Shown in pieces: positions 1-60,116 of a DNA stretch of 60,116 nucleotides; position 1 is the first letter of the stretch, and each line of letters begins with the position of its first letter. A program made the translations under genes and the position numbers. The stretch spans positions 1 to 60,116 of the forward strand of contig JAFQBN010000025.1 of the NCBI GenBank assembly GCA_017416685.1. Direction: 5' to 3'. The stretch is from Oscillospiraceae bacterium (GTDB taxonomy: Bacteria > Bacillota > Clostridia > Oscillospirales > Oscillospiraceae). The notes below the pieces were generated by a model, which ran no database searches, was not told the DNA's origin, and was given only the letters and a program-made list of their open reading frames with translations.

Positions 1-816
1 GGCGCCGCCGCCGTGGGGGGCGCTGCCGCCGTAGGTGTCCACAATGATCTTGCGGCCGGTCAGGCCGGAGTCACCCTGAGGGCCGCCAATGACAAAGCGG
101 CCGGTGGGGTTAACATAAATCTTTGTTTCTTCATCCATCAGGCTGGCGGGGATGATGGGCTTGATGACCAGCTCCACCATATCCCGACGGATCTGCTCCA
201 GCTCCACGTCGGGGCTGTGCTGGGTGGACACCACCACCGCATCCACGCGGATGGGATGGTCGTTGTCGTCGTACTCCACAGTCACCTGAGTCTTGCCGTC
301 GGGGCGCAGGTAGTCCACCTTGCCCTCCTTGCGGATGCGGGTCAGCTGCATTGCCAGCTTCTGGGCCAGAGACAGGGGCAGGGGCATAAGTTCCTCGGTC
401 TCGTTGCAGGCGTAACCAAACATCATGCCCTGGTCGCCGGCGCCGTTGTCCAGACCGTCGTCCTGGGCGCCCTCCTTGGCCTCCAGGCATTTGTCCACAC
501 CCATGGCGATGTCGGCGGACTGCTCGTCAATGGAGGTCAGCACTGCACAGGTGTCACAGTCGAAGCCGAACTTAGCGCGGTCGTAGCCGATGTCACGGAC
601 CACCTCGCGGACGGTCTTGGGAATGTCCACATAGCAGCTGGTGGTGATCTCGCCCATGACGTGGACCAGACCGGTGGTCACCGTGGTCTCACAGGCCACA
701 CGGGCCTGGGGGTCCTGAGCCAGGATGGCGTCCAGCACCGCATCGGAGATCTGGTCGCAGATTTTGTCGGGATGTCCCTCGGTGACGGACTCAGAGGTAA
801 AAAGTCTTTTTGCCAT
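1..816 (-). CDS. metK: S-adenosylmethionine synthetase, N-terminal part (cut by window edge)
   Basis: Makes S-adenosylmethionine from ATP and methionine in the cytoplasm. The first 272 residues are visible of a family that is usually close to 390-400. The start ATG (814-816) has an AAGGAG ribosome site. Near the N-terminus is [19 protein letters not shown], the ATP-binding signature, and further on [12 protein letters not shown], the second family signature. The C-terminal third lies outside the window. The gene has its own promoter and a SAM-I riboswitch with terminator just upstream, so it is feedback-controlled by its product. It is separated from rplA by a terminator and is not part of the ribosomal operon. 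Confidence 0.97.
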
Positions 817-849
817 AATGATTGTTCTCCTTTCGTGTGTTGGGGTACG

Positions 850-876
850 AAAAAAACGCTCGCAGAAGCGGGCGTT
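850..876 (-). terminator. Expression-platform terminator of the metK riboswitch
   Basis: Read on the minus strand, a hairpin with arms AACGC-CGC and GCG-AGCGTT is followed by a run of T. It sits between the SAM-I aptamer and the metK start, the usual place for the SAM-dependent transcription terminator. Confidence 0.8.
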
Positions 877-890
877 CATACTTGATGCAC

Positions 891-986
891 CCTCATCTTT
901 CGATAACTACCGCCGGATTTGGCACCTTACGCGCACGCAGGTTGCCGGGTTTCATCGGGCCGTTCCCTCCACCACTCTTGATAAGG
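891..986 (-). promoter_or_regulatory. SAM-I (S-box) riboswitch aptamer
   Basis: The minus strand reads CTTATCAAGAG, then GGTGGAGGGA, then GATGAAACCCGGCAACC, which are the conserved blocks of the S-box aptamer. The closing helix P1 is visible as CCTTATC (986-980) with GATGAGG (897-891). It precedes metK, a standard SAM-I target: when SAM is high the downstream terminator hairpin forms and metK is switched off. Confidence 0.95.
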
Positions 987-1020
987 TTATTCACTTGTCG
1001 CAAGTTACCTTGCGCAGGCT

Positions 1021-1048
1021 ATTATATCAGTTTTTTGTCGTTTGTCAA
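1021..1048 (-). promoter_or_regulatory. metK promoter (sigma-A type)
   Basis: On the minus strand TTGACA (1048-1043) and TATAAT (1026-1021) are both perfect and 16 bases apart, placed about 35 bases before the riboswitch aptamer. Confidence 0.85.
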
Positions 1049-1061
1049 CGATTTTATAAAG

Positions 1062-1094
1062 AAAAACAGAGGAGTGCATCTGCACTCCTCTGTT
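1062..1094 (-). terminator. Terminator after rplA
   Basis: Arms 1066-1078 and 1081-1093 pair perfectly over 13 bases and are followed on the minus strand by TTTTT. It lies just past the rplA stop and ends the rpmG-secE-nusG-rplK-rplA transcript before metK. Confidence 0.9.
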
Positions 1095-1115
1095 CTTTGA
1101 CTGCAAAATCAGGGA

Positions 1116-1808
1116 TCAACCCATCTTGGCGCCGTTGAGCTTGATGCCGGGGCCCATGGTGGAAACCACGGTGCAGCTCTTGACGTACTGGCCCTTGGCA
1201 GCGGCGGGCTTGGCCTTGACGATAGCGCCCATCAGAGCGTTAAAGTTCTCGGTCAGCTTCTCAGCGCCAAAGGAGACCTTGCCGATGGGGCAGTGGATGA
1301 TGTTGGTCTTGTCCAGACGGTACTCCACCTTACCGGCCTTGATCTCGTTGACAGCCTTGGTCACGTCCATGGTCACGGTGCCGGCCTTGGGGGAGGGCAT
1401 CAGACCCTTGGGGCCCAGGACCTTACCCAGACGGCCAACCACGCCCATCATGTCGGGGGTGGCGACGACCACATCGAACTCAAACCAGTTTTCCTTCTGG
1501 ATCTTGTCGACCAGATCCAGCTCGCCGACATAGTCGGCGCCGGCAGCCTTGGCCTCGTCAGCCTTGGCGCCCTTGGCGAAGACCAGCACGCGCTGGGTCT
1601 TGCCGGTACCGTGGGGCAGCACGATGGCGCCACGGACCTGCTGATCGGCGTGACGGGAGTCAACACCCAGCTTCACGTGCAGCTCGACGGTCTCGTCGAA
1701 CTTGGCGGGAGCGGTCTTGACCACCAGGTCCATAGCCTCAGCAACTTCATACAGAGCGGCCTTGTCGATCTGCTTGGCGCTCTCCTGATACTTCTTGCCT
1801 CTAAACAT
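1116..1808 (-). CDS. rplA: 50S ribosomal protein L1
   Basis: Forms the L1 stalk of the large ribosomal subunit and in many bacteria represses its own rplK-rplA message. The protein is 230 residues, the usual length, begins [13 protein letters not shown] and has the L1 core [12 protein letters not shown] and the [20 protein letters not shown] segment. It starts 14 bases after the rplK stop, so the two are surely co-transcribed. A strong terminator follows; rplJ and rplL, which often come next in Firmicutes, do not. Confidence 0.98.
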
Positions 1809-1822
1809 TGTTCTTTCCCTCC

Positions 1823-2248
1823 TTACTCAGCCACGACAACGCCCATGGAACGGGCAGTGCCGGCGACCATGCTCATGGCGGCCTCGATGCTGGCGGCGTT
1901 CAGGTCGGGCATCTTGATCTCGGCGATCTTGCGAACATCTTCCTTGCTGATGGTGGCCACCTTGGTCTTGTTGGGCACACCGGAGCCGGACTCGAGGTTG
2001 CAGGCCTTCTTGATCAGGACAGCGGCGGGGGGAGTCTTGGTGATAAAGGTGAAGGAGCGGTCAGCGTACACGGTGATGATGACGGGGATGATCATACCGA
2101 CATCGTTCTTGGTGCGCTCGTTGAACTCCTTGGTGAAAGCGGCGATGTTAACGCCATGCTGACCCAGAGCAGGGCCAACAGGGGGAGCGGGAGTCGCCTT
2201 GCCGGCGGGAATCTGCAGTTTAACGTAACCAGTAATTTTCTGTGCCAC
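1823..2248 (-). CDS. rplK: 50S ribosomal protein L11
   Basis: Builds the GTPase-associated centre of the large subunit together with the L10/L12 stalk; it is the substrate of the methyltransferase PrmA encoded at 46 kb. The 141 residues match the family length. The N-terminus [18 protein letters not shown] and the stretch [14 protein letters not shown] are typical. It lies between nusG and rplA in the classical order. Confidence 0.98.
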
Positions 2249-2335
2249 GAAAGAGCACCTCCATAATTGAAATGTGGTTTAGGCGGGACGCTTTGCATCC
2301 CTCCCACTTTGCGGCGTTGCCGCGGGGTTTCTTTG

Positions 2336-2857
2336 TTAGTTGTTGGGCTCGACCTGATCCAGTTCCAGCTCCACGGGGGTCTCGCGTCCAAACATGGACA
2401 CGACTACGCGGACCTTGCTGCGCTCCAGATCGATTTCTTCCACAGTGCCCAGGAAGGACTCCAGCGCGCCATCGGTAATGCGCACGCTGTCGCCCACCGC
2501 ATAGCTCACGATGATCTCGCGCTTCTCCACGCCCAAAGCGGCAATGTCGCTTTCGGACAGGGGGATGGCCTTGTTGCCCTCACCCAGGAAGCCGGTGACA
2601 CCGCGGATGTTGCGGATGACGTGCCATGCCTCGTCCGTCATGATCATCTTGACCAGAACGTAGCCGGGGAACACCTTACGCTCGACCTCTTTGGGGCCGT
2701 TGTCGGTGATTTCGGTCACGGTTTCCATGGGGATGCTGATCTCATGGATCAGATCCTGCATGCCGCGGCCTGCCACATGCTTTTCGATCGTGGTCTTGAC
2801 GGTGTTTTCATAGCCGGAGTAGGTATGGACTACATACCATTTTGCGCTTTCAGCCAT
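2336..2857 (-). CDS. nusG: Transcription termination/antitermination factor NusG
   Basis: Binds RNA polymerase and modulates pausing, termination and coupling to ribosomes. The 173 residues contain the N-terminal NGN domain (WYVVHTYSGYENTVKTTIE near the start, PGYVLVKM near residue 70) and a C-terminal KOW domain (VGDSVRITDGALESFLGTV). It lies directly after secE, the almost universal arrangement, with 13 bases between the genes. Confidence 0.98.
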   Translation of the reverse strand: MAESAKWYVVHTYSGYENTVKTTIEKHVAGRGMQDLIHEISIPMETVTEITDNGPKEVERKVFPGYVLVKMIMTDEAWHVIRNIRGVTGFLGEGNKAIPLSESDIAALGVEKREIIVSYAVGDSVRITDGALESFLGTVEEIDLERSKVRVVVSMFGRETPVELELDQVEPNN

Positions 2858-2870
2858 GTCGCGCCCTCAC

Positions 2871-3104
2871 TTACTTGAACAGGTTGAGGATGGCGCCGAT
2901 GACACCGCTGGCCAGAGCATCAAAAACCCAGATAAACACGCCGACGATGATCACGCACAGGATCACGATAGCAGTGTTGTTCACGGTCTGCTTGGCAGTG
3001 GGCCACTGGACCTTCTTCAGCTCGCTCTTGAGCTCACGCAGCCACTTGGCAATGCGGGAGAAGACGCCGGGCTTGGACTTTTTGTTTTCAGACATTTGGT
3101 ACAC
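2871..3104 (-). CDS. secE: Preprotein translocase subunit SecE
   Basis: Small essential part of the SecYEG protein-export channel in the cytoplasmic membrane. The 77 residues have a charged N-terminal part, the amphipathic region WLRELKSELKKVQWPT, and one hydrophobic transmembrane segment (AIVILCVIIVGVFIWVF) close to the C-terminus, as in other short Gram-positive SecE proteins. It lies between rpmG and nusG. Confidence 0.96.
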   Translation of the reverse strand: MYQMSENKKSKPGVFSRIAKWLRELKSELKKVQWPTAKQTVNNTAIVILCVIIVGVFIWVFDALASGVIGAILNLFK

Positions 3105-3131
3105 CCTTCTTTCCTATCAGCGTTCGGCTGA

Positions 3132-3296
3132 TTACTTCGTCTCGTTATGAACGGTGTGCTTTCTGCAGAAGGGGCAGTACTTGTTCATCTCCAGACGGTC
3201 GGGGTCGTTCTTCTTGTTCTTGTTGGTGTTGTAGTTTCTCTGCTTGCACTCAGAACACCGCAGGGTGATCTTCACGCGTGCGCCGGCCTTTGCCAT
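3132..3296 (-). CDS. rpmG: 50S ribosomal protein L33
   Basis: A 54-residue large-subunit protein of the zinc-binding L33 type: CSEC near residue 14 and CPFC near residue 41 give the four cysteines. The start [10 protein letters not shown] is preceded by a strong AAGGAGGTG site; a longer upstream frame reads through the structured leader and is rejected. It is the first gene of the rpmG-secE-nusG-rplK-rplA operon and follows a leader of about 235 bases. Confidence 0.95.
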
Positions 3297-3531
3297 ACGT
3301 TCGGCACCTCCTTCAATATTAGCGGTCAAGCCGCTTTTGAGCCAACAGCAAAAAATAAGCTGGATACGGCTCGCTTGGGCCGGATCCAGCAACCATCGGA
3401 CACACATAGTGCGCCTTTTGACGTTACGGTGAGATCCGGCATTTTGCCTCCCTGTGTCCGCAATCGGTGAGGGGGACCCGCGCATAACACCGTAAAAATG
3501 CGCAGGACAAAAAAGCCCCTTTTCACAGGTA
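3297..3531 (-). promoter_or_regulatory. Structured 5' leader with internal terminator before rpmG
   Basis: About 235 bases lie between the promoter and rpmG with no gene. On the minus strand a hairpin GCGCAT/ATGCGC comes first, then CGGACACA (3460-3453) can pair with TGTGTCCG (3404-3397) and enclose about 48 bases. Next is a strong hairpin with arms GCTGGAT-CGGC and GCCG-ATCCAGC (3390-3359) followed by TTATTTTTT, which looks like an intrinsic terminator, and then GCGGC/GCCGC. The order, fold then terminator then gene, is that of a transcription attenuator. The class of RNA is not recognised. Confidence 0.65.
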
Positions 3532-3537
3532 ACTGCA

Positions 3538-3566
3538 ATTATAATGCACGTCCCATCCGATGTCAA
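3538..3566 (-). promoter_or_regulatory. Promoter of the rpmG-rplA operon
   Basis: On the minus strand TTGACA (3566-3561), a 17-base spacer and TATAAT (3543-3538): a perfect sigma-A consensus, as expected for ribosomal protein genes. Confidence 0.9.
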
Positions 3567-3597
3567 GTGTTTTTTTATTTCTTTTTATATTATATAG

Positions 3598-3626
3598 AAA
3601 GGGCCGCGTCAAAGGACGCGGCCCCT
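3598..3626 (-). terminator. Terminator after mreB
   Basis: Perfect 10-base arms GGGCCGCGTC (3601-3610) and its complement (3615-3624) with loop AAAG; on the minus strand TTTC and an AT-rich stretch follow. It lies just past the mreB stop. The T-run is stronger on the other strand, where no gene reads in. Confidence 0.75.
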
Positions 3627-3631
3627 GTTTT

Positions 3632-4675
3632 TTAATAGCTCATCTGCTTGCGGCGGGACAGGTTCATGGTGCCGTCCTGCATTTCGTCCAGACTCTCCAG
3701 ACTCTTGCCGGTGCCGTAGGCCACGCAGGAAATAGCATCGTCCGCCACGTGGGTCTGGATGCCGGTGTGGGACTCGATCAGCTTGTCAAAGCCCCAGACA
3801 AGGCTTCCGCCGCCGGTCATCACAATGCCGTTGGTAGAGATATCGCCCACCAGTTCGGGAGGAGTGCGCTCCAGCACGCCGTGGATCGCCTCCAGAATAT
3901 GGCTGGAAACCTCCTCAAAGGCCTCAATGGTCTCGCTGGAAGAAACGGTGAACTCACGGGGCAGGCCGGTCAGCAGACAGCGGCCCTTGACCTGCATGGT
4001 GACCTCCTCGGGTCGGGGGAAGACACAGCCGATGGTCTTCTTCAGCTCTTCGGCAGTACGGTCACCGATCAGTACGTTGTGCTTGCGGCGGATGTACTTG
4101 ACCAGCGCATCATCAAACTTATCACCGCCGGTCTTGATGGAGGCGGACTCCACCACACCGGACAGGGAGATAACTGCCACATCGGCAGTGCCGCCGCCGA
4201 TATCCACGATCATGTGGCCGTCGGGCTTGGCAATGTCGATACCGGCACCGATGGCGGCGGCAACGGGTTCTTCGATCAGGTAGACCTTGCGGGCGCCGGC
4301 CTGAATGCCCGCATCAATGACGGCGCGCTCTTCGACCTCGGTGATGCCGGAGGGCACGCAGATGATCAGGCGGGGCTTGAAGATGCTGACGGAGGTCACC
4401 TTGCGGATAAATTCCTTCAGCATGCGCTCGGTCATATCGTAGTCGGAGATGACACCCTCGCGCAGGGGGCGCATAGCCACGATGTTGCCGGGGGTGCGGC
4501 CCAGCATGGCCTGAGCATCCTCGCCTACCTTGAGAAGCTTTCCGGTATTCTTATCCATGGCGACCACGGAGGGTTCGCGCAGGACAACGCCCTTGCCCCG
4601 GATGTAGACCAGAATGGAGGCAGTACCCAGGTCGATTCCGATGTCTTTACTTAACATTCCACTGAAAAGTCCCAT
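3632..4675 (-). CDS. mreB: Rod-shape-determining protein MreB/Mbl
   Basis: Actin-like ATPase that forms membrane-bound filaments and guides lateral cell-wall synthesis. The 347 residues are full length for the family. The actin-fold motifs are visible: GIDLGTASILVY near the N-terminus (phosphate 1), VDIGGGTADVAVISL in the middle (phosphate 2) and VMTGGGSLVWG near residue 285 (adenosine). The ATG has an AGGAGT site. It has its own promoter and terminator and stands apart from mreC/mreD, so it could be an Mbl-like paralogue; the sequence alone does not decide this. Confidence 0.94.
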   Translation of the reverse strand: MGLFSGMLSKDIGIDLGTASILVYIRGKGVVLREPSVVAMDKNTGKLLKVGEDAQAMLGRTPGNIVAMRPLREGVISDYDMTERMLKEFIRKVTSVSIFKPRLIICVPSGITEVEERAVIDAGIQAGARKVYLIEEPVAAAIGAGIDIAKPDGHMIVDIGGGTADVAVISLSGVVESASIKTGGDKFDDALVKYIRRKHNVLIGDRTAEELKKTIGCVFPRPEEVTMQVKGRCLLTGLPREFTVSSSETIEAFEEVSSHILEAIHGVLERTPPELVGDISTNGIVMTGGGSLVWGFDKLIESHTGIQTHVADDAISCVAYGTGKSLESLDEMQDGTMNLSRRKQMSY

Positions 4676-4751
4676 AATTAACTCCTGTTTCCGCTTTGTC
4701 AGCGTGTTTTATTCCCATACGGCGCACGCACCGTTTTCTATCGGTCTAATT

Positions 4752-4780
4752 ATTATATAAGGTTGTTGACGGCATTTCAA
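4752..4780 (-). promoter_or_regulatory. mreB promoter
   Basis: On the minus strand TTGAAA (4780-4775), 17 bases, TATAAT (4757-4752), about 75 bases before the mreB start. Confidence 0.8.
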
Positions 4781-4807
4781 CAGAAAATTTTGACGAATTT
4801 GAGATTA

Positions 4808-5461
4808 TTACGTCTTTTCCGCAGTCACGGCCAGCACAAGGCCGCACACCCGGGCCGCTCCGGCGGTGCGCAGAACCCGGGCACACTCGGACAGGGTGGC
4901 TCCTGTGGTCACCACATCGTCCACCAGCAAAATCCGTTTCCCCGCTATCCGCTTGTCCGGCTTTACGCGGTACGCACCCAGCACGTTGGCCCGACGGGCC
5001 GCCGCATCGGTCTGTCCGGACTGTGCCGGGGTATCCCGGATCTTGTCCAGCACAGGTGCTGCGGGCAGACCAAGCCGCTCTGCCACCCCAACGGCCAGCA
5101 GCTGCGCCTGATCGTAGCCGCGCCTGCGTAATCGCTTTCGGCTCAGAGGCGCCCAGCACACCACGTCAAATCCTCCGTCCAGCCGGTCGGCGGCACATTG
5201 GCTCATCAGCAGGCTGTATGTCCCCGCATAAGCGCGCCTGCCGGAGAATTTATAGCGGTGGTGGGAGTCTCGCACGTCACCCTTGTACCAAAGCGGACCC
5301 ACGCAGGTGTCCAAAAATTCCACCGACTTCTCCCCCGGTGCGCCCTCGGTCCACGGCAGGTCACGCTGGCATTTTGGGCATAACAAATCCATCCCGCTGT
5401 CCAGCAGACGGCGGCAGAAGGGGCATTTGGGTGGGAACAGCAGGTCAAGCAGCCAGTTCAT
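4808..5461 (-). CDS. comF: ComF family protein (competence-associated phosphoribosyltransferase fold)
   Basis: ComF/GntX proteins combine a zinc ribbon with a type I phosphoribosyltransferase fold and are needed for DNA uptake in competent bacteria. The 217 residues show Cys13-Cys16 and Cys28-Cys31 (CPFC, CPKC) and a PRPP-binding loop RILLVDDVVTTGATLSE at 176-192. The start lies one base after the stop of the small gene upstream and its nearest ribosome site (GGAGG) is rather far, so it is probably translated by coupling. No comFA helicase is adjacent, so a role in competence is by family only. Confidence 0.88.
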   Translation of the reverse strand: MNWLLDLLFPPKCPFCRRLLDSGMDLLCPKCQRDLPWTEGAPGEKSVEFLDTCVGPLWYKGDVRDSHHRYKFSGRRAYAGTYSLLMSQCAADRLDGGFDVVCWAPLSRKRLRRRGYDQAQLLAVGVAERLGLPAAPVLDKIRDTPAQSGQTDAAARRANVLGAYRVKPDKRIAGKRILLVDDVVTTGATLSECARVLRTAGAARVCGLVLAVTAEKT

Positions 5462-5462
5462 C

Positions 5463-5642
5463 TTAGCCGTTCAGATCCTCCGCCGTAATAGGGCCGTGTT
5501 CTTTTTCAAAGTCACGGATGCACTTGTTGAACAGGTGCATAGCCAAACTGTTGATGGTTCTGTCGTCGTACTTTGCAATATACACCAACTTTTGATGCAG
5601 CTCCGGCGACACACGCAAACCAACATACTTGATTTCATCCAT
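5463..5642 (-). CDS. Small ribbon-helix-helix protein, copy 1
   Basis: A 59-residue protein starting MDEIKYVGLRVSPELHQKLV and ending PITAEDLNG. A beta strand (YVGLRVS) followed by two helices fits the Arc/MetJ ribbon-helix-helix DNA-binding fold, which acts as a dimeric repressor. It is a clear paralogue of the gene at 5780-5971: both share VGLRVSPE/IGLRVSPE, KLVYIA-YD, CIRDFE-EHGPIT-DL. It runs straight into comF with one base between, so the two are co-transcribed. No toxin partner is visible beside it. The regulatory target is unknown; autoregulation of the comF unit is a guess. Confidence 0.8.
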   Translation of the reverse strand: MDEIKYVGLRVSPELHQKLVYIAKYDDRTINSLAMHLFNKCIRDFEKEHGPITAEDLNG

Positions 5643-5779
5643 AATACCACTTCCTCATCTTGCACGCATTTGCGTGCTGATTGAGTTAATGGTATCCAAA
5701 TCGAACGCTTCGCAGAACAAACGCGCGCGTTTGCGCGCGCTATTTGTGAAAATACACCCCTGCGGGCGGACCAACCCCT

Positions 5780-5971
5780 TTATACGTCCTCTTTCAGGTC
5801 GTCCTCCGTAATGGGGCCGTGTTCCCTTTCAAAATCCCGGATACACCGACTCAAAAGGTTCAATGTAAGGCCATTCACGCTTTTGGCATCATATTCGGCG
5901 ATGTACACCAGTTTTCTATGCATCTCCGGAGATACACGCAACCCGATATGCTTTACATCCTTTTTGTTCAC
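5780..5971 (-). CDS. Small ribbon-helix-helix protein, copy 2
   Basis: A 63-residue paralogue of copy 1, ending HGPITEDDLKEDV. The start chosen is GTG at 5971 (VNKKDVKHIGLRVSPE), which has AAGGTG five bases before it; an ATG at 5992 would add seven residues. The fold prediction is the same Arc-like ribbon-helix-helix with IGLRVSPEMHRKLVY as strand and first helix. The 137-base gap to copy 1 holds a GCGCGC-rich palindrome. The pair most likely arose by tandem duplication; different N-termini suggest that they may bind different operators or form heterodimers, which is inference. Confidence 0.78.
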   Translation of the reverse strand: MNKKDVKHIGLRVSPEMHRKLVYIAEYDAKSVNGLTLNLLSRCIRDFEREHGPITEDDLKEDV

Positions 5972-6030
5972 AAACACACCTTCACTCTGCATTCAAATAT
6001 TGCTATACGGTGTTTCGCCCTGCGGGGCGA

Positions 6031-6058
6031 GGTACTTTGCCCACGGCGGCAAAGTACC
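6031..6058. repeat. Perfect inverted repeat
   Basis: Arms GGTACTTTGCC and its exact complement with a six-base loop CACGGC. No T-run follows, so it is not a terminator; it is probably a dispersed palindromic unit. Confidence 0.6.
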
Positions 6059-6307
6059 CAAAACGCCGCCGGGGTTTGAGTGGGATGAGATTGGGCGCTT
6101 CGCGCCTGCATCTCAAACACTCCGCACCCCGGACCCCAAGAGAAACGGCTCGTAAGCGGCAGATATTCCTTGCGTCCGGCGCACCGATGACGACACCACG
6201 TTGCGGCTTTAGGCTCCCGCCCTACTCAATTCAACCGGATTTCACTCCTACCGCACAAGCGCGCCTGCTGCGGTGGGTATTTCGTTCCTGCACACCATGC
6301 CAATGGC

Positions 6308-6361
6308 GTAGGGGCGGCCCCGTGTGGCCGCCCGCGGGCCGATGAGGACATCGGCCCCTAC
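6308..6361. repeat. Composite REP/BIME-like element
   Basis: A 54-base element bounded by GTAGGGG and its complement CCCCTAC. Inside are two hairpins back to back: GGGCGGCC/GGCCGCCC and GGGCCGATG/CATCGGCCC. The second half (6334-6361, 28 bases) is identical to 13403-13430 inside the RAYT gene, which links the repeat to that transposase. This is the layout of a bacterial interspersed mosaic element made of two inverted REP units. Confidence 0.75.
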
Positions 6362-6520
6362 GCAAAATCCGATGGTTCGCCGCAACAGTCGGCGGGAGTT
6401 CAATAGACAGGAAAACTTACAGATAGTAGGCAGGGCGGCAGCCTAATAGGAGGTTGCACGGTCAGAGGTGTCCGCCGACCGCGTGGGTGGAACCCCACGG
6501 AGGTCACCCAAAGGAAGTAC

Positions 6521-6541
6521 ATAGAAACCATGGGTTTCTAT
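6521..6541. repeat. Perfect inverted repeat
   Basis: Nine-base arms ATAGAAACC/GGTTTCTAT around ATG, no T-run. Confidence 0.55.
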
Positions 6542-6552
6542 GCGCCTTTTTC

Positions 6553-6580
6553 GTGTCTTTTGTGGCGTTACAAAAGACAC
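6553..6580. repeat. Perfect inverted repeat
   Basis: Eleven-base arms GTGTCTTTTGT and ACAAAAGACAC around GGCGTT; directly followed by a GC-rich palindrome. It lies 28 bases past the recD2 stop, so it could also weaken read-through from recD2. Confidence 0.55.
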
Positions 6581-6607
6581 CCGCCCGCGGGCGGAACAGC
6601 CCCCGTC

Positions 6608-8845
6608 CTATCCTCGCCCCGCAGGGCGAAAGCTATCTCCTATCTCTTCTCTCGCCAATCTCGCCCGCAGGCCGGAGTAGCGCCGGGTCTGGCGGTCATT
6701 TTCCACCATCCGGGCCACCACATTTTCGTCGCCCACGATGATAAACAAACTTCGCGCCCGGGTCACGGCGGTATACAGCACCCCCCGGGTCAGCAGCATG
6801 GGGGCGCCGTCCACAGCGGCCAGAATGACCGCCCGGTATTCACTTCCCTGTGCCTTATGTACGGTAACGGCATAGGCCGGCTCCAATTCCCCAAGCAGGT
6901 CGGGGGTATACTCCACTTCCCTGCCCTCAAAGTTCACGGTGATCAGCTCACCCCGGGGTGCAACCTCGGTGATCACCCCGATGTCCCCGTTGAACACGCC
7001 CGCTCCGGCCTGACCGGTCAGCGGCTCCCGCCACAGCAGGTCGTAATTGTTCTTCACCTGCATGACCCGGTCACCCCGGCGGAAGGTGTACTCTCCAAAG
7101 GCCCTCTCCCCTTTTTCCTCAGAGGGAGGATTGAGGGCCTGCTGCAGCGCCCGGTTCAGGCTGGCAGTTCCCGTCCCCCGCCGCCGGGTGGGGGACAGCA
7201 CCTGAATTTGGTCCACAGGGATACCCATGCGCTCGGGCAGACGGCGGCGGCACAGGTCTACGATGGTGTCCACCGCACTTTCCGGGTCGGTCCGCCGCAG
7301 GAAAAAAAAGTCGTTGTCGTTGGCCCGCAGATCAGGCATCTGTCCGCAGTTGATCTGATGGGCGCTGCGCACAATGGCGCTTTGGGCCGCCTGACGGAAG
7401 ATCTCGGTCAGACGCACCGCCGGCACCAGCCTGCTGCGCAGCAGGTCGCTGAGAACGCATCCCGGCCCCACTGAGGGCAGCTGGTCCGGGTCACCCACCA
7501 AAATCAGCCGACTGCCCGGCTTCAGGGCATCCAGCAGTGCCGCCATCAGGGTCACGTCCACCATGGACGCCTCATCCACGATGACCGCGTCCGCATCCAG
7601 CGGGTCATCCTCGTCCTTGCTGAACACCAGCTGCCCGCTATAGGGGTCGAAGCCGGTTTCCAGCAATCGGTGGATGGTGGCGGCCTCCGTGCCGCACAGC
7701 TCCCCCAGCCGCTTGGCCGCCCGTCCGGTAGGGGCGGCAAGGGCGGTGTTCAGTCCCAGGTGGTCGAACAGGGCCAGCACGCCCCGCAGCGTAGTGGTCT
7801 TGCCTGTACCCGGCCCGCCGGTCAGCAGCATGACCCGGCTGCAGGCCGCCAGCTCCACCGCCTGCACCTGCTGGGGTGCGTAGGTGATGCCCTGTTCCTT
7901 TTGGATCCGCTTTAGCAGACGGTTCAAGTCTCCCGGAGGCACGGGATGATCCCCGCTCATCCGACCCACCCGTTGGGCCACAGAAGCCTCCGCCATGTAC
8001 AGCTCGGCAAGGTAGACAGCCTGTTCCCCGGCAATCTCCTCCTGCACCAGCTGACCGCACTCCAGCAGGCAGTCAAGGCTCTGTTCCAGCGGCGTAGTAC
8101 CGGCACAGGCCAGCTGCGCCGCAGCATCCACCAGCTTTCCCCGGGGCAGAAAAGTATGCCCGTTGTTCAGGTTGTAAGTCAGTTCAAACAGCAGCGCGGC
8201 CTCCAGCCGCAGGGGGTCCTCCGCCCCGATGCCCATGTCCTCACCCAGCTTGTCGGCGGCGGCAAAGTCCACCCCCCACTCGTCGCTGACCAGCACGTAG
8301 GGGTTGGTGCGGATAACATCCAGTGCCGAAGTCCCCCACTGGCGGTACAGGGCCGTACCCAATTGTACGGGCAGGCCGTGGTCGGTCAAAAACTCCAACA
8401 GACTGCGCATGCCCATCTGCTGACGGAAGGACTCGCTCATCTGCCGGGCCCGCTTTTGCGTGATACCTTTGATGACGGTCAGCTTTTCCGGCTCCTGCTC
8501 CAGAATGGTCAGGGCATCCTCGCCGAATTCCTCCACCATGCGCCGGGCGGTACTTTGGCCGATGCCCTTGACCACGCCGGAGGACAGGTAGTGAAATACC
8601 TCCTTCACCCCGCGGGGCAGACGGCGCTCCATGCTTTCCGTTTTGAATTGCTCGCCGTAGGTAGGATGGCGCACCCAGCCGCCCCGGAGGGTCAGGGACT
8701 CGCCGGGTGCCACACCGGGCATACAGCCCACAGCGGTGATCTCACCTGTCCCGGCCTCCAGCCGCAGGATGGTATAGCCGTTTTCCTCGTTATGAAAGAC
8801 GATGGAGGACACGGTACCCTCAACGATGTTCAGTTGTTCCTCCAT
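6608..8845 (-). CDS. recD2: RecD2-type ATP-dependent DNA helicase
   Basis: Superfamily 1B 5'-to-3' DNA helicase of bacteria, used in DNA repair without RecBC. The 745 residues are full length. After an N-terminal OB-like region (VEGTVSSIVFHNEENGYTIL) come helix-hairpin-helix motifs, the Walker A loop LTGGPGTGKTTTLRG near residue 345, Walker B VIVDEASMVD and, near the C-terminus, YAVTVHKAQGSEYRAVI. The ATG at 8845 is preceded by GAGGTG at good spacing; a GTG three codons earlier is less likely. It begins 10 bases after the small gene upstream. Confidence 0.94.
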   Translation of the reverse strand: MEEQLNIVEGTVSSIVFHNEENGYTILRLEAGTGEITAVGCMPGVAPGESLTLRGGWVRHPTYGEQFKTESMERRLPRGVKEVFHYLSSGVVKGIGQSTARRMVEEFGEDALTILEQEPEKLTVIKGITQKRARQMSESFRQQMGMRSLLEFLTDHGLPVQLGTALYRQWGTSALDVIRTNPYVLVSDEWGVDFAAADKLGEDMGIGAEDPLRLEAALLFELTYNLNNGHTFLPRGKLVDAAAQLACAGTTPLEQSLDCLLECGQLVQEEIAGEQAVYLAELYMAEASVAQRVGRMSGDHPVPPGDLNRLLKRIQKEQGITYAPQQVQAVELAACSRVMLLTGGPGTGKTTTLRGVLALFDHLGLNTALAAPTGRAAKRLGELCGTEAATIHRLLETGFDPYSGQLVFSKDEDDPLDADAVIVDEASMVDVTLMAALLDALKPGSRLILVGDPDQLPSVGPGCVLSDLLRSRLVPAVRLTEIFRQAAQSAIVRSAHQINCGQMPDLRANDNDFFFLRRTDPESAVDTIVDLCRRRLPERMGIPVDQIQVLSPTRRRGTGTASLNRALQQALNPPSEEKGERAFGEYTFRRGDRVMQVKNNYDLLWREPLTGQAGAGVFNGDIGVITEVAPRGELITVNFEGREVEYTPDLLGELEPAYAVTVHKAQGSEYRAVILAAVDGAPMLLTRGVLYTAVTRARSLFIIVGDENVVARMVENDRQTRRYSGLRARLAREEIGDSFRPAGRG

Positions 8846-8855
8846 CCCGTTCACC

Positions 8856-9158
8856 TCACATTTCGTCTTTGCTCCAGATCTCCAGTTCCGGCCACCGCCG
8901 GGTCAGATGAACAGCCAGCCGCCGCCCATCGGCATCCAGTCCATGGTCCACCAGTATCACCCGGCAGCGCAGCATCCCGCAGGCACGCAGCCACATCAGG
9001 TTCCGCACCCGCTGCTCCAGACCGCTTCCCGACCCGGCTCCCCGGACCACCGCCCAGGTATCCTCCGCCGTATCCGGGGTCAGCACACGGCAGTACAGCG
9101 TACCGATCAGCGTGCAGAATACCACGGCAAGCAGCAGAATCATCGCTGTTTCCAGCAT
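8856..9158 (-). CDS. Small membrane-anchored protein of unknown function
   Basis: A 100-residue protein with one N-terminal hydrophobic segment (AMILLLAVVFCTLIGTLYC) and then a soluble part rich in Arg and Leu with VILVDHGLDADGRRLAVHLTRRWPELEIW. The ATG at 9158 has a GGAGGTGA site eight bases upstream; a GTG four codons earlier overlaps that site and is rejected. It lies 10 bases before recD2 and after the COG2426 gene. I do not recognise the family. The topology is compatible with an inner-membrane anchor with a cytoplasmic domain. Confidence 0.7.
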   Translation of the reverse strand: MLETAMILLLAVVFCTLIGTLYCRVLTPDTAEDTWAVVRGAGSGSGLEQRVRNLMWLRACGMLRCRVILVDHGLDADGRRLAVHLTRRWPELEIWSKDEM

Positions 9159-9207
9159 AAAAGCTCTCACCTCCGGCCCATTCTATGAAAACGGGCCGTT
9201 CCGGGTG

Positions 9208-9696
9208 TTATGCGAACAGGTTGATGCCCACGTGGGTCAAGGCCAGCATGATGCACCCGGCAGTCAGCACACCCAGAACCACGGCAGGCATGGCCTTTTT
9301 CAGCCGCATATCCATGAACGCCGCCGCCAGACAGCCCGTCCACGCACCGGTGCCGGGCAGGGGGATGGCCACAAACAGCCAAAGACCGATATGCTGATAC
9401 TTCAGCATAGTCTGCCCTTTCAGGTGGGCCTTTTTCTCCAGCTTGTCCACCAGACCGTTCAGCCGGGGCATGTACCGCCGCATGAGCATGAAGATGCGGC
9501 GAATAAACACGATGATAAAGGGGGCGGGAATGACGTTTCCCAGTACACCGGCCGCGAAGGCCAGCTCATAGGGCAGGCCCAGAGCCACGCCGAAAGGCAG
9601 GCCGCCTCTGAGTTCCACGATGGGTATCATGGACACCAGCATGGTCAGCACGAATTTGCCCGCCGTGGTGGCGGTCAGCCAATCAAACAGTTCCAT
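9208..9696 (-). CDS. COG2426 small multidrug-export-like membrane protein
   Basis: A 162-residue integral membrane protein of the Pfam sm_multidrug_ex family. Hydrophobic segments are seen around residues 13-30, 42-65, 103-122 and 135-160; the conserved IPIVELRGGLPFG and the C-terminal IPLPGTGAWTGCLAA loops are typical. The family name comes from sequence clustering; no transport substrate has been firmly shown. It starts 41 bases after the uvrA stop and is probably the distal part of the uvr transcript. Confidence 0.85.
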   Translation of the reverse strand: MELFDWLTATTAGKFVLTMLVSMIPIVELRGGLPFGVALGLPYELAFAAGVLGNVIPAPFIIVFIRRIFMLMRRYMPRLNGLVDKLEKKAHLKGQTMLKYQHIGLWLFVAIPLPGTGAWTGCLAAAFMDMRLKKAMPAVVLGVLTAGCIMLALTHVGINLFA

Positions 9697-9737
9697 CTCA
9701 ATCCTCTTTCCGCGCGGTGGTCCGCGCTGTTTCTCTG

Positions 9738-12560
9738 TTACAGCACCCGCCTGAGGTACTGTCCGGTATAAGAATCTTCGCAGTCCGCCACCTGCTCCGG
9801 CGTACCGGTGCAGACGATGGTGCCGCCGCCGTCGCCCCCCTCGGGGCCAAGGTCGATGACGTGGTCTGCGGTCTTGATAACGTCGAGGTTATGCTCAATG
9901 ACCACCACGGTGTTGCCCGCCTCCACAAGCCGCTGAAGCACCTCCACCAGCTTATGCACGTCGGCGGTGTGCAGGCCGGTGGTGGGTTCGTCCAGAATAT
10001 AGATGGTGCGGCCGGTGGCCACTTTTGCAAGCTCTGTGGCCAGCTTGACTCGCTGTGCCTCGCCGCCGGACAGGGTGGTGGACGGCTGACCCAGCTTGAT
10101 ATAGCCAAGGCCCACGTCAGTCAGGGTCTGCAGGTGCTTGCGGATGCGGGGGATGTTCTCGAAGAAGGGCAGTGCCTCGTCCACCGTCATCTCCAGCACA
10201 TCGTAGATATTCTTGCCCTTGTAGCGCACCTCCAGCGTTTCGCGGTTATAGCGTTTGCCCTTGCACACCTCGCAGGGGACATAGATGTCGGGCAGGAAGT
10301 GCATCTCGATTTTCAGCAGGCCGTCGCCCTGACAGGCCTCGCACCGTCCGCCCCGGGTGTTGAAGGAAAACCTCCCCGGGCCGTAGCCACGGCTCTTGGC
10401 GTCGGGGGTGTTGGCAAACAGTTCCCGGATGTCCCCGAACACGCCGGTATAGGTGGCGGGGTTGGACCGCGGGGTGCGGCCGATGGGACTTTGGTCGATG
10501 TTGATGACCTTGTCCAAAAAGGCAACGCCCTCAATGGCGCGGTGCTTGCCCGCCCTCGTCTTGGTGCGGTTGAGTTCCGCACCAAGCTTCTTGTAGAGAA
10601 TTTCATTGACCAGAGAGGACTTTCCGCTTCCCGACACGCCGGTAACGCAGGTCAGGGTACCAAGAGGAAACTCCACATCCACATCCTTGAGGTTGTTTTC
10701 TGCCGCTCCCAGCACCCGCAGAGCCATGCCGTTTCCGGGTCGGCGGGTGATGGGGACGGGAATTTTCTTTCTGCCGGACAGGTAGTCGCCGGTGATGGAC
10801 TCGGAACTTGCCATAATGTCCTCCGGTGTTCCCTGTGCCACGATACGCCCGCCGTGGATGCCCGCGCCGGGCCCCACATCCACGATATAGTCGGCCTGAC
10901 GCATGGTGTCCTCGTCATGCTCCACCACCAGCAGGGTGTTGCCAAGGTCCCGCAGGTGTTTCAGCGTAGCCAGCAATTTGTCGTTATCCCGCTGATGCAG
11001 ACCGATGGACGGCTCATCCAGAATATACAGCACGCCCATCAGAGAGGAGCCGATCTGGGTGGCCAGACGGATGCGCTGGCTCTCACCGCCGGACAGGGTG
11101 GCCGCCCCACGGGACAGGGTCAGGTACTGCAGACCCACACTCTGCAAAAAGCCGAGACGGGTCTGGATCTCTTTCAAAATGCGCTCGGCGATCATGGCCT
11201 GGGACTGGGTCAGCTTCAACCCCTGCACAAAGGTCAGCGCATCAGTCACCGAACGGTTGCAGAACTTGTCAATGGACTCGCCCCCCACCGTCACCGCAAG
11301 GGACTCACGCCGCAGACGGCGGCCGTGGCAGGCGGGACAGGGAGACTCGGACATGCACTCCTCCAGTTCCCGCTTGACCGCGTCGGACTGGGTCTCCCGG
11401 TAGCGGCGCTCCAGGTTGTTGCAGATGCCCTCATAGGCCTGATAGAGGGTCCCCTGCCCCCGGGGCTGGTCGTAGTGCAGGGTCAGCTTTTCCCCGTTGG
11501 TGCCGTACAGAATGACGTCCAGCACCTCCTGAGAAAGTTCCTCAACAGGGGTGTTCAGCTTGAACTTGTATTTCTTGGCCAGCGCCTCAAAGTACATACG
11601 GGAAATGCCGTCAGATTTCACATTGTTCCAGCCGGAGGCGGTGATAGCCCCCTCCATGATGGAAAGGCTTCGGTTGGGGATGATAAGGTCGGGATCCACC
11701 TTCAGCTGACTGCCAAGACCCATACAGGTGGGGCAGGCACCGAAGGGGTTGTTGAAGGAGAACATGCGGGGGGTCAGTTCCTCCATGGACACGCCGCAGT
11801 CCTCGCAGGCGTAGTTTTGGGAGAAGGTGATGTCCCGGTCCTCCCCCACGATGTTGACCACCACCAGACCGCCGGACAGGCCGGCGGCGATCTCCACGCT
11901 GTCGGTCAGGCGGCGGGTGATGTCCTCCTTGATGACAAGGCGGTCCACCACTACCTCAATGGTGTGTTTTTTGTTCTTGTCCAGCTCGATCTGCTCGGAC
12001 AGGTCGTACAGAGAGCCGTCCACCCGCACGCGGACATAGCCTGACTTACGGGCATCGTCGAAAATCTTCTGATGCTCGCCCTTTTTGCCCCGAATCACCG
12101 GGGCCATGACCTGAATGCGGGTGGCCTCGGGCAGAGCCATGACCTGATCGATGATCTGATCCACGGTCTGCTGACGGATCTCCTTGCCGCATTCGGGACA
12201 GTGAGGAGTACCCACCCGGGCCCACAGCAGACGCAGATAGTCGTAAATCTCCGTCACCGTACCCACGGTGGAGCGGGGGTTCTTGCTGGTGGTCTTCTGG
12301 TCAATGGAAATGGCCGGGGACAGGCCGTCGATGTAGTCCACGTCCGGCTTCTCCATCTGTCCCAAAAACATACGGGCATAGGAGGACAAGGACTCCACAT
12401 ACCGCCGCTGACCCTCGGCATAGATGGTGTCGAAGGCCAGAGAGGACTTGCCCGACCCGGACAGGCCGGTCAGCACCACCAGCTTGTCCCGGGGGATCTC
12501 CACATCAATATTCTGCAAGTTGTTCTCTCTTGCACCCTTGATATAAATCTTATCCTGCAT
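9738..12560 (-). CDS. uvrA: Excinuclease ABC subunit A
   Basis: Damage-recognition ATPase of nucleotide excision repair; acts as a dimer and loads UvrB. The 940 residues are full length. Both ATP-binding modules are present: Walker [13 protein letters not shown] near residue 32 and [11 protein letters not shown] near 640, each with its ABC signature ([16 protein letters not shown]). Zinc-module cysteines include CEACQGDG and CEVCKG. The start [10 protein letters not shown] has AAGGAG upstream; a longer frame reaching into ybaK is rejected. It is encoded downstream of uvrB with two small genes between them. Confidence 0.97.
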
Positions 12561-12576
12561 GGGGTTTCTCCTTAAT

Positions 12577-13062
12577 TTATTCCACAGTAATATCCGCCAG
12601 CCGACCGTCCACCAACTCAATCAAGTCAGCGGGGGCCAGCTCCACCTGCCAGCCGATTTTGCCCGCGGACACAGTGATGGTGTCTACGATTTCGGCTGTT
12701 TCATGGAAGGTAGTGGGATAGTGCTTTTTCATGCCAACGGGGGAACAGCCGCCCCGGACATAGCCGGTCAGGCCGTTGATTTCTTTCACCATGACCATCT
12801 CGATGGACTTCTCCCCCACCGCCCGGGCGGCTTTCTTCAAATCGAGAGTCTCCGCCACCGGGATAACAAACACATAAATGCCCTTGGACGCACCCCGGGC
12901 CACCAGAGTTTTGAACACCTGCTCCGGGTCCTGTCCCATGCTTTGGGCCACGGTGACACCGTCCACCGCCACGCCCTCCTCATGTTCGTAGGTGTGGCCG
13001 GTGTAGGCGATACCTTTTTGCTCCAAAATGCGCATGACGTTGGTTTTATCATCTTTTGCCAT
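12577..13062 (-). CDS. ybaK: Cys-tRNA(Pro) deacylase, YbaK/EbsC family
   Basis: Trans-editing enzyme that hydrolyses cysteine wrongly attached to tRNA-Pro. The 161 residues match the YbaK group. The conserved lysine is in [10 protein letters not shown] near residue 51, and the [14 protein letters not shown] stretch is the family loop around the active site. It follows the RAYT gene by two bases and ends 16 bases before uvrA, so it is part of the uvrB-uvrA transcript; no functional link with excision repair is known. Confidence 0.93.
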
Positions 13063-13064
13063 AG

Positions 13065-13556
13065 TTATCTCTCAACTTCCGTATAATAACAGTCCTCCCG
13101 CCATTTGGCCGGGTTGGTATCGATATACTCCCAAATGCGCAGGTAGTCTTCCTCATTGCGGATAATGTGGTCGTGGTAGCCTCTCTGCCAAACATTCTCA
13201 CCTGTCACCTGTGTAATACTTCTCTTGAAATACCGCACAACCGCAGGCAACCGCGTAGGGGGCGATGTCCTCATCGCCCCGTTCTCATCCGGCAGCCGCA
13301 CAACCATATGGATATGGTTTGGCATTACCACATACTTGTCCACAGACGGCATATCCTCCAAAACCCGCCTCACCTGTTCACCCAATTCGGTCAGGGTGAC
13401 CTGCGGGCCGATGAGGACATCGGCCCCTACGACCGTTCCTAGGACCTCTTTCCGCCCCTTGGTGCATATTGTTATAAAATACCCGCCGGGTTGGCTGTAA
13501 TCGTATTGAGACAGGCGGTTTGGTTTTCGCTTGGGCCGGTCCATATCTATGCTCAC
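13065..13556 (-). CDS. REP-associated tyrosine transposase (RAYT, Y1 HUH family)
   Basis: A 163-residue IS200-like single-strand transposase of the domesticated RAYT type, which acts on palindromic REP units and does not carry its own ends. The metal-binding HUH motif is His81-Ile-His83 in [11 protein letters not shown]; the likely nucleophile is Tyr127 in [11 protein letters not shown]; the C-terminal [11 protein letters not shown] is the family tail. Residues 43-51 (VGADVLIGP) and 93-101 (GAMRTSPPT) are encoded by REP-like hairpins inserted in frame. The GTG start overlaps the uvrB stop by four bases; an ATG four codons later is the alternative. It sits inside the uvr operon. Confidence 0.9.
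13255..13280. repeat. REP-like hairpin inside the RAYT gene, copy A
   Basis: Starts GTAGGGG and forms GGGGCGATG-TCCT-CATCGCCCC. It encodes RAYT residues 93-101. With copy B it points inward, like the two halves of the 6308-6361 element. Confidence 0.75.
13403..13430. repeat. REP-like hairpin inside the RAYT gene, copy B
   Basis: Identical over 28 bases to 6334-6361: GGGCCGATG-AGGA-CATCGGCCC ending CCCCTAC. It encodes RAYT residues 43-51 on the minus strand. Confidence 0.8.
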
Positions 13557-15535
13557 TTCTCCCCCCGCAGGCGGATGATCTGGTCACGCAGGTCGGCGGC
13601 CAGCTCGAACTCCAGCATCTTGGCCGCCTCTTTCATGGCCTTTTCCAGTCGGGCGATCTCCGCAGCCCGCTCCTGCTTGTTCATGGCCTTGCCGCGGCCG
13701 GTGCGCTGTTCGGAATCCTCCGGCACGCCGGAAATCTCCAACAGCTCCCGCACGGACTTGATGACCGTCTTGGGAACGATGCCGTTTGCCTTATTATAGG
13801 CATCCTGCTTCTCCCGGCGGCGGGCAGTCTCGTCCATAGCTCTTTGCATGGAGGGGGTAATGGTATCCGCGTACAGAATGACCTTGCCCTCGGCATTGCG
13901 GGCCGCGCGGCCGATGGTCTGCACCAGTGCGGTCTCACTGCGCAGAAAGCCCTCTTTATCTGCGTCCAAAATGGCCACAAGGGACACCTCCGGCAGGTCA
14001 AGGCCCTCACGAAGCAGGTTGATACCCACCAGCACGTCAAACTTGCCCAATCGCAGATCCCGGATGATCTCCATGCGCTCCACGGTATCCACACTGTGGT
14101 GCATATAGCGCACACGGATGCCCGCGTTCTGCAAAAAGCCGGTCAGATCCTCCGCCATCTTCTTGGTCAGGGTGGTGACCAGCACCCGCTCGCTGCGCCC
14201 GGCACGGTCGTTGATCTCGGCCATCAGGTCGTCGATCTGTCCCTCCACCGGACGCACTTCCACTTCCGGATCCAAAAGACCCGTAGGTCGGATGAGCTGT
14301 TCCACGATCTGCCCCGACCGCTCCCGCTCATACTGGCCGGGGGTGGCAGACACGTACACCCGCTGGTGCACCCGGTCCTCAAATTCCTCAAACTTCAGCG
14401 GGCGGTTATCATAGGCGCAGGGCAGGCGGAAACCGTACTCCACAAGGCTGTTCTTTCGCGCCCGGTCGCCGTTGTACATGGCCCGCACCTGAGGCAGGGT
14501 CACGTGGCTTTCGTCGATAAACAGCACAAAATCCTCCGGAAAGTAGTCCAGAAGAGTGTGGGGCGGGGACCCCACCGGCCGGCCGTCAATGACCCGGGAG
14601 TAGTTCTCGATGCCGGAGCAGTAGCCCAGTTCCTGCATCATCTCGATGTCGTACATGGTACGCTGTTTCAGTCGCTGGGCCTCCACCAGGCGGTCGGTGG
14701 ACTCAAAGAATGCCACCCGCTCCTCCATCTCGCGGTAGATCTCCTGAATGGCGGCATCCATCTTCTCCTTGGGGGTGACGTAGTGGGTGGCGGGCCACAC
14801 CGGCACGTTGATGAGCCGCCGGACAGGCGCCCCGGTGACCACGTTCACCTCGCTGATGCGGTCGATCTCGTCTCCGAAGAACTCCACCCGCAGGGCGGTA
14901 TCCTTCCAGTAGGCGGGCCAGATCTCCACCGTATCTCCCCGGACGCGAAACTTGTTGCGCTCCCAGGCGATGTCGTTGCGCTCGTAGCGGATATCCACCA
15001 GCTTTTTCAGCAGATCTTCGATTTTGATGACACTGCCCACACGCAGGGACACCATCATCTGGGCAAAGTCCGCCGGCTCACCCAGACCGTAGATGCAGGA
15101 CACGGAGGACACCACGATCACGTCCCGCCGCTCCATCAAAGAGGCGGTGGCGGACAGGCGCAGTCGGTCGATCTCGTCGTTGATGGACGAGTCTTTCTCG
15201 ATAAAGGTGTCAGTGTGAGGGATATAGGCCTCCGGCTGGTAGTAGTCATAGTAAGATACGAAATACTCCACCGCATTGTCGGGGAAAAACTCCCGGAACT
15301 CGGCATACAGCTGGGCGGCCAGAGTCTTGTTGTGGGCCAGCACCAGGGTGGGCCGCTGGACCTTTTCGATGATTTTGGCCATGGTAAAGGTCTTGCCCGA
15401 ACCGGTCACACCCAGCAGGGTCTGTTCATCCAGACCAAGCTCAATGCCCTGAGCCAACGCCTCGATGGCCTGTGGCTGGTCGCCCGAGGGTCGATAGTCG
15501 GACACCACACGAAAGGGTATCTGATTCTGCTCCAT
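13553..15535 (-). CDS. uvrB: Excinuclease ABC subunit B
   Basis: Helicase-like subunit that verifies DNA damage and recruits UvrC. The 660 residues are full length. Walker A is [12 protein letters not shown] near residue 41; the beta-hairpin that is threaded between the strands is visible as [20 protein letters not shown]; helicase motifs follow and the C-terminal UVR domain ([20 protein letters not shown]) that contacts UvrC closes the protein. The start ATG has an excellent AGGAGGTGA site; a longer frame into the AraC gene is rejected. It starts 31 bases after the AraC stop. Confidence 0.97.
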
Positions 15536-15566
15536 ATCCTCACCTCCTGTTTTTGGTATAAACGGA

Positions 15567-16388
15567 TCAATCCAGTTCCACCGGCTGACCCATAGTGATC
15601 TGTTTTCGGTATCGGCGCGGGGACACGCCAAAGTAGTCGGCAAACCGCCGTGAAAAATAGAACTGATCGCAGAAGCCCAGCCACTCGCTGATGGCGCAGA
15701 CACTTTCATCGCTCATACGCAGGCGCTCTTCCGCCGCATACAGCACCCGCTCGGTAATGTAGCGTCCCACCCCAATATGCAGATCCTGCCGGAAGGCGCG
15801 CTGCAGCTTGTCCTCGGACACGTGCAGGCCATCTGCCACCTGTTTGACCGTCAGGCCGCAGTGCAGATCCTGCTCGATGTAGTCCATGGCCCGCTCGGTC
15901 AGGGGCGAATAGACCTCGGGGCGGCCCAGATCCACCCCGCTTTTCTCCACCACCTGCATCAGCAGGGCGTGCAGATGGGCTTTCAAATAAAGAATGTCAT
16001 TGACATCGGCGGAGTTGGCGCAGTGGCACAGGCGCTTGATCTCCTCTCCATCCAATCCGGGCAGGACCACGCAATCCTTCAGCCGGGAGAACAGGTCATA
16101 ACGGTTATTCTGCAGCACGCTTACGTGGATATACAGCTTTTCCATATACTCCGCGCAGGCGTAGGAAAACTCCGAACAGGCCGGGATGAAATAGATATGC
16201 CCCGGGGTCAGGTGGACGCTCTTGCCGTTGCAGACCACGTCCGCCTCACCCTTGCACACGTAGTAAATTCTGGAGAAATTCACCCGGGCAAACCTGCTGT
16301 TCCAACGGTTGTCCAACTTCACATACAGCATTTGAGAAATGCTCACGGAAATATCGTTGAACCCCTTCATCATGTCGCGCAGTGCCAT
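15567..16388 (-). CDS. AraC family transcriptional regulator
   Basis: A 273-residue regulator with an N-terminal cupin-like sensor domain ([25 protein letters not shown] near residues 47-76) and a C-terminal double helix-turn-helix: [22 protein letters not shown] and [20 protein letters not shown] followed by [11 protein letters not shown]. Such proteins usually sense a sugar and activate the neighbouring gene. It diverges from the alpha-L-fucosidase gene, and the shared 98-base gap carries direct repeats, so fucosidase control is the natural proposal. The start has GGGGTGA upstream. Confidence 0.92.
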
Positions 16389-16400
16389 AAAATCACCCCA

Positions 16401-16457
16401 ATATCCATGTTTTTATGCCATATCCCCATGTTTTTCCACCTGCCGCCATGGTACAAT
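16401..16457 (+). promoter_or_regulatory. Candidate AraC-type operator and fucosidase promoter
   Basis: Two direct copies of CCATGTTTTT lie at 16405-16414 and 16426-16435, exactly 21 bases (two helix turns) apart, each within a longer ATATCC-ATGTTTTT repeat. A -10 like TACAAT follows at 16452-16457 with no good -35 hexamer, which is what an activator-dependent promoter looks like. Confidence 0.55.
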
Positions 16458-16486
16458 GAAGAAAAACGAGAAAGGATGTGTTCCCT

Positions 16487-17839
16487 TTGTCAAGCTATCA
16501 AACCAAGAAAACGCCCGGTGATACCTCCTGGTTCACCCTGGATCGCTTCGGTATGTTCATTCACTTCGGCCTGTACTCCGTGGCCGCCCGACATGAGTGG
16601 ATCAAAACGAAGGAAATGATCTCCGAGGAAAAGTACGACAAGTACTTTGACCACTTCGACCCCGATCTGTTCGACGCCAGGGAGCTGGCCCGTCAGGCCA
16701 AGGCCGCCGGCATGAAGTATGCCGTGTTCACCGCCAAGCATCACGAGGGCTTCTGCCTGTTCGACAGCAAGTACACCGACTACAAATCCACCAACACCCC
16801 CTGCGGCCGTGATCTGGTGCGGGAGTATGTGGACGCCTTCCGTGCCGAGGGTCTGCGTATCGGTATCTACTATTCCCTGCTGGACTGGCACCATCCTCAC
16901 TACACCATCGACCGCAGCCATCCCCGCCGCAAGGACGCCGACGCCGAGGAGCAGGATCGTGGCCGCGATATCCGGGTTTATGCCCAGTACATGCGTGACC
17001 AGCTCACCGAGCTGATGAGCAACTACGGTCAGATCGACATTCTGTGGATGGACTTCTCCTATCCCAGCGAAAGCAGCTTTACCCCCTCTTACAACGGGCA
17101 AAACTTCTTCCCCTGGATGCAGAACCGCGGTCTGAAGGGCAAAGAGCAGTGGGAGTCCGAAAAGCTGATCGAGACCGTCCGTTCTCTGCAGCCCAACATC
17201 ATCATCAACAACCGCGCCGACATTGAGCAGGACCTGTTCACTCCCGAGCAGATCCAGCCCACCGAGTGGCCCCGCCATCCCAAGACCGGCGAGCTGGTGG
17301 TGTGGGAGTCCTGCCAGACCTTCTCCGGCTCCTGGGGTTATTTCCGGGATGAGATGACCTGGAAGGATCCCGAGACACTCATCAACCTGCTGATCAACAC
17401 CGTGGCACTGGGCGGCAACCTCATCATGAACGTTGGCCCCACCGGTCGCGGCTGTTTGGACGCCCGGGCCGAGAACGCCATGAAGGTCTATGCCGACTGG
17501 ATGCGGCTGAACGCCCGGGCCATCCACGGCTGTACCATGGCCGAGCCGGAGTTCAAGGCACCCAACGGCACCGCCCTGACCCAGAGCGCGGACGGCAAGC
17601 GTCTGTACATCCACCTGAAGGAGTATCCCTTCCCCGTGCTGACCATGCCCGGTCTGGTGGACAAGGTGGAGTACGCTCAGTTCCTGCATGACGGCAGTGA
17701 GCTGAAGTATTACGCCGGCGGCACCCGCAACCGCGACATTCTGGACGGTGAGCCAGATGATGCCAACTGCCTGTACTTCAATCTGCCCCCCATGAAGCCG
17801 GATACCCTGATCCCCGTTATCGAAGTTTTCCTGAAATAA
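16487..17839 (+). CDS. Alpha-L-fucosidase, glycoside hydrolase family 29
   Basis: Releases terminal alpha-linked L-fucose from glycans. The 450 residues contain the GH29 features FGMFIHFGLYSV near residue 21, AKHHEGFCLFDSKYTDY near 83, and YGQIDILWMDFSYPS with the likely nucleophile Asp189. There is no signal peptide, so the enzyme works in the cytoplasm on imported small oligosaccharides. TTG at 16487 is preferred because AAAGGA lies nine bases before it; GTG at 16478 is too close. It is a single-gene unit ended by a strong terminator; no transporter or fucose catabolic genes are adjacent. Confidence 0.93.
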   Translation: MSSYQTKKTPGDTSWFTLDRFGMFIHFGLYSVAARHEWIKTKEMISEEKYDKYFDHFDPDLFDARELARQAKAAGMKYAVFTAKHHEGFCLFDSKYTDYKSTNTPCGRDLVREYVDAFRAEGLRIGIYYSLLDWHHPHYTIDRSHPRRKDADAEEQDRGRDIRVYAQYMRDQLTELMSNYGQIDILWMDFSYPSESSFTPSYNGQNFFPWMQNRGLKGKEQWESEKLIETVRSLQPNIIINNRADIEQDLFTPEQIQPTEWPRHPKTGELVVWESCQTFSGSWGYFRDEMTWKDPETLINLLINTVALGGNLIMNVGPTGRGCLDARAENAMKVYADWMRLNARAIHGCTMAEPEFKAPNGTALTQSADGKRLYIHLKEYPFPVLTMPGLVDKVEYAQFLHDGSELKYYAGGTRNRDILDGEPDDANCLYFNLPPMKPDTLIPVIEVFLK

Positions 17840-17850
17840 AATCCCGTCAG

Positions 17851-17888
17851 CAGGTCAGAGAACACTTGTTCTCTGACCTGTTTATTTT
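17851..17888 (+). terminator. Terminator after the fucosidase gene
   Basis: Arms 17851-17864 and 17867-17880 pair perfectly over 14 bases (CAGGTCAGAG side), followed by TTTATTTT. Confidence 0.9.
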
Positions 17889-18001
17889 ACTAGAATGTTT
17901 GTTCGATTGCAAGGCCTTTTGTGAATTTTGGTATTCTATTATATCACATATTTAATAGGTGTAAAAGAGCTTTTTCTTTGAAAAATTTTCTCCCGCCATG
18001 C

Positions 18002-18036
18002 AAAAACGCCCTGTCAATAGCGACAGGGCGTTTTAC
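18002..18036 (-). terminator. Terminator of the histidine operon
   Basis: Arms AAAACGCCCTGTC (18003-18015) and GACAGGGCGTTTT (18022-18034); T-runs on both sides make it usable in both directions. It lies two bases beyond the stop of the last his gene. Confidence 0.9.
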
Positions 18037-18037
18037 T

Positions 18038-18844
18038 TTACAATTCGACTGTTTCAAAGCCTTTTGAGGTAAAAATAACATGTTCCCGGAAGCCAACGTC
18101 TTTCGCAAGGGCCACACACTGTTCAAGTCCGCAATCCAGCTTCGCAGCATCGTGGCAGTCGGAGTTGAACATGATGCTTCCGCCCCCCTCATAGATCATC
18201 CTCAGGATGTCCGGGTGGGGATAGGGCGTGGTGCGGTGTCCCCGGGCCATGGCGCCGGTGTTCATCTCAAAGGGTTTGCCGTAGGGCAGCAGCTTCTGCA
18301 CCGCCGCATAGGCATAGTCCAGGAAGTTTTCCGTGGGCTGATAGCCTTTCTTCTCGCAGTTCTTCATGACCAAATCGATGTGGCCGATGATGTCCGCGCC
18401 GGTCATGTCCAGCACCTTGCCAACCACTTCAAAATAGTCCCTGGCAAAGGCGTCGAAGTCGCCGCCGTACCACGTATCCAGCACCTGCCGCTCCTGCTCC
18501 AGAGAGCCGTCGGTCATAGGGTAGGCCCCGTCCTTTTCCACGTGGTGGACCGAGCCGATGAGATAGTCATAGGGCAGCTTGGGCGGGGGGGAATAGCAAT
18601 CCTGCTCCAGGCCGCAGAAGATGTGCAGCTTGTCACGATACTGTTCTTTCAGGGCATGGATGTCATCCCAGTACTTGCGCTGGTCGGCGTCGTCCATAGC
18701 GAAATCCTTATCAATCTCAAGGTAGCTATGCCCTGAAAATCCAATGTGTGTAAAGCCTTTCTCCATTGCAGCCTTTACCAGCTCTTCCGGGGTGCTTTTC
18801 CCATCGCAGTAGATAGTGTGGGTGTGGAAATTTGTCTTAATCAT
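18038..18844 (-). CDS. hisK: Histidinol-phosphatase, PHP type
   Basis: Dephosphorylates histidinol phosphate, the step before HisD. The 268 residues begin with the PHP-domain motif NFHTHTIYCDGKST and carry further metal ligands in GFSGHS, CGLEQDCY, GSVHHVE, GHIDLV and FNSDCHDA, matching the trinuclear-metal PHP phosphatases of Gram-positives rather than the HAD type of proteobacteria. Its start overlaps the hisIE stop by eight bases. It is the last gene of the his operon and completes the pathway. Confidence 0.92.
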   Translation of the reverse strand: MIKTNFHTHTIYCDGKSTPEELVKAAMEKGFTHIGFSGHSYLEIDKDFAMDDADQRKYWDDIHALKEQYRDKLHIFCGLEQDCYSPPPKLPYDYLIGSVHHVEKDGAYPMTDGSLEQERQVLDTWYGGDFDAFARDYFEVVGKVLDMTGADIIGHIDLVMKNCEKKGYQPTENFLDYAYAAVQKLLPYGKPFEMNTGAMARGHRTTPYPHPDILRMIYEGGGSIMFNSDCHDAAKLDCGLEQCVALAKDVGFREHVIFTSKGFETVEL

Positions 18845-19499
18845 TTCCCGTCATCTTCTCCTGCTTGACCTTGTGGTCAATGACGTGGCGGGAGGCCAGT
18901 TCCCTGCGCACATCGTCCACGCAGATGCCCATCTCCACCATCATCACCATCACGTGGTAGGCAAGGTCGGCAATTTCATAGACAGTTTCTTTCTTGTCGT
19001 TGGCCTTGCCGGCGATGATGACCTCGGTACACTCCTCGCCCACCTTCTTCAAAATCTTGTCGATACCCTTCTGGAACAGATAGGTGGTATAGGACCCCTC
19101 GGGCAGCAGCTGCTTGCGGGACACCAGCAGGTCATAAAGGCCGTCCATGGAGAACTCGCTGCGCTCCTCGCTTTGATAGACGGGGTAATTGAAACAGCTG
19201 TCGGTACCCAGATGGCAGGCGGGGCCATCCTTTTCCACCATGACCACCAGCGCGTCCTTGTCGCAGTCGGCGGTGATGGAGACAATGTGCTGGAAGTTGC
19301 CGCTGGTCTCCCCTTTCAGCCACAGCTCCTGCCGGGAGCGGCTGTAGAAGCAGCACAGCCCCTTTTCCATGGAGATGGCAAGGCTCTCCCGGTTCATATA
19401 GGCCACGGTCAGCACTTTCTTGGAAAGGCTGTCCACCACCACGGCAGGGATCAGGCCCTTTTCGTCAAATTTCAGTTCTTCGATATTGATCACGGTCAT
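18837..19499 (-). CDS. hisIE: Bifunctional phosphoribosyl-AMP cyclohydrolase / phosphoribosyl-ATP pyrophosphatase
   Basis: Carries out steps two and three of histidine synthesis. The 220 residues show an N-terminal HisI cyclohydrolase (VVVDSLSKKVLTVAYMNRES, WLKGETSGN, zinc ligands in ADCDKDA and GPACHLG) and a C-terminal HisE helical domain (KILKKVGEECTEVIIAGKAN near residue 150, DLAYHVMVMM). The fused HisIE form is common. It starts 15 bases after hisF. Confidence 0.96.
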   Translation of the reverse strand: MTVINIEELKFDEKGLIPAVVVDSLSKKVLTVAYMNRESLAISMEKGLCCFYSRSRQELWLKGETSGNFQHIVSITADCDKDALVVMVEKDGPACHLGTDSCFNYPVYQSEERSEFSMDGLYDLLVSRKQLLPEGSYTTYLFQKGIDKILKKVGEECTEVIIAGKANDKKETVYEIADLAYHVMVMMVEMGICVDDVRRELASRHVIDHKVKQEKMTGND

Positions 19500-19514
19500 T
19501 CGTTCCTTTCCCGA

Positions 19515-20273
19515 TTATTGTCTTACTACAATGCCGGCCCGATGCAGTTCCCGCTTCAGGTCGGCGATCTTCACCTGACCGAAGTGGAAAATAGAGGCCG
19601 CAAGGCCCGCATCCATGTCCGGAATTTCCCGAAACAGGGTAATGAAGTCCTCGATACAGCCGGCGCCGCCGGAGGCGATGACCGGCACGTCCACGGCAGC
19701 CTCCACGATTTTCAGCAGTTCGATGTCAAAGCCGCCCTTCACGCCGTCGGTGTCGATGGAATTGACCACCACCTCACCGGCGCCCCGGGCCACACAGTCC
19801 CGAATCCACGAGATGGCCTCCATTCCCGTGTCCTCCCGGCCGCCCTTGGCAAATACCCGGAACTGGCCGTCCACCCGCTTGACGTCCACGGACAGCACTA
19901 CGCACTGACTGCCGTACTTCTCCGCCGCCTGACCAATGAGGTCGGGGTTGCGGATAGCACCGGAGTTGACGCTGACCTTGTCCGCGCCGCACTTGAGTAC
20001 CCGGTCAAAATCCTCAATGGTGTTGATGCCGCCGCCCACGGTCAGGGGAATGAAGATCTGCTCGGCTACCTGACGCAGGATGTCGGTGAACAGCTTTCTG
20101 CCCTCGCTGGAGGCGGTAATGTCGTAGAACACCAGCTCGTCCGCCCCGCAGTCGCTGTAGTACTTGCCCAGCTCCACGGGGGAAGATACATCGCTGAGGT
20201 TTGCAAAGTTGACTCCCTTTACAACTCTTCCGTCCTTTACGTCCAGACAGGGAATAATGCGCTTGGTGATCAT
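19515..20273 (-). CDS. hisF: Imidazole glycerol phosphate synthase, cyclase subunit HisF
   Basis: TIM-barrel cyclase that uses ammonia from HisH to make imidazole glycerol phosphate and AICAR. The 252 residues are full length. [19 protein letters not shown] at the N-terminus carries the catalytic Asp; the second catalytic Asp is in [11 protein letters not shown] near residue 130; phosphate sites GGGINT and ASGGAG are present. It overlaps the hisA stop by four bases. Confidence 0.97.
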
Positions 20274-20983
20274 TTCGCCACCTCCAACGCCCGGCGCAGG
20301 TCGATAGCACCGATGTAGTACGCCTTGCCGATGATGGCGGCAGACATGCCCATATCGCGCAGGGCGACGATGTCCTCCATCCCCGACACGCCGCCGGAAG
20401 CGGTAAAGGAAATATCAAACTGCCCATTCAGCTGCCGGTACAGGTCGATATTCGTCCCCTGCATGGCGCCGTCCTTGGAGATATCGGTGCAGATGATGGT
20501 TTTGACCCCGATGTCCTGCATCTGCTGACAAAAATCAAAGCAGGTGTACCGAGACTTCTCCAGCCAGCCTTTAATGGCCACGTAGCCGTCCTTGATGTCC
20601 ACACCCACGGCAATTTTGTCGCCGTAACGTTCCAGTGCCGCCAGCAGGAATGCCCGGTCGGTGACGGCGGCAGTACCCAAAATCACCCGGTCTACCCCGG
20701 CCTCGATATAGGTACGCACCGTGTCCAGACTGCGGATGCCGCCGCCAATTTCGGTGAACAGGGGCGTCTCCTTGGCGATCCGCTCCACGATGGGCAGGTT
20801 GGGGGTGGTGCCGTCCCGGGCGCCCTCCAGATCCACAAGGTGGACATTTTTAGCCCCGCAGGCAACGAAATCCCGGGCAATTTCAATGGGATCATCGCTG
20901 TACACGGTCATATTGTCATAGTCGCCCTTATAAAGGCGCACAGCTTTACCCTCATACAGGTCAATGGCAGGAAACAGCTCCAT
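20270..20983 (-). CDS. hisA: Phosphoribosylformimino-AICAR phosphate isomerase HisA
   Basis: Isomerises ProFAR, step four of the pathway. The 237 residues form a half-barrel-duplicated TIM fold like HisF: FPAIDLYEGKAVRL at the N-terminus holds the first catalytic Asp, TDISKDGAMQG near residue 130 the second, and EIGGGIRS and ASGGVSG the phosphate sites. It starts two bases after hisH. Confidence 0.96.
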   Translation of the reverse strand: MELFPAIDLYEGKAVRLYKGDYDNMTVYSDDPIEIARDFVACGAKNVHLVDLEGARDGTTPNLPIVERIAKETPLFTEIGGGIRSLDTVRTYIEAGVDRVILGTAAVTDRAFLLAALERYGDKIAVGVDIKDGYVAIKGWLEKSRYTCFDFCQQMQDIGVKTIICTDISKDGAMQGTNIDLYRQLNGQFDISFTASGGVSGMEDIVALRDMGMSAAIIGKAYYIGAIDLRRALEVAK

Positions 20984-20985
20984 AT

Positions 20986-21594
20986 TTATACCTCACAAAA
21001 GGCTCTCAGAATATTCAGTCCCACGCTGCCGCTCTTTTCCGGGTGGAACTGGCAGCCGAACACGTTGTCCCGCTGCACGGCGGCAGTGATGGGTCTGCCG
21101 TACTCGGTGTCGGCGATCAGGCTGTCAGCGCAGCCCTCGGCGTAGAAAGAGTGGACGAAGTACACGCAGTCCCCCTCCCCGATATATCGGAACAGAGGAC
21201 TTTCTTTCTCAAACCGCAGGGCGTTCCAGCCGATGTGGGGGATTTTCAACCCCGCAGGCAGCCGCCCTTCCATAGGGACGACCTGTCCCTTCAACAGACC
21301 CAAGCCCTCATGCTCGCCGAACTCAAAGCTCTTTTCAAACAGCATCTGCATGCCAAGGCAGATACCCATCAGGGGTTTGCCCGCCGCGGCACACTCCAGT
21401 ACCACGTCCCGCAGGCCGCTGGCGTTGAGCTTTTCCACCGCGTCGCCAAAAGCGCCCACGCCGGGCAGGATGACCCGGTCGGCAGCACGAATGGCCGCAG
21501 GGTCGCTTGTCACTTCCGCTTCCTGCCCGATGGCACGCAGGGAGGACACCAGCGAAAAGAGGTTGCCCACTCCGTAATCAACGATGGCTACCAT
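20986..21594 (-). CDS. hisH: Imidazole glycerol phosphate synthase, glutaminase subunit HisH
   Basis: Class I glutamine amidotransferase that feeds ammonia to HisF. The 202 residues start MVAIVDYGVGNLFSL; the nucleophile Cys is in GICLGMQMLFE near residue 80 and the His-Glu pair in CQFHPEKSG near residue 185. Its start codon overlaps the hisB stop by one base (TAATG), pointing to coupled translation. Confidence 0.97.
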   Translation of the reverse strand: MVAIVDYGVGNLFSLVSSLRAIGQEAEVTSDPAAIRAADRVILPGVGAFGDAVEKLNASGLRDVVLECAAAGKPLMGICLGMQMLFEKSFEFGEHEGLGLLKGQVVPMEGRLPAGLKIPHIGWNALRFEKESPLFRYIGEGDCVYFVHSFYAEGCADSLIADTEYGRPITAAVQRDNVFGCQFHPEKSGSVGLNILRAFCEV

Positions 21595-22187
21595 TACAGC
21601 ACTCCCTTGGTGGAGGGGACTTCGTTGGCAAAGGCCGGGTCGATGGCCACAGCCTTTTTCAGGCTCCGGGCAACGGACTTGAAGGTCCCCTCAATAATGT
21701 GGTGGGAATTGCTTCCCGCCAGCTGCCGCAGGTGCAGGGTCAGCCCCGCCTGACGGGCAAAGGCGATGAAGAATTCCTCGCACAGCTCTGTGTCAAAATC
21801 CCCCACCTTTTGGGTGGGGATGTTTAGTGCGTAGTAGCAGCCGCCCCGGCCGGAGAAGTCCACCGCGGTCAAAATCAGGCTCTCGTCCATGGCAAGGGTG
21901 GTATCACCGTAGCGGATAATGCCCCGTTTCTCCCCCAGCGCTTCGGCGAAGGCATTACCCAGACAGATGCCGATATCCTCCACCGTGTGGTGGTAGTCCA
22001 CGTAGGTATCACCCTTACAGGTGACCTCCAGATCAAAGCGACCGTGCTTGGCAAACAGGGTCAGCATGTGGTCCAGAAAACCGCAGCCGGAGTCGATGGT
22101 GCTCTCGCCGGTTCCGTCCACATTCAGACGGAGCCAAATGTCTGTCTCCTTGGTGGTTCGTTTCAGTTCAGCTGTTCTCATGCTCAT
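21594..22187 (-). CDS. hisB: Imidazoleglycerol-phosphate dehydratase HisB
   Basis: Manganese enzyme that dehydrates imidazole glycerol phosphate. The 197 residues are the single-function form without a phosphatase domain. Metal ligands lie in GCGFLDHMLTLFAKHG, DYHHTVEDIGI near residue 70 and GSNSHHIIEGTFKS near residue 160. It overlaps hisC by four bases (ATGA). The phosphatase step is supplied by hisK at the operon end. Confidence 0.97.
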   Translation of the reverse strand: MSMRTAELKRTTKETDIWLRLNVDGTGESTIDSGCGFLDHMLTLFAKHGRFDLEVTCKGDTYVDYHHTVEDIGICLGNAFAEALGEKRGIIRYGDTTLAMDESLILTAVDFSGRGGCYYALNIPTQKVGDFDTELCEEFFIAFARQAGLTLHLRQLAGSNSHHIIEGTFKSVARSLKKAVAIDPAFANEVPSTKGVL

Positions 22188-23239
22188 TCTCCTAACAATT
22201 CGCTTACTGCTTCCACCAGCGCCTGCATCTGCTCATGGGTGCCGATGGTGATGCGGACAAAGTCGGAAATGCGCGCCTTGTCAAAATGGCGCACCAAAAT
22301 ACCCTTCTCTTTCAGCCGCTGATACAGCTGCTTGCCGCCAATGCGATCGCTGCGGCAAAAGATGAAGTTAGCCTTGGAGGGCAATACCTCAAAACCCAGC
22401 TTCTCCAACTGCTCCACCGCGAAGGCGCGGTTGTCCATGATACGCCGGCAGTTGTCCATGTAGTAGCCGTCATCCTCCATGACCGCAAGGCCCGCCGCCT
22501 GGGTCAGGCGGTTGATGTTGTAGGGATTGGTGGAGTACTTGATCTTCTCCAGATCGGCAATGAGGGCGGGGCAGGCAAAGGCAAAGCCCAGCCGGCCGCC
22601 CGCCAGACTGCGGGACTTGGAAAAGGTCTGACAGACCACCAGATTGTCATAGCGGTCAATAAGCCGATAACAGCTCTCGCCTCCGAAATCCACGTAGGCC
22701 TCGTCCACCACCACAACGCTGTTGGGGTTGGAGCGGACGATGTCCTCGACGACCGCCAAATCCAGACACAGGCCCGTGGGTGCATTGGGGTTGGCGATGA
22801 CCACCAGCTTGTTTTTGCCCTTGAAGCCTTGCACATCAAGGCTGAAGTCCTCTTTCAGGGGGACGATCTCCGCTTCCACCCCATGGAGTTTGGCAAATAC
22901 CTCATAGAAGCCGTAGGTAATGTCGGCAAAGGCCGCTCCGCGCGCGCCGTAGGCCATGAAGCAGAAGTTCAGAATGTCATCCGAGCCGTTGGACAGGAAG
23001 ATATTGTTTTCTTTCACCCCAAACCGCTGTGCCATGGCCTTTTTCAGCCTGGTGCAGTCGGGGTCGCAGTACAGCCGCAGGTCCCGGACCTGTCCGGCAT
23101 TCACCGCCTGCACCACCTTATCCGAAGGGGGAAATGGCGACTCGTTGGTGTTCAGTTTGATGTATTGTTTATCCTGAGGCTGCTCGCCGGGGGTGTACTC
23201 CTTCAGGGCGGCAAACCGCGGGTTAAGGAATTGGCTCAT
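22184..23239 (-). CDS. hisC: Histidinol-phosphate aminotransferase HisC
   Basis: PLP-dependent class I/II aminotransferase for imidazole acetol phosphate. The 351 residues include LNTNESPFPPS near residue 28, the cofactor-contacting VVVDEAYVDFGG, and the PLP lysine in TFSKSRSLAGGRLGF near residue 215. It overlaps hisD by four bases (ATGA) and hisB by four. Confidence 0.96.
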   Translation of the reverse strand: MSQFLNPRFAALKEYTPGEQPQDKQYIKLNTNESPFPPSDKVVQAVNAGQVRDLRLYCDPDCTRLKKAMAQRFGVKENNIFLSNGSDDILNFCFMAYGARGAAFADITYGFYEVFAKLHGVEAEIVPLKEDFSLDVQGFKGKNKLVVIANPNAPTGLCLDLAVVEDIVRSNPNSVVVVDEAYVDFGGESCYRLIDRYDNLVVCQTFSKSRSLAGGRLGFAFACPALIADLEKIKYSTNPYNINRLTQAAGLAVMEDDGYYMDNCRRIMDNRAFAVEQLEKLGFEVLPSKANFIFCRSDRIGGKQLYQRLKEKGILVRHFDKARISDFVRITIGTHEQMQALVEAVSELLGE

Positions 23240-24519
23240 TTGTTTTCACTTCCCAACCGGATGGTGGCACTTCTGGCGTGGGCGGACAGGCCCTCTTTTT
23301 CCGCAAAGTAGGCGATGTCCTCCGCTACGCGCAAGAGTGCATTTTTGGTGTAGTAGGTGTACTGGGTCTTCTTGACAAAATCGTCCACCGACAGGGGCGA
23401 GGAAAACCGGGCGGTGCCGGAAGTGGGCAGAGTGTGATTTGCGCCGCTGTAGTAGTCGCCCAACGCCTCCGGGCAGTAGCGGCCCATAAAAATGCTGCCG
23501 GCGTTTTCCACCTTGTCCAGATAGGCAAAGGGGTCGTCCACGCACAGTTCCAGATGCTCCGGGGCAATTTCATTTGCCACGGCGAACACATCATCCAGAT
23601 TGTCCGCCACGATGATCTTGCCGTTGTTGTCGATGGAGGCGCGGGCAATGTCACGCCGGGGCAGCTGCTCCAGCTGCACTTCGATCTCCGCCGCCACCGC
23701 ATCGGCCAGCTTGCGGCTGTCGGTGACCAGCACGGCGGAGGCCATCTTGTCGTGCTCCGCCTGGCTGAGCAGATCCGCCGCCACGAAAGCGGGGTTGCTG
23801 TTGCCGTCGGCAATGACCAAAATCTCGCTGGGGCCGGCAATCATGTCGATGGCCACCCGGCCAAAGACCTGCCGCTTGGCCTCCGCCACAAAGGCGTTGC
23901 CGGGGCCCACGATTTTGTCCACCTTGGGTACGCTCTCGGTGCCGTAGGCCAGTGCCGCCACCGCCTGGGCGCCGCCCATCTTGAAGATGCGGTCCACGCC
24001 GGCAATTTTGGCCGCTGCCAGAATGACAGGATTGATTTTGCCATCCGCGCCCGGGGGCGTGGCGATGCAGATCTCTCGGCATCCCGCCAGCTTGGCAGGG
24101 ATGCTGTCCATCAGCACGGTGGAGGGGTAGGCGGCGGTGCCGCCGGGGACGTACAGGCCCACCTTTTCGATGGGGGTCACCTTCTGTCCGGTGACGATGC
24201 CGTCCTTGTCGTTGATGATAAAGCCGTTGCGGATCTGCCGCTTGTGGAAGTCGCGGATATTATCTGCAGCCGTACGCAAAATGTCCAGAAATTTAGGTTC
24301 CACCGCCGCAAAGGCCTCGTCGATTTCCTCTGCAGTCACTTCAAGGGCAGAAAGCTCTGCCTTGTCAAACTGCCTGCAATAGTCCAGCACCACACGGTCA
24401 CCGCCGGTACGTACCTTTTCGATGATGTCGGACACGATGGCGGACACGTCCACCGCGCTCTCCTGCCGGGCGAATATCTCGTCCCGGGAGAGCTGACCGT
24501 ATTCCATGATCTTAATCAT
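23236..24519 (-). CDS. hisD: Histidinol dehydrogenase HisD
   Basis: Zinc enzyme that oxidises histidinol to histidine in two NAD-dependent steps. The 427 residues include the GLYVPGGTAAYPSTVLM segment, the NAD region KIVGPGNAFVAEAKR and the signature IDMIAGPSEILVIAD, and the zinc ligands Q and H in LLSQAEHDKMA near residue 255. Its start overlaps the stop of the hisZ-hisG fusion by eight bases. GC-rich antisense frames here are shadows. Confidence 0.97.
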   Translation of the reverse strand: MIKIMEYGQLSRDEIFARQESAVDVSAIVSDIIEKVRTGGDRVVLDYCRQFDKAELSALEVTAEEIDEAFAAVEPKFLDILRTAADNIRDFHKRQIRNGFIINDKDGIVTGQKVTPIEKVGLYVPGGTAAYPSTVLMDSIPAKLAGCREICIATPPGADGKINPVILAAAKIAGVDRIFKMGGAQAVAALAYGTESVPKVDKIVGPGNAFVAEAKRQVFGRVAIDMIAGPSEILVIADGNSNPAFVAADLLSQAEHDKMASAVLVTDSRKLADAVAAEIEVQLEQLPRRDIARASIDNNGKIIVADNLDDVFAVANEIAPEHLELCVDDPFAYLDKVENAGSIFMGRYCPEALGDYYSGANHTLPTSGTARFSSPLSVDDFVKKTQYTYYTKNALLRVAEDIAYFAEKEGLSAHARSATIRLGSENK

Positions 24520-26074
24520 TGGTCTTTACCTCCCGCTGCAGACCGGCACGGATGCCCTCGATCTGTTCGGTCTTAAAGTTGAAGCTCGCTTTGTTGGCGA
24601 TGAGTCGCGCGCTGATGGGCACAATGGTCTCAAATGCCTGCAGGTCGTTCTCCACCAAGGTTTTTCCCGTTTCCACAATGTCCACGATCACGTCAGACAG
24701 GCCCAGAATAGGGGCAATTTCGATGGAGCCGTTCAGGTTGATGATGTCGATGTCCCGGGACCGGGAAGCGTAGTACTTGCGGGCAATGTTGGCAAACTTG
24801 GTGGCCACGCGCAGGGTGGACGAGGGGTCGTCCACAAAGTCGGCCTTGGCCGCCACCGCCATGCGGCACTTGCCCATGTTCAGGTCCAGCAGTTCGAATA
24901 CGTCGGGTTCGTACTCCAGCAGGATATCCTTGCCCGCCACGCCGATGTCCGCCGCGCCCCGCTCCACGTAGATGGCCACGTCGGAGGGCTTGACCCAGAA
25001 AAAGCGCAGGCCCAGCTCGGCATTTTCAAATATCAGCTTGCGGTTGGGTTCCCGGATGGCTTCACAGGGAAAACCTGCCCGCTCGAACATATCGTAGACC
25101 TTCTCGCCCAGACGGCCTTTGGGCAGGGCGATGTTGATAAACTGCTTGTTACCGGCAAACTCAGGCTTGCACAGGGGCTGCTCGATGGCGTCGAGATACA
25201 CGGCAAAGCCGATGGCACCGGCCTGCTTGCCCATCTTGCGCATAAGCATATCGTACCGGCCGCCGGACAGGACCCGGGAGGTGATGCCGCTGACGAAGCC
25301 CTTGAAGATGATGGAGCTGTAGTAGCCGGTGGCATTGACCAGCGAGAAGTCCAGCCGGATGCTGTCGCCATAGCCGATGGAGTGGACGTAACTGCAAATA
25401 GCCTCCAGCTCGCCCACCGCCTTGGCAGAAGCCTCCCGCCAGGCGTAGCTGCGGATGGCGGTCAACGCCTCATCGGGAGTGGCGTAAGACTTGACCAAAC
25501 ACCGCATGACCTCAAGCTGACGGTCATTGCAGCAGGACTCCAGCAGCCCTTCGTTCTTCTCGGTCAGGGCCTGCAGCACTTTGTCCCGCAGAGGCAGAGC
25601 GACCTCGTACTCCTCCATCAGGGCCTGCACAAGACCCACATGGGACAGGTCCAGCACGAATTCCTCCCCTACGATCTCCAGACTTTTCAGTGCCAGCTCC
25701 ACCACGGTGAACACGTCGGTATCGGTGATGTCGCCGATACACTCCAGCCCGGTCTGCATGATCTCCTGATAGCTGCGGGAGTTGGCAGACACGCGGTAGA
25801 CGTTTTCGTTGTAGTAGTAGCGCTGCACGCCGCCCTCGTCCACCATGTTGTTGATGATGGACAGGGTCACGTCCGGCTTCAGGGCCATGAGCTTGCCGTT
25901 GGTGTCGGTAAAGGTAATGACCGAGTCGGACACCAGAAAATCCTTGTTCTTGGAGTACAGGTCGTACTCCTCAAACTTGTTCATTCTGAACCGGCGGTAT
26001 CCTTGCTTGCTGTACAGGCTGCGCAGGGCGAAAATCACCCGCTCTTCGCTTTTCAGAATGCTCTCGTCAAACAT
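24512..26074 (-). CDS. hisZG: HisZ-HisG fusion: ATP phosphoribosyltransferase with its regulatory domain
   Basis: First step of histidine synthesis in one chain. Residues 1-303 are HisZ, a paralogue of histidyl-tRNA synthetase: KPDVT at 67-71, YNENVYR at 88-94, MQTGLECIG at 106-114 and the class II motif SGGRYDML at 270-277. Residues 311-520 are a short-form HisG: FINIALPKGRLGEKVYDMF at 312-330, ERGAADIGVAGKDIL at 371-385 and the C-terminal LGLSDVIVDIVETGKTL phosphate loop. In other bacteria these are separate genes whose products form a hetero-octamer. No frameshift is needed and only about seven residues separate the parts. It starts two bases after the yerC-like gene. Confidence 0.95.
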   Translation of the reverse strand: MFDESILKSEERVIFALRSLYSKQGYRRFRMNKFEEYDLYSKNKDFLVSDSVITFTDTNGKLMALKPDVTLSIINNMVDEGGVQRYYYNENVYRVSANSRSYQEIMQTGLECIGDITDTDVFTVVELALKSLEIVGEEFVLDLSHVGLVQALMEEYEVALPLRDKVLQALTEKNEGLLESCCNDRQLEVMRCLVKSYATPDEALTAIRSYAWREASAKAVGELEAICSYVHSIGYGDSIRLDFSLVNATGYYSSIIFKGFVSGITSRVLSGGRYDMLMRKMGKQAGAIGFAVYLDAIEQPLCKPEFAGNKQFINIALPKGRLGEKVYDMFERAGFPCEAIREPNRKLIFENAELGLRFFWVKPSDVAIYVERGAADIGVAGKDILLEYEPDVFELLDLNMGKCRMAVAAKADFVDDPSSTLRVATKFANIARKYYASRSRDIDIINLNGSIEIAPILGLSDVIVDIVETGKTLVENDLQAFETIVPISARLIANKASFNFKTEQIEGIRAGLQREVKTND

Positions 26075-26076
26075 GG

Positions 26077-26367
26077 TCAGTCCTCCTTGGCACAGCGTTC
26101 CAGCACGGTGCGGTAGCCGCCGTCGCCGTAGTTCAAACTTTTGCTCACCCGGCAGATGGTGGCGGTGCTGGCCCCGGTCAGCTGATTGACCTCGGCGTAG
26201 CGCTTACCCTCAAACAGTTTCTTGGCCACCTCCAGCCGCTGTGCCAGGGCCTCGATCTCGGGGATGGTGCAGATATCGTCAAAGAAACGTCTGCACTCCT
26301 CCTCTGTCTCCAGACACAGGATGGCTTTATATAAATCGTTGGCGTATCGGATCTCATTTTTCGGCAT
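26077..26367 (-). CDS. hisR: YerC/HisR-type TrpR-family regulator
   Basis: A 96-residue member of the TrpR-like family called YerC/YecD. It has the all-helical layout of TrpR with the DNA-reading helix in YAEVNQLTGASTATICRVSKS near residues 57-77. The ATG at 26367 has AAGGAGG at ideal spacing; an earlier ATG nine codons up is rejected. It is the first gene of the complete his operon, two bases before hisZG. A TrpR-family repressor named HisR has been proposed for histidine genes of Gram-positives, and the palindrome inside this operon's promoter fits such a role; ligand and function here are inferred. Confidence 0.85.
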   Translation of the reverse strand: MPKNEIRYANDLYKAILCLETEEECRRFFDDICTIPEIEALAQRLEVAKKLFEGKRYAEVNQLTGASTATICRVSKSLNYGDGGYRTVLERCAKED

Positions 26368-26400
26368 GACAATGCCCTCCTTACGGAAATTCACTTCACC

Positions 26401-26429
26401 AGTTTAGCACATCACTATAGTAAAGTCAA
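26401..26429 (-). promoter_or_regulatory. his operon promoter with a palindromic operator in the spacer
   Basis: On the minus strand TTGACT (26429-26424), 17 bases, TAAACT (26406-26401). The spacer begins with TTACTATAGTGA (26423-26412), a near-perfect palindrome around ACTATAGT. A repressor bound there would block RNA polymerase. Confidence 0.7.
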
Positions 26430-26512
26430 CGATGTTTCCCGCCTTTTTACATATTTGGAAAAAGCGCGTGTCAAGACAGACAAAACCTCTGTACGATTGG
26501 GCAAAATACCAC

Positions 26513-26545
26513 AAAAGGTCCGGATCCGCGGGGCGGATCCGGACC
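26513..26545 (-). terminator. Terminator after radC
   Basis: Arms GGTCCGGATCCGC (26517-26529) and its complement (26533-26545), loop GGG, then TTTT on the minus strand. It separates radC from the his promoter. Confidence 0.8.
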
Positions 26546-26553
26546 GTCAGCTT

Positions 26554-27240
26554 TCAAATCATCATGCTTTCCCGCATGGACACCATATCGTCGTCGCAGA
26601 ACACCACGTGGTCCAAAAGCTCGATGCCAATGGGTGCCAGCACCTGTTTGAGGTACTGGGTGGTGGACTGGTCCGCCTGAGATGGCAGGGCCAGTCCGCT
26701 GACGTGGTTATGGGCCAGAATGACAGCGCTGGCGCGCAGGCTCATGGCCTCCTCCGTAATGCGGCGGGTGGTCACCTCGGCGGCGTTAACCGTCCCCTCG
26801 GTGATCTTGCGCACACCCAGCACTTTGTGCTTGCCGTCCAGACACAGCAGATAGACCATCTCGTTGCGGGCGCCGAAGAAGTAGGGTTCCAGCACCTCAC
26901 GCACCCGTTCAGAGCTGTCCACAATGCCGTCCACGCGGCTGCGGCTGGCTACGTAGCGCCCGCACAGACCGGGTATCATACGCAGCAGGGTCGCGGTATG
27001 TTCCCCCACTCCCGGTACGGCGCACAGATCCTCGATCGACGCATCCAGCACCCCGGACAGGGAGCCGAACCGCTCGATCAGCCGGTGGGCAAGGGCATTG
27101 GTGTCCCCCTGCGGAATGGCATAGAACAACAGCAGTTCCAATACGCGATGCTCGGGCAGAGCATCAAGGCCCCGCTGACGGAACTCCTGCTTGACCCGGC
27201 TGCGGTGTCCGCTATGCAGTTTTCCGTCCTGCGCTGCCAT
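26554..27240 (-). CDS. radC: RadC family protein (JAMM/MPN+ domain)
   Basis: A 228-residue protein with an N-terminal helix-hairpin-helix part (LCAVPGVGEHTATLL) and a C-terminal JAB1/MPN+ metalloprotein domain whose metal motif is HNHVSGLALPSQAD near residue 175. The family was once linked to DNA repair, but that is not supported experimentally; its true role is unclear. It starts 15 bases after pyrE and is the last gene of a lysA-lrgA-lrgB-pyrE-radC run. Confidence 0.93.
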   Translation of the reverse strand: MAAQDGKLHSGHRSRVKQEFRQRGLDALPEHRVLELLLFYAIPQGDTNALAHRLIERFGSLSGVLDASIEDLCAVPGVGEHTATLLRMIPGLCGRYVASRSRVDGIVDSSERVREVLEPYFFGARNEMVYLLCLDGKHKVLGVRKITEGTVNAAEVTTRRITEEAMSLRASAVILAHNHVSGLALPSQADQSTTQYLKQVLAPIGIELLDHVVFCDDDMVSMRESMMI

Positions 27241-27255
27241 GAAACACCCCTTTGC

Positions 27256-27933
27256 TCAGGCGCGGGGGCCGTACTCGGCCAGATATGCCTCCATCTTGCC
27301 CTTCATCTCGTCATCGATGTAGACCTTGCCGTCGATGGGGCGGTTGTGGAGGTAGGCAATGATGTCACGCACGGTAACGATGGGGTAGACGGCAATGCCG
27401 TGGTCACGGCGCAGCTCGTCCAACGTGGTGCAGTCGCCGGTGCCGCGCTCCATGCGGTCCACGGACACGAACAGGGCCTTCAGATTCACATCAGCCACAT
27501 GCTTGAACAGCTCAATGGTCTCGCGCACGGCAGTACCGGCGGTGACCACGTCCTCGATGATGGCGATATCATCGCCGTTCTGAGGCTTGTAGCCCACCAT
27601 GGAGCCACCCTCGCCGTGGTCCTTGACCTCCTTGCGGTTGAAGCAGTAGGGCAGGTCACGGTCGTAGTTGCGGTACAGGGAAGCGGCAGCGGTCACAGCC
27701 AGGGGAATACCCTTGTAGGCAGGGCCAAACAGGGCGGTGATACCCTCAGGCAGATTCTCCTGAATGCAGGCGGCGTAGTAGTCGCCCAGACGGGCTGCCT
27801 GTGCGCCGGTCTTGTAGTTGCCGGTGTTGATGAAGTAGGGAGTCTTGCGGCCGGACTTGGTTGTAAAGTCGCCAAAAGTCAGCACGCCGGAGCGCACCAT
27901 AAAGGTAATAAATTCTTCCTGATAAGCAGTCAT
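27256..27933 (-). CDS. pyrE: Orotate phosphoribosyltransferase
   Basis: Fifth step of pyrimidine synthesis: orotate plus PRPP gives OMP. The 225 residues include LFGPAYKGIPLAVTAA, the FNRKEVKDHGEGG flexible loop and the PRPP motif IAIIEDVVTAGTAVRE near residue 125. The start MTAYQEEFI has GAGAGGAG upstream; a frame continuing into lrgB is rejected. It lies 20 bases after lrgB and apart from other pyr genes. Confidence 0.96.
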   Translation of the reverse strand: MTAYQEEFITFMVRSGVLTFGDFTTKSGRKTPYFINTGNYKTGAQAARLGDYYAACIQENLPEGITALFGPAYKGIPLAVTAAASLYRNYDRDLPYCFNRKEVKDHGEGGSMVGYKPQNGDDIAIIEDVVTAGTAVRETIELFKHVADVNLKALFVSVDRMERGTGDCTTLDELRRDHGIAVYPIVTVRDIIAYLHNRPIDGKVYIDDEMKGKMEAYLAEYGPRA

Positions 27934-27953
27934 GATAATTCTCCTCTCTTTCG

Positions 27954-28634
27954 TTACACAAACAGCGCCAGCACGCTGGAAATGATGCCGCACACGCAAA
28001 TGGCAATGCTGCTCATGGCACCTTGAACTTCGCCCAGTTCCATAGCCTTGGTAGTGCCGAGGGCGTGGCTGCACGCGCCGATACCCAAGCCTTGTGCGAC
28101 CGGGTCTTTGATGCGGAATATCCTGATAAACAGGGGCGAAAATACTGCGCCGACGATACCCGCCGCCAGCACGCCTGCTGAGGCGATGCCCGCATCACCG
28201 CCGTGGCTTTCCGCGATGGCAATGGCGATGGCGGAAGTACAGCTTTTTGGCATGAGGGACATGGTCATCATCCGGTCAACGCCCATCAGTCTGCACAGGG
28301 CCAGCACACCAAACAGGCTCACCGCGCTGCCCACAAGGCAGCCGATCAGTACCGGCCAGAAGTACTCCCCCAGCACCCTGCGCTGGTTGTAGACATTCAG
28401 CGCCAGCACCGCCGTCACAGGCCCCAGCATCATGTTGATGATGTCGCCGCCGCGGGCAAAGTCGGAATAGGGAATGCCGGTGACGGACAGGAAAATGATA
28501 ATGCAGGCCACCGCAATGACCAGCGGATTGCACAGCACAAATTTGGTCTTTTTCTGTACCCAGCGGCCAAAGCAGAAGGCCAGCACAGTCAGGGTCAGTC
28601 CAAACACAGGGGTGGAGGCCAGGGTTTTAAGCAT
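27954..28634 (-). CDS. lrgB: LrgB family membrane protein (antiholin-like)
   Basis: A 226-residue multi-span membrane protein of the LrgB/CidB/YohK family, with six or more hydrophobic segments and the conserved LMPKSCTSAIAIAIAES loop. In staphylococci LrgAB modulates murein hydrolase activity; in other bacteria and plants homologues move small organic acids such as pyruvate or glycolate. The start overlaps the end of lrgA by eight bases. Which of these roles applies here is not visible. Confidence 0.93.
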   Translation of the reverse strand: MLKTLASTPVFGLTLTVLAFCFGRWVQKKTKFVLCNPLVIAVACIIIFLSVTGIPYSDFARGGDIINMMLGPVTAVLALNVYNQRRVLGEYFWPVLIGCLVGSAVSLFGVLALCRLMGVDRMMTMSLMPKSCTSAIAIAIAESHGGDAGIASAGVLAAGIVGAVFSPLFIRIFRIKDPVAQGLGIGACSHALGTTKAMELGEVQGAMSSIAICVCGIISSVLALFV

Positions 28635-28998
28635 GGTCCTTCGCCCCCTTTCTGCGCTGGAGCTTCAGCACCAGCTGCACCGTCCACGCCGTGACCAGAA
28701 ATACCACCGGGGTGGTGGCCACACAGATAAGCAGAAAGGGTAATAGATACGGTTTTATGTAAACAAACTTATCCATCACGCTGGTGCAGACCGGCACGAA
28801 CACAAGTGCCATATTGGCCAGCATTACATTGGACAGCCCCTCGATATGCCGGGGTTTGACCACCCGGGTCATCAGCAGGATGGTCAGCAAAATCAGCGCA
28901 ATGACACTGGCGGGGAAGTTGACCGGCAGGATGGCGGCGATGGCCTCACCCGCAAGGCATACGCCGAAAATCAGCGCCGCCTGAGCCACAACGTTCAT
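28627..28998 (-). CDS. lrgA: LrgA/CidA family holin-like protein
   Basis: A 123-residue protein with four hydrophobic segments of the holin-like CidA/LrgA family, partner of LrgB. The N-terminal AALIFGVCLAGEAIAAILP and the VFVPVCTSVMDKF loop are typical. It starts 10 bases after the lysA stop and overlaps lrgB, so all are on one transcript. The usual LytSR regulators are not adjacent. Confidence 0.92.
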   Translation of the reverse strand: MNVVAQAALIFGVCLAGEAIAAILPVNFPASVIALILLTILLMTRVVKPRHIEGLSNVMLANMALVFVPVCTSVMDKFVYIKPYLLPFLLICVATTPVVFLVTAWTVQLVLKLQRRKGAKDHA

Positions 28999-29008
28999 GG
29001 TTTGCTCC

Positions 29009-30268
29009 TCAGTCCCAAATGGCGGTGGCGAAGTAGTCCTCCGGCACCTCGGCCCGGCGGATCAGGCGGGTGGAGCCGTCCGGCTGCAGCAGGATCTCGG
29101 CCGAGCGCAGGCGGCCGTTGTACTGATAGCCCATGGCGTGGCCGTGGGCGCCGGCATCGTGGATGACCAGCAGGTCGCCCTTATCAATGCGGGGCAGCAT
29201 ACGGTCCACGGCGAACTTGTCGCAGTTTTCGCACAGGGCGCCGGTCACGTCGTACTTGTGGTCACAGGGTTCGTTCTCCTTGCCCATGACGGTGATGTGG
29301 TGATAAGCGCCGTAGATGGCCGGGCGCATCAGGTTGGCCGCGCAGGCGTCCACACCGATGTACTCCTTATAAGTGTGCTTCTCATGGGTGGCCCGGGTGA
29401 CCAGCACGCCGTAGGGCGCCAGCATGAAGCGGCCCAGCTCGGTGCAGATGGACACGTCGCCCATGCCGGCGGGAATTAGTACTTCCTCGTAAGCCTTGCG
29501 CACGCCCTCACCGATGACGGCGATGTCATTTTCGGTCTGCTCGGGCTTGTAAGGCACGCCCACGCCGCCGGACAGGTTGATGAAGGTGATGTGGCAGCCG
29601 GTTTCCTCCTTCAGCTCCACAGCCAGCTGGAACAGGATGCGGGCCAGGGCGGGATAGTAGTCGTTGGACAGGGTGTTGGATGCAAGGAAGGCGTGGATAC
29701 CGAACTCCTCCGCGCCCAGCTCCTTCATGCGCTTGTAGGCTTCGGAGATCTGCTCACGGGTCATGCCGTACTTGGCGTCGCCGGGGTTATCCATGACCTG
29801 AAAGCCCTCTTTGCTCTCGCCCAAAGTAAACACACCGCCGGGATTGTAGCGGCAGCAGACCTTCTTGGGGATGTAGCCGATGGTGTCCTTCAGAAAATCA
29901 ATGTGGGTGATGTCGTCCAGATTGATGGTGGCGCCCAGCTCGGCAGCCAGCTTGAACTCTTCCGCCGGAGTGTCGTTGGAGGAGAACATGATCTCCCCGC
30001 CCTTGAAGCCGCAGCGGTCGGACATGATAAGCTCGGTCAGGGAGGAGCAGTCGGTGCCGCAGCCCTCTTCATGCAGGATCTTCAAAATCTGCGGGTTGGG
30101 GGTAGCCTTGACGGCGAAGTACTCCTTAAAGCCGGGGTTCCAGGCAAAGGCGGCGTTCAGCCGGCGGGCGTTTTCCCGGATGCCCTGCTCGTCGTAGAGG
30201 TAAAACGGGGTGGGGTACTCAGCGGCAATAGCCTCCAGCTGAGCCTTGTTCACAAAGGTCTTTTTCAT
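29009..30268 (-). CDS. lysA: Diaminopimelate decarboxylase-like PLP enzyme
   Basis: Fold-type III PLP decarboxylase of 419 residues, most likely making lysine from meso-diaminopimelate. The PLP lysine is in EYFAVKATPNPQIL near residue 50, and CTELGRFMLAPYG and the CDxC-like CENCDKF region are present. Where classical LysA has an HIGSQ loop this protein reads GIHAFLASNTLSND, so it belongs to a divergent clade and the substrate is less certain. ATG at 30268 is chosen over one nine codons earlier, which overlaps the AAGGAG site. It has its own promoter and leads a five-gene unit. Confidence 0.82.
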   Translation of the reverse strand: MKKTFVNKAQLEAIAAEYPTPFYLYDEQGIRENARRLNAAFAWNPGFKEYFAVKATPNPQILKILHEEGCGTDCSSLTELIMSDRCGFKGGEIMFSSNDTPAEEFKLAAELGATINLDDITHIDFLKDTIGYIPKKVCCRYNPGGVFTLGESKEGFQVMDNPGDAKYGMTREQISEAYKRMKELGAEEFGIHAFLASNTLSNDYYPALARILFQLAVELKEETGCHITFINLSGGVGVPYKPEQTENDIAVIGEGVRKAYEEVLIPAGMGDVSICTELGRFMLAPYGVLVTRATHEKHTYKEYIGVDACAANLMRPAIYGAYHHITVMGKENEPCDHKYDVTGALCENCDKFAVDRMLPRIDKGDLLVIHDAGAHGHAMGYQYNGRLRSAEILLQPDGSTRLIRRAEVPEDYFATAIWD

Positions 30269-30310
30269 GACATTCAACTCCTTGGTGCAATTCAAGACAG
30301 ATTAAAAATA

Positions 30311-30339
30311 ATAATATCCGCTTTGGCCTGAATTGTCAA
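30311..30339 (-). promoter_or_regulatory. Promoter of the lysA-radC unit
   Basis: On the minus strand TTGACA (30339-30334), 17 bases, TATTAT (30316-30311), about 45 bases before lysA. No lysine riboswitch is seen. Confidence 0.85.
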
Positions 30340-30384
30340 TGTTTTAAGGGCAGAAATACAGGCCGGGACCACATCCACGGGCAT

Positions 30385-30413
30385 TTGCATTTTCCTGTGC
30401 CTTTTGATATAAT
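30385..30413 (+). promoter_or_regulatory. Promoter of the LTA synthase-like gene
   Basis: TTGCAT (30385-30390), 17 bases, TATAAT (30408-30413), diverging from the lysA promoter. Confidence 0.8.
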
Positions 30414-30453
30414 GAAAGCTACTTCGCATGCACAAGCCGAAAGGGGTACGCCT

Positions 30454-32304
30454 ATGGGCAAGCTTCGTGAAAAACTTCATACCGCCACAGCCGCGCTGCG
30501 CACGCGCAAGTTCCCCCGGGTGCTGGCATGGGTCAGCCTGCCCTTTTTCTGCGCCCTGTGTCTGCTGCTAATGGACTACATGAATTTCAGCGGGCATCTC
30601 ACGCCGCTGCGGGCCTTTTGGCAGAACTTCCCCGGGGCGGTGTGCTTCGAGATCGTGGTCATCGCCCTGCTGGGCCATGTGCTGCTGTTCCTTTGCCGCC
30701 GGGTCTGGCTGTCCGCAGCCATCCTCGGTCTTACCTCCATCATCTGTTCTTATGTAAACTTTACAAAGGTGGCGCTGAACGGCGATTATTTCGTGCCGCA
30801 GGACATCGTAATGGTCACCCACGCCGGGGAGCTGTCCCAGTTCCTCAGCGGCAAGCTCCCCCCACTCTTTTGGGTTTTCTCTCTGATTTTACTGCTTTTA
30901 GTGGTTTTCTATGCCCTGACGGATATCCGTCTGCCCCTGCGCTGGTTCATCCGTCTGCCCGCGGCAGTCCTGATTGCCGCGCTGGCGTGGCTGCCCTGTT
31001 CCAACATCGACCGGGCCGACGTTATGTTAAGTAAATTCAATATGTCGGTTTTTGACTCCGCCCTGCAGAGTTCCAATTATACCGCCAACGGTTTTGTGGG
31101 TGCGTTCACCATCAACTGTCTCAGCCTGAACGTGCAGGAGCCCGCCGGGTACGATGCCGATACCGTGCAGTCCATGCTGGCCGACTACGAAGCTGTCCCC
31201 GCCGACAAGGACGCGGAACAGTTCGACGTCATTGTCATCCTGAGCGAGAGCTTTTTCGATGCCCGCATCCTGCCGGGTACGACCTTCTCCCAAAATCCTC
31301 TGCCCAATTATGACCGGCTGCTGCGCAGCTCCCGCACCATCAGCGGCAGCCTGTACACCACCGCCATCGGCGGCGGCACGGTGCGGCCGGAGTTCGGCGT
31401 GCTGACCGGTCTGACCTGTGACTATATCCCCAGCGTACCCACCCCCTACCGCTACGTGTCCCAGCCCATTTCCACCTATGTATCAAATTATAAGGACGCC
31501 GGTTACACCACCGTGGCCATGCATCCCTACAACAAGCACTTCTACTCCCGCAGCAGCGCCTACGGCAACATCGGCTTTGACCAGTTCTGGGGACAGGATG
31601 AGATCGCCGGTACCATCTACGCCGAGTACAAGCGCGGCTTTGTCACCGACGAGTCCACCTTCCGGGCCATCACCCACTGCGCCGACAACACCGAGGACCC
31701 CCTGTTCCTCTTCGCCATCACCATGCAGAACCACCAGCCCTACGACGGCATCGACCCCTCCCTCATTCAGATCGAGGTGGAAAATGACCGGCTCAGTCCC
31801 CCCGCTCTCACCGCCCTGACTACTTACACCCAGGGTCTGTACGATGCGGACAAGATGCTGGGTGATCTGGCGAAGTGGATCGACAATCGCGAGCGGCCCA
31901 CGGTGCTGGTCTTCTTCGGCGACCATATGCCCACGCTGGGTAGCAATTATCTTGCCTATAACGAAAGCGGCCTGTTCAACTCCTACGACGGTCTGGACGA
32001 TGATGAGCTTGCCCGGATGTACTCCACGCCGTTTCTCATCTACTCCAACCGCAAATTGGACACCGGCCTGATGCCCGGGCGGAAAAACAACCACATCAGC
32101 GACTATAACCTTATGAACTCCGTGGCCCTGTCCACCGGCATGGCCCGCACCCCCTACATGGAGCTTCTGCGGGATTTCCATTCCGTGACCCCCATCTACA
32201 ATGTGCGTTTGGGCATGGAGTTGACCGAGGACATCGCCCCCTTCGCCAAGAGTATGGAGTATATCACCTACGACCGGGTCTTCGGCAAAAATTACACAGG
32301 TTAA
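30454..32304 (+). CDS. LTA synthase family protein (sulfatase-fold phosphoglycerol transferase)
   Basis: Membrane enzyme of the LtaS group, which polymerises or transfers glycerol phosphate from phosphatidylglycerol outside the cell. The 616 residues have about four or five N-terminal membrane spans up to residue 195 and an extracellular alkaline-phosphatase-fold domain. VILSESFFDAR near residue 270 gives a metal Glu; GGGTVRPEFGVLTGL carries the presumed catalytic Thr; VFFGDHMPTLGSNY near residue 490 holds metal Asp-His. ATG at 30454 follows AAAGGGG. It is a single gene, so whether it makes lipoteichoic acid or decorates another polymer is open. Confidence 0.88.
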   Translation: MGKLREKLHTATAALRTRKFPRVLAWVSLPFFCALCLLLMDYMNFSGHLTPLRAFWQNFPGAVCFEIVVIALLGHVLLFLCRRVWLSAAILGLTSIICSYVNFTKVALNGDYFVPQDIVMVTHAGELSQFLSGKLPPLFWVFSLILLLLVVFYALTDIRLPLRWFIRLPAAVLIAALAWLPCSNIDRADVMLSKFNMSVFDSALQSSNYTANGFVGAFTINCLSLNVQEPAGYDADTVQSMLADYEAVPADKDAEQFDVIVILSESFFDARILPGTTFSQNPLPNYDRLLRSSRTISGSLYTTAIGGGTVRPEFGVLTGLTCDYIPSVPTPYRYVSQPISTYVSNYKDAGYTTVAMHPYNKHFYSRSSAYGNIGFDQFWGQDEIAGTIYAEYKRGFVTDESTFRAITHCADNTEDPLFLFAITMQNHQPYDGIDPSLIQIEVENDRLSPPALTALTTYTQGLYDADKMLGDLAKWIDNRERPTVLVFFGDHMPTLGSNYLAYNESGLFNSYDGLDDDELARMYSTPFLIYSNRKLDTGLMPGRKNNHISDYNLMNSVALSTGMARTPYMELLRDFHSVTPIYNVRLGMELTEDIAPFAKSMEYITYDRVFGKNYTG

Positions 32305-32316
32305 GTGTGGAAACAA

Positions 32317-32345
32317 TTGACTTTTCCCGCCTATAAGCGTATCAT
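32317..32345 (+). promoter_or_regulatory. Promoter upstream of rpe
   Basis: TTGACT (32317-32322), 17 bases, TATCAT (32340-32345). Transcription would start near 32352, about 230 bases before rpe. Confidence 0.7.
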
Positions 32346-32352
32346 TTAATGT

Positions 32353-32575
32353 TGGAAATCGTCACATGACATCTCCCGGCCGCCGGGGCATTCACCCCGG
32401 CAGCCGGGTATCTCAAACGCGGCAGACTGCCGGACTTGCGGGCCGCAGGGCGGTCCGTGGGTCGACCCGGAGCTGCCCGCTCCCCGACGTCACCGCTGGG
32501 GGCGCGCCCCCAACTGTCCGCGCCCTGTATCCTATGCCGGGCAAACCTGTCCGGCCACCTATACAACGAAAGGAA
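32353..32575 (+). promoter_or_regulatory. GC-rich structured 5' leader of rpe, class unknown
   Basis: A chain of stable hairpins in a row: CCCGGC/GCCGGG enclosing GCCGGGG/CCCCGGC (32375-32408), CGGAC/GTCCG (32431-32457), GTCG-GGAGC/GCTCC-CGAC (32461-32488), TGGGGG/CCCCCA (32497-32512), and GCCGGG/TCCGGC (32536-32555) just before the ribosome site. There is no coding frame with a ribosome site and no T-run. It does not match TPP, FMN, glycine, SAM, T-box, 6S or SRP RNA cores that I can recognise. Confidence 0.5.
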
Positions 32576-32583
32576 GCATTACC

Positions 32584-33228
32584 ATGATCAAGATCGCCCC
32601 CTCTATCCTCTCCGCCGACTTCGCCAATCTGGAGCGCGACGTAAAGAAGATCGCCACCGCCGACTACATCCACGTGGATGTGATGGACGGTGCTTTCGTC
32701 CCCAACATGTCCATCGGCATGCCCGTGGTCAAGTCCCTGCGCAACTGCACCGACATGTTCCTGGACGTGCATCTGATGATCGAAAAGCCCGTGCGCTATG
32801 TGGAGCAGTTTGCCAAGGCCGGTGCCGACCTGCTGAGCATCCATCTGGAGGCCGACCACCCCACCCGCATTGCCGAGGCCCTGCGCATCATGGACCAGTG
32901 CAAGGTAAAAAAGGCTGTCGCCCTGCGCCCCATCACCTCTGCCAAGGCTATCCTGCCCTACATTGAGGACCTGGATCTGGTGCTGGTCATGACCGTGGAA
33001 CCCGGCTTCGGCGGTCAGGCTTTCATGCCCGCTCAGCTGGACACCATCCGCGAGGTCCGCGAGATCATCAACAAGTACAACCCCGCCTGCGAGTTGGAGG
33101 TGGACGGCGGCATCGCCCCCGACACCGCCCCCCTGGTTATCGAGGCCGGTGCCAACGTGCTGGTGGCCGGTTCCGCCGTCTACGGCGCGCCCGACATCGA
33201 GGGCGCCATCCGCACCCTGCGCGGCTGA
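32584..33228 (+). CDS. rpe: Ribulose-phosphate 3-epimerase
   Basis: Interconverts ribulose 5-phosphate and xylulose 5-phosphate in the pentose phosphate pathway. The 214 residues form the usual TIM barrel: IAPSILSADFANL at the N-terminus, metal ligands in YIHVDVMDGAFVPNMS and LDVHLMIEKP, the VMTVEPGFGGQAF loop and the second catalytic Asp in ELEVDGGIAPD. AAAGGAAG precedes the ATG. recR follows 28 bases later. Confidence 0.97.
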   Translation: MIKIAPSILSADFANLERDVKKIATADYIHVDVMDGAFVPNMSIGMPVVKSLRNCTDMFLDVHLMIEKPVRYVEQFAKAGADLLSIHLEADHPTRIAEALRIMDQCKVKKAVALRPITSAKAILPYIEDLDLVLVMTVEPGFGGQAFMPAQLDTIREVREIINKYNPACELEVDGGIAPDTAPLVIEAGANVLVAGSAVYGAPDIEGAIRTLRG

Positions 33229-33256
33229 TTTCAACCCTTTCTTTCGGAGGTGTACG

Positions 33257-33859
33257 ATGCAGTACTTCCCCCCTGCCCTTGAAGCTCTGGTGGAGCAGTT
33301 CGCCCGCCTGCCCGGTGTAGGAACCAAATCCGCCCAGCGGCTGGCCTTTTACGTCCTGTCCTTGACTGAGGATGAGGCGGCGACCTTCGCCCGGGCCATT
33401 TTAGAGGCAAAAAAGGCCATCCACTGCTGTCCCGTGTGCCAGAACCTGACTCAGGGCGACGGTCCCTGCTCCATCTGTGCCAGCTCCCGCCGGGACGGCA
33501 GTGTGATCTGCGTGGTGGCCGAGCCAAAGGACGTCATCGCCATGGAGCGTTCCCGGGAGTATAACGGCCTGTACCACGTTCTGCACGGTGTCATCTCCCC
33601 CATGAACCACGTGGGTCCCGACGACCTGCACATCAAGTCGCTGGTGGAGCGTGTTTCCTCCGGCGCGGTCAGCGAGGTCATCATGGCCACCAACCCGGAC
33701 ACGGAGGGCGAGGCAACTGCCATGTACCTCTCCCGCCTGCTCAAGCCGTTTCAGGTCAAGGTCACCCGTCTTGCCTACGGCATCCCCGTGGGCAGTCATC
33801 TGGAGTTTGCCGACGACGCCACCCTGATGCGCGCTCTGGAGGGCCGCCGGGAAATGTAA
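33257..33859 (+). CDS. recR: Recombination protein RecR
   Basis: Part of the RecFOR pathway; a ring-shaped clamp that helps load RecA at gaps. The 200 residues contain the helix-hairpin-helix ARLPGVGTKSAQRLA, a C4 zinc finger (CCPVCQNLTQGDGPCSIC near residues 57-72), and the Toprim domain starting VICVVAEPKDVIAMERS. ATG at 33257 has a GGAGGTG site; upstream extension into rpe is rejected. A terminator follows. Confidence 0.97.
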   Translation: MQYFPPALEALVEQFARLPGVGTKSAQRLAFYVLSLTEDEAATFARAILEAKKAIHCCPVCQNLTQGDGPCSICASSRRDGSVICVVAEPKDVIAMERSREYNGLYHVLHGVISPMNHVGPDDLHIKSLVERVSSGAVSEVIMATNPDTEGEATAMYLSRLLKPFQVKVTRLAYGIPVGSHLEFADDATLMRALEGRREM

Positions 33860-33872
33860 GTAAAAACAGTTG

Positions 33873-33904
33873 ACCCCCTTGGCCGCATGGCCAAGGGGGT
33901 TATT
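33873..33904. terminator. Bidirectional terminator between recR and the convergent gene
   Basis: Perfect 12-base arms ACCCCCTTGGCC (33873-33884) and complement (33889-33900), loop GCAT. It lies between two converging genes; T-rich on both sides only moderately. Confidence 0.8.
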
Positions 33905-33908
33905 GCAT

Positions 33909-34640
33909 TTACAGATCCTCCACCTGTTCAAGGCGGGCCAACGCGCGGTGAACGCCCAGCCGACGGGCCACCTGCAGTTTTTTCCGGACGGTGTCCCCGT
34001 CATCAAAGAGGACGAAATGCGCTCCGCCCTCCCCTGTCATGTAGGTAAAGTACCGGGCGCACAGCTCATCGGAAAAGAACACCGCAGGCTTCAGCCGCCC
34101 CATCAGCTCCGACAGTTCCTGCCCGGTCAGGGGTTTTCCACTGCCCTGCGGCGCGGGCAGAAAAAAGTCCTCCGCCGACCGCTCTAAGCGCAGGGCCACC
34201 CGCTCCGGACCGCCAAAGCGCTCCGCCGCCTCCTGTAATCGGCAGGTCAGACTGCCCCCGGACAGGGCCGAGCCGATCAGCACCCGGGCCTTTTTTGTGT
34301 ACTGTCCCCAGTATTCCGGTACATACAGCTCGATATTCCGGCGGGCCAGCACCTCGTCCAGCGCACCTGTCAGCTGTTGGGGTGCGGCACCTGCCGCTCC
34401 GCAGACCACAGCGCAGAAGTTCCGCATCCCGCACTCATGCACTACCTGCCGGCACAGACCCGTCACATCCCCGCCGCCGTCAAAACCGCGGGTATCCAGC
34501 ACCATGGCTCCGCCCCGGGGATTGACCTGCCCGACCCGAAACAGCCGTCCACCCTGCCCCACCCGGTAGATCGGGTGGGCCGGCACAAACTCCTGCCGAA
34601 GCTGTGAAAGCCGTCCGGGCGGTGTAATGACCAACAACAT
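33909..34640 (-). CDS. Hypothetical protein, possible relic GH18-like barrel
   Basis: A 243-residue protein starting MLLVITPPGRLSQL. No motif identifies it firmly. GGAMVLDTRGFDGGGDVTGLCRQV looks like a barrel strand and helix, and the C-terminus VLFDDGDTVRKKLQVARRLGVHRAL resembles the last strand-helix of GH18/YaaH-type barrels (FDD-S-KL-A). The catalytic DxxDxDxE motif of active GH18 enzymes is absent, so it is unlikely to be a working chitinase-type enzyme. The start is uncertain: GTG three codons earlier is possible. It diverges from yqeG over a 92-base gap. Confidence 0.6.
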   Translation of the reverse strand: MLLVITPPGRLSQLRQEFVPAHPIYRVGQGGRLFRVGQVNPRGGAMVLDTRGFDGGGDVTGLCRQVVHECGMRNFCAVVCGAAGAAPQQLTGALDEVLARRNIELYVPEYWGQYTKKARVLIGSALSGGSLTCRLQEAAERFGGPERVALRLERSAEDFFLPAPQGSGKPLTGQELSELMGRLKPAVFFSDELCARYFTYMTGEGGAHFVLFDDGDTVRKKLQVARRLGVHRALARLEQVEDL

Positions 34641-34653
34641 ATCTTCCACAGAC

Positions 34654-34682
34654 TTGCCCCCACTCCCAAAAAATGTTATACT
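34654..34682 (+). promoter_or_regulatory. Promoter of the yqeG-nfo-M24 unit
   Basis: TTGCCC (34654-34659), 17 bases, TATACT (34677-34682), about 50 bases before yqeG. Confidence 0.65.
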
Positions 34683-34732
34683 GAATAAAATTATGTCCCC
34701 GCCCCGCGGGGTAGAACAAGGAGGTATGCCCT

Positions 34733-35239
34733 GTGGCCTTTTCCCTGTTTCCAAAGGCGTACTATAAAAGCATACTGGACGTGCGTCCCGACCGGCTGAC
34801 CGCCCGGGGCATCACCCTGTTACTGGTGGATCTGGACAACACTCTCGTCCCCTATAAGACCCCCTCCCCCACCCCGGAACTGATCGCATGGCGGCAGAAG
34901 ATGGAGGCCGGCGGCGTCCAGGTGTTCCTGCTGTCCAACAGCCGCAAACCCACCCGCCCCGGCAACTTTGCCGGTCAGCTGGGCATCGACTTCGTAGGCC
35001 ACGCGGGCAAGCCTAAGCGTGCGGGTTTTCTCGCCGCCATGGAGCGCACCGGCCGCACCCCCGCCCAGACCGCCATCGCCGGCGACCAGATCTTCACCGA
35101 CATTCTGGGCGGCAACCGTTCCGGAGTCACCACCCTGCTCATTGAGCCGATCCGTCTTGCCGGCAATCCCGGCCGCTACATCCGCTACTGGGCGGAGACT
35201 CCCTTCCGCCTTGCGGCCCGAAAGCGGGGCGCGCTGTGA
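34733..35239 (+). CDS. yqeG: YqeG family HAD-superfamily phosphatase
   Basis: A 168-residue HAD IIIA-type phosphatase common in Firmicutes. The HAD motifs are LLLVDLDNTLVPYKTP near residue 30 (nucleophile Asp), a Ser in FLLSNSRK, Lys in GKPKRAG and the Asp-rich AGDQIFTDILGGNRSG near residue 120. The substrate is not established; Bacillus YqeG sits in a ribosome-assembly gene cluster. The start is GTG with AAGGAGG upstream. It overlaps the next gene by four bases (GTGA). Confidence 0.92.
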   Translation: MAFSLFPKAYYKSILDVRPDRLTARGITLLLVDLDNTLVPYKTPSPTPELIAWRQKMEAGGVQVFLLSNSRKPTRPGNFAGQLGIDFVGHAGKPKRAGFLAAMERTGRTPAQTAIAGDQIFTDILGGNRSGVTTLLIEPIRLAGNPGRYIRYWAETPFRLAARKRGAL

Positions 35240-36087
35240 GCGCCCGATTCGGCCCTGCGGGCAACGCGGAAAACTTTCCCGGCAAGTCCTCTGCCGACGC
35301 TCCCAAGTGGCTGGCGCAGTTGGGTCTGGACTGTTATGAGTACCAGTGCGGCAAGGGCATCCACGTAGGTGAGGACACCGCACGCAAGGTCGGACAGCAG
35401 GCACGGGAACACGGCATTGCCCTGTCCCTTCACGCCCCCTACTTCATCAATCTCGCCAACCCCGACCCGGACAGCCTTGCTAAAACCTGCGGCTACATCA
35501 CCGGTGCCTGCCTTGTAGCAGGTCAGATGGGGGCAGAGCGCGTCATAATCCACTCCGGCGCCCTGATGAAGCGCACCCGGCGCCAAGCTTTGGATACCGC
35601 CCTTGCCTCTCTGCGATATGTGTTGTCCGCCTGCGACGATATGGGGTTCGGTCACATTGCCCTGTGTCCCGAAACCATGGGCAAAATCAATCAGCTGGGC
35701 GATCTGGACGAGGTTTTGGAGCTTTGCTGTCTGGATGAGCGTCTTGTTCCCTGCGTGGATTTCGGTCACCTGTACGCCCGTTCTCTGGGCGCGGACGACG
35801 GGGCCGAGGCCATGGCGCGTATTCTGGACCGTATGGAGCAGGTGCTGGGTGCGGAGCGGGCAAGCCGCTTTCACAGCCACTTCTCCCACATCGAATTTAC
35901 TCCCAACGGCGGCGAGAAGTGCCACCGCACCTTTGACGAAGACGGCGGCTTCGGCCCGGACTGGCTCCCCCTTGCAAAGGAAGTGGCACGTCGGAACTGG
36001 AGTCCCACTTTCATCTGCGAATCTGCCGGGACTCAGGCGCAGGATGCCGTCACCATGAAACGCATTTACCGGGAGGCGCTGAAATGA
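35236..36087 (+). CDS. nfo: Endonuclease IV-type TIM-barrel protein
   Basis: AP endonuclease family 2 protein, 283 residues; family members cut abasic sites using three zinc ions. Metal ligands seen are His in SLHAPYFINLA, His in VIIHSGAL, Glu in CPETMGKI, Asp-His in VDFGHLYARS, His in SHFSHIEFT and Glu in ICESAG. The Asp-x-His pair expected after the sixth ligand is replaced by DEDGGFGPDW, so it belongs to a divergent subgroup and repair activity is likely but not certain. The GTG start overlaps yqeG and the stop overlaps the M24 gene. Confidence 0.82.
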   Translation: MSARFGPAGNAENFPGKSSADAPKWLAQLGLDCYEYQCGKGIHVGEDTARKVGQQAREHGIALSLHAPYFINLANPDPDSLAKTCGYITGACLVAGQMGAERVIIHSGALMKRTRRQALDTALASLRYVLSACDDMGFGHIALCPETMGKINQLGDLDEVLELCCLDERLVPCVDFGHLYARSLGADDGAEAMARILDRMEQVLGAERASRFHSHFSHIEFTPNGGEKCHRTFDEDGGFGPDWLPLAKEVARRNWSPTFICESAGTQAQDAVTMKRIYREALK

Positions 36088-37148
36088 ACCATATTGAAAA
36101 AATCGCTGCCGCCCTGCCTGAGTACGGCTTGGATGCCATGCTCATCGTCAGTGCGCCCGGTGAGCGCTACGCTGTAGGGTTTGAGGGCGAAGGCACCGTG
36201 CTTGTCACCCGCAGCGGATGTCACTATTTCACCGACAGCCGTTACATCGAAGCGGCACAAAACACCATCCAAAATGCCCACGTGGAGTGCGTTGGCCGCG
36301 GCAGGGGTCACCTCGACCTGACTGCGCAGGTCATGCAGGCTGAAAATCTGCAGTTGGTCGGTTTTGAAAGCGACCGGGTCAGCGTGGACCGACTGGAACG
36401 GTGGCAGGACAAACTGCCCTGCACCCTGATTTCCGCTCCCGACCTGCTCAGCAGACTACGTGCATCCAAGGATGAGGGCGAACTGACTTTGATGCGCCGC
36501 GCCCAAGCCATCACAGACCGCGCCTTCTCCAATCTTCTGAACTTTATCCGCCCTGGACTCACCGAGCGTGAGATCGCCGCCCGTTTGGTCTACGAGTTGA
36601 TGTCTCTGGGTGGAAGCAAGCCAAGCTTCGACCCCATTGTGGCCGCCGGACCCAGCGGTTCCATGCCCCACGCCATCCCCGGCGGGCAGGTCATTGGACC
36701 GGGCATGTTTATCACGCTGGATTTCGGCTGCATTTACGAGGGGTACTGCTCCGACATGACCCGCACCGTGGCGGTGGGAACTCCCACCGACGAAATGGCG
36801 ACGGTTTACCAAACGGTGCTGAACGCCCAGCTTGCCGGTCTCGCCGCCGCCCGGGCCGGTGTGTCCGGCAAACAGGTGGACGAGGCCGCCCGAACCGTCA
36901 TTGAACAGGCGGGATACGGGGAGTTTTTCGGCCACAGTCTGGGCCACTCACTGGGTCTTGAGATCCACGAGGGTCCCAACTTCTCCCCCGGCGAGGAAAC
37001 TGTCATGCCCGTGGGGGCGGTGGTGTCCTGCGAGCCGGGCATCTACCTGCCCGGACGGTTCGGTGTGCGCATTGAGGACGTGGTGATTTTACAGCAGGAC
37101 GGCTGTGAGATCATCACTGCTTCCCCAAAGGAACTGCTTATTTTGTGA
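36084..37148 (+). CDS. Xaa-Pro peptidase, M24 family
   Basis: Cytoplasmic dimetal aminopeptidase that releases residues ahead of proline. The 354 residues have a creatinase-like N-terminal domain and a C-terminal pita-bread domain with the metal ligands in order: Asp in LDFGCIYEGY and CSDMTRTVAVG, His in GHSLGHSLGLEIHEGP, Glu in VSCEPGIYLPG and Glu in GVRIEDVVI. It resembles Bacillus YqhT. In many Firmicutes this gene directly precedes efp, as here; proline-rich peptide turnover and EF-P action at polyproline make a plausible, unproven, link. Confidence 0.94.
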   Translation: MNHIEKIAAALPEYGLDAMLIVSAPGERYAVGFEGEGTVLVTRSGCHYFTDSRYIEAAQNTIQNAHVECVGRGRGHLDLTAQVMQAENLQLVGFESDRVSVDRLERWQDKLPCTLISAPDLLSRLRASKDEGELTLMRRAQAITDRAFSNLLNFIRPGLTEREIAARLVYELMSLGGSKPSFDPIVAAGPSGSMPHAIPGGQVIGPGMFITLDFGCIYEGYCSDMTRTVAVGTPTDEMATVYQTVLNAQLAGLAAARAGVSGKQVDEAARTVIEQAGYGEFFGHSLGHSLGLEIHEGPNFSPGEETVMPVGAVVSCEPGIYLPGRFGVRIEDVVILQQDGCEIITASPKELLIL

Positions 37149-37197
37149 TTTTCAGTAAAAAATCTGCCGAAATGGGAGATTTCCCCTGTAAACCCCC

Positions 37198-37226
37198 TTG
37201 CCAAAGCTGGGGGAATGGGGTAAAAT
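37198..37226 (+). promoter_or_regulatory. efp promoter
   Basis: TTGCCA (37198-37203), 17 bases, TAAAAT (37221-37226), 45 bases before efp. Confidence 0.75.
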
Positions 37227-37270
37227 ATATCAGCTAAACTTTTACACTTTTTATTTGGAGGATGATTCTT

Positions 37271-37837
37271 ATGGCAATGATTTCTGCCAGTGATTTCCGC
37301 AACGGCGTTACCTTCGAGATGGAAGGCAAGGTCATGCAGGTGGTCGAGTTCCAGCACGTCAAGCCCGGCAAGGGTGCCGCTTTCGTCCGCACCAAGATGA
37401 AGAACATCATCACCGGCGGCGTGACCGAGACCTCTTTCAACCCCACCGCCAAGTTCGAGCAGGCCTTCGTCGAGCGCAAGGAGATGCAGTACAGCTACAA
37501 CGATGGCGACCTGTACTACTTCATGGATATGGAGACCTTTGATATGCTGCCCATCGGCAAGGATCTGCTGGGCGACGCCTTCCGCTTTGTGAAGGAAGAG
37601 GAGATGTGCAAGGTCATGTCCTACAAGGGCAGCGTGTTCGGCGTTGAGGCTCCCAACTTCGTGGAGCTGGTCATCACCGAGACCGAGCCCGGCTTCGCCG
37701 GCAACACCGCCACCAACGTGACCAAGCCCGCCACTCTGGAGACCGGCGCCGAGATCCGCGTCCCCCTGTTCATCAACGAGGGCGACAAGATCAAGATCGA
37801 CACCCGCACCGGCGAGTATCTGGAGCGTTGTAAGTAA
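37271..37837 (+). CDS. efp: Translation elongation factor P
   Basis: Rescues ribosomes stalled at proline runs. The 188 residues form the usual three beta-barrels; [19 protein letters not shown] starts domain I and the tip loop reads [13 protein letters not shown], with Lys at the position that is modified in other bacteria. The C-terminus GEYLERCK is typical. ATG at 37271 follows GGAGGATG. A gene for a CD1247-type protein follows 28 bases later. Confidence 0.97.
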
Positions 37838-37865
37838 TTATCTGCCCTGAAAGGAGATCGTTACT

Positions 37866-38267
37866 ATGACCATTTCCGAAAAAGTTGCGTACCTCAAGGG
37901 TCTGGCTGAGGGTCTGGACCTTGAGAACGAAAAGTCCAAGGAGGCCAAGCTCATCAACGTGATGATCGGCATTCTGGAGGAGATCGGCCTGTCCATCGAG
38001 GATCTGGAGGAAAATGATCTGGATCTGGGCGAGGAGATCGACGTCCTGTCCGACGATCTGGCCGACGTGGAGGACATCGTCTACGGCATCGACGAGGATG
38101 AGGACGGGGACTTCGACGAAGATTTCTTCGAGGTGGAGTGTCCCACCTGTGAAGAGCCTATTGTCATCGACGAGGAGGCTCTGGCCGAGGGCGTTGTTCA
38201 GTGTCCCAACTGCGGCGACAAGTTCTCCATGGACCTGTCTGACGACGTCTGCACCGAGGACGAATAA
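37866..38267 (+). CDS. CD1247 N-terminal domain protein with zinc ribbon
   Basis: A 133-residue, very acidic protein found next to efp in many Clostridia. Residues 1-75 form the CD1247-type helical domain (VAYLKGLAEGLDL, then IGILEEIGLSIEDLEEN). Residues 76-88 are almost all Asp/Glu, and Cys92-Cys95 with Cys113-Cys116 (CPTC, CPNC) make a zinc ribbon. The function is not known; acidic helices plus a ribbon suggest a nucleic-acid or ribosome-associated adaptor, which is inference. Confidence 0.85.
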   Translation: MTISEKVAYLKGLAEGLDLENEKSKEAKLINVMIGILEEIGLSIEDLEENDLDLGEEIDVLSDDLADVEDIVYGIDEDEDGDFDEDFFEVECPTCEEPIVIDEEALAEGVVQCPNCGDKFSMDLSDDVCTEDE

Positions 38268-38275
38268 CGAAACTG

Positions 38276-38309
38276 AAAATGCGGTCTGCCACGGCAGACC
38301 GCATTTTTT
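38276..38309 (+). terminator. Terminator after the CD1247 gene
   Basis: Arms AAAATGCGGTCTGCC and its complement, followed by TTTTTT. Confidence 0.92.
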
Positions 38310-38325
38310 ATAAGGAGCGATATCC

Positions 38326-38703
38326 ATGATCCCCACCTATGAGCAAATGGGCGACATGCTGGAGGAGGTCGCCGCCCAGTTCCCCGACGCGTTTTTTGAG
38401 GGGTTGGACGGCGGTATCCGGCTGGAAGAACAGGCCCTGCCCGACCCGGATTTCCCGCCCGGCGAGATGTACATTATGGGCGAGTACTGCCACGACCTGC
38501 TGGGTCGGTATATCCTGCTGTACTACGGCTCCTTCGCCGCTCTGCTGGCAGACGAAGACGAGGAGGCGTGGCTGGATGAGATTTTCGTCACCGTGGCCCA
38601 CGAATTCACCCACCATCTGGAGGATGCTGCCATGCTCCATGCATTGGACGATGCGGACGCAGCTTTCCTGCAGCAGGCTCTGGCAGACTACGCCGAGGAT
38701 TGA
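38326..38703 (+). CDS. Zincin-like metallopeptidase family protein
   Basis: A 125-residue minimal zincin of the Pfam Zincin_1 group. The HExxH zinc motif is His92-Glu-Phe-Thr-His96 in FVTVAHEFTHHLED; the rest is a short mixed alpha/beta domain with no signal peptide, so it is cytoplasmic. Members are widespread in Actinobacteria and Firmicutes, and no substrate is known. It begins right after the terminator of the efp unit with a GGAG site. Confidence 0.87.
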   Translation: MIPTYEQMGDMLEEVAAQFPDAFFEGLDGGIRLEEQALPDPDFPPGEMYIMGEYCHDLLGRYILLYYGSFAALLADEDEEAWLDEIFVTVAHEFTHHLEDAAMLHALDDADAAFLQQALADYAED

Positions 38704-38745
38704 CCCAACCGGATCGTTCGCCCGCGTTTTGTATCCATTTGTTTC

Positions 38746-38774
38746 TTTTCATTCGAGGTTTCTGTGTGTATAAT
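38746..38774 (+). promoter_or_regulatory. Promoter of the thrE pair
   Basis: TTTTCA (38746-38751), 17 bases, TATAAT (38769-38774), 34 bases before the first thrE gene. Confidence 0.65.
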
Positions 38775-38808
38775 AACCTCATGATCCCCTGAGATGGAGG
38801 TGTTCGCT

Positions 38809-39570
38809 TTGGATCACCACAGTTTACTCAATTTGGCCACCGAGCTGGCCCGTCACATGATGGAGTGCGGCGCAGAGATCTACCGCGTGGAAGACTCCGT
38901 CTTGCGCCTGATGCGCGCCTACGGCGCCCGGGACGCCCAGATTTTCGCCATCCCCAACTGCATCACCATATCCCTTACCTCCGAAACCGGCGAGCCGGTC
39001 ACCCGGCTGTGCCGCGTGGCCTCCCACAGCACGGATCTGGACTGTCTGGAGCTATGCAATGACCTGTGCCGCCGACTGTGCGAGCAAACGCCCCCTGTGG
39101 AGCAGGCCCATAAGGAACTGGCGGACATCTTCCGCCATCGTCCCAGGTTCCACCCTCTTGCAGTCATGCTGGGACACTTCCTGATCGGCGCCTTTTTTAC
39201 CCCATTCTTCGGCGGCGGTCTATTGGATGCTCTGTGCGGCGGTCTGTGCGGACTTGCCATCTACTTCGCCAACCGGTTCCTGGCACCTCTGGCCGGCCCC
39301 AACGTGTTTTTCCGCACGCTGCTGGCTGCCGCTGCCTCCTCTTTGGCGGCTCAGTTGCTGGTCTATGCAGGAATCGGCCAGCAAATTGACACCATCACCA
39401 TCGGCGCCCTGATGATTTTAGTACCCGGTGTGTCCCTGACCACCGCTATGCGTGAGGTCATGGCCGGTGATTTGGTGTCCGGTGTGTCCCGCACAGCGGA
39501 ATCCATTCTGTCTGCCACCGCCATCGCTTTGGGAACCGGCGCCGCCATGTTCCTTGGCGGACTGCTGTAA
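38809..39570 (+). CDS. Threonine/serine exporter, ThrE N-terminal-type subunit
   Basis: A 253-residue protein of the ThrE_1 (DUF1212) family. A cytoplasmic N-terminal domain (MECGAEIYRVEDSVLRLM near residue 17, PNCITISL) is followed by about five membrane spans. In Corynebacterium ThrE is one chain; here, as in many Firmicutes, it is split with the next gene. The TTG start at 38809 is preferred since GGAGGTG lies six bases upstream; the ATG at 38794 is inside that region. Confidence 0.88.
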   Translation: MDHHSLLNLATELARHMMECGAEIYRVEDSVLRLMRAYGARDAQIFAIPNCITISLTSETGEPVTRLCRVASHSTDLDCLELCNDLCRRLCEQTPPVEQAHKELADIFRHRPRFHPLAVMLGHFLIGAFFTPFFGGGLLDALCGGLCGLAIYFANRFLAPLAGPNVFFRTLLAAAASSLAAQLLVYAGIGQQIDTITIGALMILVPGVSLTTAMREVMAGDLVSGVSRTAESILSATAIALGTGAAMFLGGLL

Positions 39571-39582
39571 AGGAGGGCGACC

Positions 39583-40044
39583 ATGGAGTTTCTGCTTAAT
39601 TGGGTACTGCCCTGCATCTACAGCTTCGGTGCCTGTATCGGCTTTTGCCTGTTGTTCAACATCCACGGTCCCGGCATGCTCATCTGCGGCGGAGGCGGCG
39701 CATTGGGCTGGCTGGTCTATCTGCTGATGGGTCTTTGCTCCACCACCATCTTTCCCCGCTATTTGGCTGCCGCCGTGGCCATCACCCTGTACTCCGAATT
39801 GATGGCCCGCATTCGCCGCTGCCCCGTGACCAGCTATCTGATCGTGGCTCTGCTTCCTCTCGTCCCCGGCGGCGGTATCTATTACGCCATGCGCTACTCC
39901 CTCTCGGGCGACAATCAGCAGTTTCTCACTACCTTGCTGAACGTATTCGGTATCGCCGGCACGCTGGCGCTCGGCGCCCTGCTGGCCTCGTCCGTGGTCC
40001 GTCTGTTTATCACCTTCGCGCATCGCGCACATAAGCATAAGTAA
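39583..40044 (+). CDS. Threonine/serine exporter, ThrE C-terminal-type subunit
   Basis: A 153-residue membrane protein of the ThrE_2 (DUF3815) family with five hydrophobic segments; SYLIVALLPLVPGGGIYYAM is the conserved loop. It starts 12 bases after its partner with an AAGGAGG site and together they should make a complete amino-acid exporter in the cytoplasmic membrane. The substrate is assigned by family. Confidence 0.88.
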   Translation: MEFLLNWVLPCIYSFGACIGFCLLFNIHGPGMLICGGGGALGWLVYLLMGLCSTTIFPRYLAAAVAITLYSELMARIRRCPVTSYLIVALLPLVPGGGIYYAMRYSLSGDNQQFLTTLLNVFGIAGTLALGALLASSVVRLFITFAHRAHKHK

Positions 40045-40060
40045 ACCGGAGGTTTTCCCC

Positions 40061-41113
40061 ATGTCCATGCGTCTTTTCGCGCTGCTGACCGCACTGGTCC
40101 TGCTGTGCAGCGGCTGTGGAGCTGCAGCGCCTGCCCCTTCCGTGTCCGGCGACAGGTCGGCGGAAGTTTCTGCCCCGGACGTATCTGTGCCGGAGGCACC
40201 CGCCCCCGACAAGTCCGCCCCGGCGGCTAATACCCACGCATCCAAGTCTGACCCGGCTTGGGTGGAGACTCCCCCCGCTCCGGACAGTTCCGCCCCGTTG
40301 GAAGTATTTGCCCCGGTGGACAGTTTCGTTCCACCCCCGGAGCAGGAACCCGATCTCCCCGCCGATGAGCCGGATGTTCCTGTCGTCGATCTGCCTCAGC
40401 CGCAGATCCCCTCCACCTACGACTATTCCGCACCCGTACCGGAAAATGACCCCGTGGGTACGGATTACTTTGCCGATGCTGCCTTTGTGGGCGACTCCCG
40501 CACCGAAGGATTCTGGCTGTACAGCGGTGTCAAGCAGGGCAAGCTGCTCTGCGCCACCGGCCTGACCGTGTTTTCCGTGGACAGCAAGATCATGACCGGC
40601 GGCAGCCAAACCGTATTGGATGCTCTGTGCAGCGGCAGCTTTGATAAAATCTATCTGGGCTTCGGCCTGAACGAGTTGGGGTACATCGACCGGGACTCTT
40701 TTGTGGAAACCTACCGCCAGCTGATCGGCACCATTCGCAGAACCCACCCCAATGCCATCATCTACATCCAAAATCTCATCCCCGTCAATGACGGCAAGGC
40801 CCGGGCCTCCGGTCACAAAGGCCATGTGAACTGTGACCGCATCCGTCTGTATAACGAACTGATCGCACAAATTGCCCGGGAGGAAGAGCTTCCCCTGCTG
40901 GACCTTTATTCCGCCTTTGCAGTGGATGGACAGCTGCCCGCCGAGGCCAGCCGGGACGGTGTGCATCCCCTGCCCGCCTACTACAAAAAGCAGCTGGACT
41001 ATCTTCTGACCCACACCGTCGCCCGGGAGCAGCCGGCGGACCCACCGGCCGAACCGCCCGCTGACGCGCCCGCGCCCGAAGTCTCCCCTGAAACGGAGGT
41101 CACCAAACTATGA
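40061..41113 (+). CDS. SGNH-type esterase lipoprotein
   Basis: A 350-residue exported lipoprotein. Residues 1-19 are a lipoprotein signal ending at Cys19. Residues 20-130 are a Pro/Ala/Asp-rich linker. From about residue 140 a GDSL/SGNH hydrolase domain follows: FVGDSRTEGFW (catalytic Ser), IYLGFGLNELGY (Asn), and SRDGVHPLPAYY (Asp-His). A second Pro/Ala-rich tail closes the protein. Related clostridial enzymes act on acetyl groups of wall polymers; that is inference here. It overlaps the next lipoprotein gene by four bases (ATGA). Confidence 0.87.
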   Translation: MSMRLFALLTALVLLCSGCGAAAPAPSVSGDRSAEVSAPDVSVPEAPAPDKSAPAANTHASKSDPAWVETPPAPDSSAPLEVFAPVDSFVPPPEQEPDLPADEPDVPVVDLPQPQIPSTYDYSAPVPENDPVGTDYFADAAFVGDSRTEGFWLYSGVKQGKLLCATGLTVFSVDSKIMTGGSQTVLDALCSGSFDKIYLGFGLNELGYIDRDSFVETYRQLIGTIRRTHPNAIIYIQNLIPVNDGKARASGHKGHVNCDRIRLYNELIAQIAREEELPLLDLYSAFAVDGQLPAEASRDGVHPLPAYYKKQLDYLLTHTVAREQPADPPAEPPADAPAPEVSPETEVTKL

Positions 41114-41559
41114 AACGATTGACCGTACTGCTGTGCGCACTTTCTCTGTGTCTCCTGTGCGCCTGCGGCGGCACCGCACAGCCCTTTGCCACCGACCTTG
41201 TGGACAAAATTCTGGAAAGTGAAACCTTTTCCGAGCCGTTGGAGCCGTTGGACGACGAAATCGCCTGTTTCCTCTATCAGTTGGATGCCGAGCAGGCTGG
41301 GTTGACCGATCTGCGGGCATACCGCTCCTCCGGTGCCACCTGTGAGGAGGTGGCGGTGTTCACCTTTGAGACCGACGAAGATGCCGTCGATGCCCAGTTC
41401 GTTTTGGCCGGTTACCTCGCCGCCCAGCTGGAAAGTTGCCGCAGCTATCGGCCCGCCCAGGTACCCAAGCTGCAGCACGCCATCTTGACTCAGCGCAGCA
41501 ATAGCATCCTGCTTTTGGTGGCAGATGACTGGAGCGCTGCAGAAGAAATTGTGGATTAA
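41110..41559 (+). CDS. DUF4358 lipoprotein
   Basis: A 149-residue lipoprotein with signal residues 1-18 and lipid Cys19 (LCAC). The mature part matches DUF4358: LVDKILESETFSEPLEPLDD near residue 30 and AVFTFETDEDAVDAQFVLAGYL in the middle. In Clostridia this family is frequently beside SGNH hydrolases and MBOAT acyltransferases, suggesting work on surface-polymer acylation; no MBOAT gene is next to it here. It is translationally coupled to the SGNH gene. Confidence 0.85.
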   Translation: MKRLTVLLCALSLCLLCACGGTAQPFATDLVDKILESETFSEPLEPLDDEIACFLYQLDAEQAGLTDLRAYRSSGATCEEVAVFTFETDEDAVDAQFVLAGYLAAQLESCRSYRPAQVPKLQHAILTQRSNSILLLVADDWSAAEEIVD

Positions 41560-41564
41560 CAACC

Positions 41565-41600
41565 ATGCCGCACCCAAAATCGGGTGCGGCATTTTTCTTT
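41565..41600 (+). terminator. Terminator after the DUF4358 gene
   Basis: Arms ATGCCGCACCC (41565-41575) and complement (41582-41592), followed by TTTTCTTTT. Confidence 0.92.
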
Positions 41601-41698
41601 TGCTGCAAGGCTTTGGCGGCTGTTTCCAGCATTTACAGCTTGCCCCCTCCCCCCTTTGGCGGTTAAACTTGATTTATCCCATTCCAAAGGAGGCCACT

Positions 41699-42517
41699 AT
41701 GTTCCCGTCATGGTTCCGCCGCCTGGCCGGCGTTTTATTTGTACTGACCCTGCTGACCCCGTTCCCCGCCCGCGCCCAACACCAACCCGTAGAGGTGGAG
41801 GTGGCAGGCCGCGCCCTTTCCGCCGATACTGACCCGTACATTTATCAGGGTACTGCCTACGTCCCCCTCGCCGCTTTCGTGCGGGAAATGGACGGCGCCG
41901 AGCTGACCTGGGACGGCACGTCTGCCCGACTGGACGCCGACCATCTCGACCTGACCGCCACCCCCGGGCAAACCTGGCTGGAGGCCAACGGCCGCGCGCT
42001 GTACGTCCCTCACACCGTCCAAATAACAGATGGCCGCATCATGGTTCCCGTCCGCACCGCCGCTCAATTGTTCGGCGCAGAGGTGGAGTGGGACGAAAAT
42101 GCGCAAACCGTCCGGGTATCCGAGAGAGGCGAAATTTTGTCCCGCGCAGACAATTACTACGACCCGGACACTTTGTATTGGCTGTCCCGGGTCATCTCAG
42201 CGGAGAGTCGGGGTGAACCGCTGGTGGGTCAGATCGCTGTGGGCAACGTGGCTCTGAACCGGGTGGCAAGCCCTGATTTCCCCGATACTCTGTACGGCGT
42301 CATCTTCCAGCCCGGGCAGTTTGAGCCGGTGGAGAACGGCACCATCTGGCAAGAGCCGTACCACCTGTCCGTCACCGCCGCCAAGCTGTGTCTGGAGGGG
42401 GCGCAGGTCATCGGCGACTGTCTTTATTTCTTCGCTCCCGACCTGTCTCCCGGCACGTGGATCGTCAACAACCGTACTTATTACACCACCATCGGCTGTC
42501 ATCGGTTCTACCTGTAA
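41699..42517 (+). CDS. Exported cell wall hydrolase, SleB type with stalk domain
   Basis: A 272-residue exported protein. Residues 1-26 are a signal peptide ending ARA. A copper-amine-oxidase-like N-terminal stalk domain follows (QGTAYVPLAAFVREMDG, GRIMVPVRTAAQLFGA) and then the Hydrolase_2/SleB domain: LSRVISAESRGEPLVGQIAV with the catalytic Glu near residue 175 and VALNRVASPDFPDTLYGVIF. SleB and CwlJ break spore cortex muramic lactam; in Clostridia relatives also serve vegetative wall turnover. The start has AAAGGAGG. It is a single gene between terminators. Confidence 0.9.
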   Translation: MFPSWFRRLAGVLFVLTLLTPFPARAQHQPVEVEVAGRALSADTDPYIYQGTAYVPLAAFVREMDGAELTWDGTSARLDADHLDLTATPGQTWLEANGRALYVPHTVQITDGRIMVPVRTAAQLFGAEVEWDENAQTVRVSERGEILSRADNYYDPDTLYWLSRVISAESRGEPLVGQIAVGNVALNRVASPDFPDTLYGVIFQPGQFEPVENGTIWQEPYHLSVTAAKLCLEGAQVIGDCLYFFAPDLSPGTWIVNNRTYYTTIGCHRFYL

Positions 42518-42518
42518 G

Positions 42519-42551
42519 AAAACGGCTGTCGCAATGCGACAGCCGTTTTTT
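42519..42551. terminator. Bidirectional terminator between sleB-like gene and obgE
   Basis: Thirteen-base arms AACGGCTGTCGCA (42521-42533) and complement (42535-42547) with AAAA and TTTTTT on the sides; serves both converging genes. Confidence 0.88.
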
Positions 42552-43831
42552 CAGCGCTGATATTCAAATTCCAGATCGTACAGGGACACGATGTCGCCAT
42601 CGTTGATACCCATAGCCTCCAGCTTGTCGAACAGGCCGGACTGGCGCAGCTGGCGGTCAAACCAGTTGCGGGACTCGTAATCGCCGAAGTTGACATTGGC
42701 GATGAGTTTCTGCAGCCAGGGGGCTTCCACCACCCAGGTGTCGTCGTACTGCTCGATGGTCACCTCGCCAGTGGTATCCACCTCCGGCGGGCGCTCCACA
42801 TAGGTGGCCTCGTACACCACCACGGGGGGCAGCTGGGCCAGTTCCTGGGCCGCCCGCTTGACGATCTCCCGGGTACCCATGTGGGCGGCGGCAGACATCT
42901 CGAACAGTTCCATGCCCTTGGCCCGGACGTGCTCGCGCAGACGCTCCAGCAGTTCCGGGTCCTCCAGCATGTCCACCTTGTTGGCAGCCACGATCATCTT
43001 GCGCGAGGCAAGCTCGGGGGAATACTGGGCAAGTTCTGCGTTAATGGCCTCGAAATCCTCCACAGGGTCCCGGCCCTCGCTGCCCGACACATCCACCACG
43101 TGGATGAGCAGGCGGCAGCGGTCGATATGCCGCAGGAAATCGTGGCCCAGACCGGCGCCGTCGGCCGCGCCCTCAATAATACCGGGGATATCGGCCATGA
43201 CGAAGGATACGCCCTCCTCCACATAGACCACGCCCAGATTGGGGAACAGGGTGGTAAAGTGGTAGTTGGCGATTTTAGGCTGGGCGCGGCTGACCACACT
43301 CAGAAGGGTGGACTTGCCCACATTGGGGAAACCCACCAGACCCACGTCAGCCAGCAGCTTCAGCTCCAGCACCACGTCCCGGCTCTGACCGGGCAGGCCC
43401 GCCTTTGCAAAGCGGGGCACCTGACGGGTGGGGGTGGCAAAGTGCTGGTTGCCCCAGCCGCCGCGGCCGCCGCGGCACAGGACAAAGGGGGTGGGGTCGG
43501 ACATATCGTGGATGATCTCGTTGGTCTCGGCGTCCCGGATGACGGTGCCGCGGGGGACTTTCAGCACAAGATCCTCGCCGTCCCGGCCGGTGCAGCGCTT
43601 ACCGCCGCCGTCCATGCCGTTCTGGGCCACGTACTTGCGCTTATAGCGAAAGTCCATCAGGGTGGACATGTGGTCGTCGATGGTGACCACCACGTTGCCG
43701 CCGTGTCCGCCGTCGCCGCCGTCGGGGCCGCCGTTGGCCACGTATTTTTCACGATGGAAGGACACCACACCGTTGCCGCCGTTTCCGGAGCGGACGGTAA
43801 TGCGCGCGGTATCCACAAAAGGTGCTGCCAT
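42551..43831 (-). CDS. obgE: GTPase Obg
   Basis: Essential GTPase of large-subunit assembly and stress control. The 426 residues have the glycine-rich Obg fold (VRSGNGGNGVVSFHREKY near residue 12), the G domain from about 160 (GFPNVGKSTLLSVV, DIPGIIEGA, NKVD) and a C-terminal OCT domain (WVVEAPWLQKLIANVNF) typical of Firmicutes. ATG at 43831 has GGAGGTG upstream; GTG three codons earlier overlaps that site. It follows rplU-prp-rpmA in the conserved order, after a terminator. Confidence 0.97.
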   Translation of the reverse strand: MAAPFVDTARITVRSGNGGNGVVSFHREKYVANGGPDGGDGGHGGNVVVTIDDHMSTLMDFRYKRKYVAQNGMDGGGKRCTGRDGEDLVLKVPRGTVIRDAETNEIIHDMSDPTPFVLCRGGRGGWGNQHFATPTRQVPRFAKAGLPGQSRDVVLELKLLADVGLVGFPNVGKSTLLSVVSRAQPKIANYHFTTLFPNLGVVYVEEGVSFVMADIPGIIEGAADGAGLGHDFLRHIDRCRLLIHVVDVSGSEGRDPVEDFEAINAELAQYSPELASRKMIVAANKVDMLEDPELLERLREHVRAKGMELFEMSAAAHMGTREIVKRAAQELAQLPPVVVYEATYVERPPEVDTTGEVTIEQYDDTWVVEAPWLQKLIANVNFGDYESRNWFDRQLRQSGLFDKLEAMGINDGDIVSLYDLEFEYQR

Positions 43832-43855
43832 ATTGCGCACCTCCGTTTCTTTTGG

Positions 43856-43893
43856 GATAAAACAAGCCGCAAACGCGTGCGTTTGCGGCTTGT
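43856..43893 (-). terminator. Terminator between rpmA and obgE
   Basis: Fifteen-base arms (43862-43876, 43879-43893; ACAAGCCGCAAACGC) followed by TTTT on the minus strand. It would limit obgE to read-through or a separate start. Confidence 0.8.
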
Positions 43894-43908
43894 AGTCAGT
43901 AATGTAAA

Positions 43909-44193
43909 TTACTGGGCGACCTCCACAATGGAGACCTGCTTGCGGTCCTTGCCAAGGCGCTCGAACTTGACCTTGCCGTCCTTCAGGGCGAACAGGGTGT
44001 CGTCGCTGCCCTTGCCCACGTTCACACCGGGGTGGATGTGGGTGCCGCGCTGACGGACCAGGATGTTGCCGGCCAGAACGAACTGACCGTCGCCGCGCTT
44101 GACACCCAGGCGCTTAGCCTCGGAATCGCGGCCGTTACGAGTGGAGCCAACGCCCTTCTTATGGGCGAAAAACTGCAAACCGATTTTCAGCAT
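43909..44193 (-). CDS. rpmA: 50S ribosomal protein L27 with cleavable N-terminal extension
   Basis: L27 reaches into the peptidyl-transferase centre. The 94 residues begin MLKIGLQFF before [15 protein letters not shown]; in Firmicutes the first nine residues are cut off by the protease Prp, whose gene lies three bases upstream. The cut site F9-A10 is intact. The core [20 protein letters not shown] is typical. Confidence 0.98.
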
Positions 44194-44196
44194 GTC

Positions 44197-44526
44197 TTAC
44201 ACCTCCAAGACAGAAATGTTTTCAGGATATTCCTCGTGCAGTTCGGTGAAGTGGACCATCAGCGCCGTCAGAAGGGTCTGACAGGTGCTTTCGTTGGTCT
44301 GTCCCAAACCGCCGGGGAGTTTGAGGGAGATAGATGCGTCCTTCTGCCGGACCTTGACCGATGCCTCCAGTCCAAGCACGTCGTTGATGGCGCACTCACA
44401 AAGGCGGACGGCACTGGTGACGGCGGCGCAGACGATGTCACTGCCCTCGTCGGCAAACCCGCTGTGGCCCTGAACATCAAAGCCAACAATACGGCTGCCC
44501 TCTAGATGGAACGATACGGTGGTCAT
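44197..44526 (-). CDS. prp: Ribosomal-processing cysteine protease Prp
   Basis: Removes the N-terminal extension of L27, essential for ribosome assembly in staphylococci. The 109 residues contain the catalytic His in GFDVQGHSGFADEGSD (residue 21) and the catalytic Cys in IVCAAVTSAV (residue 33). It lies between rplU and rpmA, its standard place, and its start overlaps the rplU stop by one base. Confidence 0.95.
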   Translation of the reverse strand: MTTVSFHLEGSRIVGFDVQGHSGFADEGSDIVCAAVTSAVRLCECAINDVLGLEASVKVRQKDASISLKLPGGLGQTNESTCQTLLTALMVHFTELHEEYPENISVLEV

Positions 44527-44837
44527 CAGGCCTTGATAGCGCCGATCTGCACCTTGGTGTAGGGCTGACGATGGCCCTGACGCTTACGGAAGCCCTTCTT
44601 GGGGGTGTACTTGAAGATCATGATCTTCTTGCCCTTACCGTTCTTGACCACGGTGGCGGCCACGGAAGCACCCTCCACAACGGGAGCGCCGAAGGTAGCC
44701 TTGTCACCGTCGATGACGGCCAGAACCTTGTCGAAGGTGATGGCGTCACCGGCCTCGTTGGCCAGCTTCTCGACGAAGATGACGTCGCCCTCGGCAACCT
44801 TGTACTGCTTACCGCCGGTTTCGATGATAGCATGCAT
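44526..44837 (-). CDS. rplU: 50S ribosomal protein L21
   Basis: Large-subunit protein of 103 residues starting [18 protein letters not shown] and ending with the basic [15 protein letters not shown], both typical. AAGGAG precedes the ATG; a longer frame through the leader is rejected. First gene of the rplU-prp-rpmA unit, behind a leader with conserved features. Confidence 0.97.
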
Positions 44838-44840
44838 GGA

Positions 44841-44921
44841 AATTTCAACTCCTTTATTTACGGACTCGCTCTTACAGGTGGGGCATTTTACCCGCCCGCT
44901 TGCAGACCCGTTCAATGCGGC
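44841..44921 (-). promoter_or_regulatory. Probable L21 leader RNA
   Basis: The 80-base untranslated leader of rplU ends CCTGTAAGAGCGAGTCCG then TAAATAAAGGAG, which agrees with the 3' part of the ribosomal protein L21 leader as I remember it; CGGGCGGGT upstream can pair with GCCCCACCTG. In Firmicutes this element is thought to let L21 control its own message. Confidence 0.6.
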
Positions 44922-44927
44922 TTTCAT

Positions 44928-44956
44928 AGTTTATCAGTACAAGTCCCCTTTGTCAA
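44928..44956 (-). promoter_or_regulatory. rplU promoter
   Basis: On the minus strand TTGACA (44956-44951), 17 bases, TAAACT (44933-44928). Confidence 0.87.
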
Positions 44957-44974
44957 GAGAAAAGTTCCTGATTT

Positions 44975-45946
44975 TCAACTTTTTTCGGTACAGGGGCAGG
45001 GGTGGTTCAAAATTTCAGCCGCAACCGCCTCCCACTGTCCCTCCCGGCCCGGACAGGGACCTTCCTCCACCGTTACGGCGTACTTCTCCAGCAGCTCGAT
45101 GGGTTTATAGGACAGCTTGGAATTGCGCAGGCCGGGATCGCCGGTATCGTCCTCTCGGTTGATGTAGGCTACACCCTCCCCGGCAAACTGCTGGGCAAAC
45201 TGGCTGACCAGCATCTGGTAACAGCCCTCCCGCTCCCGGTCGGCTTTCTCAATGTGGATAAACAGGGTATCCCCCAACACCTCGCCCACGGAAAATCCCA
45301 CGATCTCTTCCCCGATCCACAGGGCGCCGGCCACCATACCGTACCGTTCCACATTGTACAGCACCTGCCGGGTCTTTTCCAGGTCCTCGGCAAAAGAGCC
45401 GCTGTCCTTCTGCACCGCCGCGGCGTATCGGTCCAGAAACGCCATAGCCGCAGGCAGGTCGTCCCCGGTCATGGGTGCAAAGCGCCAGTTTTCATAGGTG
45501 CGCAGAAAGCGGTTGACGTGGTTGCGCTGGCCCGCCAGCTTCTTGCCCTTGAAAAACTGCAGAGCTTCCTTCTCGTAGAGGTAATCGAAGGTGTCCCGGT
45601 CGCACATGACCCGGGCGCAGGGGAAGTGGCTCATGAGGGTGTCCAGCTCCTGCCGGGGGATGGGATAGAAGATGATGGGAATGTCCCGTTTTTGGCAGAA
45701 GGCGCGGATCTGCTCGTAGGCCGCGTGGATGTCCCCGCCGTGGGGCAGGGTGAACATAGTCCCCGTGCCGGGGTAGTCCACTTTGAAATACAGCACACCC
45801 TCGTGGATGGCATATTCAGTTTTGTAGTAGTCACGCCAGATGAAGATGACGCCCACTGTCAGGTCGCACAGGCGGCTGGGGTTATCTGTAAAGTAGGGCC
45901 GCAGCTTGTCCAGATCCTGCTCGGTCAGGGGATGAAAGTCCAGCAT
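44975..45946 (-). CDS. DUF2156 (LPG synthase C-terminal-like) acyltransferase-fold protein
   Basis: A 323-residue soluble protein of the DUF2156 family, related to the catalytic domain of MprF, which transfers lysine from tRNA to phosphatidylglycerol. It has a double GNAT fold: DLTVGVIFIWRDYY and GTMFTLPHGGD in the first half, LAGQRNHVNRF near residue 140 and YINREDDTGDPGLRNSKLS in the second. It lacks the membrane part of MprF, so the acceptor may be something other than a lipid. The ATG at 45946 is chosen over one seven codons earlier. Confidence 0.83.
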   Translation of the reverse strand: MLDFHPLTEQDLDKLRPYFTDNPSRLCDLTVGVIFIWRDYYKTEYAIHEGVLYFKVDYPGTGTMFTLPHGGDIHAAYEQIRAFCQKRDIPIIFYPIPRQELDTLMSHFPCARVMCDRDTFDYLYEKEALQFFKGKKLAGQRNHVNRFLRTYENWRFAPMTGDDLPAAMAFLDRYAAAVQKDSGSFAEDLEKTRQVLYNVERYGMVAGALWIGEEIVGFSVGEVLGDTLFIHIEKADREREGCYQMLVSQFAQQFAGEGVAYINREDDTGDPGLRNSKLSYKPIELLEKYAVTVEEGPCPGREGQWEAVAAEILNHPCPCTEKS

Positions 45947-45966
45947 AGCTCTTTCTCTTTTCCGCA

Positions 45967-45996
45967 AAAGTGAAGCGTCCGCGGAGCGGACGCTTC
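45967..45996 (-). terminator. Terminator after prmA
   Basis: Arms GAAGCGTCCGC (45972-45982) and complement (45986-45996); on the minus strand CACTTTTG follows. Moderately strong. Confidence 0.65.
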
Positions 45997-46041
45997 CTTA
46001 TCTTTATTATACCATAAATTGGCCGCTGTAAACCGACAAAA

Positions 46042-46986
46042 TTATGCTTTTTTTGCGGTCAGGGCCACCCAGCCGTTCTGCTCATCCCGACGGATGATGG
46101 CAAGTCCGTTGCGCTGCAAGGCTGCCTCCACCTCGTGGGCGCGGGTATCGATGATGCCGGAGCAGATAAACAGGCCGTCGTCCTTCATCAATCCCGTGGC
46201 CTGCGCGGACAGGGGAATGATGACGTCGGCCACAATGTTGGCCAGCACTAGATCGTACTGCTGACGGGCCAGATCCCTTGCAAGGCTCCTGTCACTGAGT
46301 ACATCGCCGGCCAGCACGGTATAGCGGTCTTTGCCGATGCCGTTGAGTCCGGCATTTTCATAGGCCACGTCCACCGCCTTGGGGTCAATGTCCACCGCCA
46401 CGGCGCTCTCGGCGCCCAGCACCAAAGCCGCGATGGACAGAATGCCGCTGCCGCAGCCAAGGTCCAGTACCGTGCAGCCGGGGGTGGTGTGACGCTCCAC
46501 GCCGCCCAGACACAGCTGGGTGGAGGCGTGGGAGCCGGTGCCGAAGGTCAGACCGGGGTTGAGGTAAAAAGGCACTTTCCCCTCGGGAACAGGCTCGTTT
46601 CGCTCCCACTCCGGGACCACGTAGAGCTTGTCGCCCACAGGCAAAGGCTTATAGTACTTTTGCCAGCTGTAGGCCCAGTCGTTATCGCCCAGGGGGGTGA
46701 CAGTATACTCACAGCCCAGCAGGGCGGTATACTTATTCAGCAGCTTCTTGCCGGCTTCGTCGTCGGTGACGTAGAACTTGATGCGGCTGAGTCCCTGCAT
46801 CCGTTTTTCCAGGTCCTCATCCACATAGTCCCAGAACTGGCGATTCTGCTCCAAAAATGTATGGAACTCCTGCTCATCCTCCACCACAAGGCCGGTCATA
46901 CCGGCGTTGATGAGCCGACCGGACAGCTCGTCCAGCCGGTCGGCCGTGGTGTTGACAGCCACTTCCAGCCATTTGATGTCTTCCAC
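46042..46986 (-). CDS. prmA: Ribosomal protein L11 methyltransferase
   Basis: Trimethylates amino groups of L11 using SAM. The 314 residues include the family motif FGTGSHASTQLCLGGVE near residue 150 and the SAM-binding LDLGCGSGILSIAAL near 175, then DIDPKAV and LANIVADVI. Start: AAGGAG is eight bases before GTG at 46986; the GTG at 46995 is too close to it. It lies 12 bases after degV in a DUF1836-degV-prmA unit. Both its cofactor supplier (metK) and its substrate gene (rplK) are in this window. Confidence 0.94.
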   Translation of the reverse strand: MEDIKWLEVAVNTTADRLDELSGRLINAGMTGLVVEDEQEFHTFLEQNRQFWDYVDEDLEKRMQGLSRIKFYVTDDEAGKKLLNKYTALLGCEYTVTPLGDNDWAYSWQKYYKPLPVGDKLYVVPEWERNEPVPEGKVPFYLNPGLTFGTGSHASTQLCLGGVERHTTPGCTVLDLGCGSGILSIAALVLGAESAVAVDIDPKAVDVAYENAGLNGIGKDRYTVLAGDVLSDRSLARDLARQQYDLVLANIVADVIIPLSAQATGLMKDDGLFICSGIIDTRAHEVEAALQRNGLAIIRRDEQNGWVALTAKKA

Positions 46987-46998
46987 GGTGCGCACTCC

Positions 46999-47871
46999 TT
47001 ACCGCTTGGTACCCAGCCAGAACAGCGCCAAAGTGCCGGGGCCGGAGTGAGAGCCGATAACAGGGCCGGTGTAGCCGATCATGACTTCCTTGACACCGAA
47101 GCGCTCTCGCACCATGTCGGCCAGTTTATTGGCATCGTCGATGCAGTCGCCGTGGCAGATGTAGACGATCTGCTCGGTGGGGTCGATGGCGGTCTTTTCC
47201 ATCTGATCAACAATCGCCTTGATGGAGGCACTGCGGCCGCGGGCAGTGCCGACCTTGATGAGATGACCCTCGTCATCCACGTGCATCACGGGCTTGATCG
47301 CCAGCATGGTCCCCACCACAGCGGTGGCGGCAGACACACGACCGCCCCGCTTGAGAAAGAACAGGTCGTCCACGGTAAACTGGTGGCACAGGTTTAGCTT
47401 GTTTGCCTCCACCCAGTCGCGGACCTGCTCGATGTCCATGCCCTCTGCACGCTTGCGGGCGGCGTGGGCCACCAGCAGACCCTGGCCCAGAGAGGCACAC
47501 AGGGTATCCACGGTGTACAGCTTGCGCTCGGGATACTTCTCGGAAAGCTCCTCCACAGCGATGCGGCTGGAGTTGTAGGTGGTGGACAGGCCGGAGGAGA
47601 AGGCCAGCACCAGCACGTCGTTGCCCGCGGCCAGCAGGGGCTCCAGCACCTCGGTATAAACGCCCACATTCACCGCGGCGGTGGTGGCGTTCTTGCCCTC
47701 GCGCAGCAGGTTATAGAAATCCTGCGTGTCCATCTCGGGCTCCACAGGGTCGTTTCGGTATTCCTTCTCGTCAATCATATAGGTCAGGGGAATGACCTTC
47801 ACGTCCAGCTGGTTAACCAGCTCGGCAGTCAAATCGGCACAGGAATCGGTGACGATAACGAAATTACTCAT
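46999..47871 (-). CDS. DegV family fatty-acid-binding protein
   Basis: A 290-residue protein of the DegV/FakB family, which binds a fatty acid in a buried pocket; FakB members present it to the kinase FakA. VTDSCADLTAELV near the N-terminus and FSSGLSTTYNSSRIA near residue 92 line the pocket in known structures, and the C-terminal GPVIGSHSGPGTLALF binds the carboxylate. No fakA is adjacent. It overlaps the DUF1836 gene by eight bases. Confidence 0.93.
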   Translation of the reverse strand: MSNFVIVTDSCADLTAELVNQLDVKVIPLTYMIDEKEYRNDPVEPEMDTQDFYNLLREGKNATTAAVNVGVYTEVLEPLLAAGNDVLVLAFSSGLSTTYNSSRIAVEELSEKYPERKLYTVDTLCASLGQGLLVAHAARKRAEGMDIEQVRDWVEANKLNLCHQFTVDDLFFLKRGGRVSAATAVVGTMLAIKPVMHVDDEGHLIKVGTARGRSASIKAIVDQMEKTAIDPTEQIVYICHGDCIDDANKLADMVRERFGVKEVMIGYTGPVIGSHSGPGTLALFWLGTKR

Positions 47872-48436
47872 GGTCTTTCTTCTCCTTTTCTTTGTCCTTC
47901 TTCTTTTCCTTCTCGGTTTTTTCCTGCTTTTCGGGATGCTTGGACAGCATCAGCTCCAGCACCCGCTGGCAGGCCAGCTGATTGGCGTAGCTGCGCAGGC
48001 CCAAGCTCAGGGCCAGATTGGGCAGCTCGTCCTCCGGGGTATCCACGTTCAGGTTGGCCGCCGCCTCGCTCAGGGCGGTGTCAATGGCGCGGACAAAGTA
48101 GTTATAGATCGCTTCCGGCCGTTTGTTCTCCGGCACAAAGTCCAGCATGGTACGCATATCCTTCACGCTGAGTACCTTTTTCATGGCGCACACCGCCGTC
48201 AGGTAGCCCAGATGCGTTTTGCCGTACCGCTTGCCCTCGGCCCGGGGTACAAGACCGTCCTTGATGTAGTTGTTCACCATGGCGGAGGTCACCTGCTCAT
48301 CCCCCTGCAGGTTGATAAGCTGCCGGGGCATATAGGAGATGATCTGATCCATGTACAGGGCCAGGTCGGGCAGTTCGTCCCAGTTGACGGGCCGTTCCTG
48401 CTCCAGCAACTGCTTGAGCTGCTTTAATTCTTCCAC
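47864..48436 (-). CDS. DUF1836 family protein
   Basis: A 190-residue protein of the DUF1836 family. Residues 25-85 resemble a MerR-like winged helix: LYMDQIISYMPRQL, then SAMVNNYIKDGLVPRAEGKRYG. The last 25 residues are almost only Lys, Glu and Asp. It is likely DNA-binding but no target is known. The GTG start follows AAAGGGGG at ten bases. First gene of the DUF1836-degV-prmA unit. Confidence 0.83.
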   Translation of the reverse strand: MEELKQLKQLLEQERPVNWDELPDLALYMDQIISYMPRQLINLQGDEQVTSAMVNNYIKDGLVPRAEGKRYGKTHLGYLTAVCAMKKVLSVKDMRTMLDFVPENKRPEAIYNYFVRAIDTALSEAAANLNVDTPEDELPNLALSLGLRSYANQLACQRVLELMLSKHPEKQEKTEKEKKKDKEKEKKDHE

Positions 48437-48472
48437 GGGGAAAGTCCCCCTTTCCTCTTTGTGTTATGAAAC

Positions 48473-48502
48473 ATTATATAATATAATATGCAATATTGTA
48501 AA
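48473..48502 (-). promoter_or_regulatory. Promoter of the DUF1836-degV-prmA unit
   Basis: On the minus strand TTTACA (48502-48497), 18 bases, TATAAT (48478-48473), within a very AT-rich stretch with overlapping ATTATAT repeats. Confidence 0.65.
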
Positions 48503-48608
48503 GTACATTTCCTCATATTTCATCTTTCTCCGCCGCAAAAACTTTTTCCTATGCTTGCCGGGGCATTTGTGGTACAATAATGTATCTTACTTTTGGGAGG
48601 TGATGACC

Positions 48609-51239
48609 TTGCGGCAATTGGTAGTCGGTATGCTGGCCCACGTGGATGCGGGTAAAACGACCCTGTCCGAAGCCATGCTCTACCGGGGCGGTGCCATCAA
48701 AAAACTGGGCCGGGTAGACCATCGGGACGCGTTCCTGGACACCGACCATATCGAGCGCGAGCGGGGCATCACCATCTTCTCCAAGCAGGCACTGCTCCCC
48801 CTGCCTGAGGTGAACCTCACCCTGCTGGACACCCCGGGTCACGTGGACTTCTCCACCGAAACCGAGCGTGCTTTGCAGGTGCTGGACTGTGCAGTACTGG
48901 TCATCAGCGGCACCGACGGAGTACAGGGACACACACGCACCCTGTGGTCGCTGCTGCGGCGGTATGGGGTCCCCACCCTGATTTTCGTCAACAAGATGGA
49001 CCTGGCGGTCGGTCGGCAGCAGATCTTGATGGAGCAGCTGCGCGCCCAGCTGGACGACGGATGCGTGGACTTCTCCGCGACCGCCGAACAGCTTCATGAG
49101 CAGGCCGCCATGTGTGCAGACGATGCGCTGGACGAGTTTTTATCCTCCGGCGCCCTGACAGAGAAAACGCTGCGCAGTCTGGTCTCCCGCCGAAAGATGT
49201 TCCCCTGCCTGTTCGGCTCTGCCCTGAAGCTGGATGGAGTAGACCAACTGCTGGATGCCCTGACCCGTTTCGCCCCCCGCCCGGAGCGCGGCACGGAGTT
49301 TGCCGCCCGGGTGTTCAAAATCACCCGGGATCATCAGGGAAATCGTCTGACCTGGCTGAAGGTCACCGGCGGTACGCTCCGCGCTAAAATGCTGCTGTCC
49401 GGCGGTTCGGGTGACGACCGCTGGGAGGAAAAGGCGGACCAGCTGCGGCTGTATTCCGGCGCCAAATTCTCCGCCGTCGATACGGCGCAGGCCGGTGCCG
49501 TGTGCGCAGTCACGGGCCTGACCCGCACCAGGCCCGGTCAGGGTCTCGGCGGGGAGCAAAATGCTCTGCTGCCCATTCTCGAACCCGTACTGACCTGTCA
49601 GCTGATTTTGCCCGAGGGGTGCGACCCACACGCGGCAATGGGCAAGCTGGCCCAACTGGAGGAGGAAGACCCTCAGCTGCACATCGTATGGAATCAGCTG
49701 CTGCGGCAGGTCCACATTCAGCTCATGGGTCAGGTACAGCTTGAGGTGCTGGGCCGGGTCATTGCCGAGCGCTTCGGCATGGAGGTCGCTTTCGGCCCGG
49801 GCAGCATTCTGTATAAAGAAACCATCGCCAATACCGTGGAGGGCATCGGCCACTTCGAGCCGCTGCGCCATTACGCGGAAGTGCGCCTGCTGCTGGAACC
49901 CGGCCAGCCGGGCAGCGGTCTGCACTTCGACTCCGCCTGCCCCACCGATGCGCTGGAGCTGAACTGGCAGCGGCTGGTGCTGACTCATTTGGCTGAGAAG
50001 GAGCATATTGGTGTCCTGACCGGCGCGCCCATTACCGATATGAAGATCACCCTCATCGCGGGCCGCGCCCACAACAAGCACACCGAAGGCGGCGACTTCC
50101 GTCAGGCCACTTACCGGGCCGTCCGCCACGGCCTGATGCAGGCTGAAAATGTTCTGCTGGAACCGTGGTACACATTCCGTCTGGACCTGCCCGCCGACTG
50201 TGTGGGCCGGGCTATGACCGACATTCAGAATATGGGCGGCGACTTCGATCCCCCGGAAACCGGCGACGAGCTGACCGTGCTGACCGGACGGGCCCCGGTG
50301 GCCGGTCTGCAGGATTACCCCCGGCAGGTCACCGCCTACACCCGGGGCAAGGGCCGGCTGAGCTGTCAGCCTGCGGGCTACCGCCCCTGTGCCGATCAGG
50401 AAGCGATCATGGATGCTGCCGGCTACGATCCCCTGCGGGATACCGCCAACCCCGCCGATTCGGTATTCTGCTCCCACGGGGCGGGTGTGGTCATCCCTTG
50501 GCAGCAGGTGGCCGACCACGCCCACACGGAAAGTCCCCTTGAAAAAAACGCTCCCGCAGAGGACGCGGCTTCCACCCCCGCGGGTGGCCGCTCCGACCGC
50601 TACACCGGCAGTCTGGAGCAGGACAAGCAGCTTTTGGAAATTTTCGAGCGCACTTACGGCAAGGTGGAGACCAAGTCCTTTGAACCCACCAAAAAGCCGG
50701 CCCGGACAAGCCTTTCCGACAAGGAATATACGTTCACCCCTCAAAAGACCGGGCCGGAGTACCTGCTGGTGGACGGCTATAACGTCATCTTCGCATGGGA
50801 GGACCTGAAAGCCATCGCCCAACAGGACGTTGCCGCTGCCCGGGCGGCGCTGTGCGACCTGCTGGCCGACTACCGGGGCGCAAAGCAGTGCGAAGTCATC
50901 CTCGTTTTCGATGCGTACAAGGTCAAGGGCAATCCCGGCTCCGTGGAAAAAATAAACGGTATCAGCGTAGTCTACACCAAAGAGGCCCAGACCGCCGATG
51001 CCTACATTGAGAAGGCCACCTATGATTTGAGCCGTGACCACCGGGTCCGTGTGGCCACTTCCGACGCGCTGGAGCAGCTCATCATTTTGGGTCACGGCGC
51101 TCTGCGCATTTCCGCCCGGGTGTTCCGGGAAGAAGTAGAGCAGACCCGGGTGGAGATCAGCCGTATTTTGTCCCTGCGAAATGGACAAAATCTCCGCAGT
51201 GTCCGCGTAGCAGATGCCGCCCGCATCAAAAAACCATAA
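48609..51239 (+). CDS. TetM-like translational GTPase fused to a Rae1/YacP-type NYN endonuclease domain
   Basis: An 876-residue fusion. Residues 1-650 are an EF-G-like GTPase of the ribosomal-protection type: P-loop AHVDAGKTT at 10-18, switch II DTPGHVDF from 74, NKMD at 128-131, domain IV with GRAHNKHTEGGDFRQATYRA, and an EF-G domain V. Residues 655-715 are a linker rich in Pro, Thr and charge. Residues 717-876 are a NYN/PIN domain very similar to Bacillus YacP (Rae1), which cuts mRNA in the ribosomal A site: VDGYNVIFAW, LVFDAYKVKG, TADAYIEK, VATSDALEQ. TTG is preferred as start (GGGAGGTGA at six bases). Resistance to tetracycline is not implied. Confidence 0.93.
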   Translation: MRQLVVGMLAHVDAGKTTLSEAMLYRGGAIKKLGRVDHRDAFLDTDHIERERGITIFSKQALLPLPEVNLTLLDTPGHVDFSTETERALQVLDCAVLVISGTDGVQGHTRTLWSLLRRYGVPTLIFVNKMDLAVGRQQILMEQLRAQLDDGCVDFSATAEQLHEQAAMCADDALDEFLSSGALTEKTLRSLVSRRKMFPCLFGSALKLDGVDQLLDALTRFAPRPERGTEFAARVFKITRDHQGNRLTWLKVTGGTLRAKMLLSGGSGDDRWEEKADQLRLYSGAKFSAVDTAQAGAVCAVTGLTRTRPGQGLGGEQNALLPILEPVLTCQLILPEGCDPHAAMGKLAQLEEEDPQLHIVWNQLLRQVHIQLMGQVQLEVLGRVIAERFGMEVAFGPGSILYKETIANTVEGIGHFEPLRHYAEVRLLLEPGQPGSGLHFDSACPTDALELNWQRLVLTHLAEKEHIGVLTGAPITDMKITLIAGRAHNKHTEGGDFRQATYRAVRHGLMQAENVLLEPWYTFRLDLPADCVGRAMTDIQNMGGDFDPPETGDELTVLTGRAPVAGLQDYPRQVTAYTRGKGRLSCQPAGYRPCADQEAIMDAAGYDPLRDTANPADSVFCSHGAGVVIPWQQVADHAHTESPLEKNAPAEDAASTPAGGRSDRYTGSLEQDKQLLEIFERTYGKVETKSFEPTKKPARTSLSDKEYTFTPQKTGPEYLLVDGYNVIFAWEDLKAIAQQDVAAARAALCDLLADYRGAKQCEVILVFDAYKVKGNPGSVEKINGISVVYTKEAQTADAYIEKATYDLSRDHRVRVATSDALEQLIILGHGALRISARVFREEVEQTRVEISRILSLRNGQNLRSVRVADAARIKKP

Positions 51240-51276
51240 AATCTTGCAACGAACGCAAAAAAATCGGACATACTGA

Positions 51277-51305
51277 TTTACAAACAGCAGTTTTTTTGCT
51301 ATACT
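51277..51305 (+). promoter_or_regulatory. Promoter of the CofE-like gene
   Basis: TTTACA (51277-51282), 17 bases, TATACT (51300-51305), 72 bases before the start. Confidence 0.75.
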
Positions 51306-51377
51306 ATCGTGTCGGGATTGTTTCCCCCAAATTTTACAGCCTTCCGGACGGACAGGCTGTCAAGGAGTTGTTCCGTT

Positions 51378-52571
51378 ATGAGCCGTATGATTGGTACTGT
51401 TTCCCGCGGCGTCCGCGCCCCCATTATCCGCGCCGGCGATGATCTGGCCCAGATCGTCACCAACTGCGTGCTGGAGGCTGCCGCCGACGACGGCTTTGCC
51501 ATTCGTGACCGCGACGTCGTCGCCATTACCGAGTCCATCGTGGCCCGGGTCCAGGGCAACTACGTCAGCGTGGACGACATTGCTGCCGATGTGCGCGCCA
51601 AGTTTGGCGGCGAGACTGTGGGCGTTATTTTCCCCATCCTCAGCCGCAACCGTTTCTCCATCTGCCTGCGCGGTATCGCCAAGGGCTGCAAGAAGATCGT
51701 GCTGATGCTGTCCTACCCCTCTGACGAGGTGGGCAACCATCTGGTCAGCCTGGACGCCGTGGACGCCGCCGGCGTAAATCCCTACAGCGATGTTCTGACT
51801 CTGGACAAGTACCGCGCCCTGTTCGGCTATGAGAAGCACCCCTTCACCGGAGTGGACTACGTAGAGTACTACGAGCAGCTGATCCGCGAGTGCGGCGCCG
51901 ATGTGGAGATCATCTTCGCCAACGACCCCCGCGCCGTGCTGAACTACACCAAGAACGTCCTCAACTGCGACATCCACACCCGCGAGCGCACCAAGCGTTT
52001 GCTGCGCGCCGCCGGTGCCGAGATCGTCTTCGGCATGGACGAGATCATGAGCGCCCCCATCGGTAACAGCGGCTGGAACGCCAAGTACGGCCTGCTGGGT
52101 TCCAACAAGGCCACCGAGGATCAGGTCAAGCTGTTCCCCCGTGAATGTCAGGATCTGGTGGAGGACATTCAAAAGCGCCTGCTGGCCGCCACCGGCAAGC
52201 GTGTGGAAGTCATGGTCTACGGCGACGGTGCTTTCAAGGATCCCGTGGGCAAGATTTGGGAGCTGGCCGACCCCGTGGTCTCCCCCGCCTACACCGCCGG
52301 TCTGGAGGGTACGCCCAACGAGCTGAAGCTGAAGTATCTGGCTGACAACGAGTTTGCCGCTCTGTCCGGCGAGGCTTTGAAGGATGCCATCAAGCAGAAG
52401 ATCCAGGAGAAGGACGACGATCTGGTGGGCAACATGGTGTCCGAGGGTACCACCCCCCGCCGCCTGACTGACCTGATCGGTTCTCTGTGCGACCTGACCT
52501 CCGGCTCCGGTGACAAGGGTACTCCCTTCGTCTATATCCAGGGCTACTTCGATAACTACACCACGGAATAA
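51378..52571 (+). CDS. CofE-like (F420:gamma-glutamyl ligase family) protein
   Basis: A 397-residue protein of the F420_ligase family, whose archaeal and actinobacterial members add glutamate to coenzyme F420. DRDVVAITESIVARVQGNYV near residue 45 is the family N-terminal site, and MVYGDGAFKDPVGKIWELADP near residue 275 holds the metal/GTP-binding acidic residues. It is about 150 residues longer than CofE. No F420 synthesis gene is nearby, and gut Clostridia are not known to make F420, so it probably glutamylates another acceptor. AAGGAG precedes the ATG; a terminator follows. Confidence 0.82.
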   Translation: MSRMIGTVSRGVRAPIIRAGDDLAQIVTNCVLEAAADDGFAIRDRDVVAITESIVARVQGNYVSVDDIAADVRAKFGGETVGVIFPILSRNRFSICLRGIAKGCKKIVLMLSYPSDEVGNHLVSLDAVDAAGVNPYSDVLTLDKYRALFGYEKHPFTGVDYVEYYEQLIRECGADVEIIFANDPRAVLNYTKNVLNCDIHTRERTKRLLRAAGAEIVFGMDEIMSAPIGNSGWNAKYGLLGSNKATEDQVKLFPRECQDLVEDIQKRLLAATGKRVEVMVYGDGAFKDPVGKIWELADPVVSPAYTAGLEGTPNELKLKYLADNEFAALSGEALKDAIKQKIQEKDDDLVGNMVSEGTTPRRLTDLIGSLCDLTSGSGDKGTPFVYIQGYFDNYTTE

Positions 52572-52584
52572 TCAAAGCACACAA

Positions 52585-52618
52585 ACGCCCCGACTCGTAC
52601 CGAGTCGGGGCGTCTTTG
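52585..52618 (+). terminator. Terminator after the CofE-like gene
   Basis: Arms ACGCCCCGACTCG (52585-52597) and complement (52601-52613), then CTTTGGTT. Confidence 0.85.
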
Positions 52619-52737
52619 GTTCATGTTCCTGTCACCTCCATTTTCGGGACATAAAACTTGTCCTTTTGCACTATTGATAATCCTCTGAAACAAGCTTATC
52701 ATCCAACTTGAAGTACTTGGTTTTCGGGAGGGATTTC

Positions 52738-53583
52738 ATGAAAAATTTAGGTTACTACAACGGCACATGCGACGAGATTGAGAATGTCCTCATTCCCATG
52801 ACCGACCGGGTCAACTTCTTCGGTGACGGCATCTACGATGCCACTTACAGCCGCAACTATAAGATTTTCTCTCTGGACGAGCATGTGGACCGCTTCTATA
52901 ACAGCGCCAAGCTGTTGGAGATTGACCTGCCCCACAGCAAAGAGGACTTGAAGTCCCTGCTGCGTGAGTTGGTGTCCAAGATGGACACGGGCGAAAACTT
53001 TGTCTACTTTCAGGCCACCCGGGGCAGTAATACCGTGCGCAACCACGTCTTCCCCGAGGGAGGCAAGGCCAACATTTGGGTCAACATATTCCACAAGGAA
53101 ATCCTGGACGTATACAAAAAGGTGAAACTCATCACCATGGAGGACACCCGCTTCCTCCACTGCAACATCAAAACCGTCAATCTGATTCCTGCGGTGATTG
53201 CCTCCCAGCGTGCCAAAGAAGCCGGTTGCTTTGAAACGGTACTCCACCGCAACGGGCGGGTCACCGAGTGCGCTCACAGCAATGTCCACATAATTAAGGA
53301 CGGCAAGCTGATTACCGCCCCCCTGGACAACCTGATTCTGCCCGGCATCGCCCGCAAGCACATCATCAAGGCCTGCTCCCAGCTGGGCATCGGCGTGGAA
53401 GAACGTCCCTATCACGTGGAGGACTTGTTCACTGCCGACGAGGTGCTGGTCTCCTCCGCCGGTGCCTTGTGTCTGGCCGCCGAAGAGCTGGACGGAACAC
53501 CAGTGGGCGGAAAAGCTCCGGAAGTGCTTAAAATGTTGCAGGACAAGCTGGTCAGCGACTTTATGGCGGAAACTGCATTATGA
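52738..53583 (+). CDS. dat: Class IV aminotransferase, D-amino-acid transaminase type
   Basis: PLP enzyme of fold type IV, 281 residues; the closest pattern is D-alanine aminotransferase, which supplies D-glutamate or D-alanine for the wall. DRVNFFGDGIYDATY near residue 23 is the N-terminal signature, the PLP lysine is in HCNIKTVNLIPAV near residue 145, and VTECAHSNVHIIKDG and LPGIARKHII match the family. Branched-chain or lyase members share the fold, so the substrate is likely but not proven. ATG at 52738 follows GGGAGGG. Single gene with its own terminator. Confidence 0.88.
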   Translation: MKNLGYYNGTCDEIENVLIPMTDRVNFFGDGIYDATYSRNYKIFSLDEHVDRFYNSAKLLEIDLPHSKEDLKSLLRELVSKMDTGENFVYFQATRGSNTVRNHVFPEGGKANIWVNIFHKEILDVYKKVKLITMEDTRFLHCNIKTVNLIPAVIASQRAKEAGCFETVLHRNGRVTECAHSNVHIIKDGKLITAPLDNLILPGIARKHIIKACSQLGIGVEERPYHVEDLFTADEVLVSSAGALCLAAEELDGTPVGGKAPEVLKMLQDKLVSDFMAETAL

Positions 53584-53621
53584 TAAGAAAAGAGGACGCT
53601 TTCGCGTCCTCTTTTCTTATC
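53582..53621. terminator. Bidirectional terminator between dat and DUF3021
   Basis: Eighteen-base arms (53582-53599, 53604-53621; GAAAAGAGGACGC side) with loop TTTC and T-rich flank on both strands; it overlaps the ends of both converging genes. Confidence 0.9.
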
Positions 53622-54018
53622 CGATTCTCGCGTTCAACCGCTTGCTGGTCAGCTTAACACAAATATACACCGTCAACCAAACCACAAGGTACACCACCGC
53701 GAAGATGGCGGTGAAGATGGCCAACACCCGCCAATCAAAGCCAATCCAACGGTTGACCAGGTAGCATCCCGCATAGGCCACATACAACGTGGCAAAGTGG
53801 CACAGCACGGACTTAGGCAGGCTCCAATGCTCAATCTGGTTAAACACAGATGCCCCCGCATGCACAAAAGCCAGCAGATAGATGGACACGATGCCCAGCA
53901 GCAGCTGTCCCCCGGCGATAACAGGGTCGCTCACCGCACAGATAATGCCCAGAATGATGGGGCCGAAGCCACCGAACATCAAACCCCGATGCAGAAATTC
54001 TTTTACGTATTTGTTCAT
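53617..54018 (-). CDS. DUF3021 membrane protein
   Basis: A 133-residue membrane protein with four hydrophobic segments (GFGPIILGIICAV, LLLGIVSIYLLAF, VLCHFATLYVAYAGCYLV, IFTAIFAVVYLVVWL). DUF3021 proteins are usually encoded directly after a LytTR regulator, as here with a four-base overlap, and are thought to be inhibitory membrane partners of the regulator. This is by family context. Confidence 0.85.
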   Translation of the reverse strand: MNKYVKEFLHRGLMFGGFGPIILGIICAVSDPVIAGGQLLLGIVSIYLLAFVHAGASVFNQIEHWSLPKSVLCHFATLYVAYAGCYLVNRWIGFDWRVLAIFTAIFAVVYLVVWLTVYICVKLTSKRLNARIG

Positions 54019-54449
54019 TTGATGCCAAACCTCTCTTTCACTTGCTTCATCTGTCGTCGGGATACGTAGTCCACGTATCCGTTTTTGAATTTCACCTTCA
54101 GCGTACCGGACACCGAGGCATCAAACCGCTCCACCTTGTTCATGTTGGCAAGGCAGGACTGATTGATTTTCACAAAACCGTCCCCCAGCATTTCTTCCAG
54201 CACATAGAGCCGCCGCTTGACCTGCAGCTTCTCCTTCCCGCACAGGGCGTACACCTTGTCCCCCTCCACCATAACGCAGGTGATTTCCGCCGGGGTCAGG
54301 GGGACGATCTCTCCGTTCCGATAACCAACCAGTCGGGCGGCATGTTCCTCCACCAGGCGGCAGATGGCCCGGGTCAGGTTGCTCTCCTGTCGGGTATGGA
54401 CCACCACCCGCTCCTCAGCGGCAGGGTCGACGATGATTTCACAGCGCAT
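54015..54449 (-). CDS. LytTR family DNA-binding regulator
   Basis: A 144-residue regulator without a receiver domain. The C-terminal LytTR domain starts near residue 50 (PAEITCVMVEGDKVYALCG) and contains RRLYVLEEML, FVKINQSCLANMNKVERF and the strand VDYVSRRQMKQVKERF. ATG at 54449 follows AAAGGAGG. With DUF3021 it forms a two-gene LytTR regulatory system, which often represses its own promoter. Targets are unknown. Confidence 0.9.
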   Translation of the reverse strand: MRCEIIVDPAAEERVVVHTRQESNLTRAICRLVEEHAARLVGYRNGEIVPLTPAEITCVMVEGDKVYALCGKEKLQVKRRLYVLEEMLGDGFVKINQSCLANMNKVERFDASVSGTLKVKFKNGYVDYVSRRQMKQVKERFGIK

Positions 54450-54659
54450 ACAATTCCTCCTTTCACCCACATCTTACCCGGCCGCCCCAGCCTTTGCAAG
54501 AGCTTTCCCCCGTTCGGTCGGATTGCGGCCTTATGCGGCAAGCCCGCCTGTCTTTTTGATCAAATTCTCCGTTTTTGCTTCATATAAAAATATACTTGTC
54601 CCAATCTCCTATACCTTTTTATAACTCAGGACTTTTCCTTATAATTTGGGACTTTTCTC

Positions 54660-54688
54660 TTGCAAAGCCCGACTCTTTGCTATAAAAT
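54660..54688 (+). promoter_or_regulatory. Promoter of the IT-superfamily permease gene
   Basis: TTGCAA (54660-54665), 17 bases, TAAAAT (54683-54688). Just upstream GGACTTTTC is repeated at 54629-54637 and 54649-54657, 20 bases apart, a possible regulator site. The rest of the 283-base gap shared with the LytTR gene shows no gene. Confidence 0.6.
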
Positions 54689-54732
54689 GTATGTTGCATT
54701 TTGGCGCATTGGAAAATCGAGGAGGTCTTTTA

Positions 54733-55989
54733 ATGGATATTCTATCCCTGATCCTGTTCTGCATAACACTGGTCATCGCCTTTGTGTTCGGTGTCAACAG
54801 TGGAATCGTGGCCGTGGCCGTTTCGCTGGTGCTGTCCTGGATCGCCGGAGTGCCGGAGAAGTTCCTGCTGTCCTCCTTTGACAGCAAGATGTTCCTGATG
54901 CTGTTCGGCGTCATGTACTTGTTCAGCATCGCACAGGAAAACAAAACGCTGGAACTGCTGAGCAAAAAGACCTTTGCTCTGTGCCGCGGCAACGCCAGAC
55001 TGCTGCCCATTGTGATGTTCCTGATCGCTGCTGTTCTTTCCGCTATCGGCCCCGGCCTGATCGCCGTCACCGCTCTGATCGCTGTGCTGATCGTGGCTTT
55101 GGCCCGGGAGATCGATGTTCCCGCTATCCATCTGGCCCCCTTCGGTCTGCTGGGTTCTTTCGCCGGCGGCCTGACCCCCATCACCCCCTCCGGCATCATC
55201 GCCATCAACAAGGCGGAGGAGAGCGGCGTGTTCGGCATAGACTTTGTGCTGCCCTATAAGATGGCCATCACCTGCACCGCCTATGCTGTAATTCTGTACT
55301 TTTTCGTATTCAAATGGCACAGAAAGAAAAACCTTGCCGCCCAGCAGGATACTGCCACTCCTCCGTTCTCGGCAAAGCAGATCGCCACACTGCTGGGCGT
55401 GTTGGTGGTTGCCGCGGTGGCCACAGTCTGCAGCATCAGTGAAACGCTCCCCGACATCAATGTGGGACTTCTCTCCCTTGCCGTGGCCGTGATTTTGACA
55501 CTGTTCAAGGTCGCCGACGAGGGTGCCGCCCTGAAGAAAGTACCCTGGGGTACGCTCATTATGATCACCGGCATGGGCATTCTGATCTCTCTGGTCTACG
55601 ATCTGGGCGGCATTGAACTGCTGAAAAACGGCCTGTTGGCTCTGGCCGGTCCCAAGACGGTGGATGCCATCATGGCTGTGCTGTCCGGCGTCATGTCCTG
55701 GTTCTCCTCCGCCTCCGGCGTGGTGATGCCTACCCTGTTCCCCGTCGGTGCCGAGATGGCCGCCGCCATGGAGGGCGTAGACGCTCTGGGCATTGTGACT
55801 GCTGTGGGCATCGGCTCGCACCTTGCCGCCATGAGTCCCCTGTCCAGCTGCGGCGGCCTGATGCTGGCCGCCTACTCCTCCAGCGGCGTATCCGCTGCGG
55901 AGCGCAACAAAATGTTCCTGCAGCTGTTCCTGCTGTCCGGCTTTGGCGTGCTGTTCGGCGGCATTCTGGCTCTGCTGGGCCTGTATTGA
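54733..55989 (+). CDS. IT-superfamily permease, SLC13/MatC-like
   Basis: A 418-residue polytopic membrane protein with about eleven hydrophobic segments in two repeats. The hairpin regions ALIAVLIVALAREI then GGLTPITPSGIIAINKAEE in the first half and SWFSSASGVVMPTLFPVGAE in the second fit the ion transporter (ArsB/NhaD/SLC13) fold, and the N-terminal half is like the dicarboxylate carrier MatC. It probably imports an organic acid with sodium. ATG at 54733 follows GGAGGTC; upstream extension is rejected. It is a single gene ended by a terminator. Confidence 0.78.
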   Translation: MDILSLILFCITLVIAFVFGVNSGIVAVAVSLVLSWIAGVPEKFLLSSFDSKMFLMLFGVMYLFSIAQENKTLELLSKKTFALCRGNARLLPIVMFLIAAVLSAIGPGLIAVTALIAVLIVALAREIDVPAIHLAPFGLLGSFAGGLTPITPSGIIAINKAEESGVFGIDFVLPYKMAITCTAYAVILYFFVFKWHRKKNLAAQQDTATPPFSAKQIATLLGVLVVAAVATVCSISETLPDINVGLLSLAVAVILTLFKVADEGAALKKVPWGTLIMITGMGILISLVYDLGGIELLKNGLLALAGPKTVDAIMAVLSGVMSWFSSASGVVMPTLFPVGAEMAAAMEGVDALGIVTAVGIGSHLAAMSPLSSCGGLMLAAYSSSGVSAAERNKMFLQLFLLSGFGVLFGGILALLGLY

Positions 55990-56000
55990 TCAGACAAGTC

Positions 56001-56038
56001 AAAAGTCCCCTCTGCTCACGGGCAGAGGGGACTTTCAT
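56001..56038 (+). terminator. Terminator after the permease gene
   Basis: Arms AAAGTCCCCTCTGC (56002-56015) and complement (56022-56035); A and T flanks allow use in both directions, also by the converging DUF4886 gene. Confidence 0.85.
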
Positions 56039-56041
56039 ATG

Positions 56042-56776
56042 TTATGCACCGTATTTGGCGGCAATCTTCTCCACGCAGATCTTTACATTCTCTATCTGCT
56101 CTGCCGCAATCGGTTCATCGAAGTCGCAGAATGTATTTCCACCGACGGCGCAGCCGGTCAGAGTCCTGTACCACAGCAGGCCCAGAGCATACCGCCCAAG
56201 ACCGAGGCTTGCGTGGAAAGTGTCCCGGTGAATTTTTTCAGCACCCTGTTCCAGCAGCGCGCTGAACAGCTCGCCCGACGGGATGAGGCAGTCCGCACCC
56301 ACGTGTTCTGCCGCGGCCCGATTGGCCGAAATGATGTCGCGGAGCATATCCCTGCAATCGGCATAGCCCGCCACCTCACGCAGCCGGCAGCTGTCCTGCT
56401 CATAGGCCCAGGTTTGGTGCAGGGCAATTTTCGCCTTGGGTGCGCAGGCCTTGACGTATGCGATCAGTTCATCGAGATAAGGCTGGTAGCTTTCGTAGTC
56501 CGGCGCGCTTTGGCTGACCTGCTGGACCGTCACAACGTCCCAGTCCCGGTTCAAAAGCGCCTCCTTCAGCGAAACCCTGAACCCGGTATTGCTTCCGTTT
56601 ACCTCAAGGGTGTATTCCCGCCCCTGGCTCAGCATGTTTCGGTAGTGTCTGGAAAGGGAGCATCCACCTATATACAGATTAAAGGCATTCACTTCCACCC
56701 CGTCCGCCCGTGCAATTTGGTGCAGGTAGCGGTGGGCATCCTGAGAAAAACTGTTCCCGATGGATAAAACGTTCAT
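56042..56776 (-). CDS. DUF4886 family SGNH-like hydrolase
   Basis: A 244-residue cytoplasmic protein of DUF4886. NVLSIGNSFSQDAHRYLHQIA at the N-terminus holds the presumed nucleophile Ser in GNS; WDVVTVQQVSQSAPD and the C-terminal KIHRDTFHASLGLGRYALG provide the other SGNH-type residues. Relatives are often in polysaccharide-use clusters as deacetylases, which would suit a gut bacterium. ATG at 56776 has GAGAGGTG upstream. Single gene, diverging from the SOR gene. Confidence 0.85.
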   Translation of the reverse strand: MNVLSIGNSFSQDAHRYLHQIARADGVEVNAFNLYIGGCSLSRHYRNMLSQGREYTLEVNGSNTGFRVSLKEALLNRDWDVVTVQQVSQSAPDYESYQPYLDELIAYVKACAPKAKIALHQTWAYEQDSCRLREVAGYADCRDMLRDIISANRAAAEHVGADCLIPSGELFSALLEQGAEKIHRDTFHASLGLGRYALGLLWYRTLTGCAVGGNTFCDFDEPIAAEQIENVKICVEKIAAKYGA

Positions 56777-56836
56777 AAAAACACCTCTCGTCGGCATTGT
56801 ACTACAAACACAAATCAGCCGCAAGGAATTGTTTCG

Positions 56837-56865
56837 TTGCATTGTCCGTATTGAAATGGTATAAT
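56837..56865 (+). promoter_or_regulatory. Promoter of the SOR-BFD gene
   Basis: TTGCAT (56837-56842), 17 bases, TATAAT (56860-56865), 52 bases before the start. Confidence 0.85.
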
Positions 56866-56916
56866 ATATCAACAGGCAAATGTCTGGTCTTTTATAAAAA
56901 CTAAGGAGTGTTTCGT

Positions 56917-57546
56917 ATGAAGTTTTATAAGTGCAGCGTTTGCGGCAACATCATCACCAAGGTCAAGGATTCTTCCGTCCCCGTTTTCTGCTGCGGAAAG
57001 CCCATGGCAGAGCTTGTACCCGGCAGTGTGGAAGCTTCCGCCGAGAAGCACATCCCCATTTATACCACCGACAGCAACAAGGTCTATGTTATGGTCGGCG
57101 AAGCGGAACATCCCATGCAGCCGGAGCATTTCATCGAATGGATCGCCATTGAAACCACGGCCGGCTGCCAGATCAAGTATCTCACCCCCGGCGAAAAACC
57201 CGCCGCCGGCTTCTGCATGGGCCGGGACGACACGCTGGTGGCCGTCTATGCCTACTGCAACCTGCACGGCCTTTGGGTCAAGGAGCATACGGAGCCTGAA
57301 TCGCCCGCAGTGTGCGACCTGAAGCCTCTGGACATGAATACTGACGAGAATTACCTCGTCTGCCGCTGCAATAACGTCAAGTTCTCTGACATCGTCAACG
57401 CTGCCCGGGACCACAAGGACATGAACAGCCTGCTGTCCATTTTCGACGAGGTCAAGAACACCACCCACTGCTCCAGCGGCTGCGGCGGCTGCTACAACAA
57501 GGTACTTGCCATCATCTCCGAAATGATGAGCGGAACCCTGCGCTGA
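56917..57546 (+). CDS. Desulfoferrodoxin (superoxide reductase) fused to a BFD-like [2Fe-2S] domain
   Basis: Reduces superoxide to peroxide without making oxygen, a defence of anaerobes. Of 209 residues, 1-36 are the desulforedoxin domain (Cys6, Cys9, Cys25, Cys26), 38-135 the catalytic neelaredoxin domain with iron ligands His45 (EKHIPI), His65, His71, Cys114 and His117 (YCNLHGLW). Residues 145-209 add a BFD-like domain: CRCNNVKFSDIVNAA at 149-163 and CSSGCGGC at 185-192, a likely [2Fe-2S] site. Normal desulfoferrodoxin stops near residue 130. The extra domain may bring electrons to the active site. ATG follows AAGGAG. Confidence 0.93.
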   Translation: MKFYKCSVCGNIITKVKDSSVPVFCCGKPMAELVPGSVEASAEKHIPIYTTDSNKVYVMVGEAEHPMQPEHFIEWIAIETTAGCQIKYLTPGEKPAAGFCMGRDDTLVAVYAYCNLHGLWVKEHTEPESPAVCDLKPLDMNTDENYLVCRCNNVKFSDIVNAARDHKDMNSLLSIFDEVKNTTHCSSGCGGCYNKVLAIISEMMSGTLR

Positions 57547-57569
57547 TATCTCATAAAAGCTTATCAATC

Positions 57570-57609
57570 AAAAAATCACCCCGCCGATTATTCGGCGGGG
57601 TGATTTCTG
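57570..57609 (+). terminator. Terminator after the SOR-BFD gene
   Basis: Arms AAATCACCCCGCCGA (57573-57587) and complement (57592-57606), loop TTAT. Confidence 0.85.
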
Positions 57610-57669
57610 TTTGTGTTATGCGATTAGCCCTTGATAGCGGCCTGTGGTGCTATCAGCAAAAGAGGGAAA

Positions 57670-58107
57670 TTAGAGAACAGGATATTTATCCAATACGCCT
57701 TTTAATTCTAAAAGAATATCATTCAATTTTGTTTCATTCATAACCTCTGTTAATTGGGCATAATCGCAAACATCGTCAAATATCTTAAAGAAAAACTTAA
57801 TTCCATTTTCAGTTTTTTCTGCCATAACAGTAATAAATTCTTCATTAGAACTTTTAAAAGGAAGATTACAAGAATATGTGAACGAATTATTTTTGAACAC
57901 CGAAGACAATCCTTTATAAATCATTTCAATGTCTTTTATTGGCACACACATACCTTCTGTTGTTCCCCAACCATCTTCAACAGAAAATCCTAAAAATATT
58001 TCTATGCTATTAGCGTCATTTTTTAATTCATTCCATACATTTAAGCCGTCTTTGGCTCGACCGATAAATTCAATGGTAATGTTGTAACCATCATTCTCAA
58101 TTCGCAT
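57670..58107 (-). CDS. AT-rich orphan gene, hypothetical (possible immunity-type protein)
   Basis: A 145-residue soluble acidic protein starting MRIENDGYNITIEF. Its codons and base composition are strikingly AT-rich (Lys AAA, Asn AAT, Ile ATT/ATA) compared with every neighbour, pointing to recent transfer. The beginning strands, a conserved Trp-rich turn (GWGTTEGM) and the even alternation of strands recall WapI-type or other orphan immunity proteins, but no match is certain. GAGGTGAGG precedes the ATG at 58107; GTG three codons earlier is less likely. No toxin gene is beside it. Confidence 0.7.
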   Translation of the reverse strand: MRIENDGYNITIEFIGRAKDGLNVWNELKNDANSIEIFLGFSVEDGWGTTEGMCVPIKDIEMIYKGLSSVFKNNSFTYSCNLPFKSSNEEFITVMAEKTENGIKFFFKIFDDVCDYAQLTEVMNETKLNDILLELKGVLDKYPVL

Positions 58108-58311
58108 TTTCCTCACCTCTTAAACACAGTATATCACATCTTATGTCCAATAAAAAGGACTTTGCAAAGAAAAATCTGCCAGAATTTCTTCGGGCGGACT
58201 TTAAGTCAAAGTACCTCGTACAAAACTGCACTTCTCTCATATAATGTTTTCGGGCAATACCTTTTATCACGAAAAAGGCAAAGTCGATTATCATTTTGAA
58301 AAAAGTTCAGA
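58108..58311. other. AT-rich gap without a gene
   Basis: The 415-base gap between the orphan gene and ppdK is AT-rich like the orphan gene. This part holds no credible gene; the small minus-strand frame here has no ribosome site. A possible minus-strand -10 (TATACT near 58129-58124) could serve the orphan gene. Confidence 0.5.
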
Positions 58312-58393
58312 AAATAGAGATTTTACTAAGTTTTTACCCACGCCCCCAAAAAATCGCTATTTTTTGGATAAATTACCCCTGAAATCTCTATTT
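58312..58393. repeat. Nested inverted-repeat element
   Basis: Outer perfect 12-base arms AAATAGAGATTT (58312-58323) and AAATCTCTATTT (58382-58393) enclose an inner perfect hairpin CCAAAAAAT-CGCT-ATTTTTTGG (58346-58367). It could be a short MITE-like or attachment remnant, or a strong AT-rich secondary structure. Confidence 0.6.
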
Positions 58394-58421
58394 CAACGCT
58401 ATTTTGCAAGGTTTGGAGCGT

Positions 58422-58459
58422 AAAAAAACGACCTCATAGAATTTCTTCTACAAGGTCGT
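58422..58459 (-). terminator. Terminator after ppdK
   Basis: On the minus strand ACGACCT-TAGAA pairs with TTCTA-AGGTCGT and is followed by seven T. It lies 63 bases past the ppdK stop. Confidence 0.85.
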
Positions 58460-58522
58460 AATTTTATTTTGTTTTGCCTATTGTGTTATAAGGCGGTTTG
58501 CCTTTTCACAATGCTTCCTGAA

Positions 58523-60116
58523 TTACTTCATTTCAGCGATAGCAGCCTGAGCGGCAGCCAGACGGGCGATGGGCACACGGAAGGGAGAGCAGGACACGTA
58601 GTCCAGACCCAGCTTGTGGCAGAACTCCACGGAGGAGGGGTCGCCGCCGTGCTCGCCGCAGATACCCACGTGCAGGTCCTTGTTAGCCTCACGGCCCATG
58701 GACACGGCCATGTCCATCAGCTTGCCGACGCCGTTCTGATCCAGCTTGGCAAAGGGATCATTCTCGAAGATCTTGGCATCGTAGTAAGCGCTCAGGAACT
58801 TGCCGGCGTCGTCACGGGAGAAGCCGTAGGTCATCTGAGTCAGGTCGTTGGTGCCGAAGCAGAAGAAGTCGGCGTTCTTGCCGATCTCGTCGGCGGTCAG
58901 GCAGGCGCGGGGGATCTCGATCATGGTACCAACCTGATACTTCAGGTCCACACCGGCAGCGGCGATCTCCTCGTCAGCGGTAGCAATGACCACCTTCTTG
59001 ACGTACTTCAGCTCGTTCACGTCGCCAACCAGGGGGATCATGATCTCGGGGACCATGTTCCAGTCGGCGTGAGCCTTCTGCACGTTGATGGCGGCGCGGA
59101 TAACAGCGCGGGTCTGCATCTTGGCGATCTCGGGGTAGGTGACGGACAGACGGCAGCCGCGGTGACCCATCATGGGGTTGAACTCATGCAGGCTGGAGAT
59201 CAGAGCCTTGATGTCGGCAACGCTCTTGCCCTGAGTCTTGGCCAAAGCCTCGATGTCGGCCTCCTCAGTGGGGACGAACTCGTGCAGAGGGGGATCCAGG
59301 AAGCGGATGCAGACGGGAGTACCCTCCAGCGCCTCGTACAGCTTCTCAAAGTCGCCCTGCTGATAGGGCAGGATCTTGGCCAGAGCGACCTCGCGCTCTT
59401 CGGCGGTGTCGGAGCAGATCATCTCGCGGAAAGCAGCGATACGGTCAGCCTCGAAGAACATATGCTCGGTACGGCACAGACCGATGCCCTCAGCGCCCAG
59501 CTCGCGAGCCTTCTTGGCGTCGGCGGGGGTGTCGGCATTGGTGCGGACCTTCAGGCGGCGGAACTCGTCAGCCCAGCCCATGATGGTGCCGAAGTTGCCG
59601 GAGATCTCGGCATCCACGGTGGGGATCAGGCCGTCGTAGATGTTACCGGTGGAACCGTCGATGGAGATGCAGTCGCCCTCGTGATAGGTCTTGCCGGCCA
59701 GAGTGAACTGCTTGTTCTCCTCGTCCATATTGATCTCGCCGCAGCCGGAGACACAGCACTTGCCCATGCCGCGGGCGACGACAGCTGCGTGGGAGGTCAT
59801 ACCGCCGCGAACAGTCAGGATGCCCTGAGCAGCCTTCATGCCGGTGATATCCTCGGGAGAGGTCTCCAGACGGACCAGAACCACCTTCTTGCCGGCAGCC
59901 TTCCAGTTCTCAGCATCCTCGGCGGAGAAGACGATCTGACCGCAGGCAGCTCCGGGAGAAGCGCCCAGACCACGGCCAATGGGAGTTGCTGCCTTCAGAG
60001 CCTTGGCATCAAACTGGGGATGCAGCAGGGTGTCCAGAGTACGGGGCTCGATCATAGCAACGGCCTTCTTCTCGTCGATCATACCCTCATCCACCAGATC
60101 GCAAGCGATCTTCAGA
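58523..60116 (-). CDS. ppdK: Pyruvate, phosphate dikinase, C-terminal part (cut by window edge)
   Basis: Converts pyruvate, ATP and phosphate to PEP, AMP and pyrophosphate; in gut Clostridia it often works in the glycolytic direction. About 530 C-terminal residues of a roughly 880-residue enzyme are visible. The phospho-carrier His is in LTVRGGMTSHAAVVARGMG; the PEP/pyruvate barrel has GLCRTEHMFF, FLDPPLHEF, GHRGCRLS and FGTNDLTQMTYGFSRDD, and the catalytic Cys is in GICGEHGGDP. The N-terminal ATP-grasp domain lies beyond the window, and the reading frame runs open through the edge. Confidence 0.97.
   Translation of the reverse strand, partial: LKIACDLVDEGMIDEKKAVAMIEPRTLDTLLHPQFDAKALKAATPIGRGLGASPGAACGQIVFSAEDAENWKAAGKKVVLVRLETSPEDITGMKAAQGILTVRGGMTSHAAVVARGMGKCCVSGCGEINMDEENKQFTLAGKTYHEGDCISIDGSTGNIYDGLIPTVDAEISGNFGTIMGWADEFRRLKVRTNADTPADAKKARELGAEGIGLCRTEHMFFEADRIAAFREMICSDTAEEREVALAKILPYQQGDFEKLYEALEGTPVCIRFLDPPLHEFVPTEEADIEALAKTQGKSVADIKALISSLHEFNPMMGHRGCRLSVTYPEIAKMQTRAVIRAAINVQKAHADWNMVPEIMIPLVGDVNELKYVKKVVIATADEEIAAAGVDLKYQVGTMIEIPRACLTADEIGKNADFFCFGTNDLTQMTYGFSRDDAGKFLSAYYDAKIFENDPFAKLDQNGVGKLMDMAVSMGREANKDLHVGICGEHGGDPSSVEFCHKLGLDYVSCSPFRVPIARLAAAQAAIAEMK

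Follow-up and report, generated by a model that had tools for sequence, protein, structure and literature searches.

A clostridial fusion of an EF-G/Tet-like GTPase with a Rae1-type nuclease, possibly acting on stalled ribosomes

The two parts of the protein described here each have a well-described counterpart. Tet(M) and Tet(O) are five-domain EF-G-like GTPases of a length similar to that of the GTPase part and with the same AHVDAGKTT start, which lack a nuclease and have a loop III and a C-terminus of their own; loop III and the C-terminal extension are important for Tet(M) (PMC4750697). Rae1 (YacP) of Bacillus subtilis, a free protein of about 170 aa from the NYN_YacP fold family that carries an arginine motif at its end and no GTPase, is described as cutting mRNA in the ribosomal A site (PMC6613710). 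The combined architecture is already known, since Atkinson 2015 (PMC4342817) describes ten Clostridiales species whose Tet proteins have gained a YacP-like NYN domain; these proteins were classed as Tet, an RNase action in resistance was suggested and an RNase activity on rRNA was named for testing, while the NYN domain, as quoted there, had first been proposed to serve in the maturation of rRNA and tRNA. The present clostridial protein likewise carries, on one chain, a Tet/EF-G-type GTPase and after it a YacP-like NYN domain (Pfam order, with relatives in the class Clostridia), and very likely belongs to the same family. Rae1 itself was reportedly described in 2017, after that 2015 report. 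A literature search for later studies of the GTPase-NYN fusion found none beyond PMC4342817, and within the literature searched the apparent single origin of the fusion, the replacement of Rae1, the loss of the terminal motif and the linker motif were not found in print.

The window, i.e. the whole stretch of DNA analysed (60,116 nucleotides), contains a single unbroken frame (48609..51239, + strand) of 876 aa plus stop, in which a five-domain EF-G/Tet-like GTPase is followed by a conserved tail, a variable linker of about 75 aa and a C-terminal NYN_YacP domain of the Rae1 type. An earlier note on this DNA had proposed one uninterrupted frame joining GTPase and NYN and had placed the domain boundaries; the frame was borne out by its reading and by the Pfam domains, and the boundaries agree with Pfam. 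The translation start appears best placed at TTG 48609 and not at ATG 48603, since the Shine-Dalgarno sequence GGAGGTGAT (48596..48604, +), located 4 nt ahead of the preferred TTG, overlaps that ATG, and since family members begin with the consensus N-terminus MKKLVIGILAHVD, which is matched by M(TTG)RQLVVGMLAHVD when reading from TTG 48609. Residues are counted from this TTG; the Pfam coordinates were computed from ATG 48603 and renumbered by -2. The G domain (GTP_EFTU, PF00009, 167.7 bits; residues 5-223, 48621..49277, +) contains the motifs AHVDAGKTT, RGITI, DTPGH and NKMD, and is followed by domain II (EF-G_D2, PF22042, 27.8 bits with a cut-off of 27; residues 231-307, 49299..49529, +), domain III (EFG_III, PF14492, 24.1 bits, below the cut-off of 27; residues 346-396, 49644..49796, +), domain IV (EFG_IV, PF03764; residues 399-512, 49803..50144, +) and domain V (EFG_C, PF00679; residues 515-597, 50151..50399, +). 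The family-specific tail SVFCSHGAG...W (residues 598-640, 50400..50528, +), common to unfused GTPases, leads into the variable linker (residues 641-716, 50529..50756, +) and the nuclease domain (NYN_YacP, PF05991, 159.7 bits with a cut-off of 24.6; residues 719-853, 50763..51167, +). A 682-aa minus-strand ORF inside the gene (49140-51188) gave no Pfam match.

We propose, with moderate confidence, that the protein is a Rae1 delivered by a GTPase, which would cut mRNA on stalled ribosomes and would represent a chromosomal housekeeping factor rather than a resistance gene. The GTP-bound EF-G-like body would bind a stalled ribosome at its factor site, and domain IV would enter or clear the A site; after GTP hydrolysis the GTPase body would withdraw, and the NYN domain, on its tether of about 75 residues, would reach the exposed A-site mRNA and cut it there, after which the cut mRNA and the ribosome would pass to decay and tmRNA rescue. 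Such a two-step scheme must be assumed because domain IV and the NYN domain cannot occupy one A site together; that the protein binds ribosomes, depends on GTP and cleaves in the A site is inferred, as are the sequence of steps and the stall trigger. Domain IV is the A-site arm of EF-G-type factors, and it is the region of highest conservation in the fusion family: over 51 fusions its mean pairwise identity is 76.9%, compared with 61.9% (G domain), 60.5% (NYN) and 25.2% (linker), a pattern suggesting that domain IV has a specific task in the A site. The source genome also contains a tmRNA gene (156.4 bits, above the cut-off) and a full-length MutS2, so that cut mRNA could be dealt with. More tentatively, the protein may be a single-polypeptide, GTP-powered clearing nuclease that empties a stalled or drug-blocked A site, its NYN domain cutting the A-site codon to yield a tmRNA substrate; it would have arisen once by fusion and replaced the free Rae1 across many families of Clostridia, the docking tail becoming dispensable and a linker anchor being gained. 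The natural fusion of a Rae1-type nuclease to a GTPase of the type that enters the A site suggests that entry by Rae1-type nucleases can be active and GTP-driven, and provides a single protein for examining GTP-driven nuclease entry.

The nuclease half resembles Rae1. The NYN domain matches the structures of B. subtilis YacP/Rae1 (PDB 5mq8 and 5mq9) with an E-value of 1.9e-22, and the Rae1 residues listed in the earlier note (VDGYN, LVFDAY, TADAYIEK and VATSD) are all found in the translation. The acids D722, D768, D797, E801 and D819, which by a hand count along the alignment are equivalent to D7, D53, D81, E85 and D104 of Rae1, are kept in 33/33 fusions and 16/16 stand-alone proteins, and in another set the active-site acids are kept in all 28 aligned fusions; exceptions occur among nine fused rows added later, of which L255 and L279 read DAYN and L280 has the E801 glutamate replaced. 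From the NYN set, L126 was removed as a contig-cut fusion and L120, L121 and L122 as repeats of L066, L071 and L088, and L257 was not recognised; the first pattern missed stand-alone rows with IFVDGYN, 12 of which were added later, L068 and L073 still being missed. The stand-alone YacP genes of two genomes (G582 and G647) adjoin genes for a SpoU methylase, an RNase III-domain protein and a sigma factor, a neighbourhood that we take to be the B. subtilis-like context; the window fusion is not beside rlmB-type or RNase III-domain genes. Both the neighbourhood of these stand-alone genes and the role originally proposed for NYN (PMC4342817) would fit a ribosome-maturation factor, in which the GTPase remodels or checks new subunits while the nuclease trims rRNA or tRNA precursors. 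We consider this rather unlikely, as the retained core is that of the enzyme described as an A-site mRNA cutter (PMC6613710), and conservation is highest in domain IV.

The fusions differ from free Rae1 at the C-terminus. The terminal arginine motif [LF]E.[LIMWY]R occurs in 26/30 stand-alone Rae1 proteins versus 0/42 fusions, and a looser pattern in 29/30 versus 1/42 (L096); the stand-alone L068 and L073, both outside the strict-set rows scored, end with LEKIRR and LQKIRK, respectively. The last arginine of the motif is residue 166 in B. subtilis Rae1, and R166P is one of the rae1 mutations that suppress an efp mutant; the authors read such suppressors as loss of function (PMC6613710). A simple reading is that the terminal motif aids free Rae1 on the ribosome and that the GTPase takes its place in the fusions; another reading of R166P is that the mutant protein misfolds. 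The fusions have, in their linker, the motif DKQLLEIFERTYG (50622..50660, +; family consensus DKEL..IFERTYG), five columns of which show at least 90% conservation across 51 fusions. By pattern it was found in 30/51 and 16/28 fusions and in 0/22 unfused GTPases, whose ends precede the motif position; conceivably it is a fusion-specific anchor, as supposed in the joint reading of a GTP-powered clearing nuclease. The long variable tether, the missing terminal motif and the inability of one A site to hold both domain IV and NYN would also suit a cut made elsewhere than in the A site, either on the side where the mRNA enters or between ribosomes that have collided, with the GTPase holding the factor site; this seems quite improbable to us, as the full-length MutS2 of the source genome, whose role is collision clearing, would overlap with such a function. 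Rae1, moreover, is described as acting in the A site (PMC6613710).

The GTPase half had been called TetM-like in the earlier note, a description that holds for the fold and a distant kinship but not for closeness. It shares 25-29% identity with Tet(M), Tet(O), Tet(S) and a Tet mosaic, compared with 40-48% for the seven unfused relatives displayed. The nearest curated model, tet_protect of NCBIfam, gave 386.5 bits and its cut-off of 775 was missed (Tet(M), as a control, passed with 877.4 bits; an unfused relative gave 456.4 bits), while with the EF-G model (NCBIfam TIGR00484) the window protein reached 262.9 bits, missing the cut-off of 659.4. The domain IV loop KHTEGGDFR (residues 490-498, 50076..50102, +), whose counterpart in the alignment is the Tet loop III PVSTPADFR, was rightly singled out in the earlier note for its non-Tet HTEGGDF, which is present in the translation: HT.GGD occurs in 65/65 family rows, whereas neither the loop III STPADFR nor the C-terminal PRRPN helix, each present in 4/4 Tet rows, was found in any of these 65. 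Among the same rows, DTPGH is kept in 43/43 fused and 21/22 unfused members, the P-loop pattern in 41/43 and 22/22, and the tail pattern S.F[CS] in 40/43 and 21/22. The unfused GTPases, found in Clostridia and other Bacillota, share the HT.GGD loop and the SVFC tail with the window protein but stop after the tail, in frames of 645-729 aa without NYN. By sequence, the GTPase is a family of its own, which includes unfused members and is separate from the Tet proteins. Drug release by the fusion GTPase is unlikely, though the different loop III would still permit it, since Tet(M) with the triple change S508A P509A V510A can remain active (PMC4750697).

A sequencing artefact or a chance frame is ruled out by the recurrence of the fusion across the genus, the order and wider relatives. 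All 36 other same-genus genomes have an NYN match, in 32/36 within open frames of at least 827 aa; by coordinates, the four remaining frames (749, 684, 447 and 222 aa) lie less than 1.8 kb from a contig end. In the source genome (38 contigs totalling 1.86 Mb, completeness 98.9%) the window fusion is the single NYN_YacP match. In the order sample a match was found in 101/295 genomes, the best one being in an open frame of at least 833 aa for 95/101 and in frames of 478, 465, 462, 269, 160 and 78 aa for the other six. The class sample contains matches in 249/391 genomes, with frames that are, among the matches listed, mostly about 850-960 aa or about 170-215 aa, and some cut ones between. When alignment A3 (domains IV, V and tail) was used as the query for the GTPase family, fused GTPases were mostly found at E <1e-98, the set in 645-729 aa frames between about 1e-87 and 1e-109, and EF-G-like matches at 1e-20 to 1e-32; divergent fusions (f27 and G464) gave 1e-70 to 1e-82, yet have NYN in the same frame. 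In the phylum sample the GTPase family was present at E <=1e-50 in 30/398 genomes, eight of them already known and 22 new, the latter comprising 15 fused-size frames and seven unfused; an NYN search in 20 of the 22 confirmed 13 as fused, and stand-alone YacP accompanies four of the seven unfused (G893, G917, G1005 and G1028) and is found in none of the other three.

Among 80 named loci, ranking best of at least 593 in all, 71 show a complete fused frame, and the genera represented include Anaerostipes, Intestinimonas, Pseudoflavonifractor, Flavonifractor, Dysosmobacter, Mediterraneibacter and Herbinix. The closest of these named loci suggest that the host is a gut bacterium of Oscillospiraceae type. 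Seven of the 80 are contig-cut (L161, L164, L174, L179, L189, L211 and L216), L232 (711 aa) fits neither pattern and L234 (888 aa) is without the P-loop pattern. Alignments A1, A3 and A4 hold 25, 26 and 51 rows, A4 consisting of 50 of the 71 complete frames and the window fusion; in the first fusion alignment set, 28/29 loci were recognised and L103 was dropped. The homologue of Monoglobus pectinilyticus (row L258) shows 55.6% identity over the GTPase query and has the NYN domain; its NCBI name, 'translation factor GTPase family protein', leaves the nuclease unmentioned.

The window gene is flanked upstream, on the opposite strand, by DUF1836 and DegV genes, and downstream by an F420-ligase-family gene and a class IV aminotransferase. 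No conserved neighbourhood was found in 93 fused loci, which makes a mobile resistance gene less likely; the neighbour cluster that recurs most widely, judged by inspection to be an ABC transporter, occurs in 12/93 at varied positions, and a mobile or operon context was discarded for lack of fixed neighbours. A plasmid search matched 1,299 records, of which 30 were listed in even steps with Monoglobus first; as the rows listed beyond Monoglobus all show at most 31.4% identity, plasmid-borne resistance was likewise set aside, as was a defence system, PADLOC having given only LeoA at 17.4 bits on the GTPase. Ribosomal protection from tetracycline or another antibiotic, with the RNase activity as part of the resistance in the sense suggested by Atkinson 2015 (PMC4342817), could draw on tet_protect being the nearest model and on the activity that altered Tet(M) loops can keep, but we regard it as very improbable given the missed tet_protect cut-off, the absence of loop III and PRRPN helix throughout the family, the presence of the gene in all same-genus genomes searched and the 93 loci without conserved or mobile surroundings. 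The view that the gene is not a resistance determinant, already taken in the earlier note, is supported as the likelier one. If the preferred reading of a GTPase-delivered Rae1 is true, the resistance-like label 'Tet' would be corrected for a gene that probably belongs to the core set of many gut bacteria.

Fused and separate arrangements were compared in the class sample. The fused-type GTPase was found in 141 genomes, and in 140 of these NYN was matched as well, the locus of the remaining one (G458) being contig-cut; G380, G645 and G544 have broken frames. The unfused GTPase occurs in 23/391 genomes (two of which, G570 and G702, were classed as unfused from their genus), 15 with a stand-alone YacP and eight with none. 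The GTPase therefore has some job without the nuclease, and a functional tie between the separate GTPase and YacP genes was rejected as weak (co-presence in 15/23; Fisher p 0.045, computed without correction). An EF-G-like accessory translocase or back-translocase, with the nuclease as a passenger or acting on tRNA, would agree with these GTPases lacking NYN, but deserves very little credence, since the NYN acids are all kept over wide divergence in the 33 fusions and the rate of evolution of NYN does not exceed that of the G domain. Among the frames listed, NYN was found without the family GTPase in 94 class-sample genomes, some of which may be contig-cut fusions (e.g. G505).

A stand-alone Rae1 is present in 1/140 fused genomes versus 109/250 others, in statistics that ignore the kinship of the genomes; the single genome with both genes is G647, and three other fused genomes (G463, G525 and G564) have a second NYN match under the cut-off only. 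Both states occur within the families f46 and f47, where eight genomes have stand-alone frames of 169-174 aa and no family-strength GTPase (G437, G580, G611, G679, G384, G411, G438 and G504), and seven have full-length fused frames without a stand-alone match (G350, G383, G459, G481, G523, G351 and G460). From this near-exclusion it looks as if the fusion has replaced the stand-alone Rae1 in many related bacteria.

The collection of homologues with this domain order, which had been proposed in the earlier note, also indicates a common descent. In a GTPase tree rooted on four Tet proteins, the unfused rows branch first and the 43 fused rows form one clade with a support of 100 (quick method), whose sister, with a support of 98, is a pair of unfused GTPases (G098 and G140) from the window's order. 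In this tree L256, L272, L273 and L281 were not recognised, the EF-G row was removed and the unfused L243 was omitted for its broken frame. The branch to the Tet root is long. In an earlier, 54-row tree with EF-G-like rooting, for which L255, L256 and L263 were not recognised, the fused rows grouped with a support of 93 and the unfused rows with one of 50, so that we are surer of the fused rows forming one clade than of the basal branching order. On the NYN tree the label must change three times; keeping its 42 fused rows in one group was not rejected (p-AU 0.69), nor was a group that also includes the stand-alone NYN of genome G565 (p-AU 0.86). As read from these trees, the history looks like a single fusion event. 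G565 encodes an unfused GTPase and, elsewhere, this stand-alone NYN protein, which clusters with the fused NYN domains, retains the terminal motif and is encoded away from the usual operon; the arrangement in this one genome is perhaps the pre-fusion state.

The linker that joins the GTPase to the NYN domain of the fusion carries at its middle a short conserved motif (window positions 50622-50660; family form DKEL..IFERTYG), which may act as an anchor on the GTPase or on the ribosome; the rest of the linker is variable. Three divergent fusions were found in the genome family f27 (L255, L279 and L280), in which DAYN replaces DGYN or the conserved glutamate is missing, and whose nuclease activity is perhaps altered.

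Genome G647 (L116-L117) is the only one found at class level to possess the fusion together with a stand-alone YacP gene, the latter located in its usual neighbourhood; nature thus offers a case in which a division of labour between the two proteins could be tested. Two complete fusions (L118 and L119), diverged from each other and placed in separate branches of the fused clade, are present in G460, a possibly mixed assembly with a completeness of 61%. Genome G565 encodes the GTPase separately from the NYN domain (L122, L252), the latter being stand-alone yet of the fused type and located outside the usual operon, an arrangement that possibly represents a pre-fusion state or a relic.

Two unfused GTPases from the window's own order (L238 in G140 and L239 in G098) are sister to the fused clade, and both genomes lack a YacP match. 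The set's most distant GTPase (L271 in G1058; E 6.8e-51), which lacks the SVFC tail pattern and whose genome has no YacP, forms the first branch of the family in the Tet-rooted GTPase tree.

Directly 3' of the fusion gene, the window encodes an F420-0:gamma-glutamyl ligase-family gene (51309-52571, + strand).
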